This document shows positions 1 through 64,000 of a DNA stretch of 64,000 nucleotides, piece after piece. The stretch lies in the NCBI RefSeq assembly GCF_039962115.1, contig NZ_JAMPKJ010000003.1, forward strand, positions 62,001 to 126,000, written 5' to 3'. Each line of letters starts with the position of its first letter. The stretch's first letter is position 1. Origin of the DNA: Funiculus sociatus GB2-C1. GTDB taxonomy: Bacteria > Cyanobacteriota > Cyanobacteriia > Cyanobacteriales > FACHB-T130. Position numbers and translations under genes: made by a program. A model generated the notes under the pieces. The model saw only the letters and a program-made list of their open reading frames with translations, was not told the origin of the DNA and did no database searches.

Positions 1-136
1 TAGGATATTCCTTAGTCGTCATCTGGATAGGTTGTCCCGCCTCGGTTTCCACCGTTGGCGAGGATGGTACTTGCTCGATTTCGGCTTCTAGTTGTTGAAT
101 TTTACGCTCTAAGTCTTGATTTTCTTGAGGATTCAT
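1..136 (-). CDS. Partial hypothetical protein, N-terminus only
   Basis: A reading frame on the minus strand starts with ATG at 136 and stays open to the left edge of the window. The visible 45 residues begin MNPQENQDLERKIQQLEAEI. They look like a short charged coiled coil followed by a Pro/Thr/Glu-rich linker, as found at the N-terminus of many cyanobacterial membrane proteins. The rest of the gene is outside the window, so no function can be given. That this is a gene rests on codon-like composition and an uninterrupted frame; it is short, so confidence is moderate. Confidence 0.5.
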   Translation of the reverse strand, partial: MNPQENQDLERKIQQLEAEIEQVPSSPTVETEAGQPIQMTTKEYP

Positions 137-519
137 CTTTGGTTTTTATACTCGCTTACAAAACAGACACGTTGGCACTTAGCTATGCCTTTATGTTTGC
201 AATCTTAACCAAGGTTTGTTTCCAAAACACTAGGACTAAAAAAAATAACAGTTTCTTTGGATTGGGAATTGGGAATTGGGAATTGGGAATTGGGGATTGG
301 GGATTGGGAATTGGGGATTGGGGAAGAGGAAAAAGTCTTACCTAGTCCCTAGTTCCTAGTTCCTAGTCCCCAGCCCCCAGCCCCCAACCCCAGTCCCCAG
401 CCCCCAGCCCCCAACCCCAGACAGTGACACTTGAGAAATAGGAACATATGCGTAACACATTTAGCTTCTAATGTAGGAAGCTGATAGTATAAATGCCCTT
501 AAAAAGGCAAGGGGATGAC
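137..519. repeat. Intergenic spacer with heptanucleotide tandem repeats
   Basis: This spacer separates two divergent genes. From about 259 to 326 it holds GGGAATT/GGGGATT heptamers. From about 340 to 420 it holds CCTAGTT, CCCCAGC and CCCCAGT variants. These are cyanobacterial short tandemly repeated repetitive (STRR) sequences. Open frames across it are artefacts of the repeat. No clear promoter is recognised apart from the space available at either end. Confidence 0.8.
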
Positions 520-960
520 ATGATGAAGACACTTTCTCAGTTGATGGTTGTTCCCGCGACCTTGGCTTTGATTTTGGCGGGTGCTGGTGTGGCTCGTAGT
601 GATGCCCCAGTGATAGAAATTACGCCGAAATTGCAGCGCGATCCGCTTCAGATGAGCGGTACATCTGGCGGGCAAAAAAACAGCAATTGCGGTTATATTT
701 CCCAGACACCGAATCAAGTGGTTAGGGTAACGGCAGACAAAATCGACTATTTGCGCTTGGGTGTACAAAGCACTACTGGTGAGCCTACGTTGCTGGTTGA
801 TGGGCCAGGAGGACGCTTCTGCGTGTTGGCAGATAAAGCTTCTGGAGACAATCCAGAAATTTCGGGAGTTTGGCTGCGCGGTAATTACTCGGTCTATGTA
901 GGCGATCGCACTGGCGGCAAGCATCCTTATACCTTATATATCACCCAACAAAACAAGTAA
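520..960 (+). CDS. Secreted hypothetical protein
   Basis: This 146-residue protein is likely exported. It has a lysine followed by a hydrophobic stretch (about residues 3-25, ending near GVARSDA), typical of a Sec signal peptide with an Ala-x-Ala-like cleavage site. The mature part is small, with two cysteines that could pair and many Gly/Thr residues, probably beta-rich. The start at 520 (MMKTL) is preferred over an upstream ATG at 493 because AAGGGG lies just in front of it and the signal peptide then begins normally. No family is recognised. A 20-bp hairpin terminator follows directly. Confidence 0.65.
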   Translation: MMKTLSQLMVVPATLALILAGAGVARSDAPVIEITPKLQRDPLQMSGTSGGQKNSNCGYISQTPNQVVRVTADKIDYLRLGVQSTTGEPTLLVDGPGGRFCVLADKASGDNPEISGVWLRGNYSVYVGDRTGGKHPYTLYITQQNK

Positions 961-971
961 ATAGCTTATGG

Positions 972-1033
972 CAAAAGTTAATGGCTAATGGCTAATTGTT
1001 CAAGATCCATTAGCCATTAACTTTTGGCTTTTT
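972..1033. terminator. Bidirectional hairpin terminator
   Basis: A perfect 20-bp inverted repeat (972-991 with 1007-1026, loop 15 nt) lies between two convergent genes and is followed by a CTTTTTC run. It should stop transcription from the secreted-protein gene, and possibly from the opposite gene as well. Confidence 0.7.
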
Positions 1034-1488
1034 CAGTCTTCTAGCTGTTTAGCTAATACCTCAACCGCTTCGACATCAATAGTTCCGGGAGGTGTCAAGC
1101 GGTTAAAATGTCCCTGTTCTATCTTGAGTGGTTCGTTGCAGTTGGGGCATCGACACTCAGTTCGATTCAAAGCGCGGAATTCATAGTTACAGACGGGACA
1201 CTCGTCACCAACTAAGTTGCGCTGCAACCACCAGCGAAAACCGAGGAAGGCGATCGCAGGCGTGATGAGGATTAACCCAATCAGAATCATAACCGACTTA
1301 ACTAACCAGCCCAGCCCAATCGACCCCAGCAACCAAATAATCAGCAGAAGGGTAAGCCAAGAGCCGACGCCAGAAAGCTTGAACTGAAAGGTATTGGTGC
1401 TGTTCTGGTTCACGGCAGTCTCCAATGAAAGCTTGCGTTGTATGGAATAGTTCCATCGTAGTTCAGATTCAATTGTCCCTGTTAACAC
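1033..1488 (-). CDS. Zinc-ribbon membrane protein, hypothetical
   Basis: This is a 151-residue protein with two hydrophobic segments in the middle (about residues 41-85) and a C-terminal zinc ribbon. The ribbon is visible as CPVC near residue 98 and C-x-CPNC near residue 113, enough cysteines to hold one zinc ion. The last part is acidic. It may be a membrane-anchored zinc-ribbon protein; the function is unknown. The first about 20 residues may be upstream sequence, since an internal start is possible. The gene is convergent with the secreted-protein gene. Confidence 0.6.
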   Translation of the reverse strand: MLTGTIESELRWNYSIQRKLSLETAVNQNSTNTFQFKLSGVGSWLTLLLIIWLLGSIGLGWLVKSVMILIGLILITPAIAFLGFRWWLQRNLVGDECPVCNYEFRALNRTECRCPNCNEPLKIEQGHFNRLTPPGTIDVEAVEVLAKQLED

Positions 1489-1559
1489 CAGTCACTGCAA
1501 TAAGCGATCGCCGCCTGATGTCAGTTCGGTAGGATGCGATCGCGTTGTTTAGTTACGCC

Positions 1560-1673
1560 TATAGCAGTTCTAAACCAGTTGTGAAAAATTTTTTCGTTTT
1601 TAGCGCTCTCGTCAGGAGAGCAAGTCGCTCTCCTGATAGTCCCACACTTTACAAATGAAATAGGATTGCTATA
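1560..1673. mobile_element. MITE-like palindromic element, copy 1
   Basis: The element is bounded by inverted termini TATAGCAGTTCTA (1560-1572) and TAGGATTGCTATA (1661-1673), which match at 11 of 13 positions. It contains an inner hairpin (TCAGGAGAGC / GCTCTCCTGA, about 1612-1636). A second element with the same termini but a different inner hairpin is at 52392-52507. Shared ends, a size of about 115 bp and no coding capacity fit a miniature inverted-repeat element. Confidence 0.6.
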
Positions 1674-1678
1674 TCTAA

Positions 1679-2701
1679 TTATTCTCCGTGCCTCATATAA
1701 ACTTCTCTACTAGGAAATGGAATTGTTATTTCTTCTTGCTGATAGCTGCGATGTAATCTTTTAATAAATTTATGTTTGGCAATTCGCTGATCCAAAAATT
1801 CATTTACCCTGAGAAACACCGTAAAGTTTATACTATGATCTCCAAAGTTTTGATAAAGTAAAAACGGCTCAAATCCAGTAATATCTGGGGCAATTTCTTG
1901 CATAACCTCCTTAGCCACCTCGATAGTTACTTTTTCAACGTGTTCCAAGTCGCTATCGTAACTGACACCTACCGTAACGTTCAAAGTAATTTCTTTTGCT
2001 GGCAAATGATAGTTAGTAAAAATGGCCGAAGCCAGCTTGCTGTTTGGCACAATAACTACATTGTTAGGCAGTTCTTTAATAACTGTATTTCGCCAAGTGA
2101 TATCTACTATATAACCCTCTTGCCCGGTTTCAATTTTTACATAATCTCCAGTCCTCACTTGTCCAGAAATAATCAGATATAAACCCGAAAACAAATTTGA
2201 CAGAGTATCCTGAAACGCCAAAGCTACAGCTAAACCACCGATTCCTAAAGTAGCCAGAATTGGGGTAATAGAAATATTTAGAGTTTGCAGTATCGTCAAT
2301 ATCCCAAAAACAAAAACGATAATTCTCGCTAAATTAGAAAGTAATGATGCTGAAATTCCTTGGATTCTTTGAGTTAATAAATGAACAAAGCCAGCTGCAA
2401 GTCTAGCTAAGACTATCGTCACTGAATAAAGAAATAGGACAGTCAGAAACTTTTGCAGGATATCGGAAATTTTGTCGGAAATAATGCCATTTAGCTGAAG
2501 GCTAATAACAGCACCATAAAATCCGGCAATGATAAACCAGATTTTAGTTATGCCGCGCAGGGAATAAAAAAATAGATCGTTTCCTGGCAATCGAGTTTTA
2601 GCGGCAAATCTTTTCAGATTGTCGAGGAAAAATTTCTCAAAAATTCCCCCAGAGATTAATCCGAGTAAGATTAATCCTAGGGGGACAATCCATTGCATCA
2701 T
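1679..2701 (-). CDS. MscS-family mechanosensitive ion channel
   Basis: A 340-residue small-conductance mechanosensitive channel that opens under membrane tension to release solutes during osmotic downshock. The N-terminal half has about four or five hydrophobic segments. The pore-lining helix and the start of the beta domain are visible around residues 150-180 (Gly/Ala-rich, with LATLGIGGLAVALAFQDTLS). The MscS signature follows: GDYVKI and PNS near residue 220. The C-terminal alpha/beta domain is complete. It is of ordinary length for the compact cyanobacterial members, without a cyclic-nucleotide domain. A MITE-like repeat lies just after its 3' end. Confidence 0.93.
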   Translation of the reverse strand: MMQWIVPLGLILLGLISGGIFEKFFLDNLKRFAAKTRLPGNDLFFYSLRGITKIWFIIAGFYGAVISLQLNGIISDKISDILQKFLTVLFLYSVTIVLARLAAGFVHLLTQRIQGISASLLSNLARIIVFVFGILTILQTLNISITPILATLGIGGLAVALAFQDTLSNLFSGLYLIISGQVRTGDYVKIETGQEGYIVDITWRNTVIKELPNNVVIVPNSKLASAIFTNYHLPAKEITLNVTVGVSYDSDLEHVEKVTIEVAKEVMQEIAPDITGFEPFLLYQNFGDHSINFTVFLRVNEFLDQRIAKHKFIKRLHRSYQQEEITIPFPSREVYMRHGE

Positions 2702-2742
2702 TTTGAGGAACCCCTAATTAATGAACAAACGCGATCGCATCT

Positions 2743-3264
2743 CTACAAGGTTAAGATATTCGTCTTAAGTTGGTTAAAATTTTCTGGGCTTAGAGTGACT
2801 TTCACTTCTACCTGCTGTTGAGTATCGCGTAAGGTAAGAATCTGGTTTTCACCAGCAGCAGTCACTTGCATCTGGGGATTTTTCAATTCCATCTTTTGAT
2901 AGATGATTTCTGGTATTCCAACCCTAATCACCAGTTCTTTTTGCGATTGCGGATAGATATAGATTTGCTGACGCTGGTTATCTAATTCGAGTTTTCGAGG
3001 CGTGGTACTGCGTTCTCTATCTTCATCGGCTTTGTGCCAATAGAGAGTTATACCACGAATTTCAGGTGTTTTTAGCTGAAATACTTCATCAAAGCGTTGG
3101 GTTTCCCAATCCAGTTCGATGACATCACCGCTTTGGGGAATAATTCGCTGTCGCCAAGCAATTTTTTTATCCGCGAGACTTGCCCACCATTCACGGATGG
3201 TAGCAAAGTTATTAGCATTATCGGGGTTGTTGCTGCCTTGTTGCCAGACGATTTTTGGTTGCAT
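2743..3264 (-). CDS. Hypothetical protein
   Basis: A 173-residue soluble protein without signal peptide or membrane segment. It is rich in Gln, Glu and beta-type patterns. The sequence opens with MQPKIVWQQGSNN and has a Trp-rich segment near residues 27-37. I do not recognise a family. It lies 41 bp upstream of the MscS channel gene on the same strand, so the two may be co-transcribed, perhaps linking it to envelope or osmotic function; that is inference from position only. Confidence 0.65.
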   Translation of the reverse strand: MQPKIVWQQGSNNPDNANNFATIREWWASLADKKIAWRQRIIPQSGDVIELDWETQRFDEVFQLKTPEIRGITLYWHKADEDRERSTTPRKLELDNQRQQIYIYPQSQKELVIRVGIPEIIYQKMELKNPQMQVTAAGENQILTLRDTQQQVEVKVTLSPENFNQLKTNILTL

Positions 3265-3393
3265 AACCGCTTACTGATTTCTCTTCTCTTTATTACAGTT
3301 TAAACCGAAGCTTCCTGTCCCGAACTCACTCGCAAAGAATTTGTAACTCACGTTTGGTAAATTAAGGAAGATTAATTAAAACAGGATAATATT

Positions 3394-3659
3394 ATGCAAC
3401 TAGATATTGCTGAATGGACAGTTGAAGAATATCATCGCATGGCAAAAGAAAAACTATATTCTGCTGATAGAATTGCTGATTAGTGGGTTTTAGATGTAAA
3501 GAATCGCTAGTTGCGCGGGTTTCAAGCAAGTGCTAATGGATATGAAAACGAGATGTTACTGGGGAAGATGCCAGTATTTCGCCGCTGATGTTTTCTTTTT
3601 GTAATATGGCGATCGCGTCGTACCATAAATATTTTAGTTCTAGCGATCGCATCCTCTGA
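3394..3659 (+). pseudogene. Decayed Uma2-family gene
   Basis: The first 29 codons (3394-3483) encode MQLDIAEWTVEEYHRMAKE followed by an early TAG. The WTVEEYHRM motif is the usual N-terminus of cyanobacterial Uma2 (DUF820) proteins, a restriction-endonuclease-like fold family. Directly after the stop, one frame reads WVLDVKNR, then TAG, then LRGFQASANGYENEMLLG. A shifted frame then continues with EDASISPLMFSFCNMAIAS, matching the usual Uma2 C-terminus. The middle, including the catalytic part, is missing, and there are at least two stops and one frameshift. The gene is therefore dead. Confidence 0.7.
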
Positions 3660-4391
3660 CTAAGTTTGGGTAAGCGCGATCGCTTATTCCTTGATTCGCC
3701 CAGCCTAAAATTGGGTAAATGCTGTGGTGGTAATGCTAAGCAGGATTTAGCGATCGCTTATAAGATAATTTTGGCGTTTGTTTGGCGGTTCCCATCGTTG
3801 GATTGCAAGTACCCGACCAGAAGCGATTAAAACGAACAGCAGAGGAAAGAGTACGCAGAGGAAAGAGAGAATATCCCGATGGAAGCACAATATGCAGAGG
3901 TGTACTGGGGGCGAGGAAATAAGCGATAGGATGCTGGGGAGTTTCTAGCTGCGATCGCTTCAACAAACTTTATTGCGCCAAACCACCTCCAACGTCGCTA
4001 AGAAATCTTAGCGCACCCATCCCCCCAGATCAACTGAAAAATATTGCTCAATACACTTTCAATTCTGATACTATGCCACAAGCGGCTAAAAAAGAATTAG
4101 AAAAAGCGACAGGTCAAAAAAAAATGGCTTCAGTGTCTATTACCTTTTTTAGGAGAATCTTTGTAGAGACGTTGTCTACAGCGTCTCTAGACAAACAAAA
4201 CCTACTCACGCAGGTTTCATAAGACGCTATATATTAATTCTAAGTCCGCGCAGGTAGACGAAAGTTTGTATAGCCGCGATTTCAATCGCCAGGTATTTTG
4301 GCATATGTATACTCTCCCGATGAACTTGTTATTTCTTCCCAAACTGGATCTATTTGTTTACCACCTCAGAAACGGGTTGGGAGACAATCCC
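3660..4391. other. Long spacer with gene relics and repeats
   Basis: No intact gene is seen. The spacer contains several HIP1 octamers and a perfect 8-bp hairpin (3996-4013). A short frame at about 4018-4150 reads DQLKNIAQYTFNSDTMPQ and resembles the tail of a lost protein. A TAGAGACG/CGTCTCTA hairpin lies near 4155-4187. At about 4255-4300 there is a degenerate, inverted relative of the 59-bp repeat found twice at 53462-53590. The stretch looks like a graveyard between the dead Uma2 gene and the next gene. Confidence 0.55.
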
Positions 4392-5660
4392 ATGCAAATA
4401 GAAGAAAATCAGCAAGCCTTCTGGAATAACTTCCCCCCACAGTTACAAGGAATACTCGCCTCTGCTGAGGAGGCAATTTTTACCGATCCAGATTACCTGG
4501 AATTACTACCTCTTGCGGGGGAAACTGAAGCGTTTTATACTTTTAGCGATCGCGTCGATGGATATCCCGTCAAAGGCTTTTATTATCCGGTGCGCTTCAG
4601 CGATAATTACGGGCTTTTGTTTAATTCTCAAATCGACGATCGAGATTATCTACAATCGTTTAAATGTTTCCCAACTCTTAGAAAGCTGGCGGCTGATAAA
4701 CAAGGTAATATTGGGAAAACCTGGATAATTTCTGGGGTTTTACCTCGTAATTCTGACACGCCTCTAGAAATCCTTGCCCAGGAAGCTTACCAAGCAGCGA
4801 TGTTTGGGAAATGGCAAAAAGTAAAAAAGGGAAATTTTCTAGGTGCAACAGTTTTTGAAATCTGGCAACCTCCCCATAGTTGGGACATAGAAGAAAATCA
4901 CCACGCTATTATTATATTCTATCCAGATGTAGCGGCTGAAAGTGAAGCTGCTAAATATTACGAAGACTGGATGAAGCTATTTTCCTATCGCAATAAAATA
5001 ATTTGGGCTTATTGTGAGTCGCAAAAACTAAGACAGGGGCTGCAAAATAGCTTTGTCCATATTTTTCAAGCTGGGGAAATACTCAAACAGATACCCTTGA
5101 AAAAATTGCAAGTTATTTTAGGAGAAAATATAAAAATTTTGTCTCAGTATGCTTCAGACTTAAACCATCTAGAAATTCAGTTGCATACAATTGAGACAAA
5201 CCAGAAGAACTACCAAGAGCATTTAGACCATATAATTCAAAAAGCCAGTAAATATGGTGAAACAGATTTGCTTTTTCTAGAAGATTTTAACAAAACAGTC
5301 AAGCAAAAATATCAACTTCAAATTCAACAAGATATTGACAGCTTCAGCCCAGCATTGAGAGTGTTAGAAGACGTAATTAACACAATTAGAGGCATAGTAG
5401 AGATAGAACAGGCAAAACGCGATCGCAACCTAGAAAACATCGTCGCCGCTACTGGTGTCGGCGTAGGAGTAGCCTCAGTCGCCGCCTCAGCTGCCTCAGC
5501 CCTAGTCAAAGATATAACCCAACCTTACCCCAGCCAAATAAACAACCAACAAAACATAGCTTTACCCTTAGCTAATCTAGTAATTGTTATGTTGTTCAGC
5601 ATTGGATTAGGCTGCCTAATTAGCGGTTATACCTGGAAACTCTTGCGTTATCGCCGCTGA
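4392..5660 (+). CDS. Unrecognised protein with C-terminal membrane segments
   Basis: A protein of about 422 residues that I cannot assign. The N-terminal half is globular, with a Tyr/Phe-rich region around residues 60-90. Residues about 240-350 are rich in Gln, Leu, Lys and Glu and probably helical or coiled coil. The end has an Ala/Val/Gly-rich hydrophobic stretch (near [19 protein letters not shown]) and a second clear membrane helix before LLRYRR. The frame is open from 4266, but ATG 4392 is chosen because GGGAG lies about 8 bases upstream and the earlier codons overlap a degenerate repeat. It may be an inner-membrane protein with a large cytoplasmic domain. Confidence 0.65.
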
Positions 5661-5669
5661 TCCGATTTT

Positions 5670-5852
5670 GGATTGGGAATTGGGAATTGGGAATTGGGAA
5701 TTGGGAATTGGGAATTGGGAATTGGGAATTGGGAATTGGGAATTGGATAAGAATCTTGCCCAGTCCCCAGTCCCCAGTCCCCAGTCCCCAGTCCCCAGTC
5801 CCCAGTCCCCAGTCCCCAGTCCCCAGTCTCCAGTCTCCAGTCCCCAGTCCCC
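5670..5852. repeat. Paired heptamer repeat blocks (GGGAATT)n and (CCCCAGT)n
   Basis: About ten GGGAATT units (5670-5749) are followed, after a short spacer, by about thirteen CCCCAGT-type units (about 5760-5852). Both are STRR-class heptamers. G-runs are on the plus strand in the first block and on the minus strand in the second. Together they occupy the whole leader of the next gene. Apparent frames through them are not genes. Confidence 0.9.
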
Positions 5853-5884
5853 ATCTTCCTTCGCGGTTCAAATTCTTAAACTTA

Positions 5885-6802
5885 ATGGACTTGCCGATAG
5901 TCTACCACCCCGATTACGTCGCACCACTCCCAGAAGGGCATCGCTTCCCCATGCCCAAATTCAGCAAACTCTACCAAATGCTTTTAGCTGATGGCGTAGC
6001 CATCCAAGAGCAAATATACATACCCGAACACCCACCCCAAGAGTGGATAGAATTAGTCCACACCCCGGAATATGTCCAAGCATACTGCCAAGGCACCTTA
6101 GATGCCAAAGCACAAAGGCGAATTGGCTTGCCGTGGAGTCCGGCACTCGCAAATCGTACCTGCATTGCCGTAGGCGGGGCAATTCTCACAGCCAAACTAG
6201 CACTAACTCACGGTTTAGCTTGCAACACTGCTGGCGGAACTCATCACGCCTTTCCCAGTTACGGATCGGGGTTCTGTATTTTTAACGATTTAGCCATATC
6301 CGCCCGCGTCTTGCAACATCTCGGACTTATCCATAAAATCCTCATCCTAGATTTAGACGTGCATCAAGGCGACGGTACAGCATATATCTTCCAAAATGAC
6401 AACAGTGTTTTCACCTTCTCAATGCACTGCGAAGTCAACTTTCCCGGCACCAAACAACAAAGCGATCTTGACGTTCCCCTGCCAGTCGGGATGGAAGACG
6501 ACGCTTACCTGCAAACTTTGGCAAAATACTTACCAGATTTGCTGTCAGATGTCAAGCCAAATTTAGTATTGTATGATGCAGGTGTTGACCCTCATGCAGG
6601 CGATCGCTTAGGCAAACTTGCCCTCACCGATACAGGGATTTTCCGCCGCGAGATGCAAGTTTTGAGTACCTGTGTTGCTGCTGGTTTCCCAGTCGCTTGC
6701 GTAATTGGCGGCGGTTATGCCGACGATCTTGATTCCTTAGTTTACCGCCACTCCCTGCTACACCGAGCCGCCAGCAATGTCTATCGCCAGTATCGGCTGT
6801 GA
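5885..6802 (+). CDS. Histone deacetylase-family (acetylpolyamine amidohydrolase-like) hydrolase
   Basis: A 305-residue zinc-dependent deacetylase of the arginase/HDAC fold, probably removing acetyl groups from polyamines or other small molecules or from proteins. Catalytic motifs are visible: GGTHHAF (about residue 118), the zinc ligands in [10 protein letters not shown] (about 157), and D-P-H-A-G-D-R-LG (about 236), with GGGY near the C-terminus. The start at 5885 (MDLPIVYHP) is chosen because the frame upstream only translates heptamer repeats. Length fits bacterial class II-like members. The natural substrate cannot be read from sequence. Confidence 0.9.
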
Positions 6803-6910
6803 TGCCAAACTAGAAGCAGAGGATTTGTTTCGTCTTCTTCGATACACTTTTGAACGGTGAGTGCAACCGTATCCCTAACTAATTACTCAAACTATCGCTG
6901 AGGAAAAATC

Positions 6911-8050
6911 GTGGTTCTATCAAAAGGCTTCGAGATTGAAATGTATACTGGCACCCCCAATGGTGACATTGTGGGCTTATCCGACCGGATTGTGGCAGAC
7001 CTAGATGGATTCGTGCGGGAGCCAGATAGCCGCAACGTGGAATATACCACAGAACCGCTTTATTGTTACGACGAATTATTATGTGCCTTGGTGCGTCCTC
7101 GGCGGCAACTACGAGATTATTTAAAACGCCAGGGAGATTACACACTGATTCCGGGGAGTACGCTGTCATTGGGAGGAAGCGATGTTTTCCGGCGTTCTGA
7201 CCCCGACAACCCTTACCACGACTATATTGAAAACACCTACGGCACCAAGGTAGTTACAGCCAGCGTCCATATCAACATCGGCATCAGCGATCCAGAATTA
7301 CTGATGCGGGCAATTCGCCTCATCCGCACAGAAGCACCCCTGTACCTTGCCCTCAGCGCCTCGTCTCCGTTTCTCGATGGGTTAGCCACTGGTTATCACT
7401 CGACTCGCTGGGGACTCTTCCCAAAAACTCCCGCCCACGTCCCCTTATTTGAAAGCCACGCCCACTTTATCCAGTGGACAGAAGATCAACTGAAAGCTGG
7501 GACGATGCAAAATGTTCGCCACCTCTGGTCATCTGTGCGACCAAATGGTAACGAGCGCCCCCACGACCTCAACAGGCTCGAATTGAGGATCTGTGACTTA
7601 ATTGCCGATCCGATTGCGTTGCTGGCTGTCACAGCCTTGTTAGAAGCCCGACTTTTGCAGATGATTGATAATCCCAGCCTTGACCCGTTGCAAATGAGCC
7701 AATTGTCCTCAGAAGACTTGATTGCCCTCACCGATGCCAACGAAGATGCTGCTGCCCGTCACAGTTTAGATGCCGAACTGCGGCATTGGCAAGACGGTAG
7801 ACCGATTTTGGCACGAGATTGGATTAAAGAAATTTATCAAGAAGTTTGGGACATGGCTAAACAAATGGGCTTTAGTTGCTTCCTCTCACCCCTACAAAAA
7901 ATCCTTCGTGAAGGAAATGCTGCTGAGCAGTGGTTAAATTTACAAGAGCAAGGTCTAGATACTCACAGCGTGATTGTAGCTGCCATTCAAGGCTTGGCTG
8001 ACCAAGAACAAGAACTAGAAGATAAATTGTGCCAGGGTTTAGTCGTCTGA
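6911..8050 (+). CDS. gshA: Glutamate-cysteine ligase, cyanobacterial type
   Basis: A 379-residue enzyme that joins glutamate and cysteine with ATP, the first step of glutathione synthesis. The sequence matches the cyanobacterial family: an N-terminal GFEIEMYTG motif with acidic metal ligands, VEYTTEPL near residue 43, PGSTLSLG near 79, and a central H-I-N-I-G segment (about 121). The start is GTG at 6911, behind GAGGAAAAATC. Glutathione synthetase (gshB) is not in the window. The gene lies about 110 bp after the deacetylase-like gene on the same strand. Confidence 0.92.
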   Translation: MVLSKGFEIEMYTGTPNGDIVGLSDRIVADLDGFVREPDSRNVEYTTEPLYCYDELLCALVRPRRQLRDYLKRQGDYTLIPGSTLSLGGSDVFRRSDPDNPYHDYIENTYGTKVVTASVHINIGISDPELLMRAIRLIRTEAPLYLALSASSPFLDGLATGYHSTRWGLFPKTPAHVPLFESHAHFIQWTEDQLKAGTMQNVRHLWSSVRPNGNERPHDLNRLELRICDLIADPIALLAVTALLEARLLQMIDNPSLDPLQMSQLSSEDLIALTDANEDAAARHSLDAELRHWQDGRPILARDWIKEIYQEVWDMAKQMGFSCFLSPLQKILREGNAAEQWLNLQEQGLDTHSVIVAAIQGLADQEQELEDKLCQGLVV

Positions 8051-8343
8051 AGTATTTGAGGGATTGGGGACTGGGGGCTGGTGACTGGGGGTTGGGCAAG
8101 ATTTTTATCCAATTTCCAATTCTCAATCCCTAATCCCTTGATCCTGAGCTACCCTTCCTTGCTTTTTCTTGGCTTTTTGCTGGATAATTTTTCGGCGGCG
8201 GAGATTTTTGTTGAGATCAGAATATTTAATCTATTTGAAATTCGGAGGTCATATAAAAAATATGTATATATCACTATGTCATTAAGCACATTTTGAATTG
8301 CCAGCATACAGTTGGTGTTTGAGTCAGAGAGTTCTTTCATCTC
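8051..8343. repeat. Spacer with degenerate heptamer repeats
   Basis: The first 90 bases (about 8062-8140) hold GGGGACT/GGGGGCT/GACTGGG variants and later CCAATTT/CCAATTC/CAATCCC units, again STRR-like. The remainder is AT-rich, without a recognised gene, and should contain the promoter for the methyltransferase gene that follows. Confidence 0.65.
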
Positions 8344-8808
8344 ATGCCCTTTGTTGTCCTCGTTCATCCGCAAATTCCGCCCAATACTGGCAATATAGCC
8401 CGTACCTGCGCCGCTACAGGAACCGAATTGCATTTAGTAGGGCCGTTGGGTTTTGAAATCAGCGATCGCTACCTAAAACGTGCCGGATTAGATTACTGGC
8501 CTTATGTAAATCTGCACTACCACCAGCATTTAGAAGACTTTCGTGCTTTCCAAGAGAACCACGGTGGGCGCTTGATTGGCTTTAGCGTTTCTGGAAGTTG
8601 TAGTTATATTAAGTTCCAGTTTCAGACTGATGACTGGTTATTATTTGGCAGTGAAACTACTGGGCTGCCCCCAGAAGTTCTTGCCCTTTGTAGTGCCACC
8701 GTCTATATTCCTATGGCACAGCCCCACGTTCGCAGCTTAAATCTGTCTGTAAGTGCGGCAGTTGGTCTATTTGAAGCCCGTCGCCAACTAGGGATTCTAG
8801 AAGGATGA
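8344..8808 (+). CDS. trmL: tRNA (cytidine(34)-2'-O)-methyltransferase, TrmL/SpoU family
   Basis: A 154-residue SAM-dependent methyltransferase that modifies the wobble base of certain leucine tRNAs. The SpoU knot fold is supported by three motifs: NTGNIARTCAATG (about residue 15), LFGSETTGLP (about 99), and an IPM...VRSLNLSVSAAV stretch near the C-terminus that binds SAM. Length and the opening PFVVLVHPQIPPNTGN are normal for the family. A 13-bp interrupted hairpin follows at 8827-8858. Confidence 0.93.
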   Translation: MPFVVLVHPQIPPNTGNIARTCAATGTELHLVGPLGFEISDRYLKRAGLDYWPYVNLHYHQHLEDFRAFQENHGGRLIGFSVSGSCSYIKFQFQTDDWLLFGSETTGLPPEVLALCSATVYIPMAQPHVRSLNLSVSAAVGLFEARRQLGILEG

Positions 8809-8826
8809 AAAATGTCTGTAATCTTT

Positions 8827-8858
8827 AGTCACTGGTCATTAGCTGATGACCAGCGACT
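8827..8858 (+). terminator. Hairpin after trmL
   Basis: AGTCACTGGTCAT pairs with ATGACCAGCGACT across a six-base loop, with one mismatch. No long T-run follows, so it may be a weak terminator or an RNA-stabilising structure. Confidence 0.4.
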
Positions 8859-9029
8859 AATCACTAATCACCAACGACTCTTTTCTTTCACGCAGATTTT
8901 ATTTACAATTCTTCAGTTATGTAGGCTACAAAATGGGTATGGCTTTGATAAGAAATTTCTATTAGTAATAGGAGCTACGAAGGACAGATGATGATAGCTT
9001 TTATTCATGCAATAGCTGGGAGTGTACAG

Positions 9030-9145
9030 TTGCCCAAAACCCCGTGCCTCAACCTATAGAAAGATTTTTGGGGCTGCCGGGTCAGTGCAATCTACGCCAT
9101 TAGTTAGAGCGATCTACCTAATTTCACGGTTGTTGTATTGGGCAA
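9030..9145 (+). ncRNA. Candidate structured leader RNA (speculative)
   Basis: In the roughly 735-bp spacer before the LysM/M23 gene, TTGCCCAA (9030-9037) pairs perfectly with TTGGGCAA (9138-9145), enclosing 100 nt. The same 5' arm can instead pair with TTTTGGG (9066-9072). Two mutually exclusive stems are what a switching RNA would show, but an 8-bp match can also occur by chance. It does not match the c-di-AMP riboswitch consensus that I know from such peptidase leaders. Confidence 0.2.
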
Positions 9146-9242
9146 AATAAGCTTAAAGTTTCATCTGGTAATAAACCAACAGCAGGATGCCAAGAACTAA
9201 AGTGTTCTGCAAGTATTCCGGAGCAAAGCAAGTCTAGCAAGT

Positions 9243-9404
9243 ATGTTCCAATATCATCGACGCCAGAGTAATGAACAGACCTATAGCTTGCCAGCTCTTG
9301 ACAAAAGGCTCATGGTTGACGCAATGATTAAATCTTCAGCCGAAGAGGTCAAGCCTGAGCTGTTCATGACTGAATTATCTTCCCAGTCGTGTAAACTTGT
9401 CTAA
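9243..9404 (+). CDS. Possible small protein of 53 residues
   Basis: An uninterrupted frame starts with ATG at 9243 and ends with TAA at 9402-9404. The product begins MFQYHRRQSNEQTYSLPALD and is hydrophilic, with an even codon mix and no repeat content. It lies 140 bp before the LysM/M23 gene on the same strand. The composition looks more gene-like than the surrounding spacer, but no clear ribosome-binding site is present and I know no family. It could be a leader peptide gene or a short conserved protein. Confidence 0.35.
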   Translation: MFQYHRRQSNEQTYSLPALDKRLMVDAMIKSSAEEVKPELFMTELSSQSCKLV

Positions 9405-9543
9405 ATCAAAAAATCAGGGTAATCTTGCCTAAGTATCATTACTGGCAGTGATTTAGATCACTTTTCGATGTGATTTGTCCTATTGACTGGTAAAAAATCA
9501 TTCAGGGACAGTTAAGCGCTCGTCATAAGTTAGGAGGTCGTGT

Positions 9544-12036
9544 TTGAAACGCCCATTCACGCACAAGATTAAATCGATTCCTTCCTCTTCCTGTGCATCT
9601 GACAAGGATGCGAACGCATTGCTGTCCGCAGGAACGCAACCGGACTCAGATGCAGGTTCTTTGAAGCCAACTTCTCAAGAGGTCAACCGCCGCGCTCGCA
9701 CATCTGCCGCCATGATTGGATTGGCAATCTCGATGGGAGCCTCTAGCCTCTTGTTGCCGCAAAAAGGCGACGAAGCAATGGCAGCAGACCCGGTTGCCGT
9801 AGAGCCAAGTTCGACAAATGCTACCGTAGCCGCGGAAAGTGCTGCTGTTTCCACCTTTGGAGAAGCAGAAACTTCCTCAGTCGCACCAGAGCCTTCTTCA
9901 GTTGAGCGGGAAGCTCAAGCAGTTGCGCCAGCACCAAAGGTAGAACCGGAAGCTCAAGCAATTGCGCCAGCACCAAAGGTAGAGCCGGAAGCTCAAGCAG
10001 AATCGAAAAATGCCCCGCGCGTGATTGAACACAAAGTGCAGCAGGGGCAGACGATTTGGCAGTTGTCAAAAAACTACCAGGTAGAACCTGCTGCGATCGC
10101 CACTTCCAACGAGATAAAATCCAGCTCTGTCCTCCCAGCTGGAGAAGTGGTAAAAATTCCGTCAGTGAACGGCATCGTTCACGAAATAAAGCCAGGCGAT
10201 ACTGTAGAAAAGCTATCTGAGTCTTATGGGGTTCCTTCTTCCCAGGTGCAGCAATCAGCTGGGGTAGTCAATGCGGGAACGCTTCGGGTCGGTGAATCAG
10301 TTACGATTCCCGGCAATGTAAATGAGCTACTTAAAGCAAGACAAGATGCGGCAATGAACCGCTTGAAAGAGCAGCAAAGCCGCTTAAAGAGCAGTCTGTC
10401 CGAGTGGAAGTCTCAGGAGTTAAATAGTGAATCTGCTGGGCAGCCAGAAGTCACTGAACAAGCTCAAACAATTAATCCTCAATCCGCTGAAGTAGAAGTA
10501 GCGGATACCCAGGTGCCAAATTCGGTGGTAGCGCCGCTACCTTCCTTGAGTGTCCCGAATCGGGTGATTAACCACATCCCCGCCAGCCAAACACAAGCGG
10601 CGATAGAAACACCAACGTTACCACTGTCTAGGGTAAATGAAACCCAGAGTGAGCCAGTACCGAATTTAGCAATTAACCAACCCCTGGCAGTCCAACCCCT
10701 GCCAGTTCAGACTGCAATAGCAGCACCAACACCGATAGCTGTTGTTGAGGCAGATGGAACCCCAGCCAAGCTTTACCAGGTAAGGCCAGGAGATACGCTT
10801 GATGCGATCGCTCGCACTCACGGCATTTCTAGATCAGAACTGATCCGGGCAAATCAGTTAGACAACCCGAACGTGATTCGGGTCAATCAACCGCTGAAAA
10901 TCCCGCAAGCCCAGAGTGTGACAGTGATTCCAGGTCTTACACCAGTACCTGGACAATCTGTAGAGACAAAAGACTTCGCCTCTGAGTCTGCTACAGCCAG
11001 TCTTTCTGTTCCCACTTTGCCTACCTCGGTGCCAGTCGTACCAACACAGATACGAGCGCAAGGTGAGGCTTACCAACCCGTCGTTAAACCAGTGCTAGTT
11101 GCTAGTAATCCCTTACCCAGCACCACACTGATTGCTGACAACGATGTGAGTCAGTCTTCTAGCGAACAAATCGAACAAGAGGACTCCGACTACAGCCCGC
11201 AGATTGAAAAACTCCGGGGGGAAATTGTCAAGCTACGCCAACAGTATCGCGCTCAGCAGAACGGTGGCGCAGGCAACTCAAAAGCTCCCGTAGCTAACAT
11301 CGCGGTGCCGACTGCTCCTGTCACCGTAAAGGTTGCTCCTCCAGCCGCTAATCCGGTGAAGCCTTCTCAATACAACGCTCCGATCAATCCGGAGTATAGT
11401 CCCAATCGGTACAACGAAGCCGTACAAGCAGAAATGCAAAGACGGCAACAGCAGCGATCGCAGGCTCCAATCCAAATTAAGGTGCCTGCACCCGCCAATC
11501 CACGGACTACTAGAAGACAGCAGCCAGTGGTAGCAGCGGCACCATCAGGAGCAGACACCTATAATCCGACACTTCAAACCCCCTTCGGTCAGCAGGTTTC
11601 TCCCGAATTACCGCCCCTACCAGGGCCAAATCCCTACCTGCCAGAAAACCCACAATTCACTGGATACATCTGGCCTTCAAAGGGTGTCTTGACCTCCGGC
11701 TATGGTCGCCGCTGGGGACGGATGCACAAGGGGATTGACATCGCTGCTCCGGTTGGCACACCTATTTTTGCTGCCGCTCCTGGGGTCGTGGTTTATGCAC
11801 GCTGGAACTCTGGTGGCTACGGAAACCTGGTTGACATTCAGCACCCTGATGGCAGCCTGACTCGCTATGCCCACAACAACCGCCTTCTGGTGCGAGAAGG
11901 GCAACAGGTTGATCAAGGTCAGCAAATTTCGGAAATGGGCAGCACCGGACACAGTACAGGCCCTCACCTCCACTTTGAGGTGCATTCCTCTGGACGGGGA
12001 GCTGTCAACCCGATGGCATTTCTACCTAAAAAGTAA
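9544..12036 (+). CDS. LysM-repeat M23 metallopeptidase, cell-wall hydrolase
   Basis: An 830-residue envelope protein predicted to cut peptidoglycan cross-links. Translation starts at TTG 9544, supported by a near-perfect AGGAGG seven bases upstream. A hydrophobic segment near residues 55-75 can act as signal or anchor. Three LysM domains follow (about 160-208, 213-258 and 411-455), each with a Q-G-Q-T or P-G-D-T core. The linkers are long and rich in Pro, Ala and Gln, including a 13-residue tandem repeat (EAQAxAPAPKVEP) near 128-155. The C-terminal M23 domain (about 705-830) has the zinc ligands H..GID and HLHFEV. A terminator follows. Confidence 0.93.
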   Translation: MKRPFTHKIKSIPSSSCASDKDANALLSAGTQPDSDAGSLKPTSQEVNRRARTSAAMIGLAISMGASSLLLPQKGDEAMAADPVAVEPSSTNATVAAESAAVSTFGEAETSSVAPEPSSVEREAQAVAPAPKVEPEAQAIAPAPKVEPEAQAESKNAPRVIEHKVQQGQTIWQLSKNYQVEPAAIATSNEIKSSSVLPAGEVVKIPSVNGIVHEIKPGDTVEKLSESYGVPSSQVQQSAGVVNAGTLRVGESVTIPGNVNELLKARQDAAMNRLKEQQSRLKSSLSEWKSQELNSESAGQPEVTEQAQTINPQSAEVEVADTQVPNSVVAPLPSLSVPNRVINHIPASQTQAAIETPTLPLSRVNETQSEPVPNLAINQPLAVQPLPVQTAIAAPTPIAVVEADGTPAKLYQVRPGDTLDAIARTHGISRSELIRANQLDNPNVIRVNQPLKIPQAQSVTVIPGLTPVPGQSVETKDFASESATASLSVPTLPTSVPVVPTQIRAQGEAYQPVVKPVLVASNPLPSTTLIADNDVSQSSSEQIEQEDSDYSPQIEKLRGEIVKLRQQYRAQQNGGAGNSKAPVANIAVPTAPVTVKVAPPAANPVKPSQYNAPINPEYSPNRYNEAVQAEMQRRQQQRSQAPIQIKVPAPANPRTTRRQQPVVAAAPSGADTYNPTLQTPFGQQVSPELPPLPGPNPYLPENPQFTGYIWPSKGVLTSGYGRRWGRMHKGIDIAAPVGTPIFAAAPGVVVYARWNSGGYGNLVDIQHPDGSLTRYAHNNRLLVREGQQVDQGQQISEMGSTGHSTGPHLHFEVHSSGRGAVNPMAFLPKK

Positions 12037-12060
12037 AAATTACTTTTTACTTTTAAAGGA

Positions 12061-12097
12061 AAAAGGCAAAAGATTTTTTCTTTTGCCTTTTTTTTTA
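12061..12097 (+). terminator. Rho-independent terminator
   Basis: AAAAGGCAAAAG (12061-12072) pairs with CTTTTGCCTTTT (12080-12091) and is followed by further T residues. It ends the LysM/M23 transcript and lies just before the tRNA. Confidence 0.85.
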
Positions 12098-12127
12098 TGC
12101 TATACTTGCAAAGGTGTAGAAAAGCAC

Positions 12128-12199
12128 GGCTCAGTAGCTCAGTGGCAGAGCTAGGGACTCATAAGCCCTCGGTCGTTGGTTCAAATCCAACCTGAGCCA
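12128..12199 (+). tRNA. tRNA-Met (CAT anticodon)
   Basis: A complete 72-nt cloverleaf. The acceptor stem is GGCTCAG/CTGAGCC, the D stem GCTC/GAGC, the anticodon loop CTCATAA and the T arm TTGG-TTCAAAT-CCAA. The discriminator is A, and the CCA end is not encoded. A CAT anticodon can mean elongator Met, initiator Met or lysidine-Ile. The acceptor and D-arm sequence resemble the cyanobacterial elongator Met type, and the three G-C pairs typical of initiators are not present before the loop on both sides. Elongator Met is the best call. Confidence 0.9.
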
Positions 12200-12228
12200 T
12201 TACTAAAGACGGAAGGATAAAAGCTGAA

Positions 12229-14283
12229 TTATTCTCCTTTCCTTTGTCTGCCTAAGTCTTGATAGTGGCGGATGAGTTCCGCAACTGACCAAGCTTGGGC
12301 GATCGCACCCTGAGCGGCATAAGGCGGATCGCCATCAAAAATTTCGGAAATAGAACCCAAACAAGCTTGTTGCTGAAAGTGTTCCAGCATGGGTTGGCAA
12401 TCAAAGGGAACGGGTTCGGAATCGTAGAAACGGCTCCAAGCTCGGATAAAGGGGCCAATCAGCCAACTCCAAACTGTGCCTTGATGATAAGCGCGATCGC
12501 GATAGTGGGAATTGCCAGCATAAGTACCCACATATTCCGGATCGTCCCTTTCCAGGCTGCGAAGACCATAGGGTGTTAAAAGCCTACGCGAGGCTACTTT
12601 TAACACCGAACGTCCTTGAGCGGCAGGAAACCCGCAATGATAAAGGGAGAGAGCTAAAACCGCATTTGGGCGAATCTTGGGGTCAGGCACATCATCCGGC
12701 GCAATCCTATCGTAGAAGTATCCCCGGCCTGGATTCCAGAACTTTTGCAGCGATGCTTTCACCTGTTGCGCCTGTCGGGTATAGCGATCGCGCTGATTAC
12801 TCAGCCACCTGCTATTAGCACCCGGTTCGCTTAAGAGCTGTTGCGCCCAACGGCTAGCCCAGCACAAAGCAGAGTACCACAGAGCATTTATTTCTACAGG
12901 TTTGCCACAACGAGGCGTTACCGGCTGACCATCAATCACCGCATCCATCCACGTAAGCGCCACGCCCGGAAAATCCCAAGTCACTAGCCCATCCGCCGCA
13001 TCAATGCGGATATTGTAATCGGTGCCAGCCATAAAACCTTTGTAAATCTGCCGCACCACGGGATACTGTTGCGCTAAGAATTCCCAATCCTGCGTTGCTT
13101 CCAGGTAAAGTCCTAGCGTTTCAATCCACCAAAGCGCAGCATCAATGCTGTTGTAAAATGGCTGCGCCCCAGCATCCGGAAACGCATTCGGAATCAAACC
13201 ATTGCGACAAGAGCGCCCAAAAGTTTCTAGCAGTCCCTTCGCCACAGCGTAGCGCCCAGTTGCTAAAGCTAATCCGGGTAGAGCAATCAGCGTGTCGCGT
13301 CCCCAGTCATTAAACCAGTGGTAGCCAGCAATCACCGTAGGGCCAGCAATAGATGCACGGTAAACGATAAACTGGTCGCCGGCTCGTAAAAGTTGCTGAA
13401 AAATTGGAGATTGTCTGTTGTCGGTTGGGGTTGGCAGGTTGGAAGATTCTAACAACGTTTCAACTTGACAACTTGGCCACTGATACAATCGTTGTTCCTG
13501 TGTCTGCACCGCTTGCTGAAAGTCTAGCGGACTGAGGTCTGCTTGGTCGGGGTGGGGCAATCCGACTTTTGCTTCTAGGGCGATCGCGTCTCCCGGTTGC
13601 AGCGTCACCGTCAAGTATCCGGGGCTATAGAGGTCTTCCGTGTCGGCTAAACCGCGCTGCTTCTCCTCTGGATAGTAATAATGCCAGTACCAAACCCCTT
13701 CCTGTTTATAGTTTCCCGCACTCCAGCGCAGATGCCAGGGTGTGCCAGTCCAATCTGGACGCATGGCTTGCAAGCAGATTTGCTGTTGCGCCACCAATTG
13801 GGAAAAGTGTAATTCGGATGCGGCTGATTGCTGGTGGTGAAAGTTGCGATCGCCTATTACAGGTCGCAGCCTCAGCGTCGCCGCAGTATTGCCTTCATAG
13901 CGATACTGAATCAAAATCCGGTTGCCAGATTCTTCCTCCTTTATCCTTCCGTAGGGCATCACCAGCTGCCTGACTAGCTGCCAGTTGCTTTCACTCCAAA
14001 CCCAGGTGGGAACTGGCTCAATATCAAAAGAACGCAGCAACTGATACCCCAAAGGGTCAACTTTGCCATTCGTCCAGAAATTTGTTGAAAGTGCAAAAAT
14101 CTGCCCTGCTACTTCCAAACTGGCATCCAGGTGAGATAGTAATAAAGTCCTCTGACTCGGCGGATCGAGGGCAGCAATCAACCAACCGTGATAAGTTCGA
14201 GTCCGGGCATCACAGACCGTACCGCTGGCAAAACTCCCTAACCCGTTGGTAAGCAGCCACTCTCGCGTATCCAAATTATCCAT
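12229..14283 (-). CDS. Glycogen debranching enzyme (amylo-alpha-1,6-glucosidase family)
   Basis: A 684-residue glycoside hydrolase that removes alpha-1,6 branch points from glycogen. The N-terminal domain begins DTREWLLTNGLGSFASGTV, the classic opening of the bacterial GDE family. The catalytic (alpha/alpha)6 barrel shows YHWFNDWGRDTLIALPG (about residue 318), G-LIPN-FPD (about 360), DAALWW (about 379) and HQGTVWSWLIGPF (about 608). The length is normal. Together with glgC in the same window it covers two steps of glycogen turnover, though they are not one operon. Confidence 0.92.
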   Translation of the reverse strand: MDNLDTREWLLTNGLGSFASGTVCDARTRTYHGWLIAALDPPSQRTLLLSHLDASLEVAGQIFALSTNFWTNGKVDPLGYQLLRSFDIEPVPTWVWSESNWQLVRQLVMPYGRIKEEESGNRILIQYRYEGNTAATLRLRPVIGDRNFHHQQSAASELHFSQLVAQQQICLQAMRPDWTGTPWHLRWSAGNYKQEGVWYWHYYYPEEKQRGLADTEDLYSPGYLTVTLQPGDAIALEAKVGLPHPDQADLSPLDFQQAVQTQEQRLYQWPSCQVETLLESSNLPTPTDNRQSPIFQQLLRAGDQFIVYRASIAGPTVIAGYHWFNDWGRDTLIALPGLALATGRYAVAKGLLETFGRSCRNGLIPNAFPDAGAQPFYNSIDAALWWIETLGLYLEATQDWEFLAQQYPVVRQIYKGFMAGTDYNIRIDAADGLVTWDFPGVALTWMDAVIDGQPVTPRCGKPVEINALWYSALCWASRWAQQLLSEPGANSRWLSNQRDRYTRQAQQVKASLQKFWNPGRGYFYDRIAPDDVPDPKIRPNAVLALSLYHCGFPAAQGRSVLKVASRRLLTPYGLRSLERDDPEYVGTYAGNSHYRDRAYHQGTVWSWLIGPFIRAWSRFYDSEPVPFDCQPMLEHFQQQACLGSISEIFDGDPPYAAQGAIAQAWSVAELIRHYQDLGRQRKGE

Positions 14284-14422
14284 TCCTACTCAAACTCGTT
14301 ATGAGTATGATATATTCGTAACAGATCGTAAATAAACAATCGTTGCGTCCAGGGTAGACCCAAACTAGATTACCCCTGAACCAGCTCATTTAGTAGCAAA
14401 ATAATTTAAGGAGAATCGATTC

Positions 14423-15028
14423 ATGACTCACCACGCAGAAGGGTGCCTTCGGGTTGGACAAGCTGCCCCTGACTTTACTGCAACCGCTGTGGCAGATCAA
14501 GAATTTAAGACGATTAAACTGTCTGACTATCGTGGCAAATATGTAGTCTTATTCTTCTATCCCTTAGACTTTACATTTGTTTGCCCCACGGAGATCATTG
14601 CTTTTAGCGATCGCTATGAAGAATTCAAAAACCTCAACACTGAAGTCCTCGGCGTATCCGTTGACAGTGAATTCTCCCACCTAGCCTGGATACAAAGCGA
14701 GCGCAAACAAGGCGGCGTGGGCGACCTGAACTATCCTCTGGTTTCTGACATCAAGAAAACCATCAGCGCTGCTTACAACGTCCTCGATCCTGAAGCTGGA
14801 GTAGCACTGCGCGGCTTATTCATCATTGACAAAGAAGGAATTATCCAACACGCGACTATCAATAACCTCGCAGTTGGTCGCAACGTCGATGAAACCCTCC
14901 GTACCCTCAAGGCGTTCCAGTACGTGCAGTCACACCCCGATGAAGTGTGTCCCGCTGGTTGGCAAGAAGGCGACAAGACGATGGTTCCTGACCCCGTTAA
15001 GTCCAAGACTTACTTTGCCGCTGTTTAA
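14423..15028 (+). CDS. 2-Cys peroxiredoxin
   Basis: A 201-residue thiol peroxidase that reduces hydrogen peroxide and organic peroxides, usually with thioredoxin as electron donor. The peroxidatic cysteine is in DFTFVCPTE (about residue 54) and the resolving cysteine in EVCPAGW (about residue 175), so this is a typical 2-Cys AhpC/Prx1 enzyme. It lacks an organelle-type extension. A plain AAGGAG ribosome-binding site precedes ATG 14423 and a strong terminator follows, so it is probably transcribed alone. Confidence 0.95.
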
Positions 15029-15078
15029 TTTCCAGATAGCGAGTCAATTTCAAGACTAATTGAGTCTTGAATTAATTA

Positions 15079-15119
15079 AAAAACCCCAGCACGCTTTATC
15101 TAAGCTGTGCTGGGGTTTT
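15079..15119 (+). terminator. Rho-independent terminator after the peroxiredoxin gene
   Basis: AAAACCCCAGCAC pairs perfectly with GTGCTGGGGTTTT across a 14-base loop and ends in T residues. Confidence 0.9.
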
Positions 15120-15214
15120 ACTTAATTACTCTAACTGTTGTGACGTTGCTTTCACGATGGCTAGGTGTTGTTGATTGTACGCGATCGCGTCTTGATCTGG
15201 ATTTAGGAGTGCGA

Positions 15215-16921
15215 TCACTTATCCAAATAAGTTGTCTTACGTCCCATCCCACGCGCCTTTTGCCAGAGTAGAGTTGCCAAAATAATGATGATATAGAGCG
15301 GAACACCGAAAACAATTACAAACAAAAATATAGTTATAAAAATGATACAAAGGGCAACACCCAAAATAGTTAATGGTACACCTAAAGGATGTTTAATAAT
15401 TAGTTGCTGATAACACTCAATCGCCTTAGCATAGTCTCCTCTCGAAGCGTTAGCCAATCCCAGACGTACCAGTGCAACTATCTCTAATTCGCGGTTTTGT
15501 ATTTCCCGCACCATTGGCAATATCTGCTGATAGGACTCAATAACTTTGGCATGGTCTTTTAGTTGCGCGTAAGCACTTCCCAGACGTGCCAGTGCAACTA
15601 TCTCCAATTCGCGGTTTCCGATTTCCCGCGCCATTGGCAACATCAGCTGATAGGACTCAATAACTTTGGCATGGTCTTTTTGTATCACGTAGGCAGCTCC
15701 CAATGCAGCCAATGCAGCCGTTTCTCCTTCGCGGGTTTCAATTTGCCGTGCAATGGGCAGAATCCGCTGAAAGGACTCAATCGCTTTGGTATAGTCCTTT
15801 AGTTCCGCGTAAGCCCTACCCAGTCCTACGAATGCGCCCATTTCCCCTTTAAGGTCTTTAATTTGCCGCGCAATTTGAAAACTCTGTTGATGGTACTCAA
15901 CCGCTCTGCCATAGTCTCCTTGGGCATGGTAAACCTTTCCTAAATTTCCTAATGCCTGCCCTTCCCCCAGCCGATCTTGAAGTTCCTGTGCCATAGCTAA
16001 ACGCTGGTGCTGGAACTCAATCGCATTGGCATGATTGCCTAAGCGACGATAAATCATTCCCAAATTTCCTATAGTTTGCTCCTCGCCCAGACGGTACTGG
16101 ATTTCCTGCATGATTTTTAGGGCTTCCTGCTGGTATTCCATCGCCAAGGCATAGTCTCCCAAGCGACGGTAAGCAAGTCCCAAATTTCCTATAGTTGCTC
16201 CCTCTAGGCGATGGTCTTGAAGTTCCCGCGCAATAACCAAACTCTGCTTGTGGTATTCAATTGCCTCGGCACACTTTCCCTGAGCAAGGTAAACACTTCC
16301 TAAATTTCCTAGCGCTGTCCCCTCTAGGCGACAGTCTTGAAGTTCCCGTGCAATGACCAAACTCTGCTGATAGCAGCTCATCGCCTTAGCATACTCGTGC
16401 AGAAACAAGTATGCGTTCCCAAGATTTCCCAAAGCTATTCCCTCTCCTCGGCGTTCTTGGACTTCCTGCCAGATTGCTAAATGCTGCTGATGGTGTTCAA
16501 TCGCTTTATCATACTTTGCCAAAGCATGATATGAATTGCCCAAACTATTCAAAAAAATAGCATTAAATATTGGGCTTAATTTGCCTAAAATTCTGATATA
16601 AAGTTCAATTTGCTGATGATAGTAGCCCCAAGTACCTAGTTGCTCATGTAATCCTTCATTAGTAGGAGTATTCAGTTGAATAAAAATGATTTTACCTGCT
16701 TGTTCCCAAGCTTCGACTTCGCAGAGATGGTGGAAGGCTTCCAGGTAGCCGCGCACTTTCTCTATATTGGTTGTATCTGGCTTGGGTTTGTACTTCGTTA
16801 GCCAGTTAATGACGGCTCTGTAATGGGTGCGCTTCCAATGCGGCTGAATAAACTTAATGGCTACTGAATCGATACCAAGCTCTGCCAAAACCGATTCGCC
16901 AGACGGTAAAATATCACTCAT
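15215..16921 (-). CDS. TPR-repeat protein with C-terminal transmembrane segments
   Basis: A 568-residue protein. After about 100 N-terminal helical residues, roughly ten tetratricopeptide units of 40 residues run from about 110 to 500 (pattern G-NLG-Y...G-Y-AIEY-QQ-L...). The C-terminus has two strongly hydrophobic stretches (about 514-552) followed by a basic tail. It starts four bases after the stop of the NB-ARC gene, so the two are surely co-transcribed, and the pair equals one NLR protein cut in two: switch ATPase, then repeat sensor. The membrane tail is unusual and could act in anchoring or membrane damage; that is inference. Confidence 0.85.
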   Translation of the reverse strand: MSDILPSGESVLAELGIDSVAIKFIQPHWKRTHYRAVINWLTKYKPKPDTTNIEKVRGYLEAFHHLCEVEAWEQAGKIIFIQLNTPTNEGLHEQLGTWGYYHQQIELYIRILGKLSPIFNAIFLNSLGNSYHALAKYDKAIEHHQQHLAIWQEVQERRGEGIALGNLGNAYLFLHEYAKAMSCYQQSLVIARELQDCRLEGTALGNLGSVYLAQGKCAEAIEYHKQSLVIARELQDHRLEGATIGNLGLAYRRLGDYALAMEYQQEALKIMQEIQYRLGEEQTIGNLGMIYRRLGNHANAIEFQHQRLAMAQELQDRLGEGQALGNLGKVYHAQGDYGRAVEYHQQSFQIARQIKDLKGEMGAFVGLGRAYAELKDYTKAIESFQRILPIARQIETREGETAALAALGAAYVIQKDHAKVIESYQLMLPMAREIGNRELEIVALARLGSAYAQLKDHAKVIESYQQILPMVREIQNRELEIVALVRLGLANASRGDYAKAIECYQQLIIKHPLGVPLTILGVALCIIFITIFLFVIVFGVPLYIIIILATLLWQKARGMGRKTTYLDK

Positions 16922-16925
16922 TTTC

Positions 16926-18308
16926 TTAATCGAGTTGTTTTAGGTGTTCAAGAGCGACACTACGGATTAGATTATGCTGTCTTAGCAGGAATTGATCTCT
17001 TTCAACAAGTTCCTCAACTAAATAACGACTTTTTAGCACCTCCAGCGCCGCCTCTTGCTGGTCTTCATCACAATCCCAATCTTCCAAGTGACTCAGCCAA
17101 AACTCTTCCGGTACTGCACAGCGATATACAGAAGCTTCGCAAAGCAATCGATAGGCATTAAGGACATCTCTTTTCAAGCGTCCAAAAGTTTTTTCCAGCC
17201 GAACTCGCACATTTTTTCTCAATTCACAAGTATATCGATCTAGCTGCCACTGGTCATCTGCTGATGCTGTTATTCCTTTCGTTTTTGCTTCCTCAATTGC
17301 CTTCTCGACTTCTTCAATTTCATGCCCATTTCTATTCCAGTAAGCCGCCACATTGCCATAAAAAGGGTGACTGCAAATTTCTCCAGAAATCACACGCAAT
17401 GCCAAGGGATGCCCGTCATAAGCACTACCAATTCTTTGTAAATACGGTGTGTATGGTGAATCTGCGCCAGCCTCTAGCCCAATTTTATCGAACAACTTTA
17501 ACCGCTCTGGTTCTGTAAGTCCACTTAAGACGCTGCAATGCCAAAAGTTTTTGTAACGTGCTGGTATCTGATCTGGCAAATCTTGTGAAGTTAGGATGAT
17601 TCGACTTTGGCAAGATTCGGCTGCTAATAAACTTTCAAAGAACTTTGCCCACTCTTTATCCTTAAAATCATTCCAACCTTCTTCTTCATTCCCTTCCAAA
17701 ATCATTTCTAGCGAATCTATCAGCACCAGATACTGATTCTCTCGCAAGCGTTTAACTAACAAATTCAGCAAGTAATTTGTATCTTGGCGGCCTTCTGGTG
17801 TAATGGTTTCTCCCCAATTTTCCAGCCATCGAGTTGCAACGTTGGCAAATGAAGGTTGCTGCTCGTTTTCAAAGTTTTCTTGATGAAACTTATCCCAGCT
17901 TGGCTGCAACTCCACTACTAATCGTTCAGCCAAAGCTGTTTTACCAATCCCGGTGATGCCAAGAAAGATTAATAAGCGACACGAACCTTGAACTTTTTCT
18001 TTAAGTTCGGTAACTAGCTGCTCTCGACCAACCCAGACATCATCATAAGCAAAAAACTCTGCTCTCGAATTTGTCTTGGTTAGTGGGCTGTTATCAACAA
18101 TCTCTTCCCACTTTTGCCCTACAGCCTCACAAATGTTGATAAATGTATCCCGTTCAATTGCTAGCCTCCGCCAAAACCGCTTCAGAGTTGCTTCTGTAGT
18201 ATTGGCTAATCCCCACCAGGCATCTTCTTTTTTGTTCCATCCTTTTTTCTTTCTAGCTTGATCGACAATTTCTAGCCCCATCTGGGATGCTCTGATAGTA
18301 GCTGCCAT
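16926..18308 (-). CDS. NB-ARC/STAND NTPase
   Basis: A 460-residue signal-transduction ATPase of the plant-R-protein/NLR class. The N-terminal 75 residues form a small helical domain common in cyanobacterial NB-ARC proteins (GLEIVDQARKKKGWNK, then a possible helix-turn-helix ending WEEIVD). The nucleotide-binding core has a P-loop GITGIGKTA (117-125), Walker B LVLIDSLE (194-201), a sensor-like RIILTSQ (235-241) and the GHPLAL motif (298-303). A winged-helix part follows. It has no repeats of its own; those are on the next gene, four bases downstream. Such proteins act in regulation, cell death or phage defence; which one applies here is unknown. Confidence 0.87.
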   Translation of the reverse strand: MAATIRASQMGLEIVDQARKKKGWNKKEDAWWGLANTTEATLKRFWRRLAIERDTFINICEAVGQKWEEIVDNSPLTKTNSRAEFFAYDDVWVGREQLVTELKEKVQGSCRLLIFLGITGIGKTALAERLVVELQPSWDKFHQENFENEQQPSFANVATRWLENWGETITPEGRQDTNYLLNLLVKRLRENQYLVLIDSLEMILEGNEEEGWNDFKDKEWAKFFESLLAAESCQSRIILTSQDLPDQIPARYKNFWHCSVLSGLTEPERLKLFDKIGLEAGADSPYTPYLQRIGSAYDGHPLALRVISGEICSHPFYGNVAAYWNRNGHEIEEVEKAIEEAKTKGITASADDQWQLDRYTCELRKNVRVRLEKTFGRLKRDVLNAYRLLCEASVYRCAVPEEFWLSHLEDWDCDEDQQEAALEVLKSRYLVEELVERDQFLLRQHNLIRSVALEHLKQLD

Positions 18309-18369
18309 GCTTATCCTTTAATCTCTATCAACACATATTTAACTTTTATAACTTCTCCTGACTTCTAAC

Positions 18370-18408
18370 TTGGCTCAATTTTGGCTCAGTTTTGAAATCT
18401 GAGCCAAA
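18370..18408. promoter_or_regulatory. Putative operator between divergent genes
   Basis: TTGGCTCA occurs twice, 11 bp apart (18370-18377 and 18381-18388). The second copy is the left arm of a perfect 10-bp inverted repeat, TTTGGCTCAG (18380-18389) with CTGAGCCAAA (18399-18408). It lies in the 223-bp spacer between the NB-ARC gene and the small DnaX-like gene. One-turn spacing plus dyad symmetry fits a protein-binding site controlling both genes. Confidence 0.45.
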
Positions 18409-18531
18409 GTTGCTACCAAACCAGAGCCATTAAACTTATGCAGTTCAAGGACTATAGAGGTATCGCCTTCTAAGAAGCAACGATAAGCAATAGCCTCTTG
18501 CCAGTTAAAACAAACGCTCAGGAGTAAGACA

Positions 18532-18849
18532 ATGCAAGCTCAAAATTCCGTACAGATGGAACTGCCATTAAACCTGGAGAAAATCGACCCGCTTAAGCAA
18601 ATGGAAAAAGCAATTCAAGATATGCTAGACCTAATCTGGAAAGGTGTAATTTTGCATATTTCGGTAAGGGCTACGAAAGCGCTGATGAGTCAGCATGGGA
18701 AACTGATTGCTTTCAGTAATGAAGAAGCTTGCGTTAAAGTGCGATCGCTACCTATTTTAAACCTGGCAATACAAAAGTTACCCGATGTAGAAGCAGCTTT
18801 CTTGAAAGCTTTTGGTTACAGCATCAAAGTTAATTTAGTAGTTGGGTAA
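18532..18849 (+). CDS. Small protein resembling the DnaX (tau) C-terminal domain
   Basis: A 105-residue protein. After a 20-residue leader, the segment from about 22 to 105 has the pattern I-x-D-x-L-DLIW...ISVRATKALMSQHGKLIAF, then LPDVEAAFLKAFGYSIKVNL. From memory this resembles the end of cyanobacterial DNA polymerase III gamma/tau (a short alpha/beta domain with a terminal K-V-x-L strand). If so, it is a stand-alone copy without the clamp-loader ATPase. It is divergent from the NB-ARC/TPR pair and shares a palindromic spacer with it. The start fits CAGGAG upstream of ATG. The homology needs a profile search. Confidence 0.65.
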   Translation: MQAQNSVQMELPLNLEKIDPLKQMEKAIQDMLDLIWKGVILHISVRATKALMSQHGKLIAFSNEEACVKVRSLPILNLAIQKLPDVEAAFLKAFGYSIKVNLVVG

Positions 18850-19013
18850 CACTCTTAACTGAAATTACTCAGCTTAAGCTACACTCGCATCCCCTAGAGT
18901 AGGAGATGCGATTTTTGCTGGGGATGAAAGCGCGATCGCATCTTCCTCAAACCCGTTCACAAAGAAGTAAAGCAATATTAAAATTACAACAATAAGAGCA
19001 AAATGGTATTAAA

Positions 19014-19553
19014 ATGCTGACTTCTACCGCCTTTAGCGGACTGCTGAATCAACGCTTTTTCCAGAATTTCTTTCCGATTCCAGCAACAAATAGTCTGAAT
19101 CTGGGAGAAACTACGCCCAACTTTGAATTACCGGACATCACCAACGGCGGGAAAGTTAAGTTATCCGATTACAGGGAACAACCTGTTATCGTGGCACTTA
19201 CCCGCATCTTCACCGAAAAGCAATATTGCCCGTTCTGCTTCCCGCACATCAAAGCGCTGAATGAAAATTACGAGCAGTTCACCAGTCGGGGGGTAGCAGT
19301 GTTGATGATTACCAGTACCGATGAGCAACAGAGCAAAATTGTTGTTAAAGACTTGGGTCTAAAGATGCCGTTGCTGAGTGACCCCAGTTGTCGGACATTC
19401 CGGGCTTACTGTACGGGTCAAGCTTTGGGTGCGCCTTTGCCTGGACAGTTTGTTATTGATAAAAAAGGAATTTTGCGCTACAGGCATTTGTTCTCCTTCC
19501 TCGACCATAATGCCTCTGTAGAGACGCTGTTAGATGCAGTCAGCCGATTGTAG
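19014..19553 (+). CDS. Peroxiredoxin-like (AhpC/TSA, redoxin-fold) protein
   Basis: A 179-residue thioredoxin-fold protein. The redoxin core opens at LGETTPNFELPDI (about residue 31). The active-site region reads KQYCPFCFPH (about 71), a C-P-F-C motif in place of the usual V-C-P-T/S. A C-terminal cysteine follows in SCRTFRAYC. It may reduce peroxides or act as a disulphide oxidoreductase. The first 25 residues are an extension without a clear signal peptide. It is a separate lineage from the 2-Cys enzyme at 14.4 kb. Confidence 0.8.
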   Translation: MLTSTAFSGLLNQRFFQNFFPIPATNSLNLGETTPNFELPDITNGGKVKLSDYREQPVIVALTRIFTEKQYCPFCFPHIKALNENYEQFTSRGVAVLMITSTDEQQSKIVVKDLGLKMPLLSDPSCRTFRAYCTGQALGAPLPGQFVIDKKGILRYRHLFSFLDHNASVETLLDAVSRL

Positions 19554-19596
19554 ATTCAGGTAAACCTCTCCCCAACCCCTCTCCACCTCTCCCTAA

Positions 19597-19683
19597 CCCT
19601 CTCCTAAGAGGAGAGGGAAAAGGAAGATTTTTTTACGGGAGAGGGACTTCCAGTTTGCGCCCCTTCCCTTCAAGGGAAGGGGC
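19597..19683. terminator. Two hairpin repeats between convergent genes
   Basis: CCCTCTCCT-AAG-AGGAGAGGG (19597-19617) is followed by a nearly perfect palindrome, GCCCCTTCCCTT-C-AAGGGAAGGGGC (19659-19683). Both belong to common cyanobacterial dispersed palindromes and sit where transcripts from both sides end. Confidence 0.6.
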
Positions 19684-19701
19684 TGGGGGTTAGGCCTGCG
19701 C

Positions 19702-20712
19702 CTACAGCTTCACCTGTGACAAACTGCTGCGGGGGTTGAAGGTGCGACTGGCGCGGATTTTTTCATAGTATTCGCGTTCAGTTGGGGTAATGTCTCTCGG
19801 CGTTACCAGCTGAATTTTCACTAACTGGTCGCCGCGATCGCCTTTAGGGTTGCGCCAACCTTTGCCGCGCAGTCGCAGAGATTGACCGGAACGGACTCCA
19901 GGGGGAACGTTGACGTTAACGGTGCCATCTGGTGTCGGAACCTCTATCTGCGCCCCCAAGACGGCTTCATCGGGCGTTACAGGCACTTCGCAGACTAGAT
20001 TATCGCCCTCAAATTGGAAGAAAGAGTGCGGCAGAAGTTCTACTATTAAATACAAGTCGCCCCGCTGTTGGGTGTAGGCACTGACAGAACCTTTGCCTTT
20101 GACGCGAATGCGGCTGCCGTTTTTAGCGCCGGGAGGAATTCGCACTTCAATAGTTTCATTTCCTAAAGACAGACGCTTCTGAACGCCGTGAAATGCTTCG
20201 GATAAACCCAGTTTGATGCTGGCTTCTCTATCGGCGCTTACTCCAGAAGGCTGTTCGGCAAAACCGCCAAAGTCTGTATATCCAGTTCCAGTGGATGTGC
20301 GATAGCTTGTCCGCCGTCCGGTGCTGCGTCCACCAGTTCTCGCACTAGCACCGCCTAAACCGCCGAGAAGATCGTTGACGAATTCATCAAAATTCGCGTA
20401 CTGGCTAAAGTCAAAGCCTTCAAAGTCAACGTTAGTTCCAGCGCCACCGCCGCCGCTGAATGGCGATCCTTCTCCGACTTGTCTCCAGTATTGCCCAAAT
20501 TGGTCGTATTTTTGGCGTTTTTCTGGGTCAGATAACACTTCGTAGGCTTCGCTGACTTCTTTGAAGCGTGCTTCAGCCTCTTTGTTACCTGGGTTCATGT
20601 CGGGGTGGTATTTTCGTGCCAGTCGGCGGTAGGCTTTTTTTATTTCGTCTGAACTGGCGGTTTTGTTTACTCCCAGGATGGCGTAATAGTCTTTGAAGTC
20701 GGTTGCAGCCAT
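19702..20712 (-). CDS. DnaJ-class (type II, CbpA-like) co-chaperone
   Basis: A 336-residue Hsp40 protein that stimulates a DnaK ATPase and hands over unfolded clients. The J domain occupies residues 5-75, with the essential HPD at about 36-38. A Gly/Phe/Ser-rich linker runs to about 165, and two beta-barrel client-binding domains follow (about 170-310). The zinc-finger cysteines of type I DnaJ are absent, so it is type II. The start gives [10 protein letters not shown], normal for the family. It ends close to the palindromes shared with the redoxin gene. Confidence 0.93.
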
Positions 20713-20797
20713 CAGCCTATCTCCTCTGCTTTAATATTTAGTTTAAGTTTTTTTATTTAGATCCCTCAGAGCTAGGCTATCAAAGGAGTCAATGGGT

Positions 20798-21457
20798 TTA
20801 AGTTCGGTTCTTTCTCATGGATGCGATCGCAATTTCCGTACTTGTCACAGAGTACCGGATCAGACGATCCAGTCCATCATTCAGGGCTGGTGGTGCGTCT
20901 TTTAGTTGTTGGTGCATACTCAGTATGACTTCTTCTGGAACTTGACGCTCGCGCCTTCTATTCCTCTCTAGACACTCCTCTAGTGGCGTATCCAACCATA
21001 TTCCTGTGATGCGGGTAAAACCAATGTTACGGGAAATAGCGATCGCTTCCCGACGATGTTTCCTAGCCGTATTTGTAGCATCGTAAATCGCCTGATGTCT
21101 CTCCCGAAGCGTTTGGGTTAATTGCCGCTGTAGCTCATGCCATATTAACAGCCACTCTCCCTGTACGGCTTCATCTCCAAAGAGTTGCTCTCGAATCCCA
21201 TCTGTGGAAATCAGTCGCCGCTGTTCACATTCTGTAACCAGTTGTTTTGCTAAAGACGATTTGCCACTACCGGGAAGTCCAATAAGTAAAAAAAGTGCTG
21301 AATATTTAGGAGTTAAGAGTGAAGAATGAGGAGTTATGGGAGCATCAGAATTTGACAAATTAATTGCCCTCAGACTAGAATCGATGCTCCACAAACAAAG
21401 CCTGCCGGGAGCAGGGTATATATAAATCTGCGAAGGTGGACTTTGTTTGTGTAGCAT
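20798..21457 (-). CDS. P-loop kinase (AAA_33 / zeta-toxin-like)
   Basis: Up to 219 residues. The kinase core starts near residue 55 with LIGLPGSGKSSLAK (P-loop), then STDGIRE (about 85), IYDATNT (about 124) and a lid with RNRRR. It resembles polynucleotide-kinase or gluconate-kinase-like P-loop enzymes; the substrate is unknown. The only ATG (21457) lies inside a 27-bp imperfect inverted repeat (21380-21406 with 21435-21461), and the first 50 codons look non-coding, so a non-ATG start further in (for example TTG near residue 34) is possible. The gene lies about 80 bp after the glgC 3' end on the same strand. Confidence 0.75.
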   Translation of the reverse strand: MLHKQSPPSQIYIYPAPGRLCLWSIDSSLRAINLSNSDAPITPHSSLLTPKYSALFLLIGLPGSGKSSLAKQLVTECEQRRLISTDGIREQLFGDEAVQGEWLLIWHELQRQLTQTLRERHQAIYDATNTARKHRREAIAISRNIGFTRITGIWLDTPLEECLERNRRRERQVPEEVILSMHQQLKDAPPALNDGLDRLIRYSVTSTEIAIASMRKNRT

Positions 21458-21461
21458 CGAT
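21380..21461. repeat. Long imperfect inverted repeat over the kinase start
   Basis: ATCGATGCTCCACAAACAAA (from 21380) is matched, inverted, by TTTGTTTGTGTAGCATCGAT (to 21461), 23 of 27 bases over the full arms, with a 28-bp loop. In RNA this would form a strong stem containing the annotated ATG of the kinase gene. Confidence 0.6.
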
Positions 21462-21539
21462 TAGCAACATCGCCTGGTATTTTTGCTCTCATTGAGATGC
21501 ACCCGGAGCTATTAATTCAAAACTCATAACTCCTAATAC

Positions 21540-22829
21540 CTAAATCACCGTTCCATCGGCAATCACGGCATTTTTCAGCACTACAACAATACCGCTGCGG
21601 ATGTAGAAACCTTCGTTTTCGCGGTTGGATTCTTCCACGCGGTCTTTATTGATAATTTGGACATTGCAACCAATTTGAGCGTTTTTGTCAATAATGGCGC
21701 GGCGAATTGTTGTTCCTGCACCGATACCCACGGGAACCTTGCCGTCTTGATAGTTAGAGTGTCGTTCAGCGAAGGGTTGATAGTAGTCTGCACCCATTAC
21801 CAGAGTGTCTTCGATTAGACAACCGGATTCTATACGCGATCGCACTCCCAATACCGAATGCTCGATCCGGCATTCTTTCAGGATGCAGCCTTCCCCAATA
21901 ATCGATTCTGTTATCTGGCAATCTAGCAGCTTACTGGGGGGCAAATAACGAGCGCGAGTATAAATCGGGGCGTTTTCATCATAAAAGCTGAAAGGAGGCT
22001 GTGGTTGCCGGGTCAGAGTCAAATTAGCGTCATAAAACGCCTCTATGGTTCCAATATCTTCCCAGTAATCATCAAACAAGTAAGCTTGAACGTTGAAATC
22101 GTTCGCCGAAGCTGGGATGATTTCCTTACCAAAATCGGTTCTATCGAGGTTAGTTTGCAGTAGCTGCATCAACACCTCTTTTTTAAAGACATAAATCCCC
22201 ATTGAGGCAATAAAGGGATTTTTCTTTGCTTGTTCTGGATCTAAACCCAGGGTAGTCGTATCGACTTCCATACTCCGCAACGCATCGCCTTTCGGCTTTT
22301 CGCTGAAGTCAACCACCCGCCCGGTGTCATCAATTTTCATCAAGCCAAAATCTGATGCCCGACGCTCATCCATCGGCACAACGGAGAGGGTAATATCAGC
22401 ATTGGTATCGCGGTGGCGTTGCACGAACTCGCGATAGTCCATCCGGTAGAGATGATCTCCCGACAAAATCAGGTATTCATCAACGTCCCACTCGTCCAAC
22501 AGCCAGAGATACTGGCGGACAGCATCGGCGGTGCCTTGGAACCAGTTGGGGTTTTCCGGAGTTTGCTGGGCGGCTAGCACCTCAACAAATCCCTCTGTGA
22601 ACCCAGAAAAACTATAGGCGCGGGTGATATGCCGATTGAGTGAAGCTGAGTTGAATTGAGTTAGGACGTAAATTTTGAAAATTTCTGAATTTATGCAATT
22701 ACTGACCGGGATATCGATCAAGCGATATTTTCCTGCCAGCGGTACCGCTGGTTTAGCCCGCATCTTAGTTAACGGGTAAAGACGGGTGCCTGCGCCGCCA
22801 CCGAGAATAATAGCTAATACTTTTTTCAC
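21540..22829 (-). CDS. glgC: Glucose-1-phosphate adenylyltransferase (ADP-glucose pyrophosphorylase)
   Basis: A 429-residue enzyme that makes ADP-glucose from glucose-1-phosphate and ATP, the committed and regulated step of glycogen synthesis. The nucleotidyl-transferase domain begins [21 protein letters not shown]. The catalytic and substrate regions show [11 protein letters not shown] (about residue 122) and FSEKPKG (about 195). The C-terminal left-handed beta helix ends with [19 protein letters not shown], the usual cyanobacterial end, which carries the 3-phosphoglycerate activator site. The length is exactly that of the family. Its leader carries heptamer repeats. Confidence 0.97.
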
Positions 22830-22896
22830 GCTTTAAGCCTCCCGACTGCCAATGAACTTCCAAGACCAGTGTCGGACTGTGTGGGGAAGTTTGCAA

Positions 22897-23092
22897 GGGG
22901 GGGGACTGGGGATTGGGGATTGGGGATTGGGGATTGGGGACTGGGAGAGTTATGAGTTATGAATTAGTTACTCTTGGTCTGATAACTTTTTCCTATACCC
23001 AATACTTCGTCCCTAGTCCCCAGTCACTTAACTTTTCCCTATACCCATTCCCTATTCCCTAGCCCCCATTCCCCATTCCCCATTCCCCAATC
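22897..23092. repeat. Heptamer repeats between glgC and ppk
   Basis: The GGGGATT units (about 22897-22946) lie in the glgC leader. A second block rich in CCCTAGT, CCCATTC and CCCCATT units (about 23008-23092) runs to the end of the ppk reading frame. Both are STRR-class. Confidence 0.8.
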
Positions 23093-25254
23093 TAAATTTG
23101 CAGTGCCATTTCCATTAAAATTTTCTGGGCGCTTTGCTCTTTTTCCTTGCCGTCGGGGTGGCGTTGGACGTATTTGCCATCAGGTTGTAAATCCCAGGCT
23201 TGACGGTTGTCTGCCAGCATGATGCCGAGTATTTCTTGCAGGTCGTTGGAGATGTCTGGATCTTCTATGGGAGCGATCGCTTCCACTCGTCGATCTAGGT
23301 TGCGGGACATCCAGTCAGCGCTGCCAATATACACTTCTGGTTTACCGTGATTGTGAAAGTAATAAATCCGGGAATGTTCTAAAAAGCGCCCAACAACGCT
23401 AACCACCCGGATGTTTTCACTCACCCCTTCCAGGCCGGGACGCAGACAGCAAATTCCCCGCACAATCAGATCGATTTGCACTCCAGCGATGCTTGCTTGG
23501 TACAGGGTGGCAATAATTTGGGGGTCTGTGAGGGAGTTCATTTTGGCGACAATGCGACCGCTTTTCCCATCCCTACAGTGTTCCATCTCGCGGCGGATCA
23601 AGGCGACAAAGCGATCGCGACAGTTCACTGGTGACACCAACAGCTTCCGATAAGAACGCTGTCGCGAGTAACCAGTCAAGTAATTAAACAAATCTGTCAA
23701 ATCCGCCCCCAAGTCTTCGCGGCAGCTTAAAAGCCCCAAATCTGTGTAAATTCGCGCCGTTTTAGCGTTATAATTCCCCGTACCAATATGGACGTAGCGG
23801 TGAATCCGGTCTTCCTCTCGACGCACTACCAGAACTACTTTCGTGTGAGTCTTCAAACCCACCAAACCATAGACTACATGGACTCCAGCTTGTTCTAACT
23901 TCCGCGCCCAGTTGATATTATTCTCTTCATCAAAACGGGCTTTCAGTTCCACCAATACCGATACTTGTTTTCCCTTTTCCGCTGCTGTAATCAGCGCCTG
24001 AAGAATCGGCGAGTCGCCAGTAGTGCGATACAGCGTCATTTTAATTGCCAACACGTTCGGATCGTGTGCCGCCTGGGTAATGAATCGCTGCACCGTCCCT
24101 CCAAACGAGTAGTAAGGATGGTGAACCATCAAATCTGCACTACGGATTATCGAAAAAAAATCTTCTTTATCATCCCCACCCTCTTCATTGAGTCGTCGCA
24201 GGCGTGGCGGTACAACTGGAGCCCACGCAGGATCTTTGAGTTCTGGGATTGGCAATGCCATAAACGACATCAAATCTGCCTGTCCCAGCACTCCTTCCAC
24301 CTCGTAGACATCTTTTTCCGAAATTCCCATTTCCCGAATCAGCATTCCTCGAACTGCTTCAGGCATGGAAGCTAAAATTTCCATCCGCACGACTTCACCC
24401 GCAACCCGGCGTTTCCGGAGTTCCTGTTCAATCGCCAGCAGCAGGTCATCGGCTTCGTCTTCTTCCACGTCAATATCTGCATTGCGGGTGATGCGGAATG
24501 GGTGATATTCCTGAATATTCATCCCCGGAAACAGAGATTCTAAATTATGGGCGATTACTTGTTCTAAGGGTACGCCAGTCCAAATGTGTCGCTGATTTTC
24601 GATTATAGATGACCGACTGCCAACTCCTGCTTCTTTTGGTAAGGGTACAAACCGGGGTAAAGTTTTCGGGACTTTGACTCTGGCAAACAATTCTTCGCCA
24701 GTGTCTGGGTCTTTGACCACTACGGCGAGATTGAGGCTAAGGTTGGAAATATAGGGGAAGGGATGGCTGGGGTCAACAGCTAGCGGAGTCAGAACTGGGA
24801 AGATTTGCTCCTCAAAATACTTTTGCAGGTAAATTCGCTGTTCCTGGTTCAAATCCACGTAGTCTAAAAGATGAATGCCCTCTGCCGCCATCAGGGGCCG
24901 CAATACTTGTTCAAAGTGTTGATGCTGTAGTGCTACTGGCGGGCGGGTCTTAATGCTAATCAGTTCTAACTGTTCAGTTGGTGTCCGGCCATCGGGGGGC
25001 AGTTTGCTTACTTTCGCTTCTTCCTGTTGCTTCAGCGCCGCGACGCGCACCATAAAGTATTCATCCAGGTTAGAACAGAAAATGGCTATAAATTTTAGGC
25101 GTTCTAATAGGGGTGTTCGAGGGTCGATGGCTTCATTCAACACCCGGTTGTTAAACTCTAACCAGCTGAGTTCCCGGCTGAAATAATATTGTGGATCGTT
25201 GAGATTAATTTCTTGTGTAGTTTTTTTTGATTTCGGCATAATCTTAAGGGACAC
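23092..25254 (-). CDS. ppk1: Polyphosphate kinase 1
   Basis: A 720-residue enzyme that polymerises ATP gamma-phosphate into polyphosphate reversibly. The N-terminal domain carries YFSRELSWLEFNNRVL (about residue 24). The phospholipase-D-like catalytic domains show the autophosphorylated histidine in LKTHTKVVLV (about 460) and a second histidine in HNHGKPEVYIGSADWM (about 635), followed by DRRVEAIAPIED. The family normally starts near MPKSKK (25239); the upstream GTG (25254) is an alternative. The C-terminus reads into a heptamer tract just at the stop. Exopolyphosphatase is 5 kb away on the other strand. Confidence 0.96.
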   Translation of the reverse strand: MSLKIMPKSKKTTQEINLNDPQYYFSRELSWLEFNNRVLNEAIDPRTPLLERLKFIAIFCSNLDEYFMVRVAALKQQEEAKVSKLPPDGRTPTEQLELISIKTRPPVALQHQHFEQVLRPLMAAEGIHLLDYVDLNQEQRIYLQKYFEEQIFPVLTPLAVDPSHPFPYISNLSLNLAVVVKDPDTGEELFARVKVPKTLPRFVPLPKEAGVGSRSSIIENQRHIWTGVPLEQVIAHNLESLFPGMNIQEYHPFRITRNADIDVEEDEADDLLLAIEQELRKRRVAGEVVRMEILASMPEAVRGMLIREMGISEKDVYEVEGVLGQADLMSFMALPIPELKDPAWAPVVPPRLRRLNEEGGDDKEDFFSIIRSADLMVHHPYYSFGGTVQRFITQAAHDPNVLAIKMTLYRTTGDSPILQALITAAEKGKQVSVLVELKARFDEENNINWARKLEQAGVHVVYGLVGLKTHTKVVLVVRREEDRIHRYVHIGTGNYNAKTARIYTDLGLLSCREDLGADLTDLFNYLTGYSRQRSYRKLLVSPVNCRDRFVALIRREMEHCRDGKSGRIVAKMNSLTDPQIIATLYQASIAGVQIDLIVRGICCLRPGLEGVSENIRVVSVVGRFLEHSRIYYFHNHGKPEVYIGSADWMSRNLDRRVEAIAPIEDPDISNDLQEILGIMLADNRQAWDLQPDGKYVQRHPDGKEKEQSAQKILMEMALQI

Positions 25255-25429
25255 AAAGGGATGACTATTCCATCAATGATGGATTTATACTATCTTGAGA
25301 TATAAGAGCCAGAAACTATCTGACGGTAGGTGAAAGCCGTGTGGAGATAAAAGGAGCGATCGCTACACCTTTGTTTCACCTGTCGCCAAGCCTATTCCCA
25401 TCGGACGATAGCCAGCCGATAAGCTTTTT

Positions 25430-25639
25430 TCAACCAAATACCTCATCTTCCCTTCCCCGCCACCACTCACCCAGATTCATCAAATCTTGATAAATATCTG
25501 CTAATTCTTTGGCATATTCCTCTGGCGAAATCGTCGGGCGACGTTCTTGGAGTTTCTTTAAGCGCAATTGCACTAATAGCCAAGGCTTGGAGATGCTATC
25601 TGTTGCTTCGAGGTATTGCGCTAGCTCTTTACTATCCAT
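25430..25639 (-). CDS. Small hypothetical protein
   Basis: A 69-residue, highly charged, probably all-helical protein beginning MDSKELAQYLEATD and containing a Trp pair (GEWWRGRED) near the end. No membrane segment or known motif is seen. It lies alone between ppk and sodB with enough spacer on both sides to have its own promoter. The composition is coding-like and resembles small conserved cyanobacterial proteins, but I cannot name it. Confidence 0.6.
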   Translation of the reverse strand: MDSKELAQYLEATDSISKPWLLVQLRLKKLQERRPTISPEEYAKELADIYQDLMNLGEWWRGREDEVFG

Positions 25640-25703
25640 GATTTAGCTGGTGGGAGTTTTATCTTCTTTAAAGATAGAGACAACCAAAGTTTACAGATAA
25701 TTA

Positions 25704-25739
25704 TAAAAAAACAGCCACTACTAAAAGTGTGACTGTTTT
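25704..25739 (-). terminator. Terminator after sodB
   Basis: Read on the minus strand, GAAAACAGTCAC and GTGGCTGTTTT pair around a loop and end in a run of T (from the AAAAAAA at 25704-25710). It lies about 40 bp past the sodB stop. Confidence 0.75.
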
Positions 25740-25781
25740 CAAGACGATTAAATTTGACCTAGTTTAAACATCAGCAGTTAT

Positions 25782-26387
25782 TCAAGCAGCAGCCGATAAA
25801 TTTTGGGCAACAAAGTCCCAGTTGATCAAGTGGTCAACAAAGTTCTGCATGAAGTTTGGACGGCTATTCTGGTAATCCAGATAGTAGGCGTGTTCCCAAA
25901 CATCCATCGTCAGTAAGGGAGTTTGTCCGTAGGCAATCGGGTTTTCCGCGTTCGGAGATTTGGCTACTTTCAGGGTGTCGCCATCCTTGATCAGCCAAGC
26001 CCAGCCGCTACCGAATTGGGTGCCTCCGGCAGTTTTGAACTCTTCTTTGAATTTATCGAGGCTACCGAAGCTGGCGTTAATCTTTTCCGCTAGTTCGCCA
26101 CTAGGATTGCCGCCTCCATTTGGCTTGATGCCATTCCAATAGAAGGTATGATTCCACACCTGAGCAGCGTTGTTGAATATAGCAGCTTTGTCTGAAGCTT
26201 TGTAGGTTGCCTTGATGATTTCTTCAAGCGACTTGTCGGCTAGTTCCGTGTCCTTAACCAGGTTGTTGAGAGTGTTCACGTAAGCAGCGTGATGCTTGCC
26301 GTAATGGAACTCAAGTGTCCGCGCCGACATACCAGACGACTCTAAAGCGTCTTGATCGTAAGGTAAAGGGGGTAATTCAAATGCCAT
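25782..26387 (-). CDS. sodB: Superoxide dismutase, iron type
   Basis: A 201-residue enzyme that converts superoxide to oxygen and hydrogen peroxide. The start is placed at MAFELPPLPYDQDAL, the family's usual N-terminus; three further codons (MNT) lie upstream. Metal ligands are visible as H in LEFHYGKHHAAYVN, H in QVWNHTFYW (about residue 74), and D and H in MDVWEHAYYLDYQN (about 160). GGG near position 94 and the Gln in the AGGTQFGSGWAW region point to Fe rather than Mn as metal. No signal peptide is seen, so it is cytoplasmic. Confidence 0.95.
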   Translation of the reverse strand: MAFELPPLPYDQDALESSGMSARTLEFHYGKHHAAYVNTLNNLVKDTELADKSLEEIIKATYKASDKAAIFNNAAQVWNHTFYWNGIKPNGGGNPSGELAEKINASFGSLDKFKEEFKTAGGTQFGSGWAWLIKDGDTLKVAKSPNAENPIAYGQTPLLTMDVWEHAYYLDYQNSRPNFMQNFVDHLINWDFVAQNLSAAA

Positions 26388-26616
26388 TGTGTTCAATCCT
26401 CTGCTAACTGCTTTCTAGCTTAAAACCAATGGAGAAGGTTTTTTCTTCTTAAAGCTAATAAGTCTCGCCAGATCCAGGTTGCGATCGCTGACGATATAAA
26501 ACTTAACCACTGGATTGTACCTTAAAAGTCAAGAGACAGCCAAAATCAACGCTTTATGCCAGTTTAGATGCCGTTGTCCACTAATTTCTGCCGCTTGCAT
26601 CTATCCAAAGAGATAA

Positions 26617-27111
26617 TTAATAGTGGCTCAAAACTTCTTTAACAATTTCGATTGCCCCTGCTGGAGTATTGGCAATCAAAATAGAGTCTTCAGACAAGCT
26701 TTGGAAAAAAACTTTACTTTCTGGATGATTCGTTAACAAAATCACTTTTTTATGGTTTTTCAAAGCCAGGGCAATTTCTGAAGCGGTTCCCGCACCCATG
26801 CCACAGGCAATCACAACATCAGAAGAAAGGACATTAATATTATTTCTCGCATTTCCCATATCGGTAACAATCGCAATATCTACGGCATCAGAAACAGCAC
26901 TGGTATCGTTAGTGGGAAGAATGCCGATTGTTAAACCATTGGCAGCTTTTGCACCTTTACTTGCCGTATCCATCACACCAGCATTTCTGCCGCCAGTTAG
27001 CAAAACCCATCCTTCTTTGGCGATGAATTGACCTAGTTCATAAGCGTTTTCTAAGTCGGTTTCTGTAGCGTTGGCTCCTGGTCCCATGACGCCAATGATA
27101 GTTTTCTTCAT
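26617..27111 (-). CDS. SLOG-superfamily (TIGR00725-type, LOG/DprA-like) protein
   Basis: A 164-residue Rossmann-like protein. It opens KKTIIGVMGPG and shows the SLOG nucleotide-ligand loop in LLTGGRNAGVMD (about residue 37). A second loop, IACGMGAGTASEIALALK (about 101), replaces the PGGxGTxxE of cytokinin-activating LOG enzymes. Proteins of this set bind nucleotide-derived ligands and lack a clear enzymatic role. It is divergent from the HEAT-repeat gene, with a 174-bp spacer between them, so shared control is possible. Confidence 0.82.
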   Translation of the reverse strand: MKKTIIGVMGPGANATETDLENAYELGQFIAKEGWVLLTGGRNAGVMDTASKGAKAANGLTIGILPTNDTSAVSDAVDIAIVTDMGNARNNINVLSSDVVIACGMGAGTASEIALALKNHKKVILLTNHPESKVFFQSLSEDSILIANTPAGAIEIVKEVLSHY

Positions 27112-27285
27112 ACAGATTAGCTTTTCGCTATTAGCTTTAATGTTGTCGGTAAGAGGCAGTGTCCAACCCGCAAAGTGAAAATCTAAGTTACTATTGCAAC
27201 TAGGCTATATCAAACAAACTTCATAACAAAGTGATGTAGCAGCACTGAAATTCTTTCGTCCCACATCTTTGGTGGGTAGGAGGCA

Positions 27286-29235
27286 ATGCATGATTGGCAC
27301 TATTTCTTTCACCACTCTCACAATCTAGAAGAAGGCACTTACCGCATCTTTGAGCCGCAGTGGAAAGCAGAGATTCTGCACTGGTTTGGTCGAGAGGATG
27401 TGGCAAAGGAGCAAAAAGAAGAGTTTATCAAGGCTCTGGTAGATTTTGACGATAGATGCGGAGATTTTTATCGGTATCGCGCATATTTCCTAGCAGCAGA
27501 TGCGATCGCTCACTTCAAGGAGTGTAGCTTGGGTGATGCGATTGTCGGACAGTTGCTCAAATGGAGCTATGTCTATTTCAACCAGGACAAACAAGACTGG
27601 AAAAAATTTCCCGATCGGCTGGCTGAAGCAGCAAGAAAAACACTGGAAACGACGGACAGAGAACGGGTAATTGCTGCCTTTGTCCAGCTATTGCATACCA
27701 CTGAGAGTCGGCTTACTCTCCGACACGCGGCTGTTCGATTGGGGAGACTCGATCCGGGGAATAAAACTGCGATCGCTGCCTTAAGGCTGCTGATTCAGGT
27801 GACACACAATGAATCGATGCTGTTGAAGGTCATTCTTAACCTGAGCGAAATCGATCCAGGCAATCCCATCTTAATCCCGGCTCTAGTTAAACTGACTCAG
27901 ACTACTCCAGCCCAAGTGCAGATACTTCGAGATGCGGCTGAGGGAATAGGGGAAGTTGGTGCAGGTAATGAAATGGCGATCGCTGCCTTGATCCAGCTGA
28001 TGCAGATCGCAGAAGATCGGTTTATTCCTAAAGAACAGCGTCGCCATTATGATGAAGTCATTCATGTGTATGCAGCGAGGAATTTAGGGAAAATAGGCGC
28101 AGGCAATGAAACCGCGATCGCTGCTTTGATCCAGCTGATGCAGAAAACGCAGTTTTGTCCAGACAGTATTTCCTCAAGTCAATTTTACATCTATTGGGAA
28201 GTGGTTGAGGCTTTGGGAAAAATTGCCATTGGTAATCAAACTGCCATTGCTACTCTATCCCAGATACTAGAAACTACTCAGGATGTAGCGATCCGTTGTA
28301 GTGCTGCCGCCAATTTATTGAAGATCGATCCAGGTAATGCAGATGCGATCGCTACTCTATCCCAGATACTAGAAACTACTGAGAATGAAACTATTCGTTC
28401 GAGAGCAGCTGACAGTCTAGTACGAACTGGCGATCGCCATCAACTCGCTCTCGATGCTCTATTTGAATTAGTTCAAACCTCTCCAAAGGATTACCCTCCT
28501 CTGCGAGCAGTCGATAGCTTGGAAAGCATTGACCCCAGTCATCAACTCGCGATTAATGCCTTGGTTCATCTAATTCAAAATCAGCCTAATTCTTGGCTTT
28601 GGAAAGCTATTGATTGCTTAGGACGAATTGGTGGAGGAAATGAAGATGTGATCGCTGCCTTAATTCATTTAATCCAGACTACTCAGGATGAATCTAATAT
28701 CAGGACTGCGGCTGAAAGCTTAGGGCGAATTGACCCAGGTAATAAAATAGCGAGCGCTGCCTTAATTCATTTAATCCAGACTACTCAGGATGAATCTGAT
28801 ATCTGGGCTGCGGCTGAAAGCTTAGGGCGAATTGATCCAGGTAATAAAATAGCGATCGCTACCTTACTTAAACTCGTTCAAACTTCTGAGGAAGCTTATT
28901 GGCGTAGGCAAGCAGCTTGTAGTTTAGGGGAAATTCATGCAAGCGATGAAACGGCAGTTGCGACCCTCATCCAGTTCATTCAAACGGTTCAGGATGAGAA
29001 TGAAGATGAATACTTCCTCCCGCGTCTAGCTGACAGCCTCCGGCGTCTAGCTGACAGCTTCAAGAGAATTTCCCAAACCAGCCAATTAATGCAAGTTGTT
29101 ACAGCCTTAAAGGATTATCTAGACGAACAGGTTTTAAAAAACTGTTTTTATCGCTTTGAAGCTTGCGATCGCATCATTTGGCATTGTAGCCAAAATCTGA
29201 CTTATCCAGATTTCTACAAAGCTTGGCACAATTAA
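27286..29235 (+). CDS. HEAT-repeat protein
   Basis: A 649-residue all-helical scaffold. The N-terminal 120 residues (MHDWHYFFHHSHNLEEGTYR onward) form a separate domain often found in cyanobacterial HEAT proteins. About twelve HEAT units of 33-40 residues follow, with the consensus A-ESLGRIDPGN-x-AIAALI-LIQTTQDE. Two units (from 28654 and from 28756) are almost identical at DNA level over 102 bp, a recent duplication. There is no signal or membrane segment. It probably mediates protein-protein contacts; the partner is unknown. The start is ATG behind GGTAGGAGGCA. Confidence 0.85.
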   Translation: MHDWHYFFHHSHNLEEGTYRIFEPQWKAEILHWFGREDVAKEQKEEFIKALVDFDDRCGDFYRYRAYFLAADAIAHFKECSLGDAIVGQLLKWSYVYFNQDKQDWKKFPDRLAEAARKTLETTDRERVIAAFVQLLHTTESRLTLRHAAVRLGRLDPGNKTAIAALRLLIQVTHNESMLLKVILNLSEIDPGNPILIPALVKLTQTTPAQVQILRDAAEGIGEVGAGNEMAIAALIQLMQIAEDRFIPKEQRRHYDEVIHVYAARNLGKIGAGNETAIAALIQLMQKTQFCPDSISSSQFYIYWEVVEALGKIAIGNQTAIATLSQILETTQDVAIRCSAAANLLKIDPGNADAIATLSQILETTENETIRSRAADSLVRTGDRHQLALDALFELVQTSPKDYPPLRAVDSLESIDPSHQLAINALVHLIQNQPNSWLWKAIDCLGRIGGGNEDVIAALIHLIQTTQDESNIRTAAESLGRIDPGNKIASAALIHLIQTTQDESDIWAAAESLGRIDPGNKIAIATLLKLVQTSEEAYWRRQAACSLGEIHASDETAVATLIQFIQTVQDENEDEYFLPRLADSLRRLADSFKRISQTSQLMQVVTALKDYLDEQVLKNCFYRFEACDRIIWHCSQNLTYPDFYKAWHN

Positions 29236-29310
29236 CCCAAACTTGCCCGATCGCGCTCACCCAATTTATAACTCAGGGCGACCCTTGTGGTCGCCTCTAC
29301 AAACTCAAAA

Positions 29311-30192
29311 CTACAGAGATCCGGCAATCATCCCGGCGAGTACAATAAAGCCAATCCAAACATTTTGGCGGAAAGTTTCCCCGTAAACAGGTTTGGGGAC
29401 ATCTTTTTGGCTAATTCGGGCATATTGCCAAATCCAGGCTAAAGTAGCAACAGCCAAGGCTAACCAAAAACTCAGATGTAGTTGCATCTCGATTCCTAGC
29501 CATTCTAGTAAGATTGCGGTGCCAACAAAGAAAACGCCCACAGCTTCGGCGGCGTATTTACCAAAGAACAAAGCACTGGAGTTAATGCCAATTCTGCGAT
29601 CGTCTTCCTTGTCGCTCATGGCGTAAACTGTGTCAAATCCTAGTGTCCAAAGTACCGTCGCCCCCCATAAAATCCAGGTGGGTTCTTCTAGCTTGGCCGT
29701 TAGAGCAGTCCAACTGATCAGAACGCCAAAACCCCAGGCGATAGAAAGTACCAGCTGTGGCACCGGGAAGACGCGCTTGGCCAGGGGGTAGCATACGATA
29801 ACCGGAACTGCGGCGACGCACAGCCAGAAAGTTAGCGGGTTAAGGTAAAAGGCGAGAACAGCAGCGCAACTCATCGCTATCAAGGCGACGACGATACCAG
29901 TTGTTACTGACAAGGCACGAGAAGCGAGGGGACGCGATCGCGTTCTTTCCACAAGTGGATCGATATCCCGATCCCACAAATCGTTAATAACGCATCCAGC
30001 AGCACTTGTAGCAAGAGTACCCAACACGACCACGCCAACCAACGGTAGCGGTGGTGTTCCCCCTGCTGCCAAAAATACAGCCCAAAGGGCAGGAATCATC
30101 AAAATTAATCGTCCTTCCGGCTTATCCCACCTCAAAAGCCGGATGATAGTCAGCCATATTGGTTCAGATTGGGGTTCTTGTTGAGTCAGCAT
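29311..30192 (-). CDS. ubiA: UbiA-family prenyltransferase (4-hydroxybenzoate solanesyltransferase)
   Basis: A 293-residue integral membrane enzyme that attaches a long polyprenyl chain to 4-hydroxybenzoate, the entry step of plastoquinone synthesis in cyanobacteria. Both Asp-rich motifs are present: NDLWDRDIDPLVERTRSRP (about residue 68) and YAMSDKEDDRRIGINS (about 189). Around eight or nine hydrophobic helices surround them. The length and N-terminus (WLTIIRLLRWDKPEG) match the family. It is divergent from ppx across a 205-bp spacer. Confidence 0.92.
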   Translation of the reverse strand: MLTQQEPQSEPIWLTIIRLLRWDKPEGRLILMIPALWAVFLAAGGTPPLPLVGVVVLGTLATSAAGCVINDLWDRDIDPLVERTRSRPLASRALSVTTGIVVALIAMSCAAVLAFYLNPLTFWLCVAAVPVIVCYPLAKRVFPVPQLVLSIAWGFGVLISWTALTAKLEEPTWILWGATVLWTLGFDTVYAMSDKEDDRRIGINSSALFFGKYAAEAVGVFFVGTAILLEWLGIEMQLHLSFWLALAVATLAWIWQYARISQKDVPKPVYGETFRQNVWIGFIVLAGMIAGSL

Positions 30193-30397
30193 GATCTATG
30201 AAATTTTTAATCCTTAAGTTTGAATCCCTAATAGGGATTTTAAAGCTGACTTTGCCAAACCCCGGATAAATTCTACAAAGAATCATCAATTTGCTAATAA
30301 TTCCTATAGATATATGCGATTAATCGTGTCTTTATCCCCTATAGAATATGCTTATTCATCAAGTCTCGGCTGGGTTTAGAACCCTAGATACGTTGCG

Positions 30398-32053
30398 ATG
30401 GTTAATTCATTTATCGCCACCAAAGATAATTCTGTGAATATTCCCTTTCCTAAGATGAATCAAGATCGGATTCTTGCTGCTATTGACTTGGGTACAAATT
30501 CCCTACACATGGTGGTAGTGCGAATTCAACCTAGTCTGCCTGCTTTTAGTATTATTGCCAGAGAAAAAGATACGGTGCGACTGGGCGATCGCGATCAAAA
30601 GACGGGCGATCTGACGCCGGAAGCGATGGATCGGGCGATCGCTGCTTTACGCCGCTTCCAGGGAGTTGCTAAAAGTTTGAACGCCGAACATACTATCGCT
30701 GTTGCAACTAGCGCAGTGCGCGAAGCCCCCAACGGTCGAGACTTTCTCAAACACGTAGAATCAGAGTTAGGCTTATTTGTAAACCTAATCTCTGGTCAAG
30801 AGGAAGCCCGACGAATTTACTTGGGCGTACTTTCGGGGATGGAATTCAACAACCAGCCCCACATTATTATTGACATTGGTGGCGGTTCCACTGAGTTAAT
30901 TTTAGGGGATAGTCACGACGCGCGAAGTCTCAGCAGCACCAAAGTCGGTGCGGTGCGCCTTACAAGAGAACTTGTCAGCACCGACCCGATCAGCAATGCC
31001 GAATTTTATTACCTGCAAGCTTACGTGCGGGGACAGCTAGAACGACCCGTGGAAGAGTTGCAGGCTTACTTGCAGCCGGGGGAATTACTGCGTTTAGTGG
31101 GAACAGCTGGCACTATAGAGACTTTAGCAACAATGCAGGCGCGAGAACAGATGGGAATGGTGCCAACGCCCCTAACTGGCTACCAGTTGAGTCTCAAATA
31201 CCTGCGGGATTTAGTTAATCGTCTGCGAAAGATGAACAACGCCGAACGCGCCGCAGTTCCCGGAATGAGCGATCGCCGCTCAGAAATCATTGTTGCAGGT
31301 GCAATAATTTTACAAGAAGCGATGACGCTGCTGGGCCAAGAAACGCTTACGGTTTGCGAACGAAGTCTTCGGGAAGGTGTCATTGTAGACTGGATGCTTA
31401 CCCACGGTTTAATTGAAGACAAACTGCGCTACCAAAGTTCAGTGCGTCAACGCAGCGTCATCAAAATTGCCCAAAAATATCAAGTCAATTTAGAATACTC
31501 TCAGCGAGTAGCAGAATTTGCCCTCAGTTTATTTGACCAAACCAAGGAACATCTCCACAACTGGGGTCTAGAAGAAAGGGAACTGCTTTGGTCTGCCGCA
31601 ATTTTACACAACTGCGGACACCATGTGAGTCATTCTTCTCACCACAAACACTCCTATTACTTAATTCGTAACGGCGACCTTTTAGGCTATACAGAAGCTG
31701 AAATTGAAGTCATCGCCAACATCGCCCGCTATCACCGCAAAAATCCTCCCAAGAAAAAGCACGAAAACTATCAAAATCTCCCCAGCAAAAAGCATCGCCA
31801 GATAGTGACTCAACTCAGTGCATTGCTGAGACTAGCAGTTGCTCTTGACCGCAGACAAATTGGTGCTATTGAGCGGTTGCAGTGTGAATATCGCCCGGAA
31901 CGAGAACTACACTTGCAGCTTTTTCCAACTCATTTAGAGGATGACTGTGCTTTGGAACTCTGGAGTTTAGATTACAAAAAAGACGTGTTTGAAGGGGAGT
32001 TTAATGTTAAATTAGTAGCTACTTTAGAGCCTGCTGCTGTTGTGGCGGTCTAG
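30398..32053 (+). CDS. ppx: Exopolyphosphatase / Ppx-GppA family phosphatase
   Basis: A 551-residue enzyme that removes terminal phosphates from polyphosphate, or hydrolyses pppGpp. The actin/Hsp70-like ATPase fold shows AAIDLGTNSLHMVV (about residue 27), AVATSAVREAPNG (about 101), IIDIGGGSTELIL (about 156) and GTAGTIETLA (about 236). The C-terminal third is an HD-type domain with LHNCGHHVSHSSHHKHSYY (about 403). The most likely start is ATG 30455 (MNQDRILAAID), with the upstream 19 codons as an optional extension. A strong hairpin terminator follows. Confidence 0.92.
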   Translation: MVNSFIATKDNSVNIPFPKMNQDRILAAIDLGTNSLHMVVVRIQPSLPAFSIIAREKDTVRLGDRDQKTGDLTPEAMDRAIAALRRFQGVAKSLNAEHTIAVATSAVREAPNGRDFLKHVESELGLFVNLISGQEEARRIYLGVLSGMEFNNQPHIIIDIGGGSTELILGDSHDARSLSSTKVGAVRLTRELVSTDPISNAEFYYLQAYVRGQLERPVEELQAYLQPGELLRLVGTAGTIETLATMQAREQMGMVPTPLTGYQLSLKYLRDLVNRLRKMNNAERAAVPGMSDRRSEIIVAGAIILQEAMTLLGQETLTVCERSLREGVIVDWMLTHGLIEDKLRYQSSVRQRSVIKIAQKYQVNLEYSQRVAEFALSLFDQTKEHLHNWGLEERELLWSAAILHNCGHHVSHSSHHKHSYYLIRNGDLLGYTEAEIEVIANIARYHRKNPPKKKHENYQNLPSKKHRQIVTQLSALLRLAVALDRRQIGAIERLQCEYRPERELHLQLFPTHLEDDCALELWSLDYKKDVFEGEFNVKLVATLEPAAVVAV

Positions 32054-32083
32054 GCTTGTTGCGAATTTAATGTAAGCATTTTT

Positions 32084-32118
32084 CAAAAACCAGTTTTATA
32101 AAATAAAACTGGTTTTTG
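32084..32118 (+). terminator. Terminator after ppx
   Basis: CAAAAACCAGTTTTAT (32084-32099) pairs perfectly with ATAAAACTGGTTTTTG (32103-32118), a 16-bp stem with a three-base loop. Confidence 0.8.
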
Positions 32119-32187
32119 AGTTGTTACGATAATAAAAAAGAGGTAAATTTCTCATTAATAATGTCAAGTAAAGTTACATCCTCCACA

Positions 32188-32401
32188 TTATGAACTTCTT
32201 AACATCCATCGGGGGGTTTTATTCTGCCAGTATTCTTCCGCAGAAGGTAAAATTTCCCGTGCTATTTGCTGCTAGCAAGGGCTAACTTGGCTGAATATAT
32301 CCGGTCTGTCATAAAATCAGAGATATCTTTTCGTCTAAGGCATCCCAATTAGCCCCAAAGTAGATGAGAAATTTCATCGCTTCAGCAACTTTTCTTAAAA
32401 A
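32188..32401 (-). pseudogene. Decayed barstar-family gene (tentative)
   Basis: On the minus strand, a frame from about 32401 reads FLRKVAEAMKFLIYFGANWD and continues ALDEKISLIL before a stop at 32309. YFGANWDALDE is the characteristic core of barstar-type ribonuclease inhibitors. A second, shifted frame (about 32267-32188) reads IAREILPSAEEYWQNK and TPRWMLRSS, resembling the C-terminal part (a Trp-containing helix and a last strand). Frameshift and stops make it dead. The assignment rests on motif memory alone. Confidence 0.4.
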
Positions 32402-32430
32402 GGTTTCTTCACTTTAAATTTTTTGACCCC

Positions 32431-32556
32431 ATAAGCTATAGCGCAAGGAGTGAGGCGAAATCCTTAGGCGTTAGCAATAAGGACGGGTTACTTGCCCTCG
32501 AGCACGGCAATATAAGAATTTGTCGTACCTAAACTAATCTCAACTAATTTTGCCAT
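32431..32556 (-). pseudogene. Remnant of a dnaK (Hsp70) N-terminus
   Basis: The minus-strand frame from ATG 32556 reads MAKLVEISLGTTNSYIAVLE then GK and a stop. In the same frame it goes on with PVLIANA, another stop, and GFRLTPCAIAY. This is the phosphate-1 loop of Hsp70 (I-x-LGTTNS) and the following N-terminal strands (KPxVIANAEGxRxTPSxVAY). Only about 42 codons survive, with two stops. No other Hsp70 part is nearby. Confidence 0.7.
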
Positions 32557-32661
32557 GATGCTCAACTCCGTCTAAGGGTGGGACAAGCTTATCAGTAGCT
32601 AAAAAGATAGTGGCTTCGGTTATGCGCTTGAGTCAGTTTTGATTCCTGTACTCTTAAATTA

Positions 32662-32955
32662 TTAATTCCCGCGTAAATTTTGGTAACGATAGAAGGCGTA
32701 GGTGTCGAACATCGCGCCCACAATGCTGAAGGTGAAGCCGATGGTCAAAATGCCCTCTAGAGGACAACCGTTGCCGAAGACAGCGAGGAATTGCAAAATC
32801 TGTGTCTGGGTGAACTGGGCGATCGCTTCGACTAAAGGAATGTAACTTAGTAGAGACAAACTTGCCAACACCCCCCCAAAAAGGAGTATAGGGGCGGCAA
32901 AGCTAAGAAGACTCGCCAGAATCAGGGAACGGAAGAAGTTAGGCAAAATGCTCAT
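32662..32955 (-). CDS. Small membrane protein, hypothetical
   Basis: A 97-residue protein with two or three hydrophobic helices (about residues 10-38, 50-60 and 68-85) and a short polar C-terminus (YRYQNLRGN). The pattern resembles a small cyanobacterial inner-membrane protein of unknown role. It is transcribed away from the MlaE-type permease gene; the spacer of about 230 bp between them contains heptamer repeats. Confidence 0.6.
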   Translation of the reverse strand: MSILPNFFRSLILASLLSFAAPILLFGGVLASLSLLSYIPLVEAIAQFTQTQILQFLAVFGNGCPLEGILTIGFTFSIVGAMFDTYAFYRYQNLRGN

Positions 32956-33118
32956 AAGGACGTTACTGCGAAGGAACTGACCGAGAAGGCTTAAGGGAAC
33001 AGTGCTTGTTTATCTCTATATACAATAGGTGCGATCGCTCAATCTGCACCGATATGTCAGAAATCTTAAATAAACCTTAAAAATCTTGGTTAAAGTCCGT
33101 AAATGTATCTCATAATTT

Positions 33119-33165
33119 CTGGGGATTGGGGGCTGGGGATTAGGGATTGGGGAATTGGGGCTTTT
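33119..33165. repeat. Short heptamer repeat block
   Basis: GGGGATT, GGGGGCT and GGGGATTAGGGATT units form a short degenerate STRR block just upstream of the permease gene. Confidence 0.7.
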
Positions 33166-33186
33166 TGCCTTTTTACTTTTGCGTAA

Positions 33187-34047
33187 GTGCTTTTTTCGGT
33201 GGTGCATCAGTTATGCTTTACGCAGTGGTTGAAGCGAGCATTAGCATCATTGAGCGAGACTACGCAAACGAACAGCTTAGGGGTGTGGGGTCAGCGGTTG
33301 CTGGCGGCGATTTTCCTGGGGGGACAGGTGATAGTTCACCTACTGACTCGGAAAATCCATCGGCGCAACACCCTCGACCAAATGGCAGCAGTTGGCCCTG
33401 AATCTTTGCTAATTGCGCTGATAACTGCCGCTTTTGTCGGCATGGTGTTTACAATTCAGGTGGCAAGAGAGTTTATTAATCTGGGTGCTGGAAGGGCTGT
33501 GGGAGGCGTATTGGCGCTTTCTTTGACCCGCGAACTTGCACCCGTACTGACTGCGGTGGTTTTGGCTGGGCGAGTTGGATCAGCCTTCGCTGCGGAAATT
33601 GGCACTATGCGGGTCACCGAACAAATCGACGCGCTATATATGCTAAAAACTGACCCGATAGATTACCTGGTGATTCCCCGCGCGATTGCATGCTGCTTGA
33701 TGCTGCCAGTTTTAACAGTTCTTTCTATCATCACCGGGATGGCTGGGGGAATGCTGGTTGCCACAAATTTATACCATCTTTCCGAAACCGTATTTCTAGA
33801 TTCTGCCCGGAATTTCCTTCAAGTCTGGGATTTGTGTAGTGCGGCGATTAAAGCATTTTGTTTCGGGGGGCTAATTGCCACAATCGGTTGCAGTTGGGGC
33901 TTAACCACCACCGGAGGAGCAAAAGGCGTTGGTCAATCTACCACAACCGCTGTTGTCACAGCTTTACTTGCCATCTTTATTTCTAACTTTTTCTTGACTT
34001 GGGTGATGTTTCAGGGAACTGGCAGTGCCGTACTCCGGGGGGCCTGA
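33187..34047 (+). CDS. MlaE/Ycf63-type ABC transporter permease
   Basis: A 286-residue permease subunit of an MCE-type lipid transporter, the bacterial counterpart of chloroplast TGD1. It has a helical hairpin with QMAAVGPESL (about residue 65), five or six membrane helices and the family core ALSLTRELAPVLTAVVLAGR (about 110), followed by GSAFAAEIGTM. Translation probably starts at GTG 33187; an in-frame internal start further along is possible. Together with an ATPase and an MCE substrate-binding protein, not present in this window, it moves lipids between membranes. The DUF3119 gene follows by 56 bp. Confidence 0.88.
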   Translation: MLFSVVHQLCFTQWLKRALASLSETTQTNSLGVWGQRLLAAIFLGGQVIVHLLTRKIHRRNTLDQMAAVGPESLLIALITAAFVGMVFTIQVAREFINLGAGRAVGGVLALSLTRELAPVLTAVVLAGRVGSAFAAEIGTMRVTEQIDALYMLKTDPIDYLVIPRAIACCLMLPVLTVLSIITGMAGGMLVATNLYHLSETVFLDSARNFLQVWDLCSAAIKAFCFGGLIATIGCSWGLTTTGGAKGVGQSTTTAVVTALLAIFISNFFLTWVMFQGTGSAVLRGA

Positions 34048-34103
34048 GGTTAAGAACCTTTAAAATAAAAAATAGAGTGACGATTTTTTACAAAACGGGG
34101 TTT

Positions 34104-34502
34104 ATGCCTGTGACTACTGCTGCGTCTTCTTCTTTACCGTCACAAACTATTGAACTGTCACCTAGTTACACACTACCTTTGGGATTGTTAGTAGTTGCGG
34201 TTCCATTATTGCTCTTTTCACCTTGGCTGGCAAGCGTGATCGCTATTTTCGGGTTGTTCCTGCTGTTTCAGGCGGCAACAATCCGCTTGCAATTCACCCC
34301 AACAGCATTAGATGTTTATCGCTCTGATAAAATGATTCGGCGCTTTCCTTACCAGGAATGGCAAAATTGGAAGATTTTTTGGACACCAGTGCCAATTCTG
34401 TTTTACTTCAAAGAAGTTAACAGTATCCACTTTTTGCCGATGTTGTTCGATCCCAAGATGCTAAGGACTTGCCTGGAAGAACGCTGTCCCATTAGGAATT
34501 AG
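34104..34502 (+). CDS. DUF3119-family protein
   Basis: A 132-residue protein conserved in cyanobacteria and plastids. It has two adjoining membrane segments (about residues 25-57, SYTLPLGLLVVAVPLLLF onward) and a soluble C-terminal part with FPYQEWQNWKIFW and FYFKEVNSIHFLPM. The start at 34104 is chosen because the upstream frame only repeats the end of the permease gene in another phase. The function is unknown; its steady neighbours in cyanobacteria are the DUF3086 gene and lipid genes. Confidence 0.85.
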   Translation: MPVTTAASSSLPSQTIELSPSYTLPLGLLVVAVPLLLFSPWLASVIAIFGLFLLFQAATIRLQFTPTALDVYRSDKMIRRFPYQEWQNWKIFWTPVPILFYFKEVNSIHFLPMLFDPKMLRTCLEERCPIRN

Positions 34503-34662
34503 TTATTAGTTATTGGTGCTGGTAACTAGAAACTAATGACTATTTACTAAAGGCTAATGAATTTAGTCATTAGTCTTTGGCGCTGCCAATTAGGGACTAA
34601 TGACTAAAAACTAACCAGTAGAAGCTAAAAACTAAGGATTACCGACTACGGACTACGGACTA
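34503..34662. repeat. Degenerate ACTAATGAC repeats
   Basis: The spacer is made of imperfect copies of TTAGTTATT, ACTAATGACT and TTAGTCATTAGTC. They can pair with one another (for example ACTAATGACTA with TAGTCATTAGT). This is a common non-coding cyanobacterial repeat pattern. Confidence 0.55.
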
Positions 34663-35907
34663 ATGAATTCAGACGAAATCCATACCCAAGAAGATCAAGA
34701 GCCAACTGTTGAGACATTGGATAATTTAGACTCGGAAACAGGAACGGTTGTTGAAGTACCCGAAGAGGACAATGTAGAATTACAAACGGCAACTATTGTT
34801 GAAGCATCCGATGACAATTTAGAGGAGCAAACAGAGGAACAAACGGTAATTGTTGTTGAAGTATCCGGCGAGAATTTAGAGCCGGAAATGGCAACCGTTG
34901 CGCCCACAACCTCCGATGTCGAGAACTCTATAGCAGAGTTAGAGCAACGAGTAGCCGATCTACAACGCCAAGAACAGTTTTTAATACAGGAAATTGCCGC
35001 TCAAAAAGCTGCTCACAATAAAATGCTGCAAGAGCAGGTAGTACAAACTCAAACGGTAATGAATCGCTTAATGCAAGAGTCTTTAGGCGAACTGGAGCAA
35101 CGCAAACAAACCCTACAAATTGCCGTGGAACAACTGGAACGACGGCGCGATCGCATCCGGGAGGAAATGCGAAGAACTTTTGCTGGCACTTCTCAAGAAC
35201 TAGCGATTAGAGTGCAAGGCTTTAAAGATTATCTCGTCGGTAGCTTACAGGATTTAGTGCTGGCGGCTGAAGAATTGCAATTACAGAAAGAATCGGAAAC
35301 GCCAAAGCCAGTTGTTGAAGAGTCAAAAGCGGCCGCTGCACCGCCGACAAATCCTAAATTTACGGAACAGGGTTTTCAATCGACATCGAAACAAATTCGC
35401 AGTATTTTAGACCAGTATCGGACGCGACCAGACTATTATGGCCCTCCGTGGCAATTGCGCCGAACTTTTGAACCAGTTCATGCGGAACGAGTTGCTAACT
35501 GGTTTTTCACTCAGGGGGGACGAGGCGCACTGCGGACGATGGGAAGCCGCTTGCAAAATATTCTGGTCGCCTCGGCGGTGACTTCTGTGCTAAATACGCT
35601 GTATGGCGATCGCGTCCGCGCTTTAATTCTTGCTAACTCTCCCGAACGCCTGGGAGAATGGCGGCGGGGTTTGCAGGACTGTCTGGGCATTTCCCGCGCT
35701 GATTTTGGCCCAGAGCGAGGGATTGTTCTATTTGAGGCGGCAGAAGCCCTAGTACAAAAGGCAGATCGACTGGTTAAGGAACGGCAGATGCCTTTGATTA
35801 TCATTGATGAGACAGAAGACTTGATCAATCTGTCGCTGCTGCAATTTCCTCTGTGGTTAGCTTTTGCGCCCGATCCTCAACAGATGTCCCCTGATATGAG
35901 ATATTAA
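34663..35907 (+). CDS. DUF3086-family protein
   Basis: A 414-residue protein. The first 85 residues are acidic and low in complexity, with repeats of V-V-E-V-S-D-D/E. Residues about 90-205 form a long coiled coil (ELEQRVADLQRQEQFLIQEI onward). The conserved globular DUF3086 domain fills about 230-410, with DYYGPPWQLRRTFEPVHAER and a C-terminal LPLIIIDETED. The function is unknown. The family is restricted to cyanobacteria, and the gene is usually next to plsY as here. Confidence 0.88.
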   Translation: MNSDEIHTQEDQEPTVETLDNLDSETGTVVEVPEEDNVELQTATIVEASDDNLEEQTEEQTVIVVEVSGENLEPEMATVAPTTSDVENSIAELEQRVADLQRQEQFLIQEIAAQKAAHNKMLQEQVVQTQTVMNRLMQESLGELEQRKQTLQIAVEQLERRRDRIREEMRRTFAGTSQELAIRVQGFKDYLVGSLQDLVLAAEELQLQKESETPKPVVEESKAAAAPPTNPKFTEQGFQSTSKQIRSILDQYRTRPDYYGPPWQLRRTFEPVHAERVANWFFTQGGRGALRTMGSRLQNILVASAVTSVLNTLYGDRVRALILANSPERLGEWRRGLQDCLGISRADFGPERGIVLFEAAEALVQKADRLVKERQMPLIIIDETEDLINLSLLQFPLWLAFAPDPQQMSPDMRY

Positions 35908-35939
35908 CAATCGAGCTACAGGTAAGAGGCACGCTTGCG

Positions 35940-36587
35940 ATGATGCTACAGTACGCTGTCAGTGGAGGATTGTTAATAGCAGCCTATCTACTAGGCTCGC
36001 TTCCTACGGGTTATTTGGCGGGACGCTGGCTTAAAGGGATTGATATTCGAGAACAGGGATCGGGTTCGACTGGTGCTACCAATGTGCTGAGGACTTTGGG
36101 GAAAGGCCCAGCAGCGATGGTGTTACTGATTGATATGTTAAAGGGGATAGGCGCGATCGCTCTGGTTTACGCCTTGTATACCTTTGCTCCCACGCCTCTT
36201 TTACCTGCCACCTGGCAACCTTGGCTAGTCGCTGGCACCGCCTTAGGCGCACTCTTGGGTCACAGCAAATCTATCTGGCTTTCCTTCAGGGGTGGAAAAT
36301 CAGTTGCCACTAGCATTGGCGTTTTATTAGCCATGTCGGTGCCAGTAGCATTAGGAACTGTGGCGGTATTTGGCGTATTTCTCGCCTTCTCCCGAATAGT
36401 TTCCCTCAGTTCCATTGCCGGAGCGATCGCAGTTACTCTGCTGATGATTCTCCTGAAACAGCCCTTACCCTACCTGCTATTTGCGATCGCTGGCGGGATC
36501 TACGTTATCTGGCTACACAGGGGCAACATTGAACGCCTACTTGCCGGAACCGAACCTCAATTAGGGCAAAAGTTACAGCAAGAGTAG
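35940..36587 (+). CDS. plsY: Glycerol-3-phosphate acyltransferase PlsY
   Basis: A 215-residue membrane enzyme that transfers acyl groups from acyl-phosphate to glycerol-3-phosphate, the first step of phospholipid synthesis. The motifs are GSLPTGYLAGR (about residue 19), GSTGATNVLRTLGK (about 42), GHSKSIWLSFRGGKSVATS (about 107) and a C-terminal LHRGNIERLLAGTE. About five hydrophobic helices are present. It is only 32 bp after the DUF3086 gene and probably belongs to the same transcript. Confidence 0.95.
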   Translation: MMLQYAVSGGLLIAAYLLGSLPTGYLAGRWLKGIDIREQGSGSTGATNVLRTLGKGPAAMVLLIDMLKGIGAIALVYALYTFAPTPLLPATWQPWLVAGTALGALLGHSKSIWLSFRGGKSVATSIGVLLAMSVPVALGTVAVFGVFLAFSRIVSLSSIAGAIAVTLLMILLKQPLPYLLFAIAGGIYVIWLHRGNIERLLAGTEPQLGQKLQQE

Positions 36588-36662
36588 GAATTGCTAATTT
36601 GAGGAAGCCACAGCCATCAATACATCTCGGTTAATGTTGTGATGCAAATTTAATCCCCCCAA

Positions 36663-36840
36663 CCCCTTAAAAAAGAGAGTTGAGCAGGGTGGTTTCATAC
36701 AACCCTTAGAAAATATCGAAAATTGCAACATTTTGCAGGGGCATGGCAATGCCATGCCCCTACCGCCAACAAAAATCAACGTTACAAAATTTTCTTTTAA
36801 TAAATAAAACCACCCTGCTTAAAAAGGAGAGTTGAGGGTA
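36663..36840. repeat. Composite inverted-repeat element after plsY
   Basis: The outer arms GCAGGGTGGTTT (36684-36695) and AAACCACCCTGC (36807-36818) are perfectly complementary. Both are flanked by related CTTAAAAA(A/G)GAGAGTTGAG sequence. In the middle lies a 12-bp-arm palindrome (36737-36761, AGGGGCATGGCA-A-TGCCATGCCCCT). No coding potential is seen. It looks like a non-autonomous palindromic element in the 317-bp spacer between plsY and proC. Confidence 0.6.
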
Positions 36841-36904
36841 TCAAGCCTTATCGCTTGACGTATTGCCATACTCCTCTTTTACTATTAGCCATTAGCCATT
36901 GCGA

Positions 36905-37726
36905 CTATTTTCCCAACTCCTGCGATCGCCGGGAAGCTGCCACAACTGCTTCAATCAAAGCTGAACGGAAACCCGAACGCTCTAACTGTGCGATCCCAGC
37001 GATAGTAGTACCACCGGGACTGGTAACGCGGTCTTTCAACTCGGCGGGATGTAGCCCGGATTCGTGCAAAAGTTGGGCTGTACCCAGTACAGTTTGAAGA
37101 GCTAACGAAGACGCGATCGCTCTTGGCAACCCAGCAGCGACACCCCCATCCGTAAGAGCTTCCACCATAATTGCCACATATCCGGGGCCTGAACCCGAAA
37201 GCCCAGTCACCGCATCCATTAAGGATTCTGGCACCTCCACCACTTCCCCTACCGCCTGGAAGATAGCTTTTGCCTCTTCCAGGTGGTGATTAGTGGCGTG
37301 TTTGCCGCGTGCTAAAGCAGTCATTCCCGCCCCCACCGTCGCCGGAGTATTCGGCATGGCGCGGATCGCCCCTGAAAGCGAGAAAGCCGCTTCTAACTGG
37401 CTCAAAGAAACACCCGCCATAATTGAAATCACCAACGGCGGTGATTCGGCACGCTCGTCATCCGCCAAGTCTGCCACCACCGCCTCAAACACCTGCGGTT
37501 TAACCGCCAACAACAGCACATTACTTGCTGCTACCGCCCGATTGTCTGCCGTCACCTGTACGCCGTACTGCTGCGCCAAAAAATCGCGCCGATGTAGTTG
37601 CGGCTCACTCACCAAAATCTCCTCAGCCGGATAAATCTGCTGAGCTATCAGGCGAGATAACAGAGCTTCTCCCATTACCCCGCCGCCAATCATGCCAAAC
37701 TTGATGGACAACCTTGCCCCCATCAC
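36905..37726 (-). CDS. proC: Pyrroline-5-carboxylate reductase
   Basis: A 273-residue NAD(P)H-dependent enzyme making proline from pyrroline-5-carboxylate. The Rossmann motif FGMIGGGVMGEAL is at residue 10. NVLLLAVKPQV is at about 70, IRAMPNTPATVGAGMTAL at about 116, and the family signature with VTSPGGTTIAGI...L is near 235. The preferred start is one of two adjoining ATGs at the beginning. The gene is the last of four co-oriented genes, after sepF, pipY and pipX. Confidence 0.95.
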   Translation of the reverse strand: MMGARLSIKFGMIGGGVMGEALLSRLIAQQIYPAEEILVSEPQLHRRDFLAQQYGVQVTADNRAVAASNVLLLAVKPQVFEAVVADLADDERAESPPLVISIMAGVSLSQLEAAFSLSGAIRAMPNTPATVGAGMTALARGKHATNHHLEEAKAIFQAVGEVVEVPESLMDAVTGLSGSGPGYVAIMVEALTDGGVAAGLPRAIASSLALQTVLGTAQLLHESGLHPAELKDRVTSPGGTTIAGIAQLERSGFRSALIEAVVAASRRSQELGK

Positions 37727-37780
37727 TTAAATTAATTTTGAATTTTGAATTTTGAATTCATAACTCAAAACTCATAACAT

Positions 37781-38368
37781 TTACTGCGCCATCCGCGTCT
37801 GTTCTGCTGACCAAGCTGGAGCGGGAGCTGCGGGACGAGAAATGCGGACTTGCGGTTGGGGAGCTTCGTGAACTACGCCCGTCTGGGTACTTACCTGAAC
37901 ACAGCTTGGTGTAAACAGAAAAATACTTTCGCCAATTCGCTCTTGATGTCCATCAATGGCGTAGGTGCCTCCAGCAACAAAATCCACAGCTCGTTGCGCC
38001 TGATCTGGGTCCATAATCGTCAGGTTTAACACAACTGACTTCCGCTCCCGCAAAGCTTGTATCGCCTGGGGCATTTCTTCAAAAGAACGCGGTTCCATCA
38101 CTACCACTTCAGAAATGCCATTTACGGCTCCGGGCATCCCAATCACATTATTCATTGTTGACCCCATTTCTACTTCTCGTACAACAGCTCTTGTATCCCG
38201 TGTCCGACGACTCTGGCGGCGTTCTTCCTCTGGTGTTTGCTGAGGATGCTGTTCCTGATAGATGTTTTGGTACTCTTCGCCGTCTGGTTCTTCGTAATCA
38301 TCGTACTCGTAACTGGCAGGCTCGTTGAGTCCCACGAAATCTCGCAGTTTGGAAAAAATATTATTCAC
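37781..38368 (-). CDS. sepF: Cell division protein SepF
   Basis: A 195-residue FtsZ partner that aligns and bundles FtsZ filaments at midcell. An N-terminal amphipathic start ([14 protein letters not shown]) that binds membrane is followed by an acidic, Gln-rich linker (about residues 15-75). The SepF fold comes next (about 90-165) with [31 protein letters not shown] and the loop [12 protein letters not shown]. The C-terminal 30 residues are a Pro/Ala linker. The length and context (between proC and pipY) are typical for cyanobacteria. Confidence 0.95.
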
Positions 38369-38561
38369 AGTTCACGCTCCATCACAACTTCAGGTTTACT
38401 CTGGGGATTATTTTACATAGCACCCTTGAGACAGAAGTCTTGGTTAAAGAAACGACAATAACAATCATATAGTCGTGTTGGCAATATAATAGCTGATGTC
38501 TTATCCCTTACCCTACCCTTATCTTCAGAATTGTTGTCTTCTTCAGGCGTGGAAAGGCTTC

Positions 38562-39248
38562 TCAAGGATTCCGTTCGCCAAAAATAATTCTCCCCAAACG
38601 CACCATCGTCGCCCCAGCTTCCACAGCTAGAGGGTAATCATCTGACATCCCCATCGATAGCTGCTGCATTTGAATATTTGACCAGTTTTGTTGCCCGATT
38701 TTATCAGCTAATTCGCTGGTACTCTCAAATACTGAGCGAATTTCTGGCGGCTTTAGTGCGAAAGGCGGAATTGTCATCAAACCTTGAATTTGCAGATTGT
38801 AGCACTGATTTAGGGCTGGTAAATCGGCAAGCAGTTCGGGAACACTCCAGCCATACTTGTTGGGATCAGGCAGAATTTTGACTTGCAGGCAGACTTGTGG
38901 CGACAAGGACAGCTCGTTAGCCAGTTGATTGAGTCGCTGGGCTAATTTTAAGCTATCCACGGAGTGAATCCACTGAAATAACTCTAGGGCTTTTCGGGCT
39001 TTATTGCTCTGGAGATGTCCTATTAGATGCCAGGTGATGTCTGGTAAGTCTTGGAGTTCGGCTTGTTTTAGTTCGGCTTCTGGTGTGCGACTTTCGCCAA
39101 AATCTCTTAATCCAGCAGCATAAGCTTCCCGCATGGCATCTACCGACACTTGTTTAGTGACGGCGATCAGGCGAACAGATTCTGGTAATTGTTGACGAAT
39201 CTTGACAATTCGTTGCGCTAAGTCTCCGGTCATTAGACCTATCTTCAA
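38562..39248 (-). CDS. pipY: PLP homeostasis protein (YggS/PROSC, PipY)
   Basis: A 228-residue single-domain PLP-binding protein controlling vitamin B6 and amino-acid balance. The Schiff-base lysine is in LIAVTKQVS (about residue 31). Other family motifs are FGESRTPEAELK, WHLIGHLQSNKARKAL (about 90), LMTIPPF (about 159) and LSMGMSDDYPLAVEAG. It is downstream of pipX, as in other cyanobacteria where the pair is called pipX-pipY. The pair is separated here by 146 bp containing a long AT-rich inverted repeat. A start a few codons in (MTGDLAQR) is also possible. Confidence 0.93.
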   Translation of the reverse strand: MKIGLMTGDLAQRIVKIRQQLPESVRLIAVTKQVSVDAMREAYAAGLRDFGESRTPEAELKQAELQDLPDITWHLIGHLQSNKARKALELFQWIHSVDSLKLAQRLNQLANELSLSPQVCLQVKILPDPNKYGWSVPELLADLPALNQCYNLQIQGLMTIPPFALKPPEIRSVFESTSELADKIGQQNWSNIQMQQLSMGMSDDYPLAVEAGATMVRLGRIIFGERNP

Positions 39249-39316
39249 AAGGGACTAGGGGTTAAAAAACGCTTTCATGTTCAAAATGAATTTTTCACTG
39301 GCAGGGCAGCTTTAGG

Positions 39317-39393
39317 AGATAAAATTAAAAATGTATAATTATAAATCAAAAAAGTTTATTTTTAATTTTAATTGTTAATTTTTAATTTTATCT
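39317..39393. repeat. AT-rich inverted repeat between pipX and pipY
   Basis: AGATAAAATTAAAAAT (39317-39332) is perfectly complementary to ATTTTTAATTTTATCT (39378-39393), with a 45-base AT-rich loop. It begins at the pipX stop and could reduce read-through into pipY or stabilise the pipX transcript. Confidence 0.55.
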
Positions 39394-39394
39394 C

Positions 39395-39664
39395 TTAGCA
39401 AAATGTTTGCTTGTGAATAACCTGAAGCTTATCGTACTCCTGTAATTGACTGCTGCGACGGAGCATCCGCATACGGTTTTCTACCATAAGACGAGCATCG
39501 TTGCGACCAATTGGTTCAAACTTAATTCCCGTGGGTGTGGTGTTGACCAAAAAAAATAGACGCTGTGCATACAGGGTGGTGAATAGTTCCTGGTTGTCTT
39601 CCAGTAAACAGACTCTGTAAAGTAAACCAAATGTTGGGTGATTCAGATAGGTTTCGGTACTCAT
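39395..39664 (-). CDS. pipX: PipX, NtcA co-activator / PII-interacting protein
   Basis: An 89-residue protein with a Tudor-like beta domain and two C-terminal helices. It swaps between the PII signal protein GlnB and the nitrogen regulator NtcA according to 2-oxoglutarate. The sequence from TETYLNHPTFGLLYRVC through ELFTTLYAQRLFFLV and PIGRNDARLMVENRMR matches the family closely. The start at MSTETY is preferred; two further codons lie upstream. It heads the pipX-pipY-sepF-proC run. Confidence 0.95.
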   Translation of the reverse strand: MSTETYLNHPTFGLLYRVCLLEDNQELFTTLYAQRLFFLVNTTPTGIKFEPIGRNDARLMVENRMRMLRRSSQLQEYDKLQVIHKQTFC

Positions 39665-39908
39665 TAACATTCACATAAGGAATACCCATCCCTAGCTTGG
39701 GGATTGGGAAGAGTCAAAGAGTGGAGATGGCAGTTTGACTCGCGCCAGCCCCCCTCTTTTTATACTCAGGGAGTTGACTCCGTTTAAAACTATGCAGATG
39801 ATAGCTTGATTTGGAGCCACTGGGATGAAGTGGTAGTTGTCATATTTGTGTTATCTGTCGGTAGTTGTTTTTCCAGCGATCGCTGACAGACAGGATATCC
39901 GTCCTGTC

Positions 39909-41348
39909 CTACCCACTGATATTAAAACTGTTCAGTGCTGCCAGCAGAGCTTGAGCTTTGTATAAAGATTCATGCCATTCTCGCTCAGGATCGCTATCCG
40001 CAACGATCCCTGCCCCAACTTGCCCGTAAACAACAGCTTTATTGTTGCGCTGGGTATAAAGGAGGGTGCGGATCAAAATATTTAAGTCCAGGTGTCCCCG
40101 CCAATCAAGATAACCACAGGAACCGTAGAACAAGCTGCGACGCACGGGTTCAAGTTCTTCAATGATTTCCATACACCGGACTTTGGGGCAACCTGTGATG
40201 GTGCCTCCGGGGAAGAGGGCGCGAATTAAGTCAACGGTATCGTAGTTTGGGCTAATCGTGCCAATAACGTTGCTGACGAGGTGCATAACATGGCTGTAGC
40301 GCTCTATGGTGAAAAGTTCATTAACTTTTACAGAACCCCACTGACAAACGCACCCCAGGTCGTTACGCTCTAGATCCACCAGCATGATGTGTTCAGCTCT
40401 TTCTTTGGCGTTGGCGATCAAGTCACGAGCTAGTTGTTCGTCGAGGGTTGGGGTGGTACCGCGCGATCGCGTCCCGGCAATTGGTCGCGTCTGCGCTTCT
40501 CGCTCCCAGAGTTGTACCAATCGTTCTGGAGAACAGCTAATTACCGCTCCCCAAGGTGTCTGCCAATAGCTAGCGAAGGGGGAAGGATTAATTTGCTGCA
40601 ACGCCTGATAAATATCCCACGGGCGGGCATTGGTGGGCTGCTCAAATCGGAGGGAAAGATTTGCCTGAAAGATATCTCCAGCCTGGATATACTTTTTGGC
40701 TTGGCGCACAGCGTCTTCGTAATCAGTTTGGGATGAAAAGAAATGGGGATTGGGGATTGGGGATTGGGGATTGGGGATTGGGGATTGGGGATTGGGGATT
40801 GGGGATTGGGGATTGGGGAATCCTTCCCTGTCTTCAGGGCTTTTCTGTTCTAGCTGGCTTTGCAACAAGTCGAGTTCAGAGGGGTCGCTAGCTGCTAACC
40901 AAAGGGTTTGTTCCCAGTGGTCGAGAACGGCAAAAGACGCTGGTTCATACCAATAAGCGACTGGGAACGGCAACGGGTCGGTTTTGAGATTGGGTAATTG
41001 CTCAATCTCCCAAGCAAGGTCATAACCTAACCACCCCAGCCAGCCACCAGTAAAAGGAAGGGCTTCGGCTGAGGTGGGGCCTGTTTTCCCTGATTGTTGC
41101 AGCTTCCGGCGTAGGAAAGGGAGAATCTCGCCTATAGGTGGTGTCCACATCTGAGGTTGTCCATCCACAATTCGGGGGACACCAGCACAGATGGAGTATC
41201 GAGTTAGGGAGTTTTTAGTTTGATTGGAGTTTTCAGTATAGGGACTTTCTAGAAGGGTAGCAATTTGAGAATCCAGAAATAATGCAGCGAATACTATTGA
41301 TCCAGTTCGATGTTGTAGAGGAAGCGATCGCCAGTACCAAGGTTGCAT
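39909..41348 (-). CDS. Anthranilate/aminodeoxychorismate synthase component I with in-frame heptamer repeat
   Basis: A 479-residue chorismate-binding enzyme of the PabB/TrpE family that aminates chorismate for folate or tryptophan. The C-terminal catalytic domain has [17 protein letters not shown] (about residue 220), [14 protein letters not shown] (about 288), [17 protein letters not shown] and [20 protein letters not shown] (about 378). The size and lack of a tryptophan-feedback LLES motif favour PabB over TrpE. Ten exact GGGGATT units (40745-40814) sit inside the gene and encode a PNPQSPI linker near residues 177-201 between the two domains. As a 7-base unit, any gain or loss not divisible by three units breaks the frame. 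Confidence 0.92.
40745..40814. repeat. Ten exact GGGGATT units inside the PabB/TrpE-like gene
   Basis: Ten identical heptamers are followed by one partial GGGGAAT. On the coding (minus) strand they read AATCCCC and translate in a seven-residue period, N-P-Q-S-P-I-P. It is the only STRR block in this window lying inside a recognised gene. Confidence 0.95.
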
Positions 41349-41405
41349 CTTTAGTCATTAGTCATTATCTAGGAGGTGAGGAGTTATTAATTCAAAACTC
41401 ATAAC

Positions 41406-42371
41406 TTATGTTTCCCATCCCCAAATCAGCCGCGCTCCCCATAGTACAACCAAACTCACCAGCGCCACCAGATCGCCCCTCTTAAGGCGCAGCTGGTGCC
41501 ACTGAACGCGATGCCGATCCGGACTGGTGAAGCCGCGCACGTTCATGGCACTGGCGATTTGATCGGCTCGTAGGAGGAGATTTTCCAGTAGTCGTTCGGC
41601 TACCAGCAACCAGACTTGCAGACTTCTACGGAGACCTAACTTTTTCCAGTTTATCGCCCGCGTTCGCACGGAACGAATTAAATTCTGTATTTCTTCTAGA
41701 ACTAAGGGAATGAAGCGTAGGGAAAGGGTCAAGGTGAGGGCAATTTCTGTTACGGGCAATTTGAAGCGGCGCAAGGGTCGCATTAAGCTTTCCATACCAG
41801 CGGTAATTTCTTCTGGTGCGGTTGTGAGCAAAAAGAGGTTGGTGCTGTAAATCAGGATAAACAGTAAGGTGCTGACGCTTATTGCTAGATCCAGGGACTT
41901 GCGAGTAATTTTAATTGGCCCTTGGTGAAACAGGACGTAGCGGTAGTTTGTGGAGTTTGTTGCTTGCGACTGTACGGGCGAAGCATTCTGGTTATTCTTT
42001 GTCGGCTGTTGTCCGGATTGCTCTGCTGAAGGCTTCGCCTCTACTGTAAAGGCTATTTCATCTGATGGAAGACGACGCTGATAGTCAGATGCTAATGCGT
42101 CGGGGGCGATCGCGCTCAGGATGAAGACAAAAAAACTTACCATTAATAGCCAACCCATTTGCTGTCGCCAAACGCGCAAGGGGATAGCGGCACTGAAAGT
42201 AATAATAATTAGTATTAGTGCTAGGGCTATCCGCCAGTAGGGATTTGCTAGGACTGGCGCTATGAGAAAGCTCATCAACCAAGCTATTTTCACCCGTGGG
42301 TCAAGGTTATGCAGCCAGGTAATCGGTTGTTCGAGGTACAGTCCCAGTGGCAGACTTCGCAGTAAATCCAT
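41406..42371 (-). CDS. Energy-coupling factor transporter T component (CbiQ/EcfT)
   Basis: A 321-residue membrane subunit that couples ECF ATPases to a substrate-binding S component for vitamin or metal uptake. The N-terminal LDPRVKIAWLMSFLI motif and several helices are clear. The two coupling motifs in the C-terminal half are R-T-R-A-I (about residue 233) and A-M-N-V-R-G-F (about 275). A polar insertion at about 95-140 (Ser/Gln/Asn-rich) is unusual and perhaps clade-specific. It follows der by 172 bp on the same strand, an arrangement seen in other cyanobacteria. Confidence 0.9.
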   Translation of the reverse strand: MDLLRSLPLGLYLEQPITWLHNLDPRVKIAWLMSFLIAPVLANPYWRIALALILIIITFSAAIPLRVWRQQMGWLLMVSFFVFILSAIAPDALASDYQRRLPSDEIAFTVEAKPSAEQSGQQPTKNNQNASPVQSQATNSTNYRYVLFHQGPIKITRKSLDLAISVSTLLFILIYSTNLFLLTTAPEEITAGMESLMRPLRRFKLPVTEIALTLTLSLRFIPLVLEEIQNLIRSVRTRAINWKKLGLRRSLQVWLLVAERLLENLLLRADQIASAMNVRGFTSPDRHRVQWHQLRLKRGDLVALVSLVVLWGARLIWGWET

Positions 42372-42543
42372 ATTCCGATTTTAGATTTTAGATTTTAGAT
42401 TTTAGCTTTTAGATTTTAGATTCTCTTCCCTGTCCAAAATCTTTGCATCCAAAATCAGGCGCTGTTTTGGGAAGAACGGGAGGTTGGAGGAAGAACCAGT
42501 AATGGTTCAACTCCCCGATCGTCCCCAAAAATCGCTTTAAAAT

Positions 42544-43905
42544 TTATACACGGGTGGCTCTGTTTCGGTTCCCTGCTTCGACTTCGCGGACTTTTTTGCC
42601 TCGCCACATCAAGCGCAACGGTGTTCCCTTAAAGCCTAGCTGTTGTCGGAATTGACGTTCGATGTAGCGACGGTAGTTGTCGTTAAAGCGCTTGGGTTCG
42701 TTAACAAATAGCGCGATCGCAGGCGGTTGACTGCTTACCTGAGTGCCGTAGTAGATTTTACCTTGTTTCCCTTGTCTGGTGGTTGGGGGCGAGTGCCAGG
42801 AAATCGCTTCTTGTAGCACTTCGTTAATCACGGCGGTGGTTACTCGTCGCTTGTGTTCTTCGGCGGCTACGTTCACCAACTCTAGAATTTTCTCTACTCG
42901 TTGTCCAGTTTGAGCGCTGACAAAGATTGTTTCTGCCCACTCGATAAAACTCAGTCGTTGTTTGAAGATTTCTTCAAACTCGTAGATCGTGTGAGAGTCT
43001 TTTTCAATAGCGTCCCACTTGTTAACAACAATTACGCAAGCTCGCCCTTCTTCGTCAATGCGTCCTGCTAGTTTTTGGTCTTGTTCGGTGACACCATCAA
43101 CTGCGTCAATTACTAACAGAACCACGTCTGCACGCCGGATAGCTTTGAAGGCGCGATTAATTCCAAAAAATTCTGCGCCGTACTCAACGTTTTTCTTTCT
43201 GCGAATCCCTGCTGTATCGATCAAGCGGTAGGTTTTCTCGTCCCGTTCCACAACGGTATCGATAGCATCGCGGGTGGTGCCTGAAATTGGGCTAACGATG
43301 GAGCGATTTTCGCCGACAAAGGCGTTCAACAAGCTCGATTTACCGACATTTGGTCGTCCGACAATGGCAACTTTAATTTCGTCGGTTTCTTCGATTTCTT
43401 CTGCACTCGGCAAGTATTTGATTAGTTCGTCAAGTAACTCGCCTGTACCGTTGCCATGAATGCCAGAGACGGGGAAAGGTTCACCTAATCCTAGTTGCCA
43501 AAATTCCGAGGCTTGGGTTAAACCTTGTTCTGGTGACTCGCATTTATTGACGGCTAACACTACAGGTACGGTTTGTTGACGCAACCATCGGGCGATCGCT
43601 TCATCTGAGGTTGTTAATCCGGCTTGACCGTCAACCACCAATATCGCCGCTTTTGCCTCTGCAAGCGCCAGCATCGCCTGTTCCCGAATCATCGGGAGAA
43701 ATTCAGTGTCATCATCAAACACTAATCCGCCAGTGTCCACGACTACATACTCCCGATCTTGCCAGAAGGCGCGGCGATAAGTGCGATCGCGTGTCACACC
43801 AGGCTCGTCATGCACAATGGCATCTTGTACACCTGCCAAACGATTGACAATAGTAGATTTGCCCACGTTTGGGCGACCGATAATAGCGACAATTGGCAGG
43901 GACAT
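42544..43905 (-). CDS. der: Ribosome-assembly GTPase Der (EngA)
   Basis: A 453-residue GTPase with two consecutive G domains and a KH-like end, needed for 50S subunit maturation. The first G domain shows [16 protein letters not shown] (G1), DTGG and NKCE; the second shows [18 protein letters not shown] (about residue 183), DTAGIRRK (about 230) and NKWD (about 295). The C-terminal KH domain has [20 protein letters not shown]. The length is normal for the family. Confidence 0.97.
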
Positions 43906-43999
43906 AACGGGGTATAGTCATCCAACGGGATGATGAAAGTTCCAAATTTCTATTGTAACAATCCTGAATAAACCTGCTGTTATTCTTGGGTGCCTTGCA

Positions 44000-45055
44000 A
44001 TGAATTCAAAGCCTAAGTCTGGGAAAGTGGTAAGGGCGATCGCATATGCAGCAGTAGTAGCTGTTACTGGGTGCATACCCCAATCTTCTGCAAAACTCGT
44101 CAGCTTGGAAAACTCCAGCTTAAATCTTAGTGCGATCGCGGAGTCTGAACCAACCGCCAAGCCTGTTGCTATCCTTACCGGACATCCTAGCTATGTTCAG
44201 GCGATCGCTATCACCTCCGATGGGCAGATTCTTGCCAGTAGCGGCGATGACAACAGCATCAAAATTTGGAATTTGGCACAGGGGATACGCATCCGGACCC
44301 TCACCGGGCATTCTAAACCAGTTCATGCGATCGCCATTAGCCCATCTGATGTCAGCAAGATGCCTACGTTACTAGCCTCTGGCAGTTATGATGGCAGCAT
44401 CAAAATTTGGAATCTGTCCACCGGAGAACTCATCCGTACCCTGACTGGCGATTCCGATTCAGTTCTCTGTCTCGCCATCAGTCCAGATGGGCAAACATTA
44501 GCTAGTGGTGGTTTAGACAAAACTATCAAGCTTTGGAACCTCCGCACTGGGACACTTATTCGCACCCTGACTGGGGATTTAGATGCAGTTAATACTGTCA
44601 GCTTCAGCCCAGATGGGCAAACATTAGCCAGTGGGAGTGCCGATCAAACTATTAAGCTTTGGAATCCCAACAACGGCATCCGGATTCGGACTCTTACTGG
44701 GCATTCCGACTGGGTTAATTCTGTCAGCTTCAGTCCGGATGGGCAAACATTAGCTAGTGGCAGCAATGACGGCACGATCAAGATTTGGAATCTTGCCACC
44801 GGAGAACTGCAAAGCACTCTCAAAGGAAAGGCAGTTATGGTTAATTCCGTCGCCTTCAGCCCCAAGGGCCAGACGTTAGCTAGTGGCAGTTTAGATAATA
44901 TTATCAAGCTGTGGAATCCTCGCACTGGCGAACTCAAAAATACGATTACAGGTGATTTAAACCAAGTTAATTCTTTTGCATTTAATCCTGATGGGCAGAC
45001 GATAGCCAGTGGCACTAATGACGGCATTATTAATATTTTGCAAGTGCCAAAATGA
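44000..45055 (+). CDS. WD40-repeat lipoprotein
   Basis: A 351-residue protein made of a lipoprotein-type signal (hydrophobic VVRAIAYAAVVAVTGC with a probable lipidated Cys at 25) and seven WD40 blades (from about residue 57 to the end), each ending in a version of I-K-L/I-W-N. Seven blades close one beta-propeller, so the domain is complete. It is predicted to be a periplasmic or thylakoid-lumen interaction platform. The last two blades have a diverged partial copy at 47579-47822. It is transcribed divergently from der. Confidence 0.87.
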   Translation: MNSKPKSGKVVRAIAYAAVVAVTGCIPQSSAKLVSLENSSLNLSAIAESEPTAKPVAILTGHPSYVQAIAITSDGQILASSGDDNSIKIWNLAQGIRIRTLTGHSKPVHAIAISPSDVSKMPTLLASGSYDGSIKIWNLSTGELIRTLTGDSDSVLCLAISPDGQTLASGGLDKTIKLWNLRTGTLIRTLTGDLDAVNTVSFSPDGQTLASGSADQTIKLWNPNNGIRIRTLTGHSDWVNSVSFSPDGQTLASGSNDGTIKIWNLATGELQSTLKGKAVMVNSVAFSPKGQTLASGSLDNIIKLWNPRTGELKNTITGDLNQVNSFAFNPDGQTIASGTNDGIINILQVPK

Positions 45056-45303
45056 AAAAGCAAAAAAATGAGTTTAGTTTGAGATTTGAGTCCAAAAATC
45101 CAACATTAAAAAGCCTTTGTTGGGCTTCGCTGAATCGCTCAATCCAACCTACAATTATTGTCAACTAGCACTAATATTTTGTATGACGATACCCTTCATC
45201 TAGAAGCAAAGACACCTTTTTGAGGATAGCGATCGCGCAATATCACATACAAACGCGATCGCCACAGGTGCAGTGAGGCAGTCTAACACCAGGTCAGATT
45301 TCC
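45056..45303. other. Spacer between WD40 and GGDEF/EAL genes
   Basis: The first part carries a degenerate GGCTTCGCTGAATCGCTCAATCC element and two or three HIP1 sites. No gene, RNA or terminator is recognised. Confidence 0.4.
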
Positions 45304-47016
45304 CTAGATAGCGATCGCCGCCATTTGCTGAGAACTTTCTTTGAGCATTTGGGCGATCACATCAGCGGGGACAGGACGACTAAAGTAGAACCCCTGACCT
45401 TCTTCACATCCCCGTTTTTGCAGGTAGTCAAGCTGTTCTTGGGTTTCTATGCCCTCTGCCGTAATGTTCAACCGCAGGCTCTTTGCCAGGGCAATGATCG
45501 CATCAGTGACGGCGGCGCTATCAGGATTGGATGTTACATCCTGCACAAATGACCGATCGATCTTGAGCATCGTAACCGGAAAACGCTTCAAGTAGTTCAA
45601 AGAGGAATAGCCAGTGCCAAAATCATCTAAAGCTAGCGATATACCCAGTTCTCGTAATTTCTCTAGAGTATTAACCGATCGCTGAACGTCCCCCATCAAG
45701 AAGCTTTCAGTTACTTCTAGTTCCAAGTAAGATGCTTCCAGTCCGGTTTCCTCAAGGATTTTGCTGACGACTTCGACTAGATTTTGTTGTTCAAACTGTC
45801 GCGCTGACAGATTTACCGATATCCGAATTGCAGGAAGTCCGGCAAGCTGCCAAGCACGAGTTTGGGCGCAGGCAGTTCGCAAAACCCATTCCCCAATTGG
45901 CACAATCGAACCATTGGCTTCTGCAATCGGAATAAACTTGGCGGGAGAAACTAAACCTTGGGTGGGATGTTGCCAGCGAACCAGCGCTTCCATTGCTGTG
46001 ATTTGTCTGCTGTGCAAATCAATCAAGGGTTGGTAATAAACCACCATTTCGTTACGCTCAAGCGCTCCATGTAATTCATTTTCTAATGCCAGTCGTTCCT
46101 GCAACTGAGCATTCACTTCTGGTGAATAGAACTGATATTGGCTACGTCCTTGTTGTTTTGCCTGATATAGCGCCAGACGAGCCTGTTGCAACAGTTTATC
46201 CACACCATTGCGATCTTCTAGGTCATTAACTGCGATACCAATACTGGCTGTAATCCGAATCGAGGTACCCTCTAAAAAGAAGGGTTTTGCTAGCGTACTG
46301 ACTACCAACTGGGATAGCTTGATCGCGCTCTCAAAGGAGGGAATTTCCGTCAGAGCGATCGCAAATTCATCTTCACTTATATGAGCCAAGATATCTGTTT
46401 GACTCGTACAGGTTGTCAAACGCTGGGCAATTGCTCTTAACAGCAAATTTAATGTTTCCTGCTCCAAGGTATGACTCATGTCAGTGAAATCGTCGATACC
46501 CAGCAAAAGCACTGCAACCAGCCGCTGATCGTTTTCAGATTGGGATACTGTCTGATGCAGGCGCTCGCGGAATAAATCTCGATTAGGTAATCCAGTCAGT
46601 GCATCGTAGTTACTGATGTAGTGAATTAATTCATCTAATTTATGAATCGTTTGCGAGGTATCTGCCATCAATGTGCCTGCTTCATCGGCAAACTCTGTGG
46701 GCAGTTCGGGTAATTTTTTGGTATTTAAATAGTCTTGCAATGCAGCAGATGTCAAAATGACCGGGGCGAGGAGGTGGCGTATTGCATACAGAGTGGCTGC
46801 TGTACCCGCTAAGGTAGCCAACAGAGCAATAACCAGAACTCGCACTGTCATTTCCCAGGAATAAGAGTTTGAAATAACGAAAGTAGTCAGTAAGGTTAAA
46901 AGTGGTACGTGAGTGCCTAAAAATGCCACCAACATAATTTTGGCGGTATAACTTCTCTTAAGCAATCCGAACTGAGCTAGGAAGGAGTACAGGGCAAGCT
47001 GGCAATTGAGTTTCAT
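45304..47016 (-). CDS. Membrane GGDEF-EAL protein, probable cyclic-di-GMP phosphodiesterase
   Basis: A 570-residue signalling protein. Two membrane helices (about residues 27-48 and 58-80) precede a short HAMP-like linker. A GGDEF domain (about 130-290) has the degenerate active site ISEDEF in place of GGDEF, so it should not make cyclic-di-GMP. The C-terminal EAL domain (about 305-560) has all the key residues: MEALVRW, LELEVTES, LDDFGTGYSSL, KIDRSFV and AEGIETQ. It is therefore most likely a phosphodiesterase, perhaps allosterically controlled by GTP bound to the GGDEF domain. Confidence 0.92.
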   Translation of the reverse strand: MKLNCQLALYSFLAQFGLLKRSYTAKIMLVAFLGTHVPLLTLLTTFVISNSYSWEMTVRVLVIALLATLAGTAATLYAIRHLLAPVILTSAALQDYLNTKKLPELPTEFADEAGTLMADTSQTIHKLDELIHYISNYDALTGLPNRDLFRERLHQTVSQSENDQRLVAVLLLGIDDFTDMSHTLEQETLNLLLRAIAQRLTTCTSQTDILAHISEDEFAIALTEIPSFESAIKLSQLVVSTLAKPFFLEGTSIRITASIGIAVNDLEDRNGVDKLLQQARLALYQAKQQGRSQYQFYSPEVNAQLQERLALENELHGALERNEMVVYYQPLIDLHSRQITAMEALVRWQHPTQGLVSPAKFIPIAEANGSIVPIGEWVLRTACAQTRAWQLAGLPAIRISVNLSARQFEQQNLVEVVSKILEETGLEASYLELEVTESFLMGDVQRSVNTLEKLRELGISLALDDFGTGYSSLNYLKRFPVTMLKIDRSFVQDVTSNPDSAAVTDAIIALAKSLRLNITAEGIETQEQLDYLQKRGCEEGQGFYFSRPVPADVIAQMLKESSQQMAAIAI

Positions 47017-47398
47017 AGATGCGAAGGGTTGAAAGGGGGTAAATTACTTATTAAGTATTATGGCAAAAGAATATCTGAAATTCGGGAGATAAAGATAATA
47101 TTTTCCTTTGAATCAACCGATATTAGATTATATTTATGACCTTAAATATAGCTAGTTAAGTAAACTAAATTTTAAAATGTTTGATACATCTACCTCCACA
47201 ATACAATTTGGGATCACAAGTGTTGACCGTAGAATCACTGATTTATGAATATATTAAGAATAAATAAAATTTTCATCTCCGACAAATGGGGGAAAGTGAA
47301 GGCGATCGCTAATATTTTTAATCGGTTGTGGAAAGTCTGGGTTAGGTGAAATAGCACCTTGGTAACATCTGTCCGGTTGAGTAGTTTGGATTGAAGCT
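47017..47398. other. AT-rich spacer
   Basis: About 380 bases, AT-rich in its first 250. This stretch is the promoter side of the GGDEF/EAL gene. One HIP1 site lies at about 47303. No gene or RNA is recognised. Confidence 0.4.
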
Positions 47399-47822
47399 AT
47401 GCGCTGGGAATTCGGCCGTAAAAGCAGCAACGTTGAGGACAGGCGCGGGGGTGGGGTTTCTGGACCTCTAGTTGGGGGTGGCATTGGGACAATCGTTCTG
47501 GCGGTGATTGTTGCCCTGTTGGGGGGCGATCCCGGTGCGGTGTTGCAGCAAGGACAAGAACAACTGCCGAGCGATCGCCACCCTGAAGGGAAATGCCACC
47601 TTAATTAATTCTGTTGCTTTCAGTCCCAAGGGGCAAACGTTAGCCAGTGGCAGTTTAGATAATACTATCAAGCTGTGGAATCCCCGCACTGGCGAACTCA
47701 AAAGCACTCTGGCAGGAGATGACAGCCAAGTAAATTCCTTTGCCTTCAGCCCCAATGGGCAAATAGCGAGTGGAAGTAATGACGGCAGCATTAAGATTTG
47801 GCAAGTGCCTACTCAAGAATGA
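47399..47822 (+). pseudogene. Chimeric pseudogene: YpfJ-type metallopeptidase start joined to WD40 end
   Basis: The frame from ATG 47399 encodes MRWEFGRKSSNVEDRRGGGV, followed by a Gly-rich membrane segment (GGGIGTIVLAVIVALLGGDP). This is the standard N-terminus of the YpfJ/neutral zinc metallopeptidase family, whose catalytic HExxH domain would follow. Instead, at the octamer GCGATCGC (47571-47578), the sequence turns in another frame into the last two WD40 blades of a protein like the one at 44.0-45.1 kb (INSVAFSPKGQTLASGSLDN and so on, ending with QVPTQE). Neither half is functional. Confidence 0.75.
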
Positions 47823-48019
47823 GAAGAAAGGTTTTTCGAGATTAACAATTTCCACTGCCTAAGGTGCTAACTTTTGACACGTTTGCTGCCTTGTCCTTTG
47901 CAGTTCAAATTCAAAAACGCGATCGCCCATTTGAATAATTTACTACTCTCGCCGCCAGCAACTACACTGTAGATTTTGAGGGTCAGACGTAAATAACCTG
48001 CAACAGAGGTGAGTGAGCC
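47823..48019. other. Spacer before the RCK gene
   Basis: About 200 bases with one HIP1 site and an AGAGGTGAGTGAGCC stretch before ATG 48020 acting as ribosome-binding site. Nothing else is recognised. Confidence 0.35.
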
Positions 48020-48727
48020 ATGTACGTATTGATTGGTGGAGCAGGGCTGGTCGGGCTGAACTTAGCCCAACAATTAGTAGAATTGGGACACACGGTTGCC
48101 GTCATCGATCCCGATCCCACCGCCTGCCGATATGCTCGTGAACAAGTAGGAGCGATGGCTTTTGAAGGCAGTGCCGTCAGTACGCAAGTGCTAATAGAAG
48201 CAGGCATTCGCAAGGCAAATGCGCTTGTTGCCGCCCTCCGCAATGATGCTTTAAATCTGGCAATGGTGACACTTGCCAAGCACTATGGCGTCTCCCATAT
48301 CGTGACTCGGATGCGCCAAAGTGATTTTGCCGAACCTTATCGGATTGCCGGAGCGCATCATGTCATCAGTACGGTTGACCTAGCCGTGACCACGATGGTA
48401 AATGCGATCGAATATCCCCAAGTAGAATCGATGATGCACTTTGAGCAGGGTCAGGTAGAAGTCTTCAAACTCAAAGTGCCGCCGGAGTCTGACATTGCGG
48501 GTCGTACCGTGTTACAAGTCGCTCAGGATTCCCGGTTTCCCAGTGGTTCCTTAATTATTGGCTATCAATCCCATTCCCAAACCGATCTCGTCATTCCGAA
48601 TGGCAAGACAGTGCTAGAGGCGGGAGCCACCGTGCTAGTCGTCACTAAATCGGAAAAGTTACATCAGGTGATTGATTTCTTAGGTTTGTGTTCTAGTCAT
48701 CTTCCAAACTTAGAAGTTGCTCGTTAA
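48020..48727 (+). CDS. TrkA/RCK-type NAD-binding potassium-transport regulator
   Basis: A 235-residue regulatory subunit. The Rossmann RCK_N domain shows the dinucleotide motif LIGGAGLVGLNLA at the N-terminus, an acidic strand end VIDPDP (about residue 34), and NDALNLAM and VTRMRQSDF further on. An RCK_C domain occupies about 140-225. Such proteins gate K+ channels or transporters by NAD(H), ATP or c-di-AMP. Its last 35 bases overlap the end of the antiporter gene on the other strand. Confidence 0.88.
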   Translation: MYVLIGGAGLVGLNLAQQLVELGHTVAVIDPDPTACRYAREQVGAMAFEGSAVSTQVLIEAGIRKANALVAALRNDALNLAMVTLAKHYGVSHIVTRMRQSDFAEPYRIAGAHHVISTVDLAVTTMVNAIEYPQVESMMHFEQGQVEVFKLKVPPESDIAGRTVLQVAQDSRFPSGSLIIGYQSHSQTDLVIPNGKTVLEAGATVLVVTKSEKLHQVIDFLGLCSSHLPNLEVAR

Positions 48728-50309
48728 TGGTTTTGATGCGTTCTTGCACCACTTCTTCTGAGAGAATTCGCCGGCGGAGGGCATCATTGAGTACCTGCTT
48801 TTCTGCTAACAGTAATTGCCGACGAATCGAGTCTAATTTTATGTGATCGCTACTTTCAGCAGCAGCATCTTCGGGACGCTGATTATATATCTCCCGCAAC
48901 GTTCTTTCAGAAGCTGCCACTCGCACCTGATAAGCGGCTCGCATCTCTTCGTAGATTGATTTTGGTAAAACTCCCGATTTCAAGAGACTTTCTAACTCAT
49001 CCTGCGCTGCTTTGGAAGTCATCAATTGAGCTTGCAATTCTTCGATCTGCTGTCGTGATTCGGAATGGCGATCGAGCTTTAAACGTCGTACAAACCCAGG
49101 TAAACTTATTCCTTGCCCCACCAACGACAGCAGCACAATCCCTAAGACAATCACAACCAGCTGATCTCGCCCTGGCAAATTAGCGGGTAAGCTTAACGCC
49201 AAGGCGGTTGAAAGCGAGCCTTTAATATTGCCTAAAAAGAGAACGTGCCGCCATTTCACCGGAATGGGTTTGTCAAAAAAACGCACCAAGTCCAAGAGTG
49301 GATAAACGGTGAGAGCCCTCCCGACTTGGTAGGCAATCAGTGCTAGGAGAACGGTTGGAAGCGTCTGCCAAAGGGTGATGAGATTAATTTCTAAGCCGAT
49401 GAGTAAGAAAATAAAGGTATTGACACCAAACCCGGCGAATTCCCAGAAACTGAACAAGGTTACTTGAGTGGAAGCCGAGGTACTGCGAGAAACCCCCAGG
49501 TTGCCCACAATTAGCCCTGCCACCACAACGGCAACCACACCGGATACGTGGAAAAATTCGCCTAGTTGAAAGGCTCCCAGCGCTACGGCAATCGTGAGTA
49601 GAATCACGCTGAGAGGATCGTCTGCTTGGCTAAATAAACCAATACTCAGGTAGCCCAAGGCTAAGCCGACTAAGATTCCGCCGACGATTACGAACAAAAA
49701 TTCCTGTACGACATCGAGGGGCGTTAATGACCCGGTTGAATTTGCAGTCAAGATCAGGCTAAATAAAACCAGCGCCACATCATCGTTGACTAAGCTTTCA
49801 CCCTCTACGAGAGTGACCAGTCGGTGGGGAACAGACACTTCCTTGAAAACCGCAATGACTAAGGCGGTATCTGTAATTGACAAAATGACCCCAACCAGTA
49901 AAGCGGGTACCCAATCTAAACCCAGTTCTAGTTTCAGCAAGACTGAGGTGATAGCAGCGCAGAAGGGAAAGCCCACTCCTGCTAACAAGGCAATGGGTTT
50001 AAACGTGCTGCGTAGACGACTGATGTCGGTATTAATTGCCGATTCAAAAAGTAGAATCGGCAAAAAAAGATTAAAAATCAGAGAAGAATCCAGACGGATG
50101 CGACCCGGCAAAAGCTCTGTAATCGCTAAACCTGCCAATACTAACCCTGTAATGTAGGGAATCCGTAATCGTCGAGATAGTAGGGCAACCCCGGTGGCAA
50201 CCAGCAACAAGACGATCAGAAAAATTACTAATTCAGCAACAGTTCCCTGGTTGTCGCTGCCTGCCACCGTCGGGACTGCCATGAGCGATCGCTCGCTTAG
50301 CCACTGCAT
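48693..50309 (-). CDS. Na+(K+)/H+ antiporter, CPA1 (NhaP-type)
   Basis: A 538-residue antiporter exchanging sodium or potassium for protons. About twelve hydrophobic helices are followed by a helical cytoplasmic tail of about 120 residues. The ion-binding region shows LVEGESLVNDDVALVLFSLI (about residue 168), with the ND pair of the CPA1 family, and GRALTVYPLLD and GNIKGSLSTALALSLP (about 362). The convergent RCK gene overlaps its 3' end by 35 bp, suggesting joint control of cation balance, though mRNAs from both strands would collide there. Confidence 0.92.
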   Translation of the reverse strand: MQWLSERSLMAVPTVAGSDNQGTVAELVIFLIVLLLVATGVALLSRRLRIPYITGLVLAGLAITELLPGRIRLDSSLIFNLFLPILLFESAINTDISRLRSTFKPIALLAGVGFPFCAAITSVLLKLELGLDWVPALLVGVILSITDTALVIAVFKEVSVPHRLVTLVEGESLVNDDVALVLFSLILTANSTGSLTPLDVVQEFLFVIVGGILVGLALGYLSIGLFSQADDPLSVILLTIAVALGAFQLGEFFHVSGVVAVVVAGLIVGNLGVSRSTSASTQVTLFSFWEFAGFGVNTFIFLLIGLEINLITLWQTLPTVLLALIAYQVGRALTVYPLLDLVRFFDKPIPVKWRHVLFLGNIKGSLSTALALSLPANLPGRDQLVVIVLGIVLLSLVGQGISLPGFVRRLKLDRHSESRQQIEELQAQLMTSKAAQDELESLLKSGVLPKSIYEEMRAAYQVRVAASERTLREIYNQRPEDAAAESSDHIKLDSIRRQLLLAEKQVLNDALRRRILSEEVVQERIKTINEQLLSLEDD

Positions 50310-50492
50310 AGCACGTACTCACAAGTGATGAACGATACATCTAGGGTCAGGTTCTACAGAACTGCCCTTAGTATCTTAAAGGATGAGCTACGATGCTTTT
50401 GTTCTAAGTTATAGCGATCGCAATAGAATACCAAATTGAGGGGAACAAAGCGATCACCTACTATGTTAGGGGCAGAATTAATCAGCCGATGA

Positions 50493-51896
50493 CTATACCA
50501 TTTCCTCCAGTTCTTTACCTTTAGTTTCTTTAATCAGCAGCAAAACGAAGAACAGGGAAATCGCAGCAGCGGTAGTATATAGACCATAGGCAAAACCTAA
50601 ACCCACATCCTTGAGGGGCGGAAAGGTGGTGGATACCGCAAAGTTGGCAATCCACTGGGCAGCGGCAGCTAATGATAGGGCAGCCCCACGAATCCGATTG
50701 TTAAACATTTCTCCTAGCATCACCCAAACGACTGGCCCCCAAGAGAAGCCGAAGCAGAAGACGTAGAGGTTAGCAGCTAGCAGAGCAATTATGCCAGAGT
50801 TTCCGGTTAGGGCGGGGTTCCCGGCGGCATCTAGGGGCGCGCTGCCAAAGGTTGTCGCCAGGGTTCCCAGCGTCAGAGTCATGCCCAGAGAACCCAGAAT
50901 CAGTAGAGGTTTGCGTCCAAACTTGTCCACGAAAGCGATCGCTACTAGCGTTGTCACAATATTGGTGACACTGGTAATCACCGTAATCCACAACGAATCC
51001 TTTTCGGAAAAGCCCACCGCCTGCCACAGCACGCTGCTGTAGTAGAAAATCACGTTAATCCCCACCAACTGTTGTAGAACAGATAACCCAATACCAATCC
51101 AGACAATCGATAGTAAACCATGCCTGCCTACTAAATCGGACAGTTGAGGTTTGCGTTCTCGCAATACCGTCTGCCGGATCTCCTGTACTTTAGCCTGAAC
51201 ATCCCCACCCAAAACCTTTGCCAAAACGGAAGCTGCTTCTGCTTCCCGTCCTTGGGCAACCAAGTAGCGGGGTGACTCTGGAATCCTCAGTGCGCCTACT
51301 GCGTAGGCAATGGCAGCTGGGATCTCAGTCCAGAACATCCAACGCCAAGCCGGGACTCCGAACCAGAAGGGCGCTTCAGCGGAACCAGCAGCGACAGCGA
51401 TGAAGTAGTCGCACAGCAAGGCGATGAATATCCCGGTAACGATCGCAAGTTGCTGGAGAGAACCGAGTCGTCCGCGCAAGTGTGCAGGGGAAACTTCGGC
51501 AATGTAAGCAGGAGCAATAACACTGGCAGCACCGACAGCCACTCCACCCACTAATCGCCAAACCATGAAATCCCAAATATTAAAGGCAATACCGGAACCT
51601 ACGGCGCTGATCAAAAACATAATAGCAGCGACGATCATCGTTTTTACCCGCCCATAACGATCGGCAAGCTGCCCGGCAAAGAAGGCTCCCACTGCTGAAC
51701 CCAATAGTGCGGAGGAAACGGCGAATCCCGTTGCCACACTACCCACTTGAAAATCTTTTCCCAAAGCTGCTACCGCACCATTAATTACCGCAGTATCAAA
51801 GCCAAATAAAAAGCCGCCAATAGCAGCCACCAGCGCCAGCATCAAAACATAAGATGTGCTGGCTTTAGACATAACAGGTTTGTTATCAATAGTCAT
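50493..51896 (-). CDS. Sugar porter, MFS (GlcP-type glucose transporter)
   Basis: A 467-residue transporter with twelve helices, importing a hexose (glucose or fructose) with protons. Family motifs: FGFDTAVINGA (about residue 28), DRYGRVK (about 83), PAYIAEVSPAHLRGRLGSLQ (about 130), PESPRYLVAQGR (about 206), QQLVGINVIFYY (about 275), DKFGRKPLLI (about 325) and PVVWVMLGE (about 387). The C-terminal KETKGKELEEM is also typical. Substrate identity is by family only. Confidence 0.93.
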   Translation of the reverse strand: MTIDNKPVMSKASTSYVLMLALVAAIGGFLFGFDTAVINGAVAALGKDFQVGSVATGFAVSSALLGSAVGAFFAGQLADRYGRVKTMIVAAIMFLISAVGSGIAFNIWDFMVWRLVGGVAVGAASVIAPAYIAEVSPAHLRGRLGSLQQLAIVTGIFIALLCDYFIAVAAGSAEAPFWFGVPAWRWMFWTEIPAAIAYAVGALRIPESPRYLVAQGREAEAASVLAKVLGGDVQAKVQEIRQTVLRERKPQLSDLVGRHGLLSIVWIGIGLSVLQQLVGINVIFYYSSVLWQAVGFSEKDSLWITVITSVTNIVTTLVAIAFVDKFGRKPLLILGSLGMTLTLGTLATTFGSAPLDAAGNPALTGNSGIIALLAANLYVFCFGFSWGPVVWVMLGEMFNNRIRGAALSLAAAAQWIANFAVSTTFPPLKDVGLGFAYGLYTTAAAISLFFVLLLIKETKGKELEEMV

Positions 51897-52580
51897 TTGT
51901 GAATTTCCCAGTCGAACTTGAATGCACAGTTAAATTGTTTTTGGTATGCTCAACCATGCGAAAATTGAAACAAAAAGCTTGCCAAGGGATAGAAAGCAAC
52001 CTATAAGTTGCTTTCTATCCCGGCAATCTCTCATGTACGAGGGCAATTTTTACTTTTATGAACTATGGTGACAATGAGCGGATTTGTGTGATACTTCAGC
52101 TTCCGTGTTTAATGGGAGAACTGATATAAACTGGATTATGAAAAGGATGTAAATTTATTTGTCACCATAAGAACATTGTTTGACCTCATACCGTTACTAG
52201 CATCAACCTTTAGGATTAAAGCGGCGAACGTGTAAGAAACTGTAAGATTCAGTGAAGAAACTTAACACAACAGCCTGACTGAAGTAAATGTCTGAAAATA
52301 CAAATTCTTCAAGTTAAAAATTCTATTTGAAATTAGAGATAAGAAGAGGGATTTATCTAGAAACAAACCCTCACCTCAAAAATACACCATTTATAGCAAT
52401 TCTATTTGAGTTGTGAGGTGCCAGCCCTTCAGATACCCGACTTCTTTAGAGAAGTCGGGTATCTCGCCTTCAGAAAGCAGTTTTACAACTCAAGTAGGAT
52501 TGCTATATAACAATTACCAATTAGTATCACAAAAGTTAGTATCTTTATAATGACGGCATTATAAATACATCCATGTTGCA
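51897..52580. other. Long spacer with MITE-like element
   Basis: The stretch holds the MITE-like copy described at 52392-52507. Before it lies a repeat of AAGCAACCTATAAGTTGCTT (an 8-bp inverted repeat near 51997-52016) and AT-rich DNA that must carry the promoter of the sugar transporter. No gene is recognised. Confidence 0.45.
52392..52507. mobile_element. MITE-like palindromic element, copy 2
   Basis: The termini TATAGCAATTCTA (52392-52404) and TAGGATTGCTATA (52495-52507) match those of the copy at 1560-1673. Inside is a perfect hairpin, GATACCCGACTTCT-TTA-GAGAAGTCGGGTATC, unrelated to the core of copy 1. The outer arms extend inward (TTGAGTTGT with ACAACTCAA), so almost the whole element folds on itself. 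Confidence 0.65.
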
Positions 52581-53453
52581 ATGAAGAAACTATTAGTCAC
52601 AGGTGCCAGTGGTTTTTTGGGATGGCATCTTTGCCAAGCTCAACAAGAATGGGAAATTTATGGAACCTATTTTTCCCATTCAATAGACATTCCCGGCGTA
52701 AACATATTGAAAGTTGACTTAAAAGATTTTCAGGAACTAAAGCGTATTTTTAGCCAAATTAAACCAGATGCAGTTATTCATACTGCTGCACAATCTAGCC
52801 CAAATTATTGTCAAAATAATCCTGAAGAAACCCACTTAATCAACGTAACAGCATCTGCCAATATTGCCGGACTTTGCGCGGATTATTCTATCCCTTGCGT
52901 TTTCACTTCAACCGATCTGGTTTTCAATGGCTTAAACCCTCCCTATAAAGAAACAGATTCGGTGTCTCCTGTCAACCTATACGGCGAACAAAAAGTCATG
53001 GCAGAGTCAGGAATGTTAGAACGTTATCCGATGACCGCAGTTTGCCGTATGCCTTTAATGTTTGGGAATGCAACACCCACAGCCATCAGCTTTATTCAGC
53101 CATTTATCGAAACTTTGAAAGAGGGAAAAGAGCTACGTTTATTTATAGATGAATTCCGCACTCCAGTTAGTGGGGTAACTGCGGCTCAAGGGCTTTTATT
53201 GGCATTAGATAAAGTCCGTGGAATCATTCATTTAGGTGGGAAAGAACGAATATCGCGTTATGATTTTGGTCGGTTATTAGTGGAGGTGTTTAAGCTTCCT
53301 GAAGTAGGGCTTAAATCCGGCAAGCAAAAAGATGTGAAAATGGCTGCACCACGACCACCGGATGTTTCTTTAGATAGTTCAAAAGCTTTTGAATTAGGAT
53401 ATTCTCCTTTATCTGTGTGGGAAGAGTTAGAGGCTTTACGGGAGAAGGTTTGA
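52581..53453 (+). CDS. SDR-family sugar-nucleotide reductase (RmlD-like)
   Basis: A 290-residue NAD(P)-dependent oxidoreductase resembling dTDP-4-dehydrorhamnose reductase or a related epimerase. It has KKLLVTGASGFLGWHL (N-terminal dinucleotide motif), AVIHTAAQSSPNYC (about residue 65), STDLVFNG (about 110) and the catalytic YGEQKVMAE (about 132), which is Y-x-x-x-K-like. It could reduce or epimerise a deoxysugar for cell-surface glycans. No other rhamnose genes are adjacent, so substrate is unclear. Confidence 0.85.
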   Translation: MKKLLVTGASGFLGWHLCQAQQEWEIYGTYFSHSIDIPGVNILKVDLKDFQELKRIFSQIKPDAVIHTAAQSSPNYCQNNPEETHLINVTASANIAGLCADYSIPCVFTSTDLVFNGLNPPYKETDSVSPVNLYGEQKVMAESGMLERYPMTAVCRMPLMFGNATPTAISFIQPFIETLKEGKELRLFIDEFRTPVSGVTAAQGLLLALDKVRGIIHLGGKERISRYDFGRLLVEVFKLPEVGLKSGKQKDVKMAAPRPPDVSLDSSKAFELGYSPLSVWEELEALREKV

Positions 53454-53461
53454 TAAATGTC

Positions 53462-53590
53462 CTGGCGAATAGAATTCGCGGCTACACATACAAAACCCGC
53501 CGACGCGGGTTTCAATTTATTAATAAATGGTCTGGCGAATAGAATTCGCGGCTACACATACAAAACCCGCCGTCGCGGGTTTCAATTTAT
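53462..53590. repeat. Two tandem 59-bp repeats
   Basis: Copies 53462-53520 and 53532-53590 differ by one base (GAC versus GTC). Each carries GCGAATAGAATTCGC, a nearly symmetrical motif, and an AAACCCGC/GCGGGTTT hairpin. A decayed inverted relative is at about 4255-4300. The repeats lie right after the SDR stop and in front of the convergent DUF1648 gene. Confidence 0.85.
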
Positions 53591-53598
53591 AAGCTTAA

Positions 53599-54111
53599 CT
53601 AACGAGCCTGATACGCTTGCAAAAAATACAGCCCATTTGTGACCAAAAACAGTGGCATTACTACACGGAAAAAATCGACAGTCAATTCAGCCGAATGACC
53701 CAAACTTATCTGGATAATCTGCCATTCTATAAATGCAAATATCCACATAAATTCTGCCTTATTCCAGTCTAATAAGTTAATAGCTAGCTGATATTGTTTA
53801 GCTACATTTTGCTCTGTAATTCCCCAAATATAATTAAAAGTATGGGGAAACTGACGCAGCACTGTAAACGCTACATAAACTAAAATAGATAAGCTGGGGA
53901 AAAGCCAGATTAATTTTTTGCTACCCGTTGCATCTGGTTTGCCTCCCATCTCAAAATGGATGGGAATACTGTTGGGTAGATTTGCCCAAGATTGCAGGGT
54001 GATTACAATGATGCAGAAAATCCCTGCAACTACGGCTATTTCTAACATCCAACTAATAGGCGATCGCGCGATTTTCAAAATCGGTCGTTGATTTGATGGA
54101 TTCCTAGTCAT
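53599..54111 (-). CDS. DUF1648-containing membrane protein
   Basis: A 170-residue protein with four membrane helices. The DUF1648 signature is seen after the first helix as WANLPNSIPIHFEMGGKPDA, followed by TGSKKLIWLFP. This domain is shared with SdpI-type immunity proteins, but the SdpI part is not recognised here. The start is set at MTRNPSNQR; an ATG 60 bases upstream adds an unlikely leader. It is convergent with the SDR gene. Confidence 0.75.
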   Translation of the reverse strand: MTRNPSNQRPILKIARSPISWMLEIAVVAGIFCIIVITLQSWANLPNSIPIHFEMGGKPDATGSKKLIWLFPSLSILVYVAFTVLRQFPHTFNYIWGITEQNVAKQYQLAINLLDWNKAEFMWIFAFIEWQIIQISLGHSAELTVDFFRVVMPLFLVTNGLYFLQAYQAR

Positions 54112-54275
54112 AGGGTTAATTGCTACGCGAGAAGGGCATATATTTAAAACACAGTTTATCTTTAAAGTCAATTGCCATAATTAGAGAAAAGTTGGTAAAG
54201 CCATCAATCTTAACATTGGCAGATGGAGGGTTGATGAGCTACAACCAAATGGAAAGCATAGCCAACGGGTGACTT

Positions 54276-54674
54276 ATGGTACTTGAATTTATTACAGCAG
54301 CAAAGATTGCAGAAATTGTCTTCGGCGGCATGATCGGAGGCGGTGCTGGTAAGTTAACCGAAATGGCAATCGAGAAACTACGTCAGAAGATTAAGAATAA
54401 ATTACGGGGCAATCCAGACGCAGAAAGAGCCATTCAAGCTGTTGAGCAAGGCTCCAAGCCAGAATTAGTGCAGGTTACGGAATATTTGCAGGCTTGCATG
54501 GATAAAGAGCCAGCATTTGCTCAAGAGATTCAGATGATGGCTAAAGAAATTCAAATTAGCAACACTCAGGACAATAGCAAGACTCAGATTAACCGGGATA
54601 ATGCCAAGGGCTATCAAGTAGAAACAGTTAATTCTGAAAGTGTGCAGTTTGGTGACACCATCAACAACCACTGA
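54276..54674 (+). CDS. NLR-associated small protein with RHIM-like C-terminus
   Basis: A 132-residue protein directly before an NB-ARC/TPR gene. Residues 8-25 form a hydrophobic Gly-rich segment. Residues about 28-92 are an amphipathic helical region (AIEKLRQKIKNKLRGNPDAE). The tail (about 95-132) is polar, rich in Asn/Gln and ends VQFGDTINNH, which resembles the RHIM/amyloid-signalling core V-Q-V-G-x-x-N. Cyanobacterial NLRs often carry such tails on a partner gene or domain to pass a signal by templated amyloid formation. The frame is the same as that of the next gene, and only one TGA (54672-54674) separates them. Confidence 0.78.
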   Translation: MVLEFITAAKIAEIVFGGMIGGGAGKLTEMAIEKLRQKIKNKLRGNPDAERAIQAVEQGSKPELVQVTEYLQACMDKEPAFAQEIQMMAKEIQISNTQDNSKTQINRDNAKGYQVETVNSESVQFGDTINNH

Positions 54675-54737
54675 CTGCTGGTAGACAATCAAGGAACTAA
54701 CCCTCAACCAGTTCAAAACTCAGCTAACGTCGATGAA

Positions 54738-57347
54738 ATGCGCCCTAGCTTGGATTGTTGGCAAGGGCGCACGGAGGAAAGGCAGAAAATCCGGGGATGG
54801 ATGGCGGATGGAAATATCCGACTGATTGGCATTACGGGTTTGGGTGGCTTTGGCAAATCTACTCTGGCTGCCAAAATCTACGAAGAAGATAGCGCTGAGT
54901 TTGATAAAAAATTTTGGGCAGATGTCAGTCGCCGCGTGACTTTTACCGAGTTGGCGCGACGAGTTTTGCTGCGATTGGGACTTTCCCCGTCAACTGTGGA
55001 GGCAATTCCAGAATTGTTGCTGGTGGATGCGTTGGTGAACCATCTGCGGGAGGGGCGGCATTTACTTGTCATAGACAACCTTGAAAGTCTGCTGCAACAC
55101 GATGGGCAATGGTTGGATGCTATTTACGAGCAGTTTTTTCACGGTTGGTTGGGATGTGGTGGTAAGAGTGTCATTCTGGTAACGACGCGGGAACGCCCGG
55201 ATTTGCCAGAAATTAAGTTGAAATGGCTTCCTTTGCCGGGATTGTCACCAGCAGAGGGGGCTAATTTGTTGAAGGCTTTGGGGATTCTGGGGACTGACGC
55301 AGAATTGCAAGAGTTTGCGAAAAAGGCAGAGGGGCATCCCTTGCTGCTGACGCTGGTTGCAGGTTTTTTGCGGGCAGAGGAGGAGTCAAATCCGCACATT
55401 AGCCATTTGCAGAGGTATGGTTTGGCTGACGTAGCCCAGCTAGTGACTGACGAGAGGCTCGAAGGGTTGCACCGGGGCAAAACCGATATCTGGATGCGCC
55501 TAGTGTTAGATGCCAGCTTTAACCGCCTCAGTGACAAGTTGCAAAGATTGCTACTAAATTTGAGTGTCTATCGGATTCCTATAAATGCGGCGATGGCAGA
55601 TGCCCAGTTGCCGGGAGAGAATGTATCGGAGCAAGATTTAAGGCAGTTGGCTAGGTATTCTCTGTTGCAAGAGGAAAGGGACAACAACGGAGGGCGATGT
55701 TTTCAGTTTCACCCGTTCATTTTGGCGTATGTCAAGCAAAAGGCAGGCGATCTAACCGAGGCGCACGAAAAAGCAATTGCATATTACAGAGAAAATGCCA
55801 AACCCGAACCCTGGCAGACAATAAGTGATGTAGCAGAATACTTAGAAGTTTTCTATCACTGCTATCAGCTGGGAGAGTATGACGATGCCTTCAACACTAT
55901 TCGCCTGTGTGAAGATTTTCTATCTTTACGAGGTTACAACACTGTCCGAGTTGAACTGTACAGGCAGTTAGTTGAGGCATGGCAGCAAAATAATTCCGAT
56001 AGGTGGAAATTCGTAGATTCTCTCATTAATTTGGGCAATGCTTACTATTCCCTAGGACAATACCAACTAGCAATTGGTTACTATCAGCAGTCCCTGGCAA
56101 CAACACGGAAAATTGGCGAGCGCAAGGGGGAAGCGAATTCTCTCATTGGTTTGGGCAATGCTTACGATTCCCTGGGACAATACCAACTAGCAATTGATTA
56201 CTATCAGCAGTCCCTGGCAATATTCCCGAAGATCGGCGATCGCAATGGGGAAGCGAAATCTCTCGCTAATTTGGGCAATGCTTACGATTCTCTGGGACAA
56301 TACCAACTAGCAATTGGTTACTATCAGCAGTCCCTGGCAATATTCCGGGAGATTGGCCAGAGCAATGGGGAAGCGGCTTGTCTCAATAATTTGGGTCATG
56401 CTTACCGTTCCCTAGGACAATACAAACGAGCAATTAATTACCATCAGCAGTCCCTGGCAATATTCCCGAAGATCGGCGATCGCAATGGGGAAGCGAATTC
56501 TCTCATCGGTTTGGGTCATGCTTACCGTTCCCTAGGACAATACAAACGAGCAATTGATTACCATCAGCAGTCCCTGGCAATAACACGGGAGATCGGCAAT
56601 CGCAATGGGGAAGCGAATTCTCTCATCGGGTTGGGCAATGCTTACCGTTTCCTCCGACAATACAAACGAGCAATTGATTACTATAAGCAGTCCCTGGCAA
56701 TAACACAGGAGATCGGCGATCGCAATGGGGAAGCGGCTTCTCTAAATAACTTGGGCAATGCTTACCGTTCTCTGGGACAATACCCACTCGCCATTGATTA
56801 CCATCAGCAGTCCCTAGCAATATTTCGGGAGATTGGCGATCGTAATGGGGAAGCGAATTCTCTCATAGATTTGGGCAATGCTTACAATTCTCTGGGAAAA
56901 TACTCACTAGCAATTGATTACCATCAGGAGTCTCTGGCAATATTCTCGGAGATTGGCGATCGCAATGGGGAAGCGGCTTGTCTCAATAATTTGGGCAGTT
57001 CTTACGATTCTCTGGGACAATACTCATTAGCAATTGATTACTACCAGCAGTCTCTGGCAATATTCCGGGAGATTGGCGACCGCAATGGGGAAGCGACTTC
57101 TTTATTTAATTTAGGAAATGGCTTGGCAAAGCTAGGTCGAAAATCAGAAGCCATTGCTGCTTACCAAAATGCCCGCGATCTGTATCAAGCAATGGAACTA
57201 GATGCAGATGTCCAAGATGCTGACAATGCTATTCAGCGCCTTTCCAAAAAGACTAACATTTGGATGAGTTTGCCAAAAGCTATAGTCAGCTTTTTATTGC
57301 GATGGGTTAATCGTTTATGGGGCCTGCTACACACCTTCCTCAGGTAG
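54738..57347 (+). CDS. NB-ARC/TPR NLR-like signalling ATPase
   Basis: An 869-residue STAND protein. The nucleotide-binding part has P-loop GLGGFGKST (34-42), Walker B LLVIDNLE (109-116), LVTTRERP (147-154) and GHPL (199-202), followed by a winged-helix part. TPR units run from about residue 430 to 800; nine or so are 40-residue, 120-bp copies nearly identical in DNA. The last 30 residues are a hydrophobic or amphipathic helix. No ribosome-binding site is evident before ATG 54738, and the frame is open back to the TGA at 54672. It may thus be translated after termination of the small upstream gene, or the two may have been one gene. Confidence 0.88.
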   Translation: MRPSLDCWQGRTEERQKIRGWMADGNIRLIGITGLGGFGKSTLAAKIYEEDSAEFDKKFWADVSRRVTFTELARRVLLRLGLSPSTVEAIPELLLVDALVNHLREGRHLLVIDNLESLLQHDGQWLDAIYEQFFHGWLGCGGKSVILVTTRERPDLPEIKLKWLPLPGLSPAEGANLLKALGILGTDAELQEFAKKAEGHPLLLTLVAGFLRAEEESNPHISHLQRYGLADVAQLVTDERLEGLHRGKTDIWMRLVLDASFNRLSDKLQRLLLNLSVYRIPINAAMADAQLPGENVSEQDLRQLARYSLLQEERDNNGGRCFQFHPFILAYVKQKAGDLTEAHEKAIAYYRENAKPEPWQTISDVAEYLEVFYHCYQLGEYDDAFNTIRLCEDFLSLRGYNTVRVELYRQLVEAWQQNNSDRWKFVDSLINLGNAYYSLGQYQLAIGYYQQSLATTRKIGERKGEANSLIGLGNAYDSLGQYQLAIDYYQQSLAIFPKIGDRNGEAKSLANLGNAYDSLGQYQLAIGYYQQSLAIFREIGQSNGEAACLNNLGHAYRSLGQYKRAINYHQQSLAIFPKIGDRNGEANSLIGLGHAYRSLGQYKRAIDYHQQSLAITREIGNRNGEANSLIGLGNAYRFLRQYKRAIDYYKQSLAITQEIGDRNGEAASLNNLGNAYRSLGQYPLAIDYHQQSLAIFREIGDRNGEANSLIDLGNAYNSLGKYSLAIDYHQESLAIFSEIGDRNGEAACLNNLGSSYDSLGQYSLAIDYYQQSLAIFREIGDRNGEATSLFNLGNGLAKLGRKSEAIAAYQNARDLYQAMELDADVQDADNAIQRLSKKTNIWMSLPKAIVSFLLRWVNRLWGLLHTFLR
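56028..57110 (+). repeat. Nine tandem 120-bp repeats encoding TPR units
   Basis: Each unit encodes a version of LGNAYRSLGQYKRAIDYHQQ followed by SLAI-x-R-E-IGDRNGEA-x-S-L. Copies agree at most positions, including silent sites, and most include the HIP1-type string GGCGATCGCAATGG. Units differ mainly at a few helix-surface codons (YSL/KRA/QLA, DYH/GYY, IFR/ITR/IFP). Confidence 0.92.
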
Positions 57348-57465
57348 CGATGAGTCAAAGACGATACCCCTTTTGCGTCTTCTGCACCTATCCGGTTTAA
57401 CAAAAAATGCGATCGCCTTCGCTACACTAGCGCGTCTTTGTGGTTCAAATCATTGAATGCGATCG

Positions 57466-58098
57466 CTACCTGACCACCAATTCACCCAATCGCTTTAAGA
57501 TACTCAGAACACTATACAACTCATTCCCCCGTCGATAGAGCGTGAATTCATCCGATAAGGCGTACTGTGGCGTGTCTTGCTTGGTGAGTTTTATAAATCT
57601 GAAATGACTGCCATTGCTGATAAATCCAAATGTTGGTTTATCACAATGAGGATTAGCTAACATATAAGCGAGTATTTGAGGTATTGCTATATCCAAAGAA
57701 AATAGCGGTCTTTTAGACTCGATCACCACCACCCATAGTTCACTTTGTAAAACTAAAATATCAATTTTTCCCTGCACTATAACTCCGTCTTCATCTTTAT
57801 CTGAAATCGTTACAGATTTTTCTGTTTCAATTTCATAAGGTGGACGATAAAAGCCAGCTAGTTTCAGCAACGGAGAAAGTACCACCATTTTCACTAAGTC
57901 TTCCAGCATGGGACGACGTTCGATTAAATGTAGATATTCCTCTTTAACTCCGTCCAAAAAATGCTGCTCTTCTGAGGTAATTTGAGGTAAATTATCTACC
58001 CATTCAGTAAAAAAATTCTTATTTTTAGAAGGTAATAAACCAAATTCGTTTTCTAAGCCCCGCAGGGTGATATCTTTAGCTTGAATTGTTTGAACCAT
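57466..58098 (-). CDS. Stand-alone HsdR N-terminal-type (PD-(D/E)XK) nuclease-like protein
   Basis: A 210-residue protein resembling the N-terminal endonuclease domain of type I restriction HsdR subunits, without the helicase. The nuclease core is visible: a conserved Glu in the helix before GKIDILVLQSELWVVVIESK (about residues 109-128), giving the D...E-x-K catalytic set, and a Q-x-x-x-Y helix (IPQILAYMLA) that is typical of the family. There are no hsdM or hsdS genes nearby. It is convergent with the NLR-like gene and may belong to the same defence-type locus, or be a free-standing family member. Confidence 0.75.
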   Translation of the reverse strand: MVQTIQAKDITLRGLENEFGLLPSKNKNFFTEWVDNLPQITSEEQHFLDGVKEEYLHLIERRPMLEDLVKMVVLSPLLKLAGFYRPPYEIETEKSVTISDKDEDGVIVQGKIDILVLQSELWVVVIESKRPLFSLDIAIPQILAYMLANPHCDKPTFGFISNGSHFRFIKLTKQDTPQYALSDEFTLYRRGNELYSVLSILKRLGELVVR

Positions 58099-58163
58099 AC
58101 GGCTATTGGTTATCAGCGTTATTTTATGAATTAATTGTAGCGATTAATAACCAATAACAAAAA

Positions 58164-58197
58164 TAGGGTTTTCTCGTTACTAACCGAGAAAACCCTA
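58164..58197 (-). terminator. Terminator after gcvP
   Basis: TAGGGTTTTCTCG (58164-58176) pairs with CGAGAAAACCCTA (58185-58197). The minus-strand side is followed by TTTTTG. It lies just past the gcvP stop. Confidence 0.85.
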
Positions 58198-58218
58198 CTT
58201 GATGTCAGCCTAAATGGA

Positions 58219-61122
58219 CTAGCCTTGTGAATAAGCTTCCATCGGGAGACAAGAGCAAACTAAATTGCGATCGCCAAAAGCATTATCGATACGTCCGACA
58301 GCAGGCCAAAACTTGTGTTCGCGTGTCCAAGGCGCGGGGTAAGCAGCTTGTTCGCGAGAGTAAGGATGGTTCCATTCGGAAGTAATCAGACTTTCTGCGG
58401 TATGAGGTGCATTCTTCAAGACATTATCTTGAGCATCTACTTTACCCGATTCAATTTCCTCTATCTCTTGACGAATAGATATCATTGCATCGCAAAAACG
58501 GTCTAACTCTTCTTTCGATTCGCTTTCTGTTGGTTCCACCATCATCGTACCCGCGACAGGCCAAGAAACGGTAGGCGCGTGGAAACCGTAGTCCATCAGA
58601 CGCTTAGCGATGTCATCTACTTCGATTCCGGCGGATTTTTTGAGCGATCGCAAGTCTAAAATACACTCATGCGCCACTAAACCCGCTTTCCCCTTGTATA
58701 AAACTGGGTAGTAACTTTCTAAACGACGGGCGATGTAGTTAGCATTCAAAATTGCCACCTTGGTTGCATCCGTCAAACCCGCGCCACCCATCATGGCGAT
58801 GTACATCCAAGAAATCGTCAAGATGCTGGCGCTACCCCAAGGCGCAGCAGAAACAGCACCCATCGATTTTGGATTATTCGCATCCATTTTGACAACAGAA
58901 TGTCCAGGTAGGAATGGTACTAAATGCGGTGCGACACCAATGGGCCCCATACCAGGGCCACCGCCGCCGTGAGGGATGCAGAAAGTTTTATGCAAATTTA
59001 GGTGACAAACATCCGCGCCGAAGTCTCCCGGACGGCACAGCCCGACCTGAGCGTTCATATTCGCCCCGTCCATATAGACTTGTCCGCCGTTAGCATGGAT
59101 AACATCGCAGATTTCCCGAATCGGTTCCTCGAATACGCCGTGAGTGGAGGGATATGTCACCATCAAGGCGGCGAGTTCGGACTTGTGTTTCTCGGCTTTA
59201 GCTTTAAGATCGTCTAAGTCAACATTGCCTTGAGTGTCGCAGTTAACTGGCACTACCTTCATCCCACACATCACCGCACTTGCAGGATTTGTTCCGTGCG
59301 CCGATTGGGGAATTAGACAGATATTGCGGTGTGTTTCGCCGCGACTTTCGTGATACTGACGAATTACTAAAAGTCCTGCATATTCCCCTTGAGAACCAGC
59401 ATTCGGTTGCAGAGAAATTCCGGCAAAACCTGTGATTTGGGCTAACCATTCCTCAAGCTGTTGGAATAGAACTTGATAACCCCGCGTTTGCGAAAGGGGC
59501 GCGAAAGGATGAATTTTGCCAAATTCAGACCAAGTTACAGGTAGCATCTCAGATGTTGCATTCAGCTTCATCGTGCATGATCCCAAGGGAATCATAGATG
59601 TAGTTAAAGACAGATCCTTTGCTTGCAAACGGTGCATATAACGCAAAAGTTCTGTTTCTGAGTGATAGCGGTTAAAGACGGGATGAGTGAGATAGTTGCT
59701 GGTACGGGAGAAAGGGGAGTTAGATTTTGGTGCTAACTCTTCAACCGTGAAGGGTAGGGAATCGGAAAGGGCGAAAATCTCTAATAAGTCGATGACATCT
59801 GCGACTGTAGTTGTTTCGTCTAGGGTAATCCCGATAGTTGTATCTATCCGCAGGTTAATTTGACGGGCTTGGCAACGTTGGAGAATTTCTTTTAAGTTGC
59901 GATCGCGTAACTCTACGCACAATGTATCAAAATAATTCTCACTACCAATGCTGTAACCTAGTCGCTTCAGTCCTTCTGCCAGAAGTACAGTCAGATTATG
60001 AATATTTTCGGCAATATTTCTCAATCCTGCTGGCCCATGATAGACCGCATACATACCCGCCATCACCGCCAGTAGAACTTGGGCGGTACAAATGTTACTC
60101 GTAGCTTTATCGCGGCGGATATGCTGTTCGCGGGTTTGCAAGGCCAGACGCAGTGCAGGGTTTCCTTGGGAATCTTTAGAAACGCCGACAATTCGCCCCG
60201 GAACTTGTCGCTTATACTCTTCTTTGGTGGCAAAGTAAGCGGCATGAGGACCCCCATAGCCCAAGGGAATACCGAAGCGCTGAGTGCTTCCTACCGCGAT
60301 ATCAGCCCCAAATTCTCCAGGGGGTGTAAGCAGAGTTAAACTCAAGGGGTCGGCTGCGACTGTAACTAAGGCACCGACTGCATGAGCTTTTTCGACAAAA
60401 CTCCGATAGTCGTAAATTGTGCCATCGCTGGCGGGATATTGCAAAAGTACGCCGAAAACTGGTTGCTGAAAGTCAAAGGTTTGAAAGTCGCCGACAATGA
60501 CATCAATACCCAACGGTATCGCCCGTGTTTGCACGACTTCGATAGTTTGGGGATGACAGTCTTTTGAGACGAAGAACGCATTTGCCTTATTTTTGCAGAT
60601 GCCATAGCTCATCGTCATCGCTTCGGCGGCGGCGGTTGCTTCATCAAGTAAGGAAGCATTGGCAATTTCCAAACCTGTGAGGTCTATAATCATTGTCTGG
60701 AAATTCAGCAACGCTTCCAGACGACCTTGGGCAATTTCTGCTTGATAGGGAGTGTATGCTGTGTACCAGCCGGGATTCTCTAAGATGTTGCGCTGTATGA
60801 CAGGCGGGGTGATACAGTCGTGATAGCCCATGCCGATGTATGAGCGGAATACCTGATTTTTCGAGGCGATTTCTTTGAGGAGCGCGATCGCTGCGTACTC
60901 GCTTTTTGGTTCGGGTAACTGTAGACTTCCCCTAAGGCGGATCGTCTGCGAAACCGTCTTCTCAACCAGTGCATCAAGGTCTTTCAGCCCCAACACCTCC
61001 AGCATTTGCCCGACTTCATCGGGGTTTGGGCCAATATGCCTGTCTGCAAAAGAAATCGATTGCCTTATTCCTCCCATCACTTGCTGACGGCTAGACTGCG
61101 TTTGAGCGGTATAATATGCCAT
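58219..61122 (-). CDS. gcvP: Glycine dehydrogenase (decarboxylating), P protein
   Basis: A 967-residue PLP enzyme of the glycine cleavage system that decarboxylates glycine and passes the aminomethyl group to lipoylated GcvH; this is the main exit route for photorespiratory glycine. The N-terminal half carries [14 protein letters not shown] and [16 protein letters not shown]. The C-terminal half carries the PLP lysine in [20 protein letters not shown] (about residue 713). The length is normal for the single-chain type. gcvH is upstream with a 143-bp spacer holding a perfect palindrome. Confidence 0.97.
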
Positions 61123-61228
61123 TTGCTCTCCAGAATTGTCTGCTTATTACTTTGTAACAGTAATTTCAGAGTCAGGAGTTGGGAAAAGTTTGAAGTTTGA
61201 ATGAAGAGAATGTTTTCAAAACTCAAAA

Positions 61229-61256
61229 CTAGAGACGCGATATATCGCGTCTCTAG
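61229..61256. repeat. Perfect 28-bp palindrome between gcvH and gcvP
   Basis: CTAGAGACGCGATA is followed directly by its reverse complement. It belongs to a dispersed cyanobacterial GAGACGCGATATATCGCGTCTC palindrome. A related decayed form is at about 4155-4187. Confidence 0.8.
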
Positions 61257-61265
61257 GTAAAACTC

Positions 61266-61655
61266 TTATTCCCCTTCCACCTGGACTCGATACTCATCCG
61301 CCGTCAGCGCTTCATCCAGTTCATCGGGGTCATTGATGCGAACTTTCAACAACCAACCCTCTCCATAAGGGTCTTCTCCCAGATGCTCTGGAGCTTCTAC
61401 AATGACATCATTGCGCTCAATAACCGTACCGCTGATTGGCGCATACATATCTTCAACCGCTTTCACTGATTCAATTGTGCCAAAGCTGGCTCCCTTTTGC
61501 AGGGCATCGCCCACGTCTGGCAACTCCAAAAACACTATATCGCCCATCTGATCGACAGCAAAGGCACTAATGCCAATTGTGGCAATTTCGCCTTCTAGCC
61601 GCACATACTCGTGGGAGTCTAAATACTTCAAGTCATCAGGGTATTCCAGAGCCAT
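61266..61655 (-). CDS. gcvH: Glycine cleavage system H protein
   Basis: A 129-residue lipoyl carrier that shuttles the aminomethyl group between the P, T and L proteins. The lipoylated lysine is in [16 protein letters not shown] (about residue 65). A typical N-terminus ([20 protein letters not shown]) and C-terminus are present. It is divergent from the alpha/beta hydrolase gene, which is 81 bp away. Confidence 0.97.
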
Positions 61656-61736
61656 CTCACTTCCTCATCAGTACGCTGAAACTAGCTTAAGTTAGCCATT
61701 AAGTTTACAGCTTTCAGACTTAGAATCAGCACAATT

Positions 61737-62567
61737 ATGGATAAACAAAAGCTCTATCGTCTACTATTTGGCGAATTTTCCTTGAAAAGGCTGGCCTTTT
61801 CGGCAATCTTTATCTATGCTTTTCTTTGCTTCTATGCCTACTTTTTTTCGGACAGGATGATTTTTCTGCCGCAACCCTCTAGCTATCAGGACAGTAGGGA
61901 GATTATCAAGCTAACGACTGCGGATGGCGTGAAAATCTCAGCGGTGCATCTGCCTAATCCTAGCGCTACCTACACAATCCTATACAGCCACGGCAATGCG
62001 GAAGACCTGGGAGACAGTCTACCGGGTTTAAGAGAACTGCGGGATATGGGCTTTGCTGTCTTTAGCTACGATTATCGCGGTTATGGCACCAGTCAGGGAA
62101 CTCCCACTGAGAGTAATGTTTATCGGGATATTGATGCCGCCTATAATTATCTAACTCAGCAGTTGGGTGTCCCCCCAAATCGGATTATTGTCTATGGGCG
62201 TTCTGTGGGTAGTGGCCCGGCTGTTGATTTGGCTTCTCGCAAGGCTGTTGCTGGTTTAATTTTGGAAACTCCATTTCTTAGCACGTTTCGGGTGGTGACG
62301 CAGATTCCGATTGTGCCTTTTGATAAGTTTAATAATATTAGCAAGATTAAAAAGGTGCTTGCTCCAGTGCTGGTGATGCACGGGAGGCGGGACGAAGTTG
62401 TACCATTTTGGCACGGGGAGCAACTTTTTGCCGCAGCAAATGAACCCAAGCGCTCTTTTTGGGTGGATAGTGCACGTCACGATGATCTAGCGTCGGTTGC
62501 TGGCGAGTCGTATGCGAAAACTTTGCGGGAGTTTGCCCAGTCTATTTCTCTGGGTAAGAGTTTCTGA
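61737..62567 (+). CDS. Alpha/beta hydrolase with N-terminal membrane anchor
   Basis: A 276-residue serine hydrolase of the Bem46/ABHD13/17-like group. A membrane helix at about residues 17-38 is followed by the fold core: YSHGNAEDLGD (oxyanion region, about 82), the nucleophile in YGRSVGSGPAVDLA (about 150), the acid in VMHGRRDEVVPFW (about 210) and the catalytic His in SARHDDL (about 242). It may act as lipase, thioesterase or de-acylase at the membrane; the substrate is unknown. It lies on the opposite strand between gcvT and gcvH, splitting an otherwise normal gcv cluster. Confidence 0.9.
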   Translation: MDKQKLYRLLFGEFSLKRLAFSAIFIYAFLCFYAYFFSDRMIFLPQPSSYQDSREIIKLTTADGVKISAVHLPNPSATYTILYSHGNAEDLGDSLPGLRELRDMGFAVFSYDYRGYGTSQGTPTESNVYRDIDAAYNYLTQQLGVPPNRIIVYGRSVGSGPAVDLASRKAVAGLILETPFLSTFRVVTQIPIVPFDKFNNISKIKKVLAPVLVMHGRRDEVVPFWHGEQLFAAANEPKRSFWVDSARHDDLASVAGESYAKTLREFAQSISLGKSF

Positions 62568-62571
62568 CTGG

Positions 62572-62718
62572 GGATGTCTGAGAAGTGTCAAAAGTTACTT
62601 TGATCCCCCTAAATCCCCCTTAAAAAGGGGGACTTTGAGAAGATTCTCCCGCCTTTTTAAGGGGGGCTGGGGGGGATCTGACCGTTTAAGCATTTCGATT
62701 ATGACTTTTCAGACATCC
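62572..62718. mobile_element. MITE-like inverted-repeat element
   Basis: A 147-bp element with terminal inverted repeats GGATGTCTGAGAAGTG (62572-62587) and GACTTTTCAGACATCC (62703-62718), 14 of 16 matching. Inside is a second palindrome of GATCCCCCTAAATCC and GGGGGGATC (62602-62678), with CCTTAAAAAGG and CCTTTTTAAGG. It has no coding potential and lies between the hydrolase stop and the gcvT stop. Confidence 0.6.
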
Positions 62719-62771
62719 TCTTAACGAGTAACGAGTAACTATTCGACTCAGCACTAGAAGCAGAGGCACTT

Positions 62772-63911
62772 TTACTTGCTGGAGAGACGAGTAGGGGAAC
62801 GATAAAAAGGTTTCTTGACAACAACCGCTGGATATGATTTACCCCGGACTTCCACCTCTAGCTGCTGCCCAATCTGCGCTAAATTCGTGGGAACATAGGC
62901 AAGGGCAATTGGTTGCCCTAAAGTTGGTGCTAGCGTACCGCTGGTGACAACACCCACAGCTTCACCGTTATGCAGCACCGGGTAGCCATGACGGGCGATG
63001 TAACGCCCTTGCATTTGCAACCCTACCAGACGGCGTTCTACTCCATTAGCTTTTTGTTGTTCCAGCGCCTCTCGCCCGATAAAGTCGCCTTTGCTATCGA
63101 GGTGAACTACCCAACCCAAACCAGCTTCTAAGGGCGTGGTGCTTTCATCAATATCTTGCCCATAAAGTGCCATTGCTGCTTCTAGGCGCAGGGTATCTCT
63201 AGCGCCGAGTCCGCAGGGAACCACACCAGCTGCTACAAGATTTCGCCACAATTCTACCCCTACTTCTGGGTCTACCATCACTTCAAACCCATCCTCGCCT
63301 GTATAGCCAGTCCGGGCAATAAAGGCTGGCTGTTCGAGTATGGTTGTGTCGAGATGCCCAAATGCCTTAATCGGTGTCAAATCATCTTTGACAAATTGCT
63401 GTAAAAATGCGATCGCTTTCGGCCCCTGAACAGCAATCAAAACTTTCGCTACTGACAAATCCTCGAAATCAACTGGGTAAGATTCCAACTGTGCAAACAC
63501 CCAAGCTTTGTCTCTGGATCTGGTGGCGGCGTTGACTATCATTACTCCCCGCTGTTCGCCGTTGTCTTCGCCTTGATAGTAGAAAATTATGTCGTCCAAA
63601 ATCCCACCTTGAGGATTTAGCAGGACGGTATACTGAGATTCACCGGGTTTCAGGCGGCTAAGATCCGAGGGAACTAGCGGCTGGAGGTGGGAAATTAGCT
63701 GTTTCCCTTTGAAGGTAAATTTGCCCATGTGGGAGATGTCGAACATCCCCGCTGAGGTGCGAACTGCCTGGTGTTCTTGGGCAATGCCGATGTATTGTAC
63801 TGCCATCTCCCACCCGGCAAAGGCGGTGAGTCGGGCTTTTTGTTCTAGGGCGAGTTGATATAGGGGAGTTCGGGCGATCGCTGTCTCTGGATGCAGTTCT
63901 TCGGTAGCCAC
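62772..63911 (-). CDS. gcvT: Aminomethyltransferase, glycine cleavage T protein
   Basis: A 379-residue enzyme that moves the methylene group from GcvH to tetrahydrofolate and frees ammonia. Family motifs include TPLYQLALEQKARLTAFAGW, MFDISHMGKF (about residue 56), the folate-pocket region TGYTGEDGFEVMV (about 207), GLGARDTLRLEAAMALYG (about 235) and GVVTSGTLAPTLGQPIALAY near the C-terminus. The start is probably GTG 63911. It shares its strand with gcvH and gcvP but is separated from them by the hydrolase gene and a MITE-like element, so it may have its own promoter. Confidence 0.96.
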   Translation of the reverse strand: MATEELHPETAIARTPLYQLALEQKARLTAFAGWEMAVQYIGIAQEHQAVRTSAGMFDISHMGKFTFKGKQLISHLQPLVPSDLSRLKPGESQYTVLLNPQGGILDDIIFYYQGEDNGEQRGVMIVNAATRSRDKAWVFAQLESYPVDFEDLSVAKVLIAVQGPKAIAFLQQFVKDDLTPIKAFGHLDTTILEQPAFIARTGYTGEDGFEVMVDPEVGVELWRNLVAAGVVPCGLGARDTLRLEAAMALYGQDIDESTTPLEAGLGWVVHLDSKGDFIGREALEQQKANGVERRLVGLQMQGRYIARHGYPVLHNGEAVGVVTSGTLAPTLGQPIALAYVPTNLAQIGQQLEVEVRGKSYPAVVVKKPFYRSPTRLSSK

Positions 63912-64000
63912 AGCTGGTTATTCCGTCGCAGGTGATTATCTTTATCCTACGAGATGCCTGCATCTTCATCAGTGTAGAAAAAGGATTAATGTAACGGCTT
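63912..64000. other. gcvT leader to the right edge
   Basis: Eighty-nine bases upstream of gcvT. I see no glycine-riboswitch core in this part; anything further upstream is outside the window. Confidence 0.4.

Follow-up and report, generated by a model that had tools for sequence, protein, structure and literature searches.

The window, a stretch of 64,000 nucleotides from Funiculus sociatus GB2-C1, carries an NB-ARC gene whose stop codon is followed four bases later by the start of a TPR gene. Why should an NLR-like protein be made as two polypeptides, and what does the pair do? A preliminary description had reported this gene order together with a hydrophobic two-helix C-terminus on the TPR protein, and the open reading frames, Pfam and hydrophobicity confirm both. 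The pair is a cyanobacterial relative of the animal and plant immune sensors. We consider it reasonably probable that it is a STAND regulator of the AfsR/MalT kind, split in two and with its sensor held at a membrane, controlling its own operon and a divergent DnaX-domain gene (Table 1).

Table 1. Features of the gene pair and its surroundings in the window
Feature	Position	Strand	Length or residues	Description or basis
Arm-TPR sensor gene	15215..16921	minus	568 aa	Pfam, AlphaFold2
Hydrophobic tail of sensor, predicted hairpin	15254..15403	minus	residues 507-556	hydrophobicity, alignment, AlphaFold2
Putative arm domain of sensor	16559..16834	minus	residues ~30-121	place in fused homologues
Switch gene	16926..18308	minus	460 aa	Xre-like HTH, NB-ARC, winged helix with QHNLIR
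Operator-like repeats	18370..18412	.		direct TTGGCTCAATT/TTGGCTCAGTT 11 bp apart
Inverted repeat	18376-18393 / 18395-18412		18 nt	inside operator-like region
Stand-alone DnaX (gamma/tau) C-terminal domain gene	18532..18849	plus	105 aa	divergent

The first protein, the switch, matches the Pfam NB-ARC model with 26.1 bits over residues 96-316 (cut-off 23.5), and the second, the sensor, matches TPR_12 with an E-value of 1e-62. The Walker A residues G117, G120, G122, K123 and T124 of the switch are intact and invariant in 16 of 16 aligned sequences, as are H445, L447 and R449 in its winged helix, where we read QHNLIR as an MHD-like motif by analogy; the chain ends 11 residues past this motif. The switch hence carries both traits of an NB-ARC type STAND NTPase, a Walker A motif and an MHD-like winged helix. 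The arm and sensor, which usually though not by strict definition lie on the same chain, are absent from it, the sensor being a separate gene. Foldseek searches with the AlphaFold2 model of the sensor (mean pLDDT 83) returned mainly TPR proteins, with 6MFV (PH0952) at rank 44 (E 4.7e-8); against the switch profile 6MFV matches only over positions 107-130 (E 8.9e-4). The model of the NB-ARC protein, built from three sequences with a mean pLDDT of 38, was left unused. Elsewhere in the window, positions 54780-55385 give the genome's best match to PF00931 (NB-ARC), within an 890-aa frame that matches the TPR query too. A self-complementary stretch at 15073-15127, between the peroxiredoxin and TPR genes, resembles a terminator common to both, although none was listed by the terminator scan.

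The two-gene split is the rule among related loci and not an oddity. We classified 124 NB-ARC loci, all picked for their likeness to the window protein: the window itself, four from its own genome and family (L069-L072), 80 from an order search and 39 from order and class searches. A TPR or arm gene follows the NB-ARC gene within 200 bases in 89 of the 124 and within 1,600 bases in 4, the two are fused in 11, and 4 loci meet a contig edge. No TPR partner was found in the locus DNA examined for the remaining 16, of which 15 have an HTH-type or aligned N-terminus. Among the 89 adjacent pairs 44 overlap, 40 are spaced by 0-60 bases and 5 lie further apart. L073-L081, with NB-ARC identities of 26-32%, were left out of the count; two of them are fused to TPRs and the others have no adjacent TPR gene. 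On a tree of 119 of the 124 rows (L127, L147, L153, L176 and L191 left out) the state changes between fused and split three times. The order of the pair is beyond chance, and the fused homologues that the preliminary description had asked after do exist; its view of the division as exceptional is not borne out. We had also considered a frameshift or pseudogene as the origin of the split, and rejected this in view of how often the split recurs. No description of a split NB-ARC/TPR system was found in the open-access literature searched. Those of L265-L278 that have no TPR partner are solo HTH-NB-ARC genes that group in one part of the tree, several of them with phased CCTGAGTT-like repeats.

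The cut falls at one particular place. At the start of the sensor stands a conserved domain some 92 residues long, which in 8 of 10 fused homologues starts 3-14 residues past the aligned NB-ARC end (36 and 44 in the other two); L127, the eleventh, has no arm domain. We call the domain a putative arm by its place and size, which are as in the PH0952 arm (residues 394-496 in the available text of PMC6468293), and not by a structural match of the domain alone. Since the cut lies between a complete switch and the putative arm, the second protein would be an arm-sensor subunit. The arm is described as the key autoinhibitor in TPR-type STANDs, and MalT and PH0952 share with our pair the order NOD, arm and TPR with an autoinhibiting arm, but on a single chain rather than two (PMC6468293, in the portion accessible). 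Our analysis suggests that the first polypeptide would hold the DNA-binding HTH and the entire nucleotide switch, and that the second, with arm and TPR sensor, would hold this switch closed in trans.

One switch may also consult more than one sensor. At least two arm-TPR genes are present in the locus DNA examined for 14 of the 93 split loci. When 16 genomes were searched for the arm, 15 of them yielded a total of 39 matches, among them eight on one contig of G151 and five on one of G172 that form clusters behind an NB-ARC gene. NB-ARC loci account for 36 of the 39, and the three exceptions are at contig starts with the upstream gene out of view (two on G246:C607, one on G354:C785). How an NLR-like switch could be held in trans and consult several sensors thereby becomes open to test. 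In G151 (L351, 2319-18361) the arm-TPR cluster is broken by a 1385-aa PNP-TPR-PIN protein of the TPR-GreAB-C-PIN type.

The N-terminal domain of the switch looks like an Xre-type HTH and not a death domain, and the switch is probably DNA-binding, judging from sequence comparison. About residues 1-75 align with Xre-like HTH domains; HTH_3 matches the homologue L188 with an E-value of 7.6e-4, below the Pfam cut-off, and the antitoxin HipB matches positions 12-66 of the switch family profile at E 0.15. The domain order given in the preliminary description needs one correction: its "helical N-domain" is, by alignment, an Xre-like HTH. The HTH-type set (86 loci, 69 of them non-redundant) was drawn up by alignment to the window N-terminus, with no HTH model involved, and may therefore include proteins that lack an HTH. 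In 16 of the 124 loci, sequence strings place a PNP domain at the HTH position, six of these also with SEFIR, and Pfam confirmed the N-terminal PNP in both loci tested (L143 and L156). L201 has a caspase N-domain by Pfam, and by eye only the N-domain of L280 appears TIR-like and those of L279 and L281 trypsin-like. The PNP, SEFIR and caspase domains indicate that the same chassis can drive enzymes instead, and suggest one NLR chassis trading lethal enzymes for a DNA-binding output. A gene of 159-201 aa with hydrophobic segments recurs beside NB-ARC at nine PNP-type loci (L143, L148, L157, L158, L164, L170, L173, L200 and L262); in the examples inspected it runs on the opposite strand, and no Pfam family matches the piece tested.

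Helically phased repeats precede the HTH-type switch genes. In the window an 11-mer at 18370 recurs at 18381, and the repeat pair TTGGCTCANNNTTGGCTCA has a single mismatch-free site in the 6.47-Mb genome; allowing up to two mismatches raises this to 9 sites, compared with 5 when the pattern is reversed. We searched the 220 bp before the HTH-type NB-ARC genes of the 69 non-redundant loci for recurring 8-mers with at most one mismatch, and compared the counts with 40 shuffles. Recurrence at lag 11 was observed in 39 of 69 loci (shuffles mean 4.8, maximum 9), at lag 12 in 21 (mean 4.3, maximum 8) and at lag 23 in 16 (mean 4.7, maximum 11). Both lag 11 controls came out close to chance, with 4 of 24 for NB-ARC genes whose N-domain is of another kind (mean 1.9, maximum 5) and 6 of 73 for the DNA behind TPR genes (mean 5.7). 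A test that ignores the spacing of the repeats is weak, with 18 of 86 loci positive and the window negative (4 of 30 shuffles as high). The HTH classes differ in their repeat sequence, and the promoter and terminator scans gave nothing above shuffles. DNA on the promoter side correlates with HTH identity (Spearman 0.57) and less with the DnaX domain (0.20) over 66 pairs from 12 loci. This counts as weak evidence, because the HTH adjoins the promoter and the same loci enter several pairs. The promoter region appears to travel with the HTH, and adjacency could explain this.

Such repeats at a putative target promoter are a trait of AfsR/MalT-type regulators. SARP sites, for example those of AfsR, consist of direct repeats with a spacing of 11 or 22 bp. 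AfsR, a STAND activator and large SARP of Streptomyces, has an N-terminal DNA-binding domain, NOD and TPR, an order that our pair would share through its putative HTH, with the NOD and TPR inhibiting its DNA-binding part (PMC10936776, as far as the available sections state). It differs in being one chain with another type of DNA-binding domain, whereas the sensor here is a separate gene, tailed in this lineage. We propose that the ATP-bound NB-ARC protein would act at the phased repeats in the shared promoter region and so, in AfsR/MalT fashion, control the divergent DnaX-domain gene as well as its own operon. In MalT, by contrast, the DNA-binding domain is C-terminal.

Alleles of the pair are exchanged at a fixed site within the species. 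The genome G005 belongs to the same species; identity to it at this site is 97% and 92% in the flanks and 91% in the DnaX domain but only 35-40% in the NB-ARC protein, and the G005 sensor has no tail. G003 has a third allele at this site, and in G004 the pair is absent along with nearly all of the DnaX-domain gene. Between the window and G005 the DnaX domain has a dS of 0.094 and the flanking genes have 0.069 and 0.176, and for NB-ARC the dS has reached saturation. In the comparison with G003 the dS of the DnaX domain, 0.50, is lower than in its flanks (1.76 and 1.03), perhaps through a shared transfer or through slower change.

The exchange and the enzymatic N-domains of relatives make a role in phage conflict likely, and the signal sensed at the TPRs would probably be a phage component or the damage it causes. 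An alternative hypothesis is that the pair is a plain stress or metabolic regulator outside phage conflict. The similarly built AfsR and MalT regulate metabolism (PMC10936776 and PMC6468293, both in part), and PADLOC finds only generic TPR models, C3a156 and a weak Csx1 on the sensor and a weak mads_8 (E 0.0042) on the switch, with no match to a described defence-system model beyond the generic TPR models and mads_8. We consider this alternative unlikely, since exchange at a fixed site together with the empty site in G004, and enzymatic N-domains on relatives, fit conflict genes better.

The membrane tail is an addition of some lineages and not a defining feature, a role that we rejected on its presence in 7 of the 93 split loci and its absence from the same-site allele. 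In the sensor region 507-556 the 19-residue mean hydrophobicity peaks at 3.29, and the AlphaFold2 model places helices at 516-538 and 542-567, with a pLDDT of only 32-63 in the tail blocks. Lys/Arg residues follow the second helix in the window protein and its relatives, and both ends would be cytoplasmic. Tails were observed at the window, L126, L128 (two genes), L135 (second gene), L183, L188 and L198, and those of the window, L126, L183, L188 and L198 align. None of the 11 fused chains has one, though the counts are too small to show a link between tail and split. The tail profile matches 8 of 388 genomes, among which the match in G293 (L212) is another protein and that in G374 a fragment of a TPR protein. 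Tails are scattered on the tree, with 7 changes for 7 rows among split rows, yet are somewhat clustered, with 4 changes against other named groups where shuffles average 6.7 and 1 of 500 is as low.

We suggest that anchoring is the likeliest role of the tail. In this lineage the C-terminal hairpin would tie the sensor to the membrane and so keep the switch inactive or off the DNA until the signal arrives. The lethal pore, which the preliminary description had offered beside anchoring, gains no support. It would make the pair a defence NLR that senses phage and oligomerizes so that the hairpins permeabilise the membrane, with the HTH only autoregulating expression. The tail does occupy the position of a C-terminal PNP domain in relatives (L143, L156 and L170 by Pfam; L148 and L158 by likeness), and the allele exchange and the PNP, SEFIR and caspase N-domains of related NB-ARC proteins would suit such a system. 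But most partners of the same switch have neither a tail nor another recognised C-terminal domain, which would leave most HTH-type pairs without an effector, and we regard a lethal tail as quite unlikely. The earlier idea of the two genes as one unit with a membrane part on the sensor is supported, whereas a tail that is part of the unit as such is not. The refuting conditions set in the preliminary description gave a mixed outcome: tail-less TPR homologues are common, but arm matches are confined to NB-ARC loci wherever the upstream gene is in view. The converse, an NB-ARC gene without a TPR partner, is seen.

The divergent gene encodes a stand-alone DnaX C-terminal domain, with matches to NCBIfam gamma/tau (E 5.6e-10, positions 432-515 of 640) and Pfam DnaA_N-like_STI (E 7.4e-12). 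Among the matches listed for 320 genomes, 14 are stand-alone DnaX-domain genes with E-values of 5.1e-29 or better, and the one after them (E 3.7e-16) lies in a 697-aa frame; the 14 leave out shorter weak frames in G161 (128 aa, E 5.7e-8) and G073 (234 aa, E 1.4e-8). In 13 of these 14 the gene diverges from one of HTH-STAND type, the G204 copy being at a contig start. By clustering it is found at 10 of the 93 split loci besides the window, and in most NB-ARC/TPR pairs the tail and the DnaX-domain gene are both absent.

The DnaX-domain gene remains in place as the adjoining NLR genes change, a NACHT protein being among the replacements. It is also constant at a second site (G037, G290, G165 and G218), where the neighbours are of three kinds: an Xre-type NB-ARC pair, a NB-ARC pair of LuxR type, and a NACHT protein of LuxR type. 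The neighbour in G165 is NACHT with NCH2 and a weak sigma-4-like N-terminus (E 0.0028), and that in G218 is alike. These HTH-NACHT-NCH2 proteins (L358, 4079-6550; L359, 3607-6090) have the HTH and promoter region in common with the LuxR-type NB-ARC pairs, and the promoter regions of G218 (NACHT) and G290 (NB-ARC) are identical in 94 of 94 compared bases. No description of a link between DnaX and NLRs was found in the open-access literature searched.

The pair may control or guard this small DnaX copy. As a guard system, the DnaX-domain protein would be a clamp-loader decoy, and the adjoining NLR genes would sense phage proteins attacking it. The constancy of the gene beside differing NLR genes agrees with this, as does the dN/dS of 0.40 for the DnaX domain against 0.063 and 0.069 in the flanks in the G005 comparison, and guarding of a host factor has been proposed for bNACHT25 and DnaJ (PMC12169576, in the part available). 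The raised dN/dS fits relaxed constraint too, and most NB-ARC/TPR loci have no DnaX-domain gene; we judge a decoy improbable, the least probable of the alternatives to a split regulator. A wider proposal, which is possible but doubtful, takes the DnaX domain as a resident mimic of a replication factor, watched by interchangeable DNA-binding STAND guards (HTH-NB-ARC with arm-TPR, or HTH-NACHT), each with its own operator. The split would let the switch consult several sensors, some stationed at the membrane, and the output would be transcriptional control of a replisome brake and not direct killing. With its exchanged neighbours, the lasting DnaX-domain gene offers a natural setting in which to ask if bacteria use NLRs to guard or to brake their replisome.

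Several other known systems resemble the split regulator in part. Avs and bNACHT proteins also join a STAND switch to a sensor, and the likeness extends to the enzymatic N-domains of the pair's relatives and to the HTH-NACHT-NCH2 protein that takes its place at the second site; they are one chain with an N-terminal effector (in the consulted portion of PMC12169576), unlike the split pair with its HTH. Cyanobacterial sigma factors with NB-ARC or TPR_MalT (PMC11119718, in part) likewise join NB-ARC to a DNA-binding protein of transcription, but have a sigma-factor core and are single chains. In LypABC of Caulobacter, which is CARD-NLR-like, the ATPase has TPR-like repeats and the XRE-family CdxB represses the operon (PMC13236601, available section); there the HTH is on a separate protein and the ATPase and repeats share a chain. 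The ternary and TRADD-N STAND systems (Kaur et al. 2020, 2021) are modular multi-gene STAND/TPR systems of multicellular bacteria, in some of which an HTH is taken as transcriptional output; their AP-ATPase is fused to the TPRs, unlike in our pair (PMC7159879 and PMC8195603, in the text available). Beside the G005 allele (L072, 2796-3496) two additional small open reading frames of 134 and 97 aa are present, perhaps a toxin-antitoxin pair.
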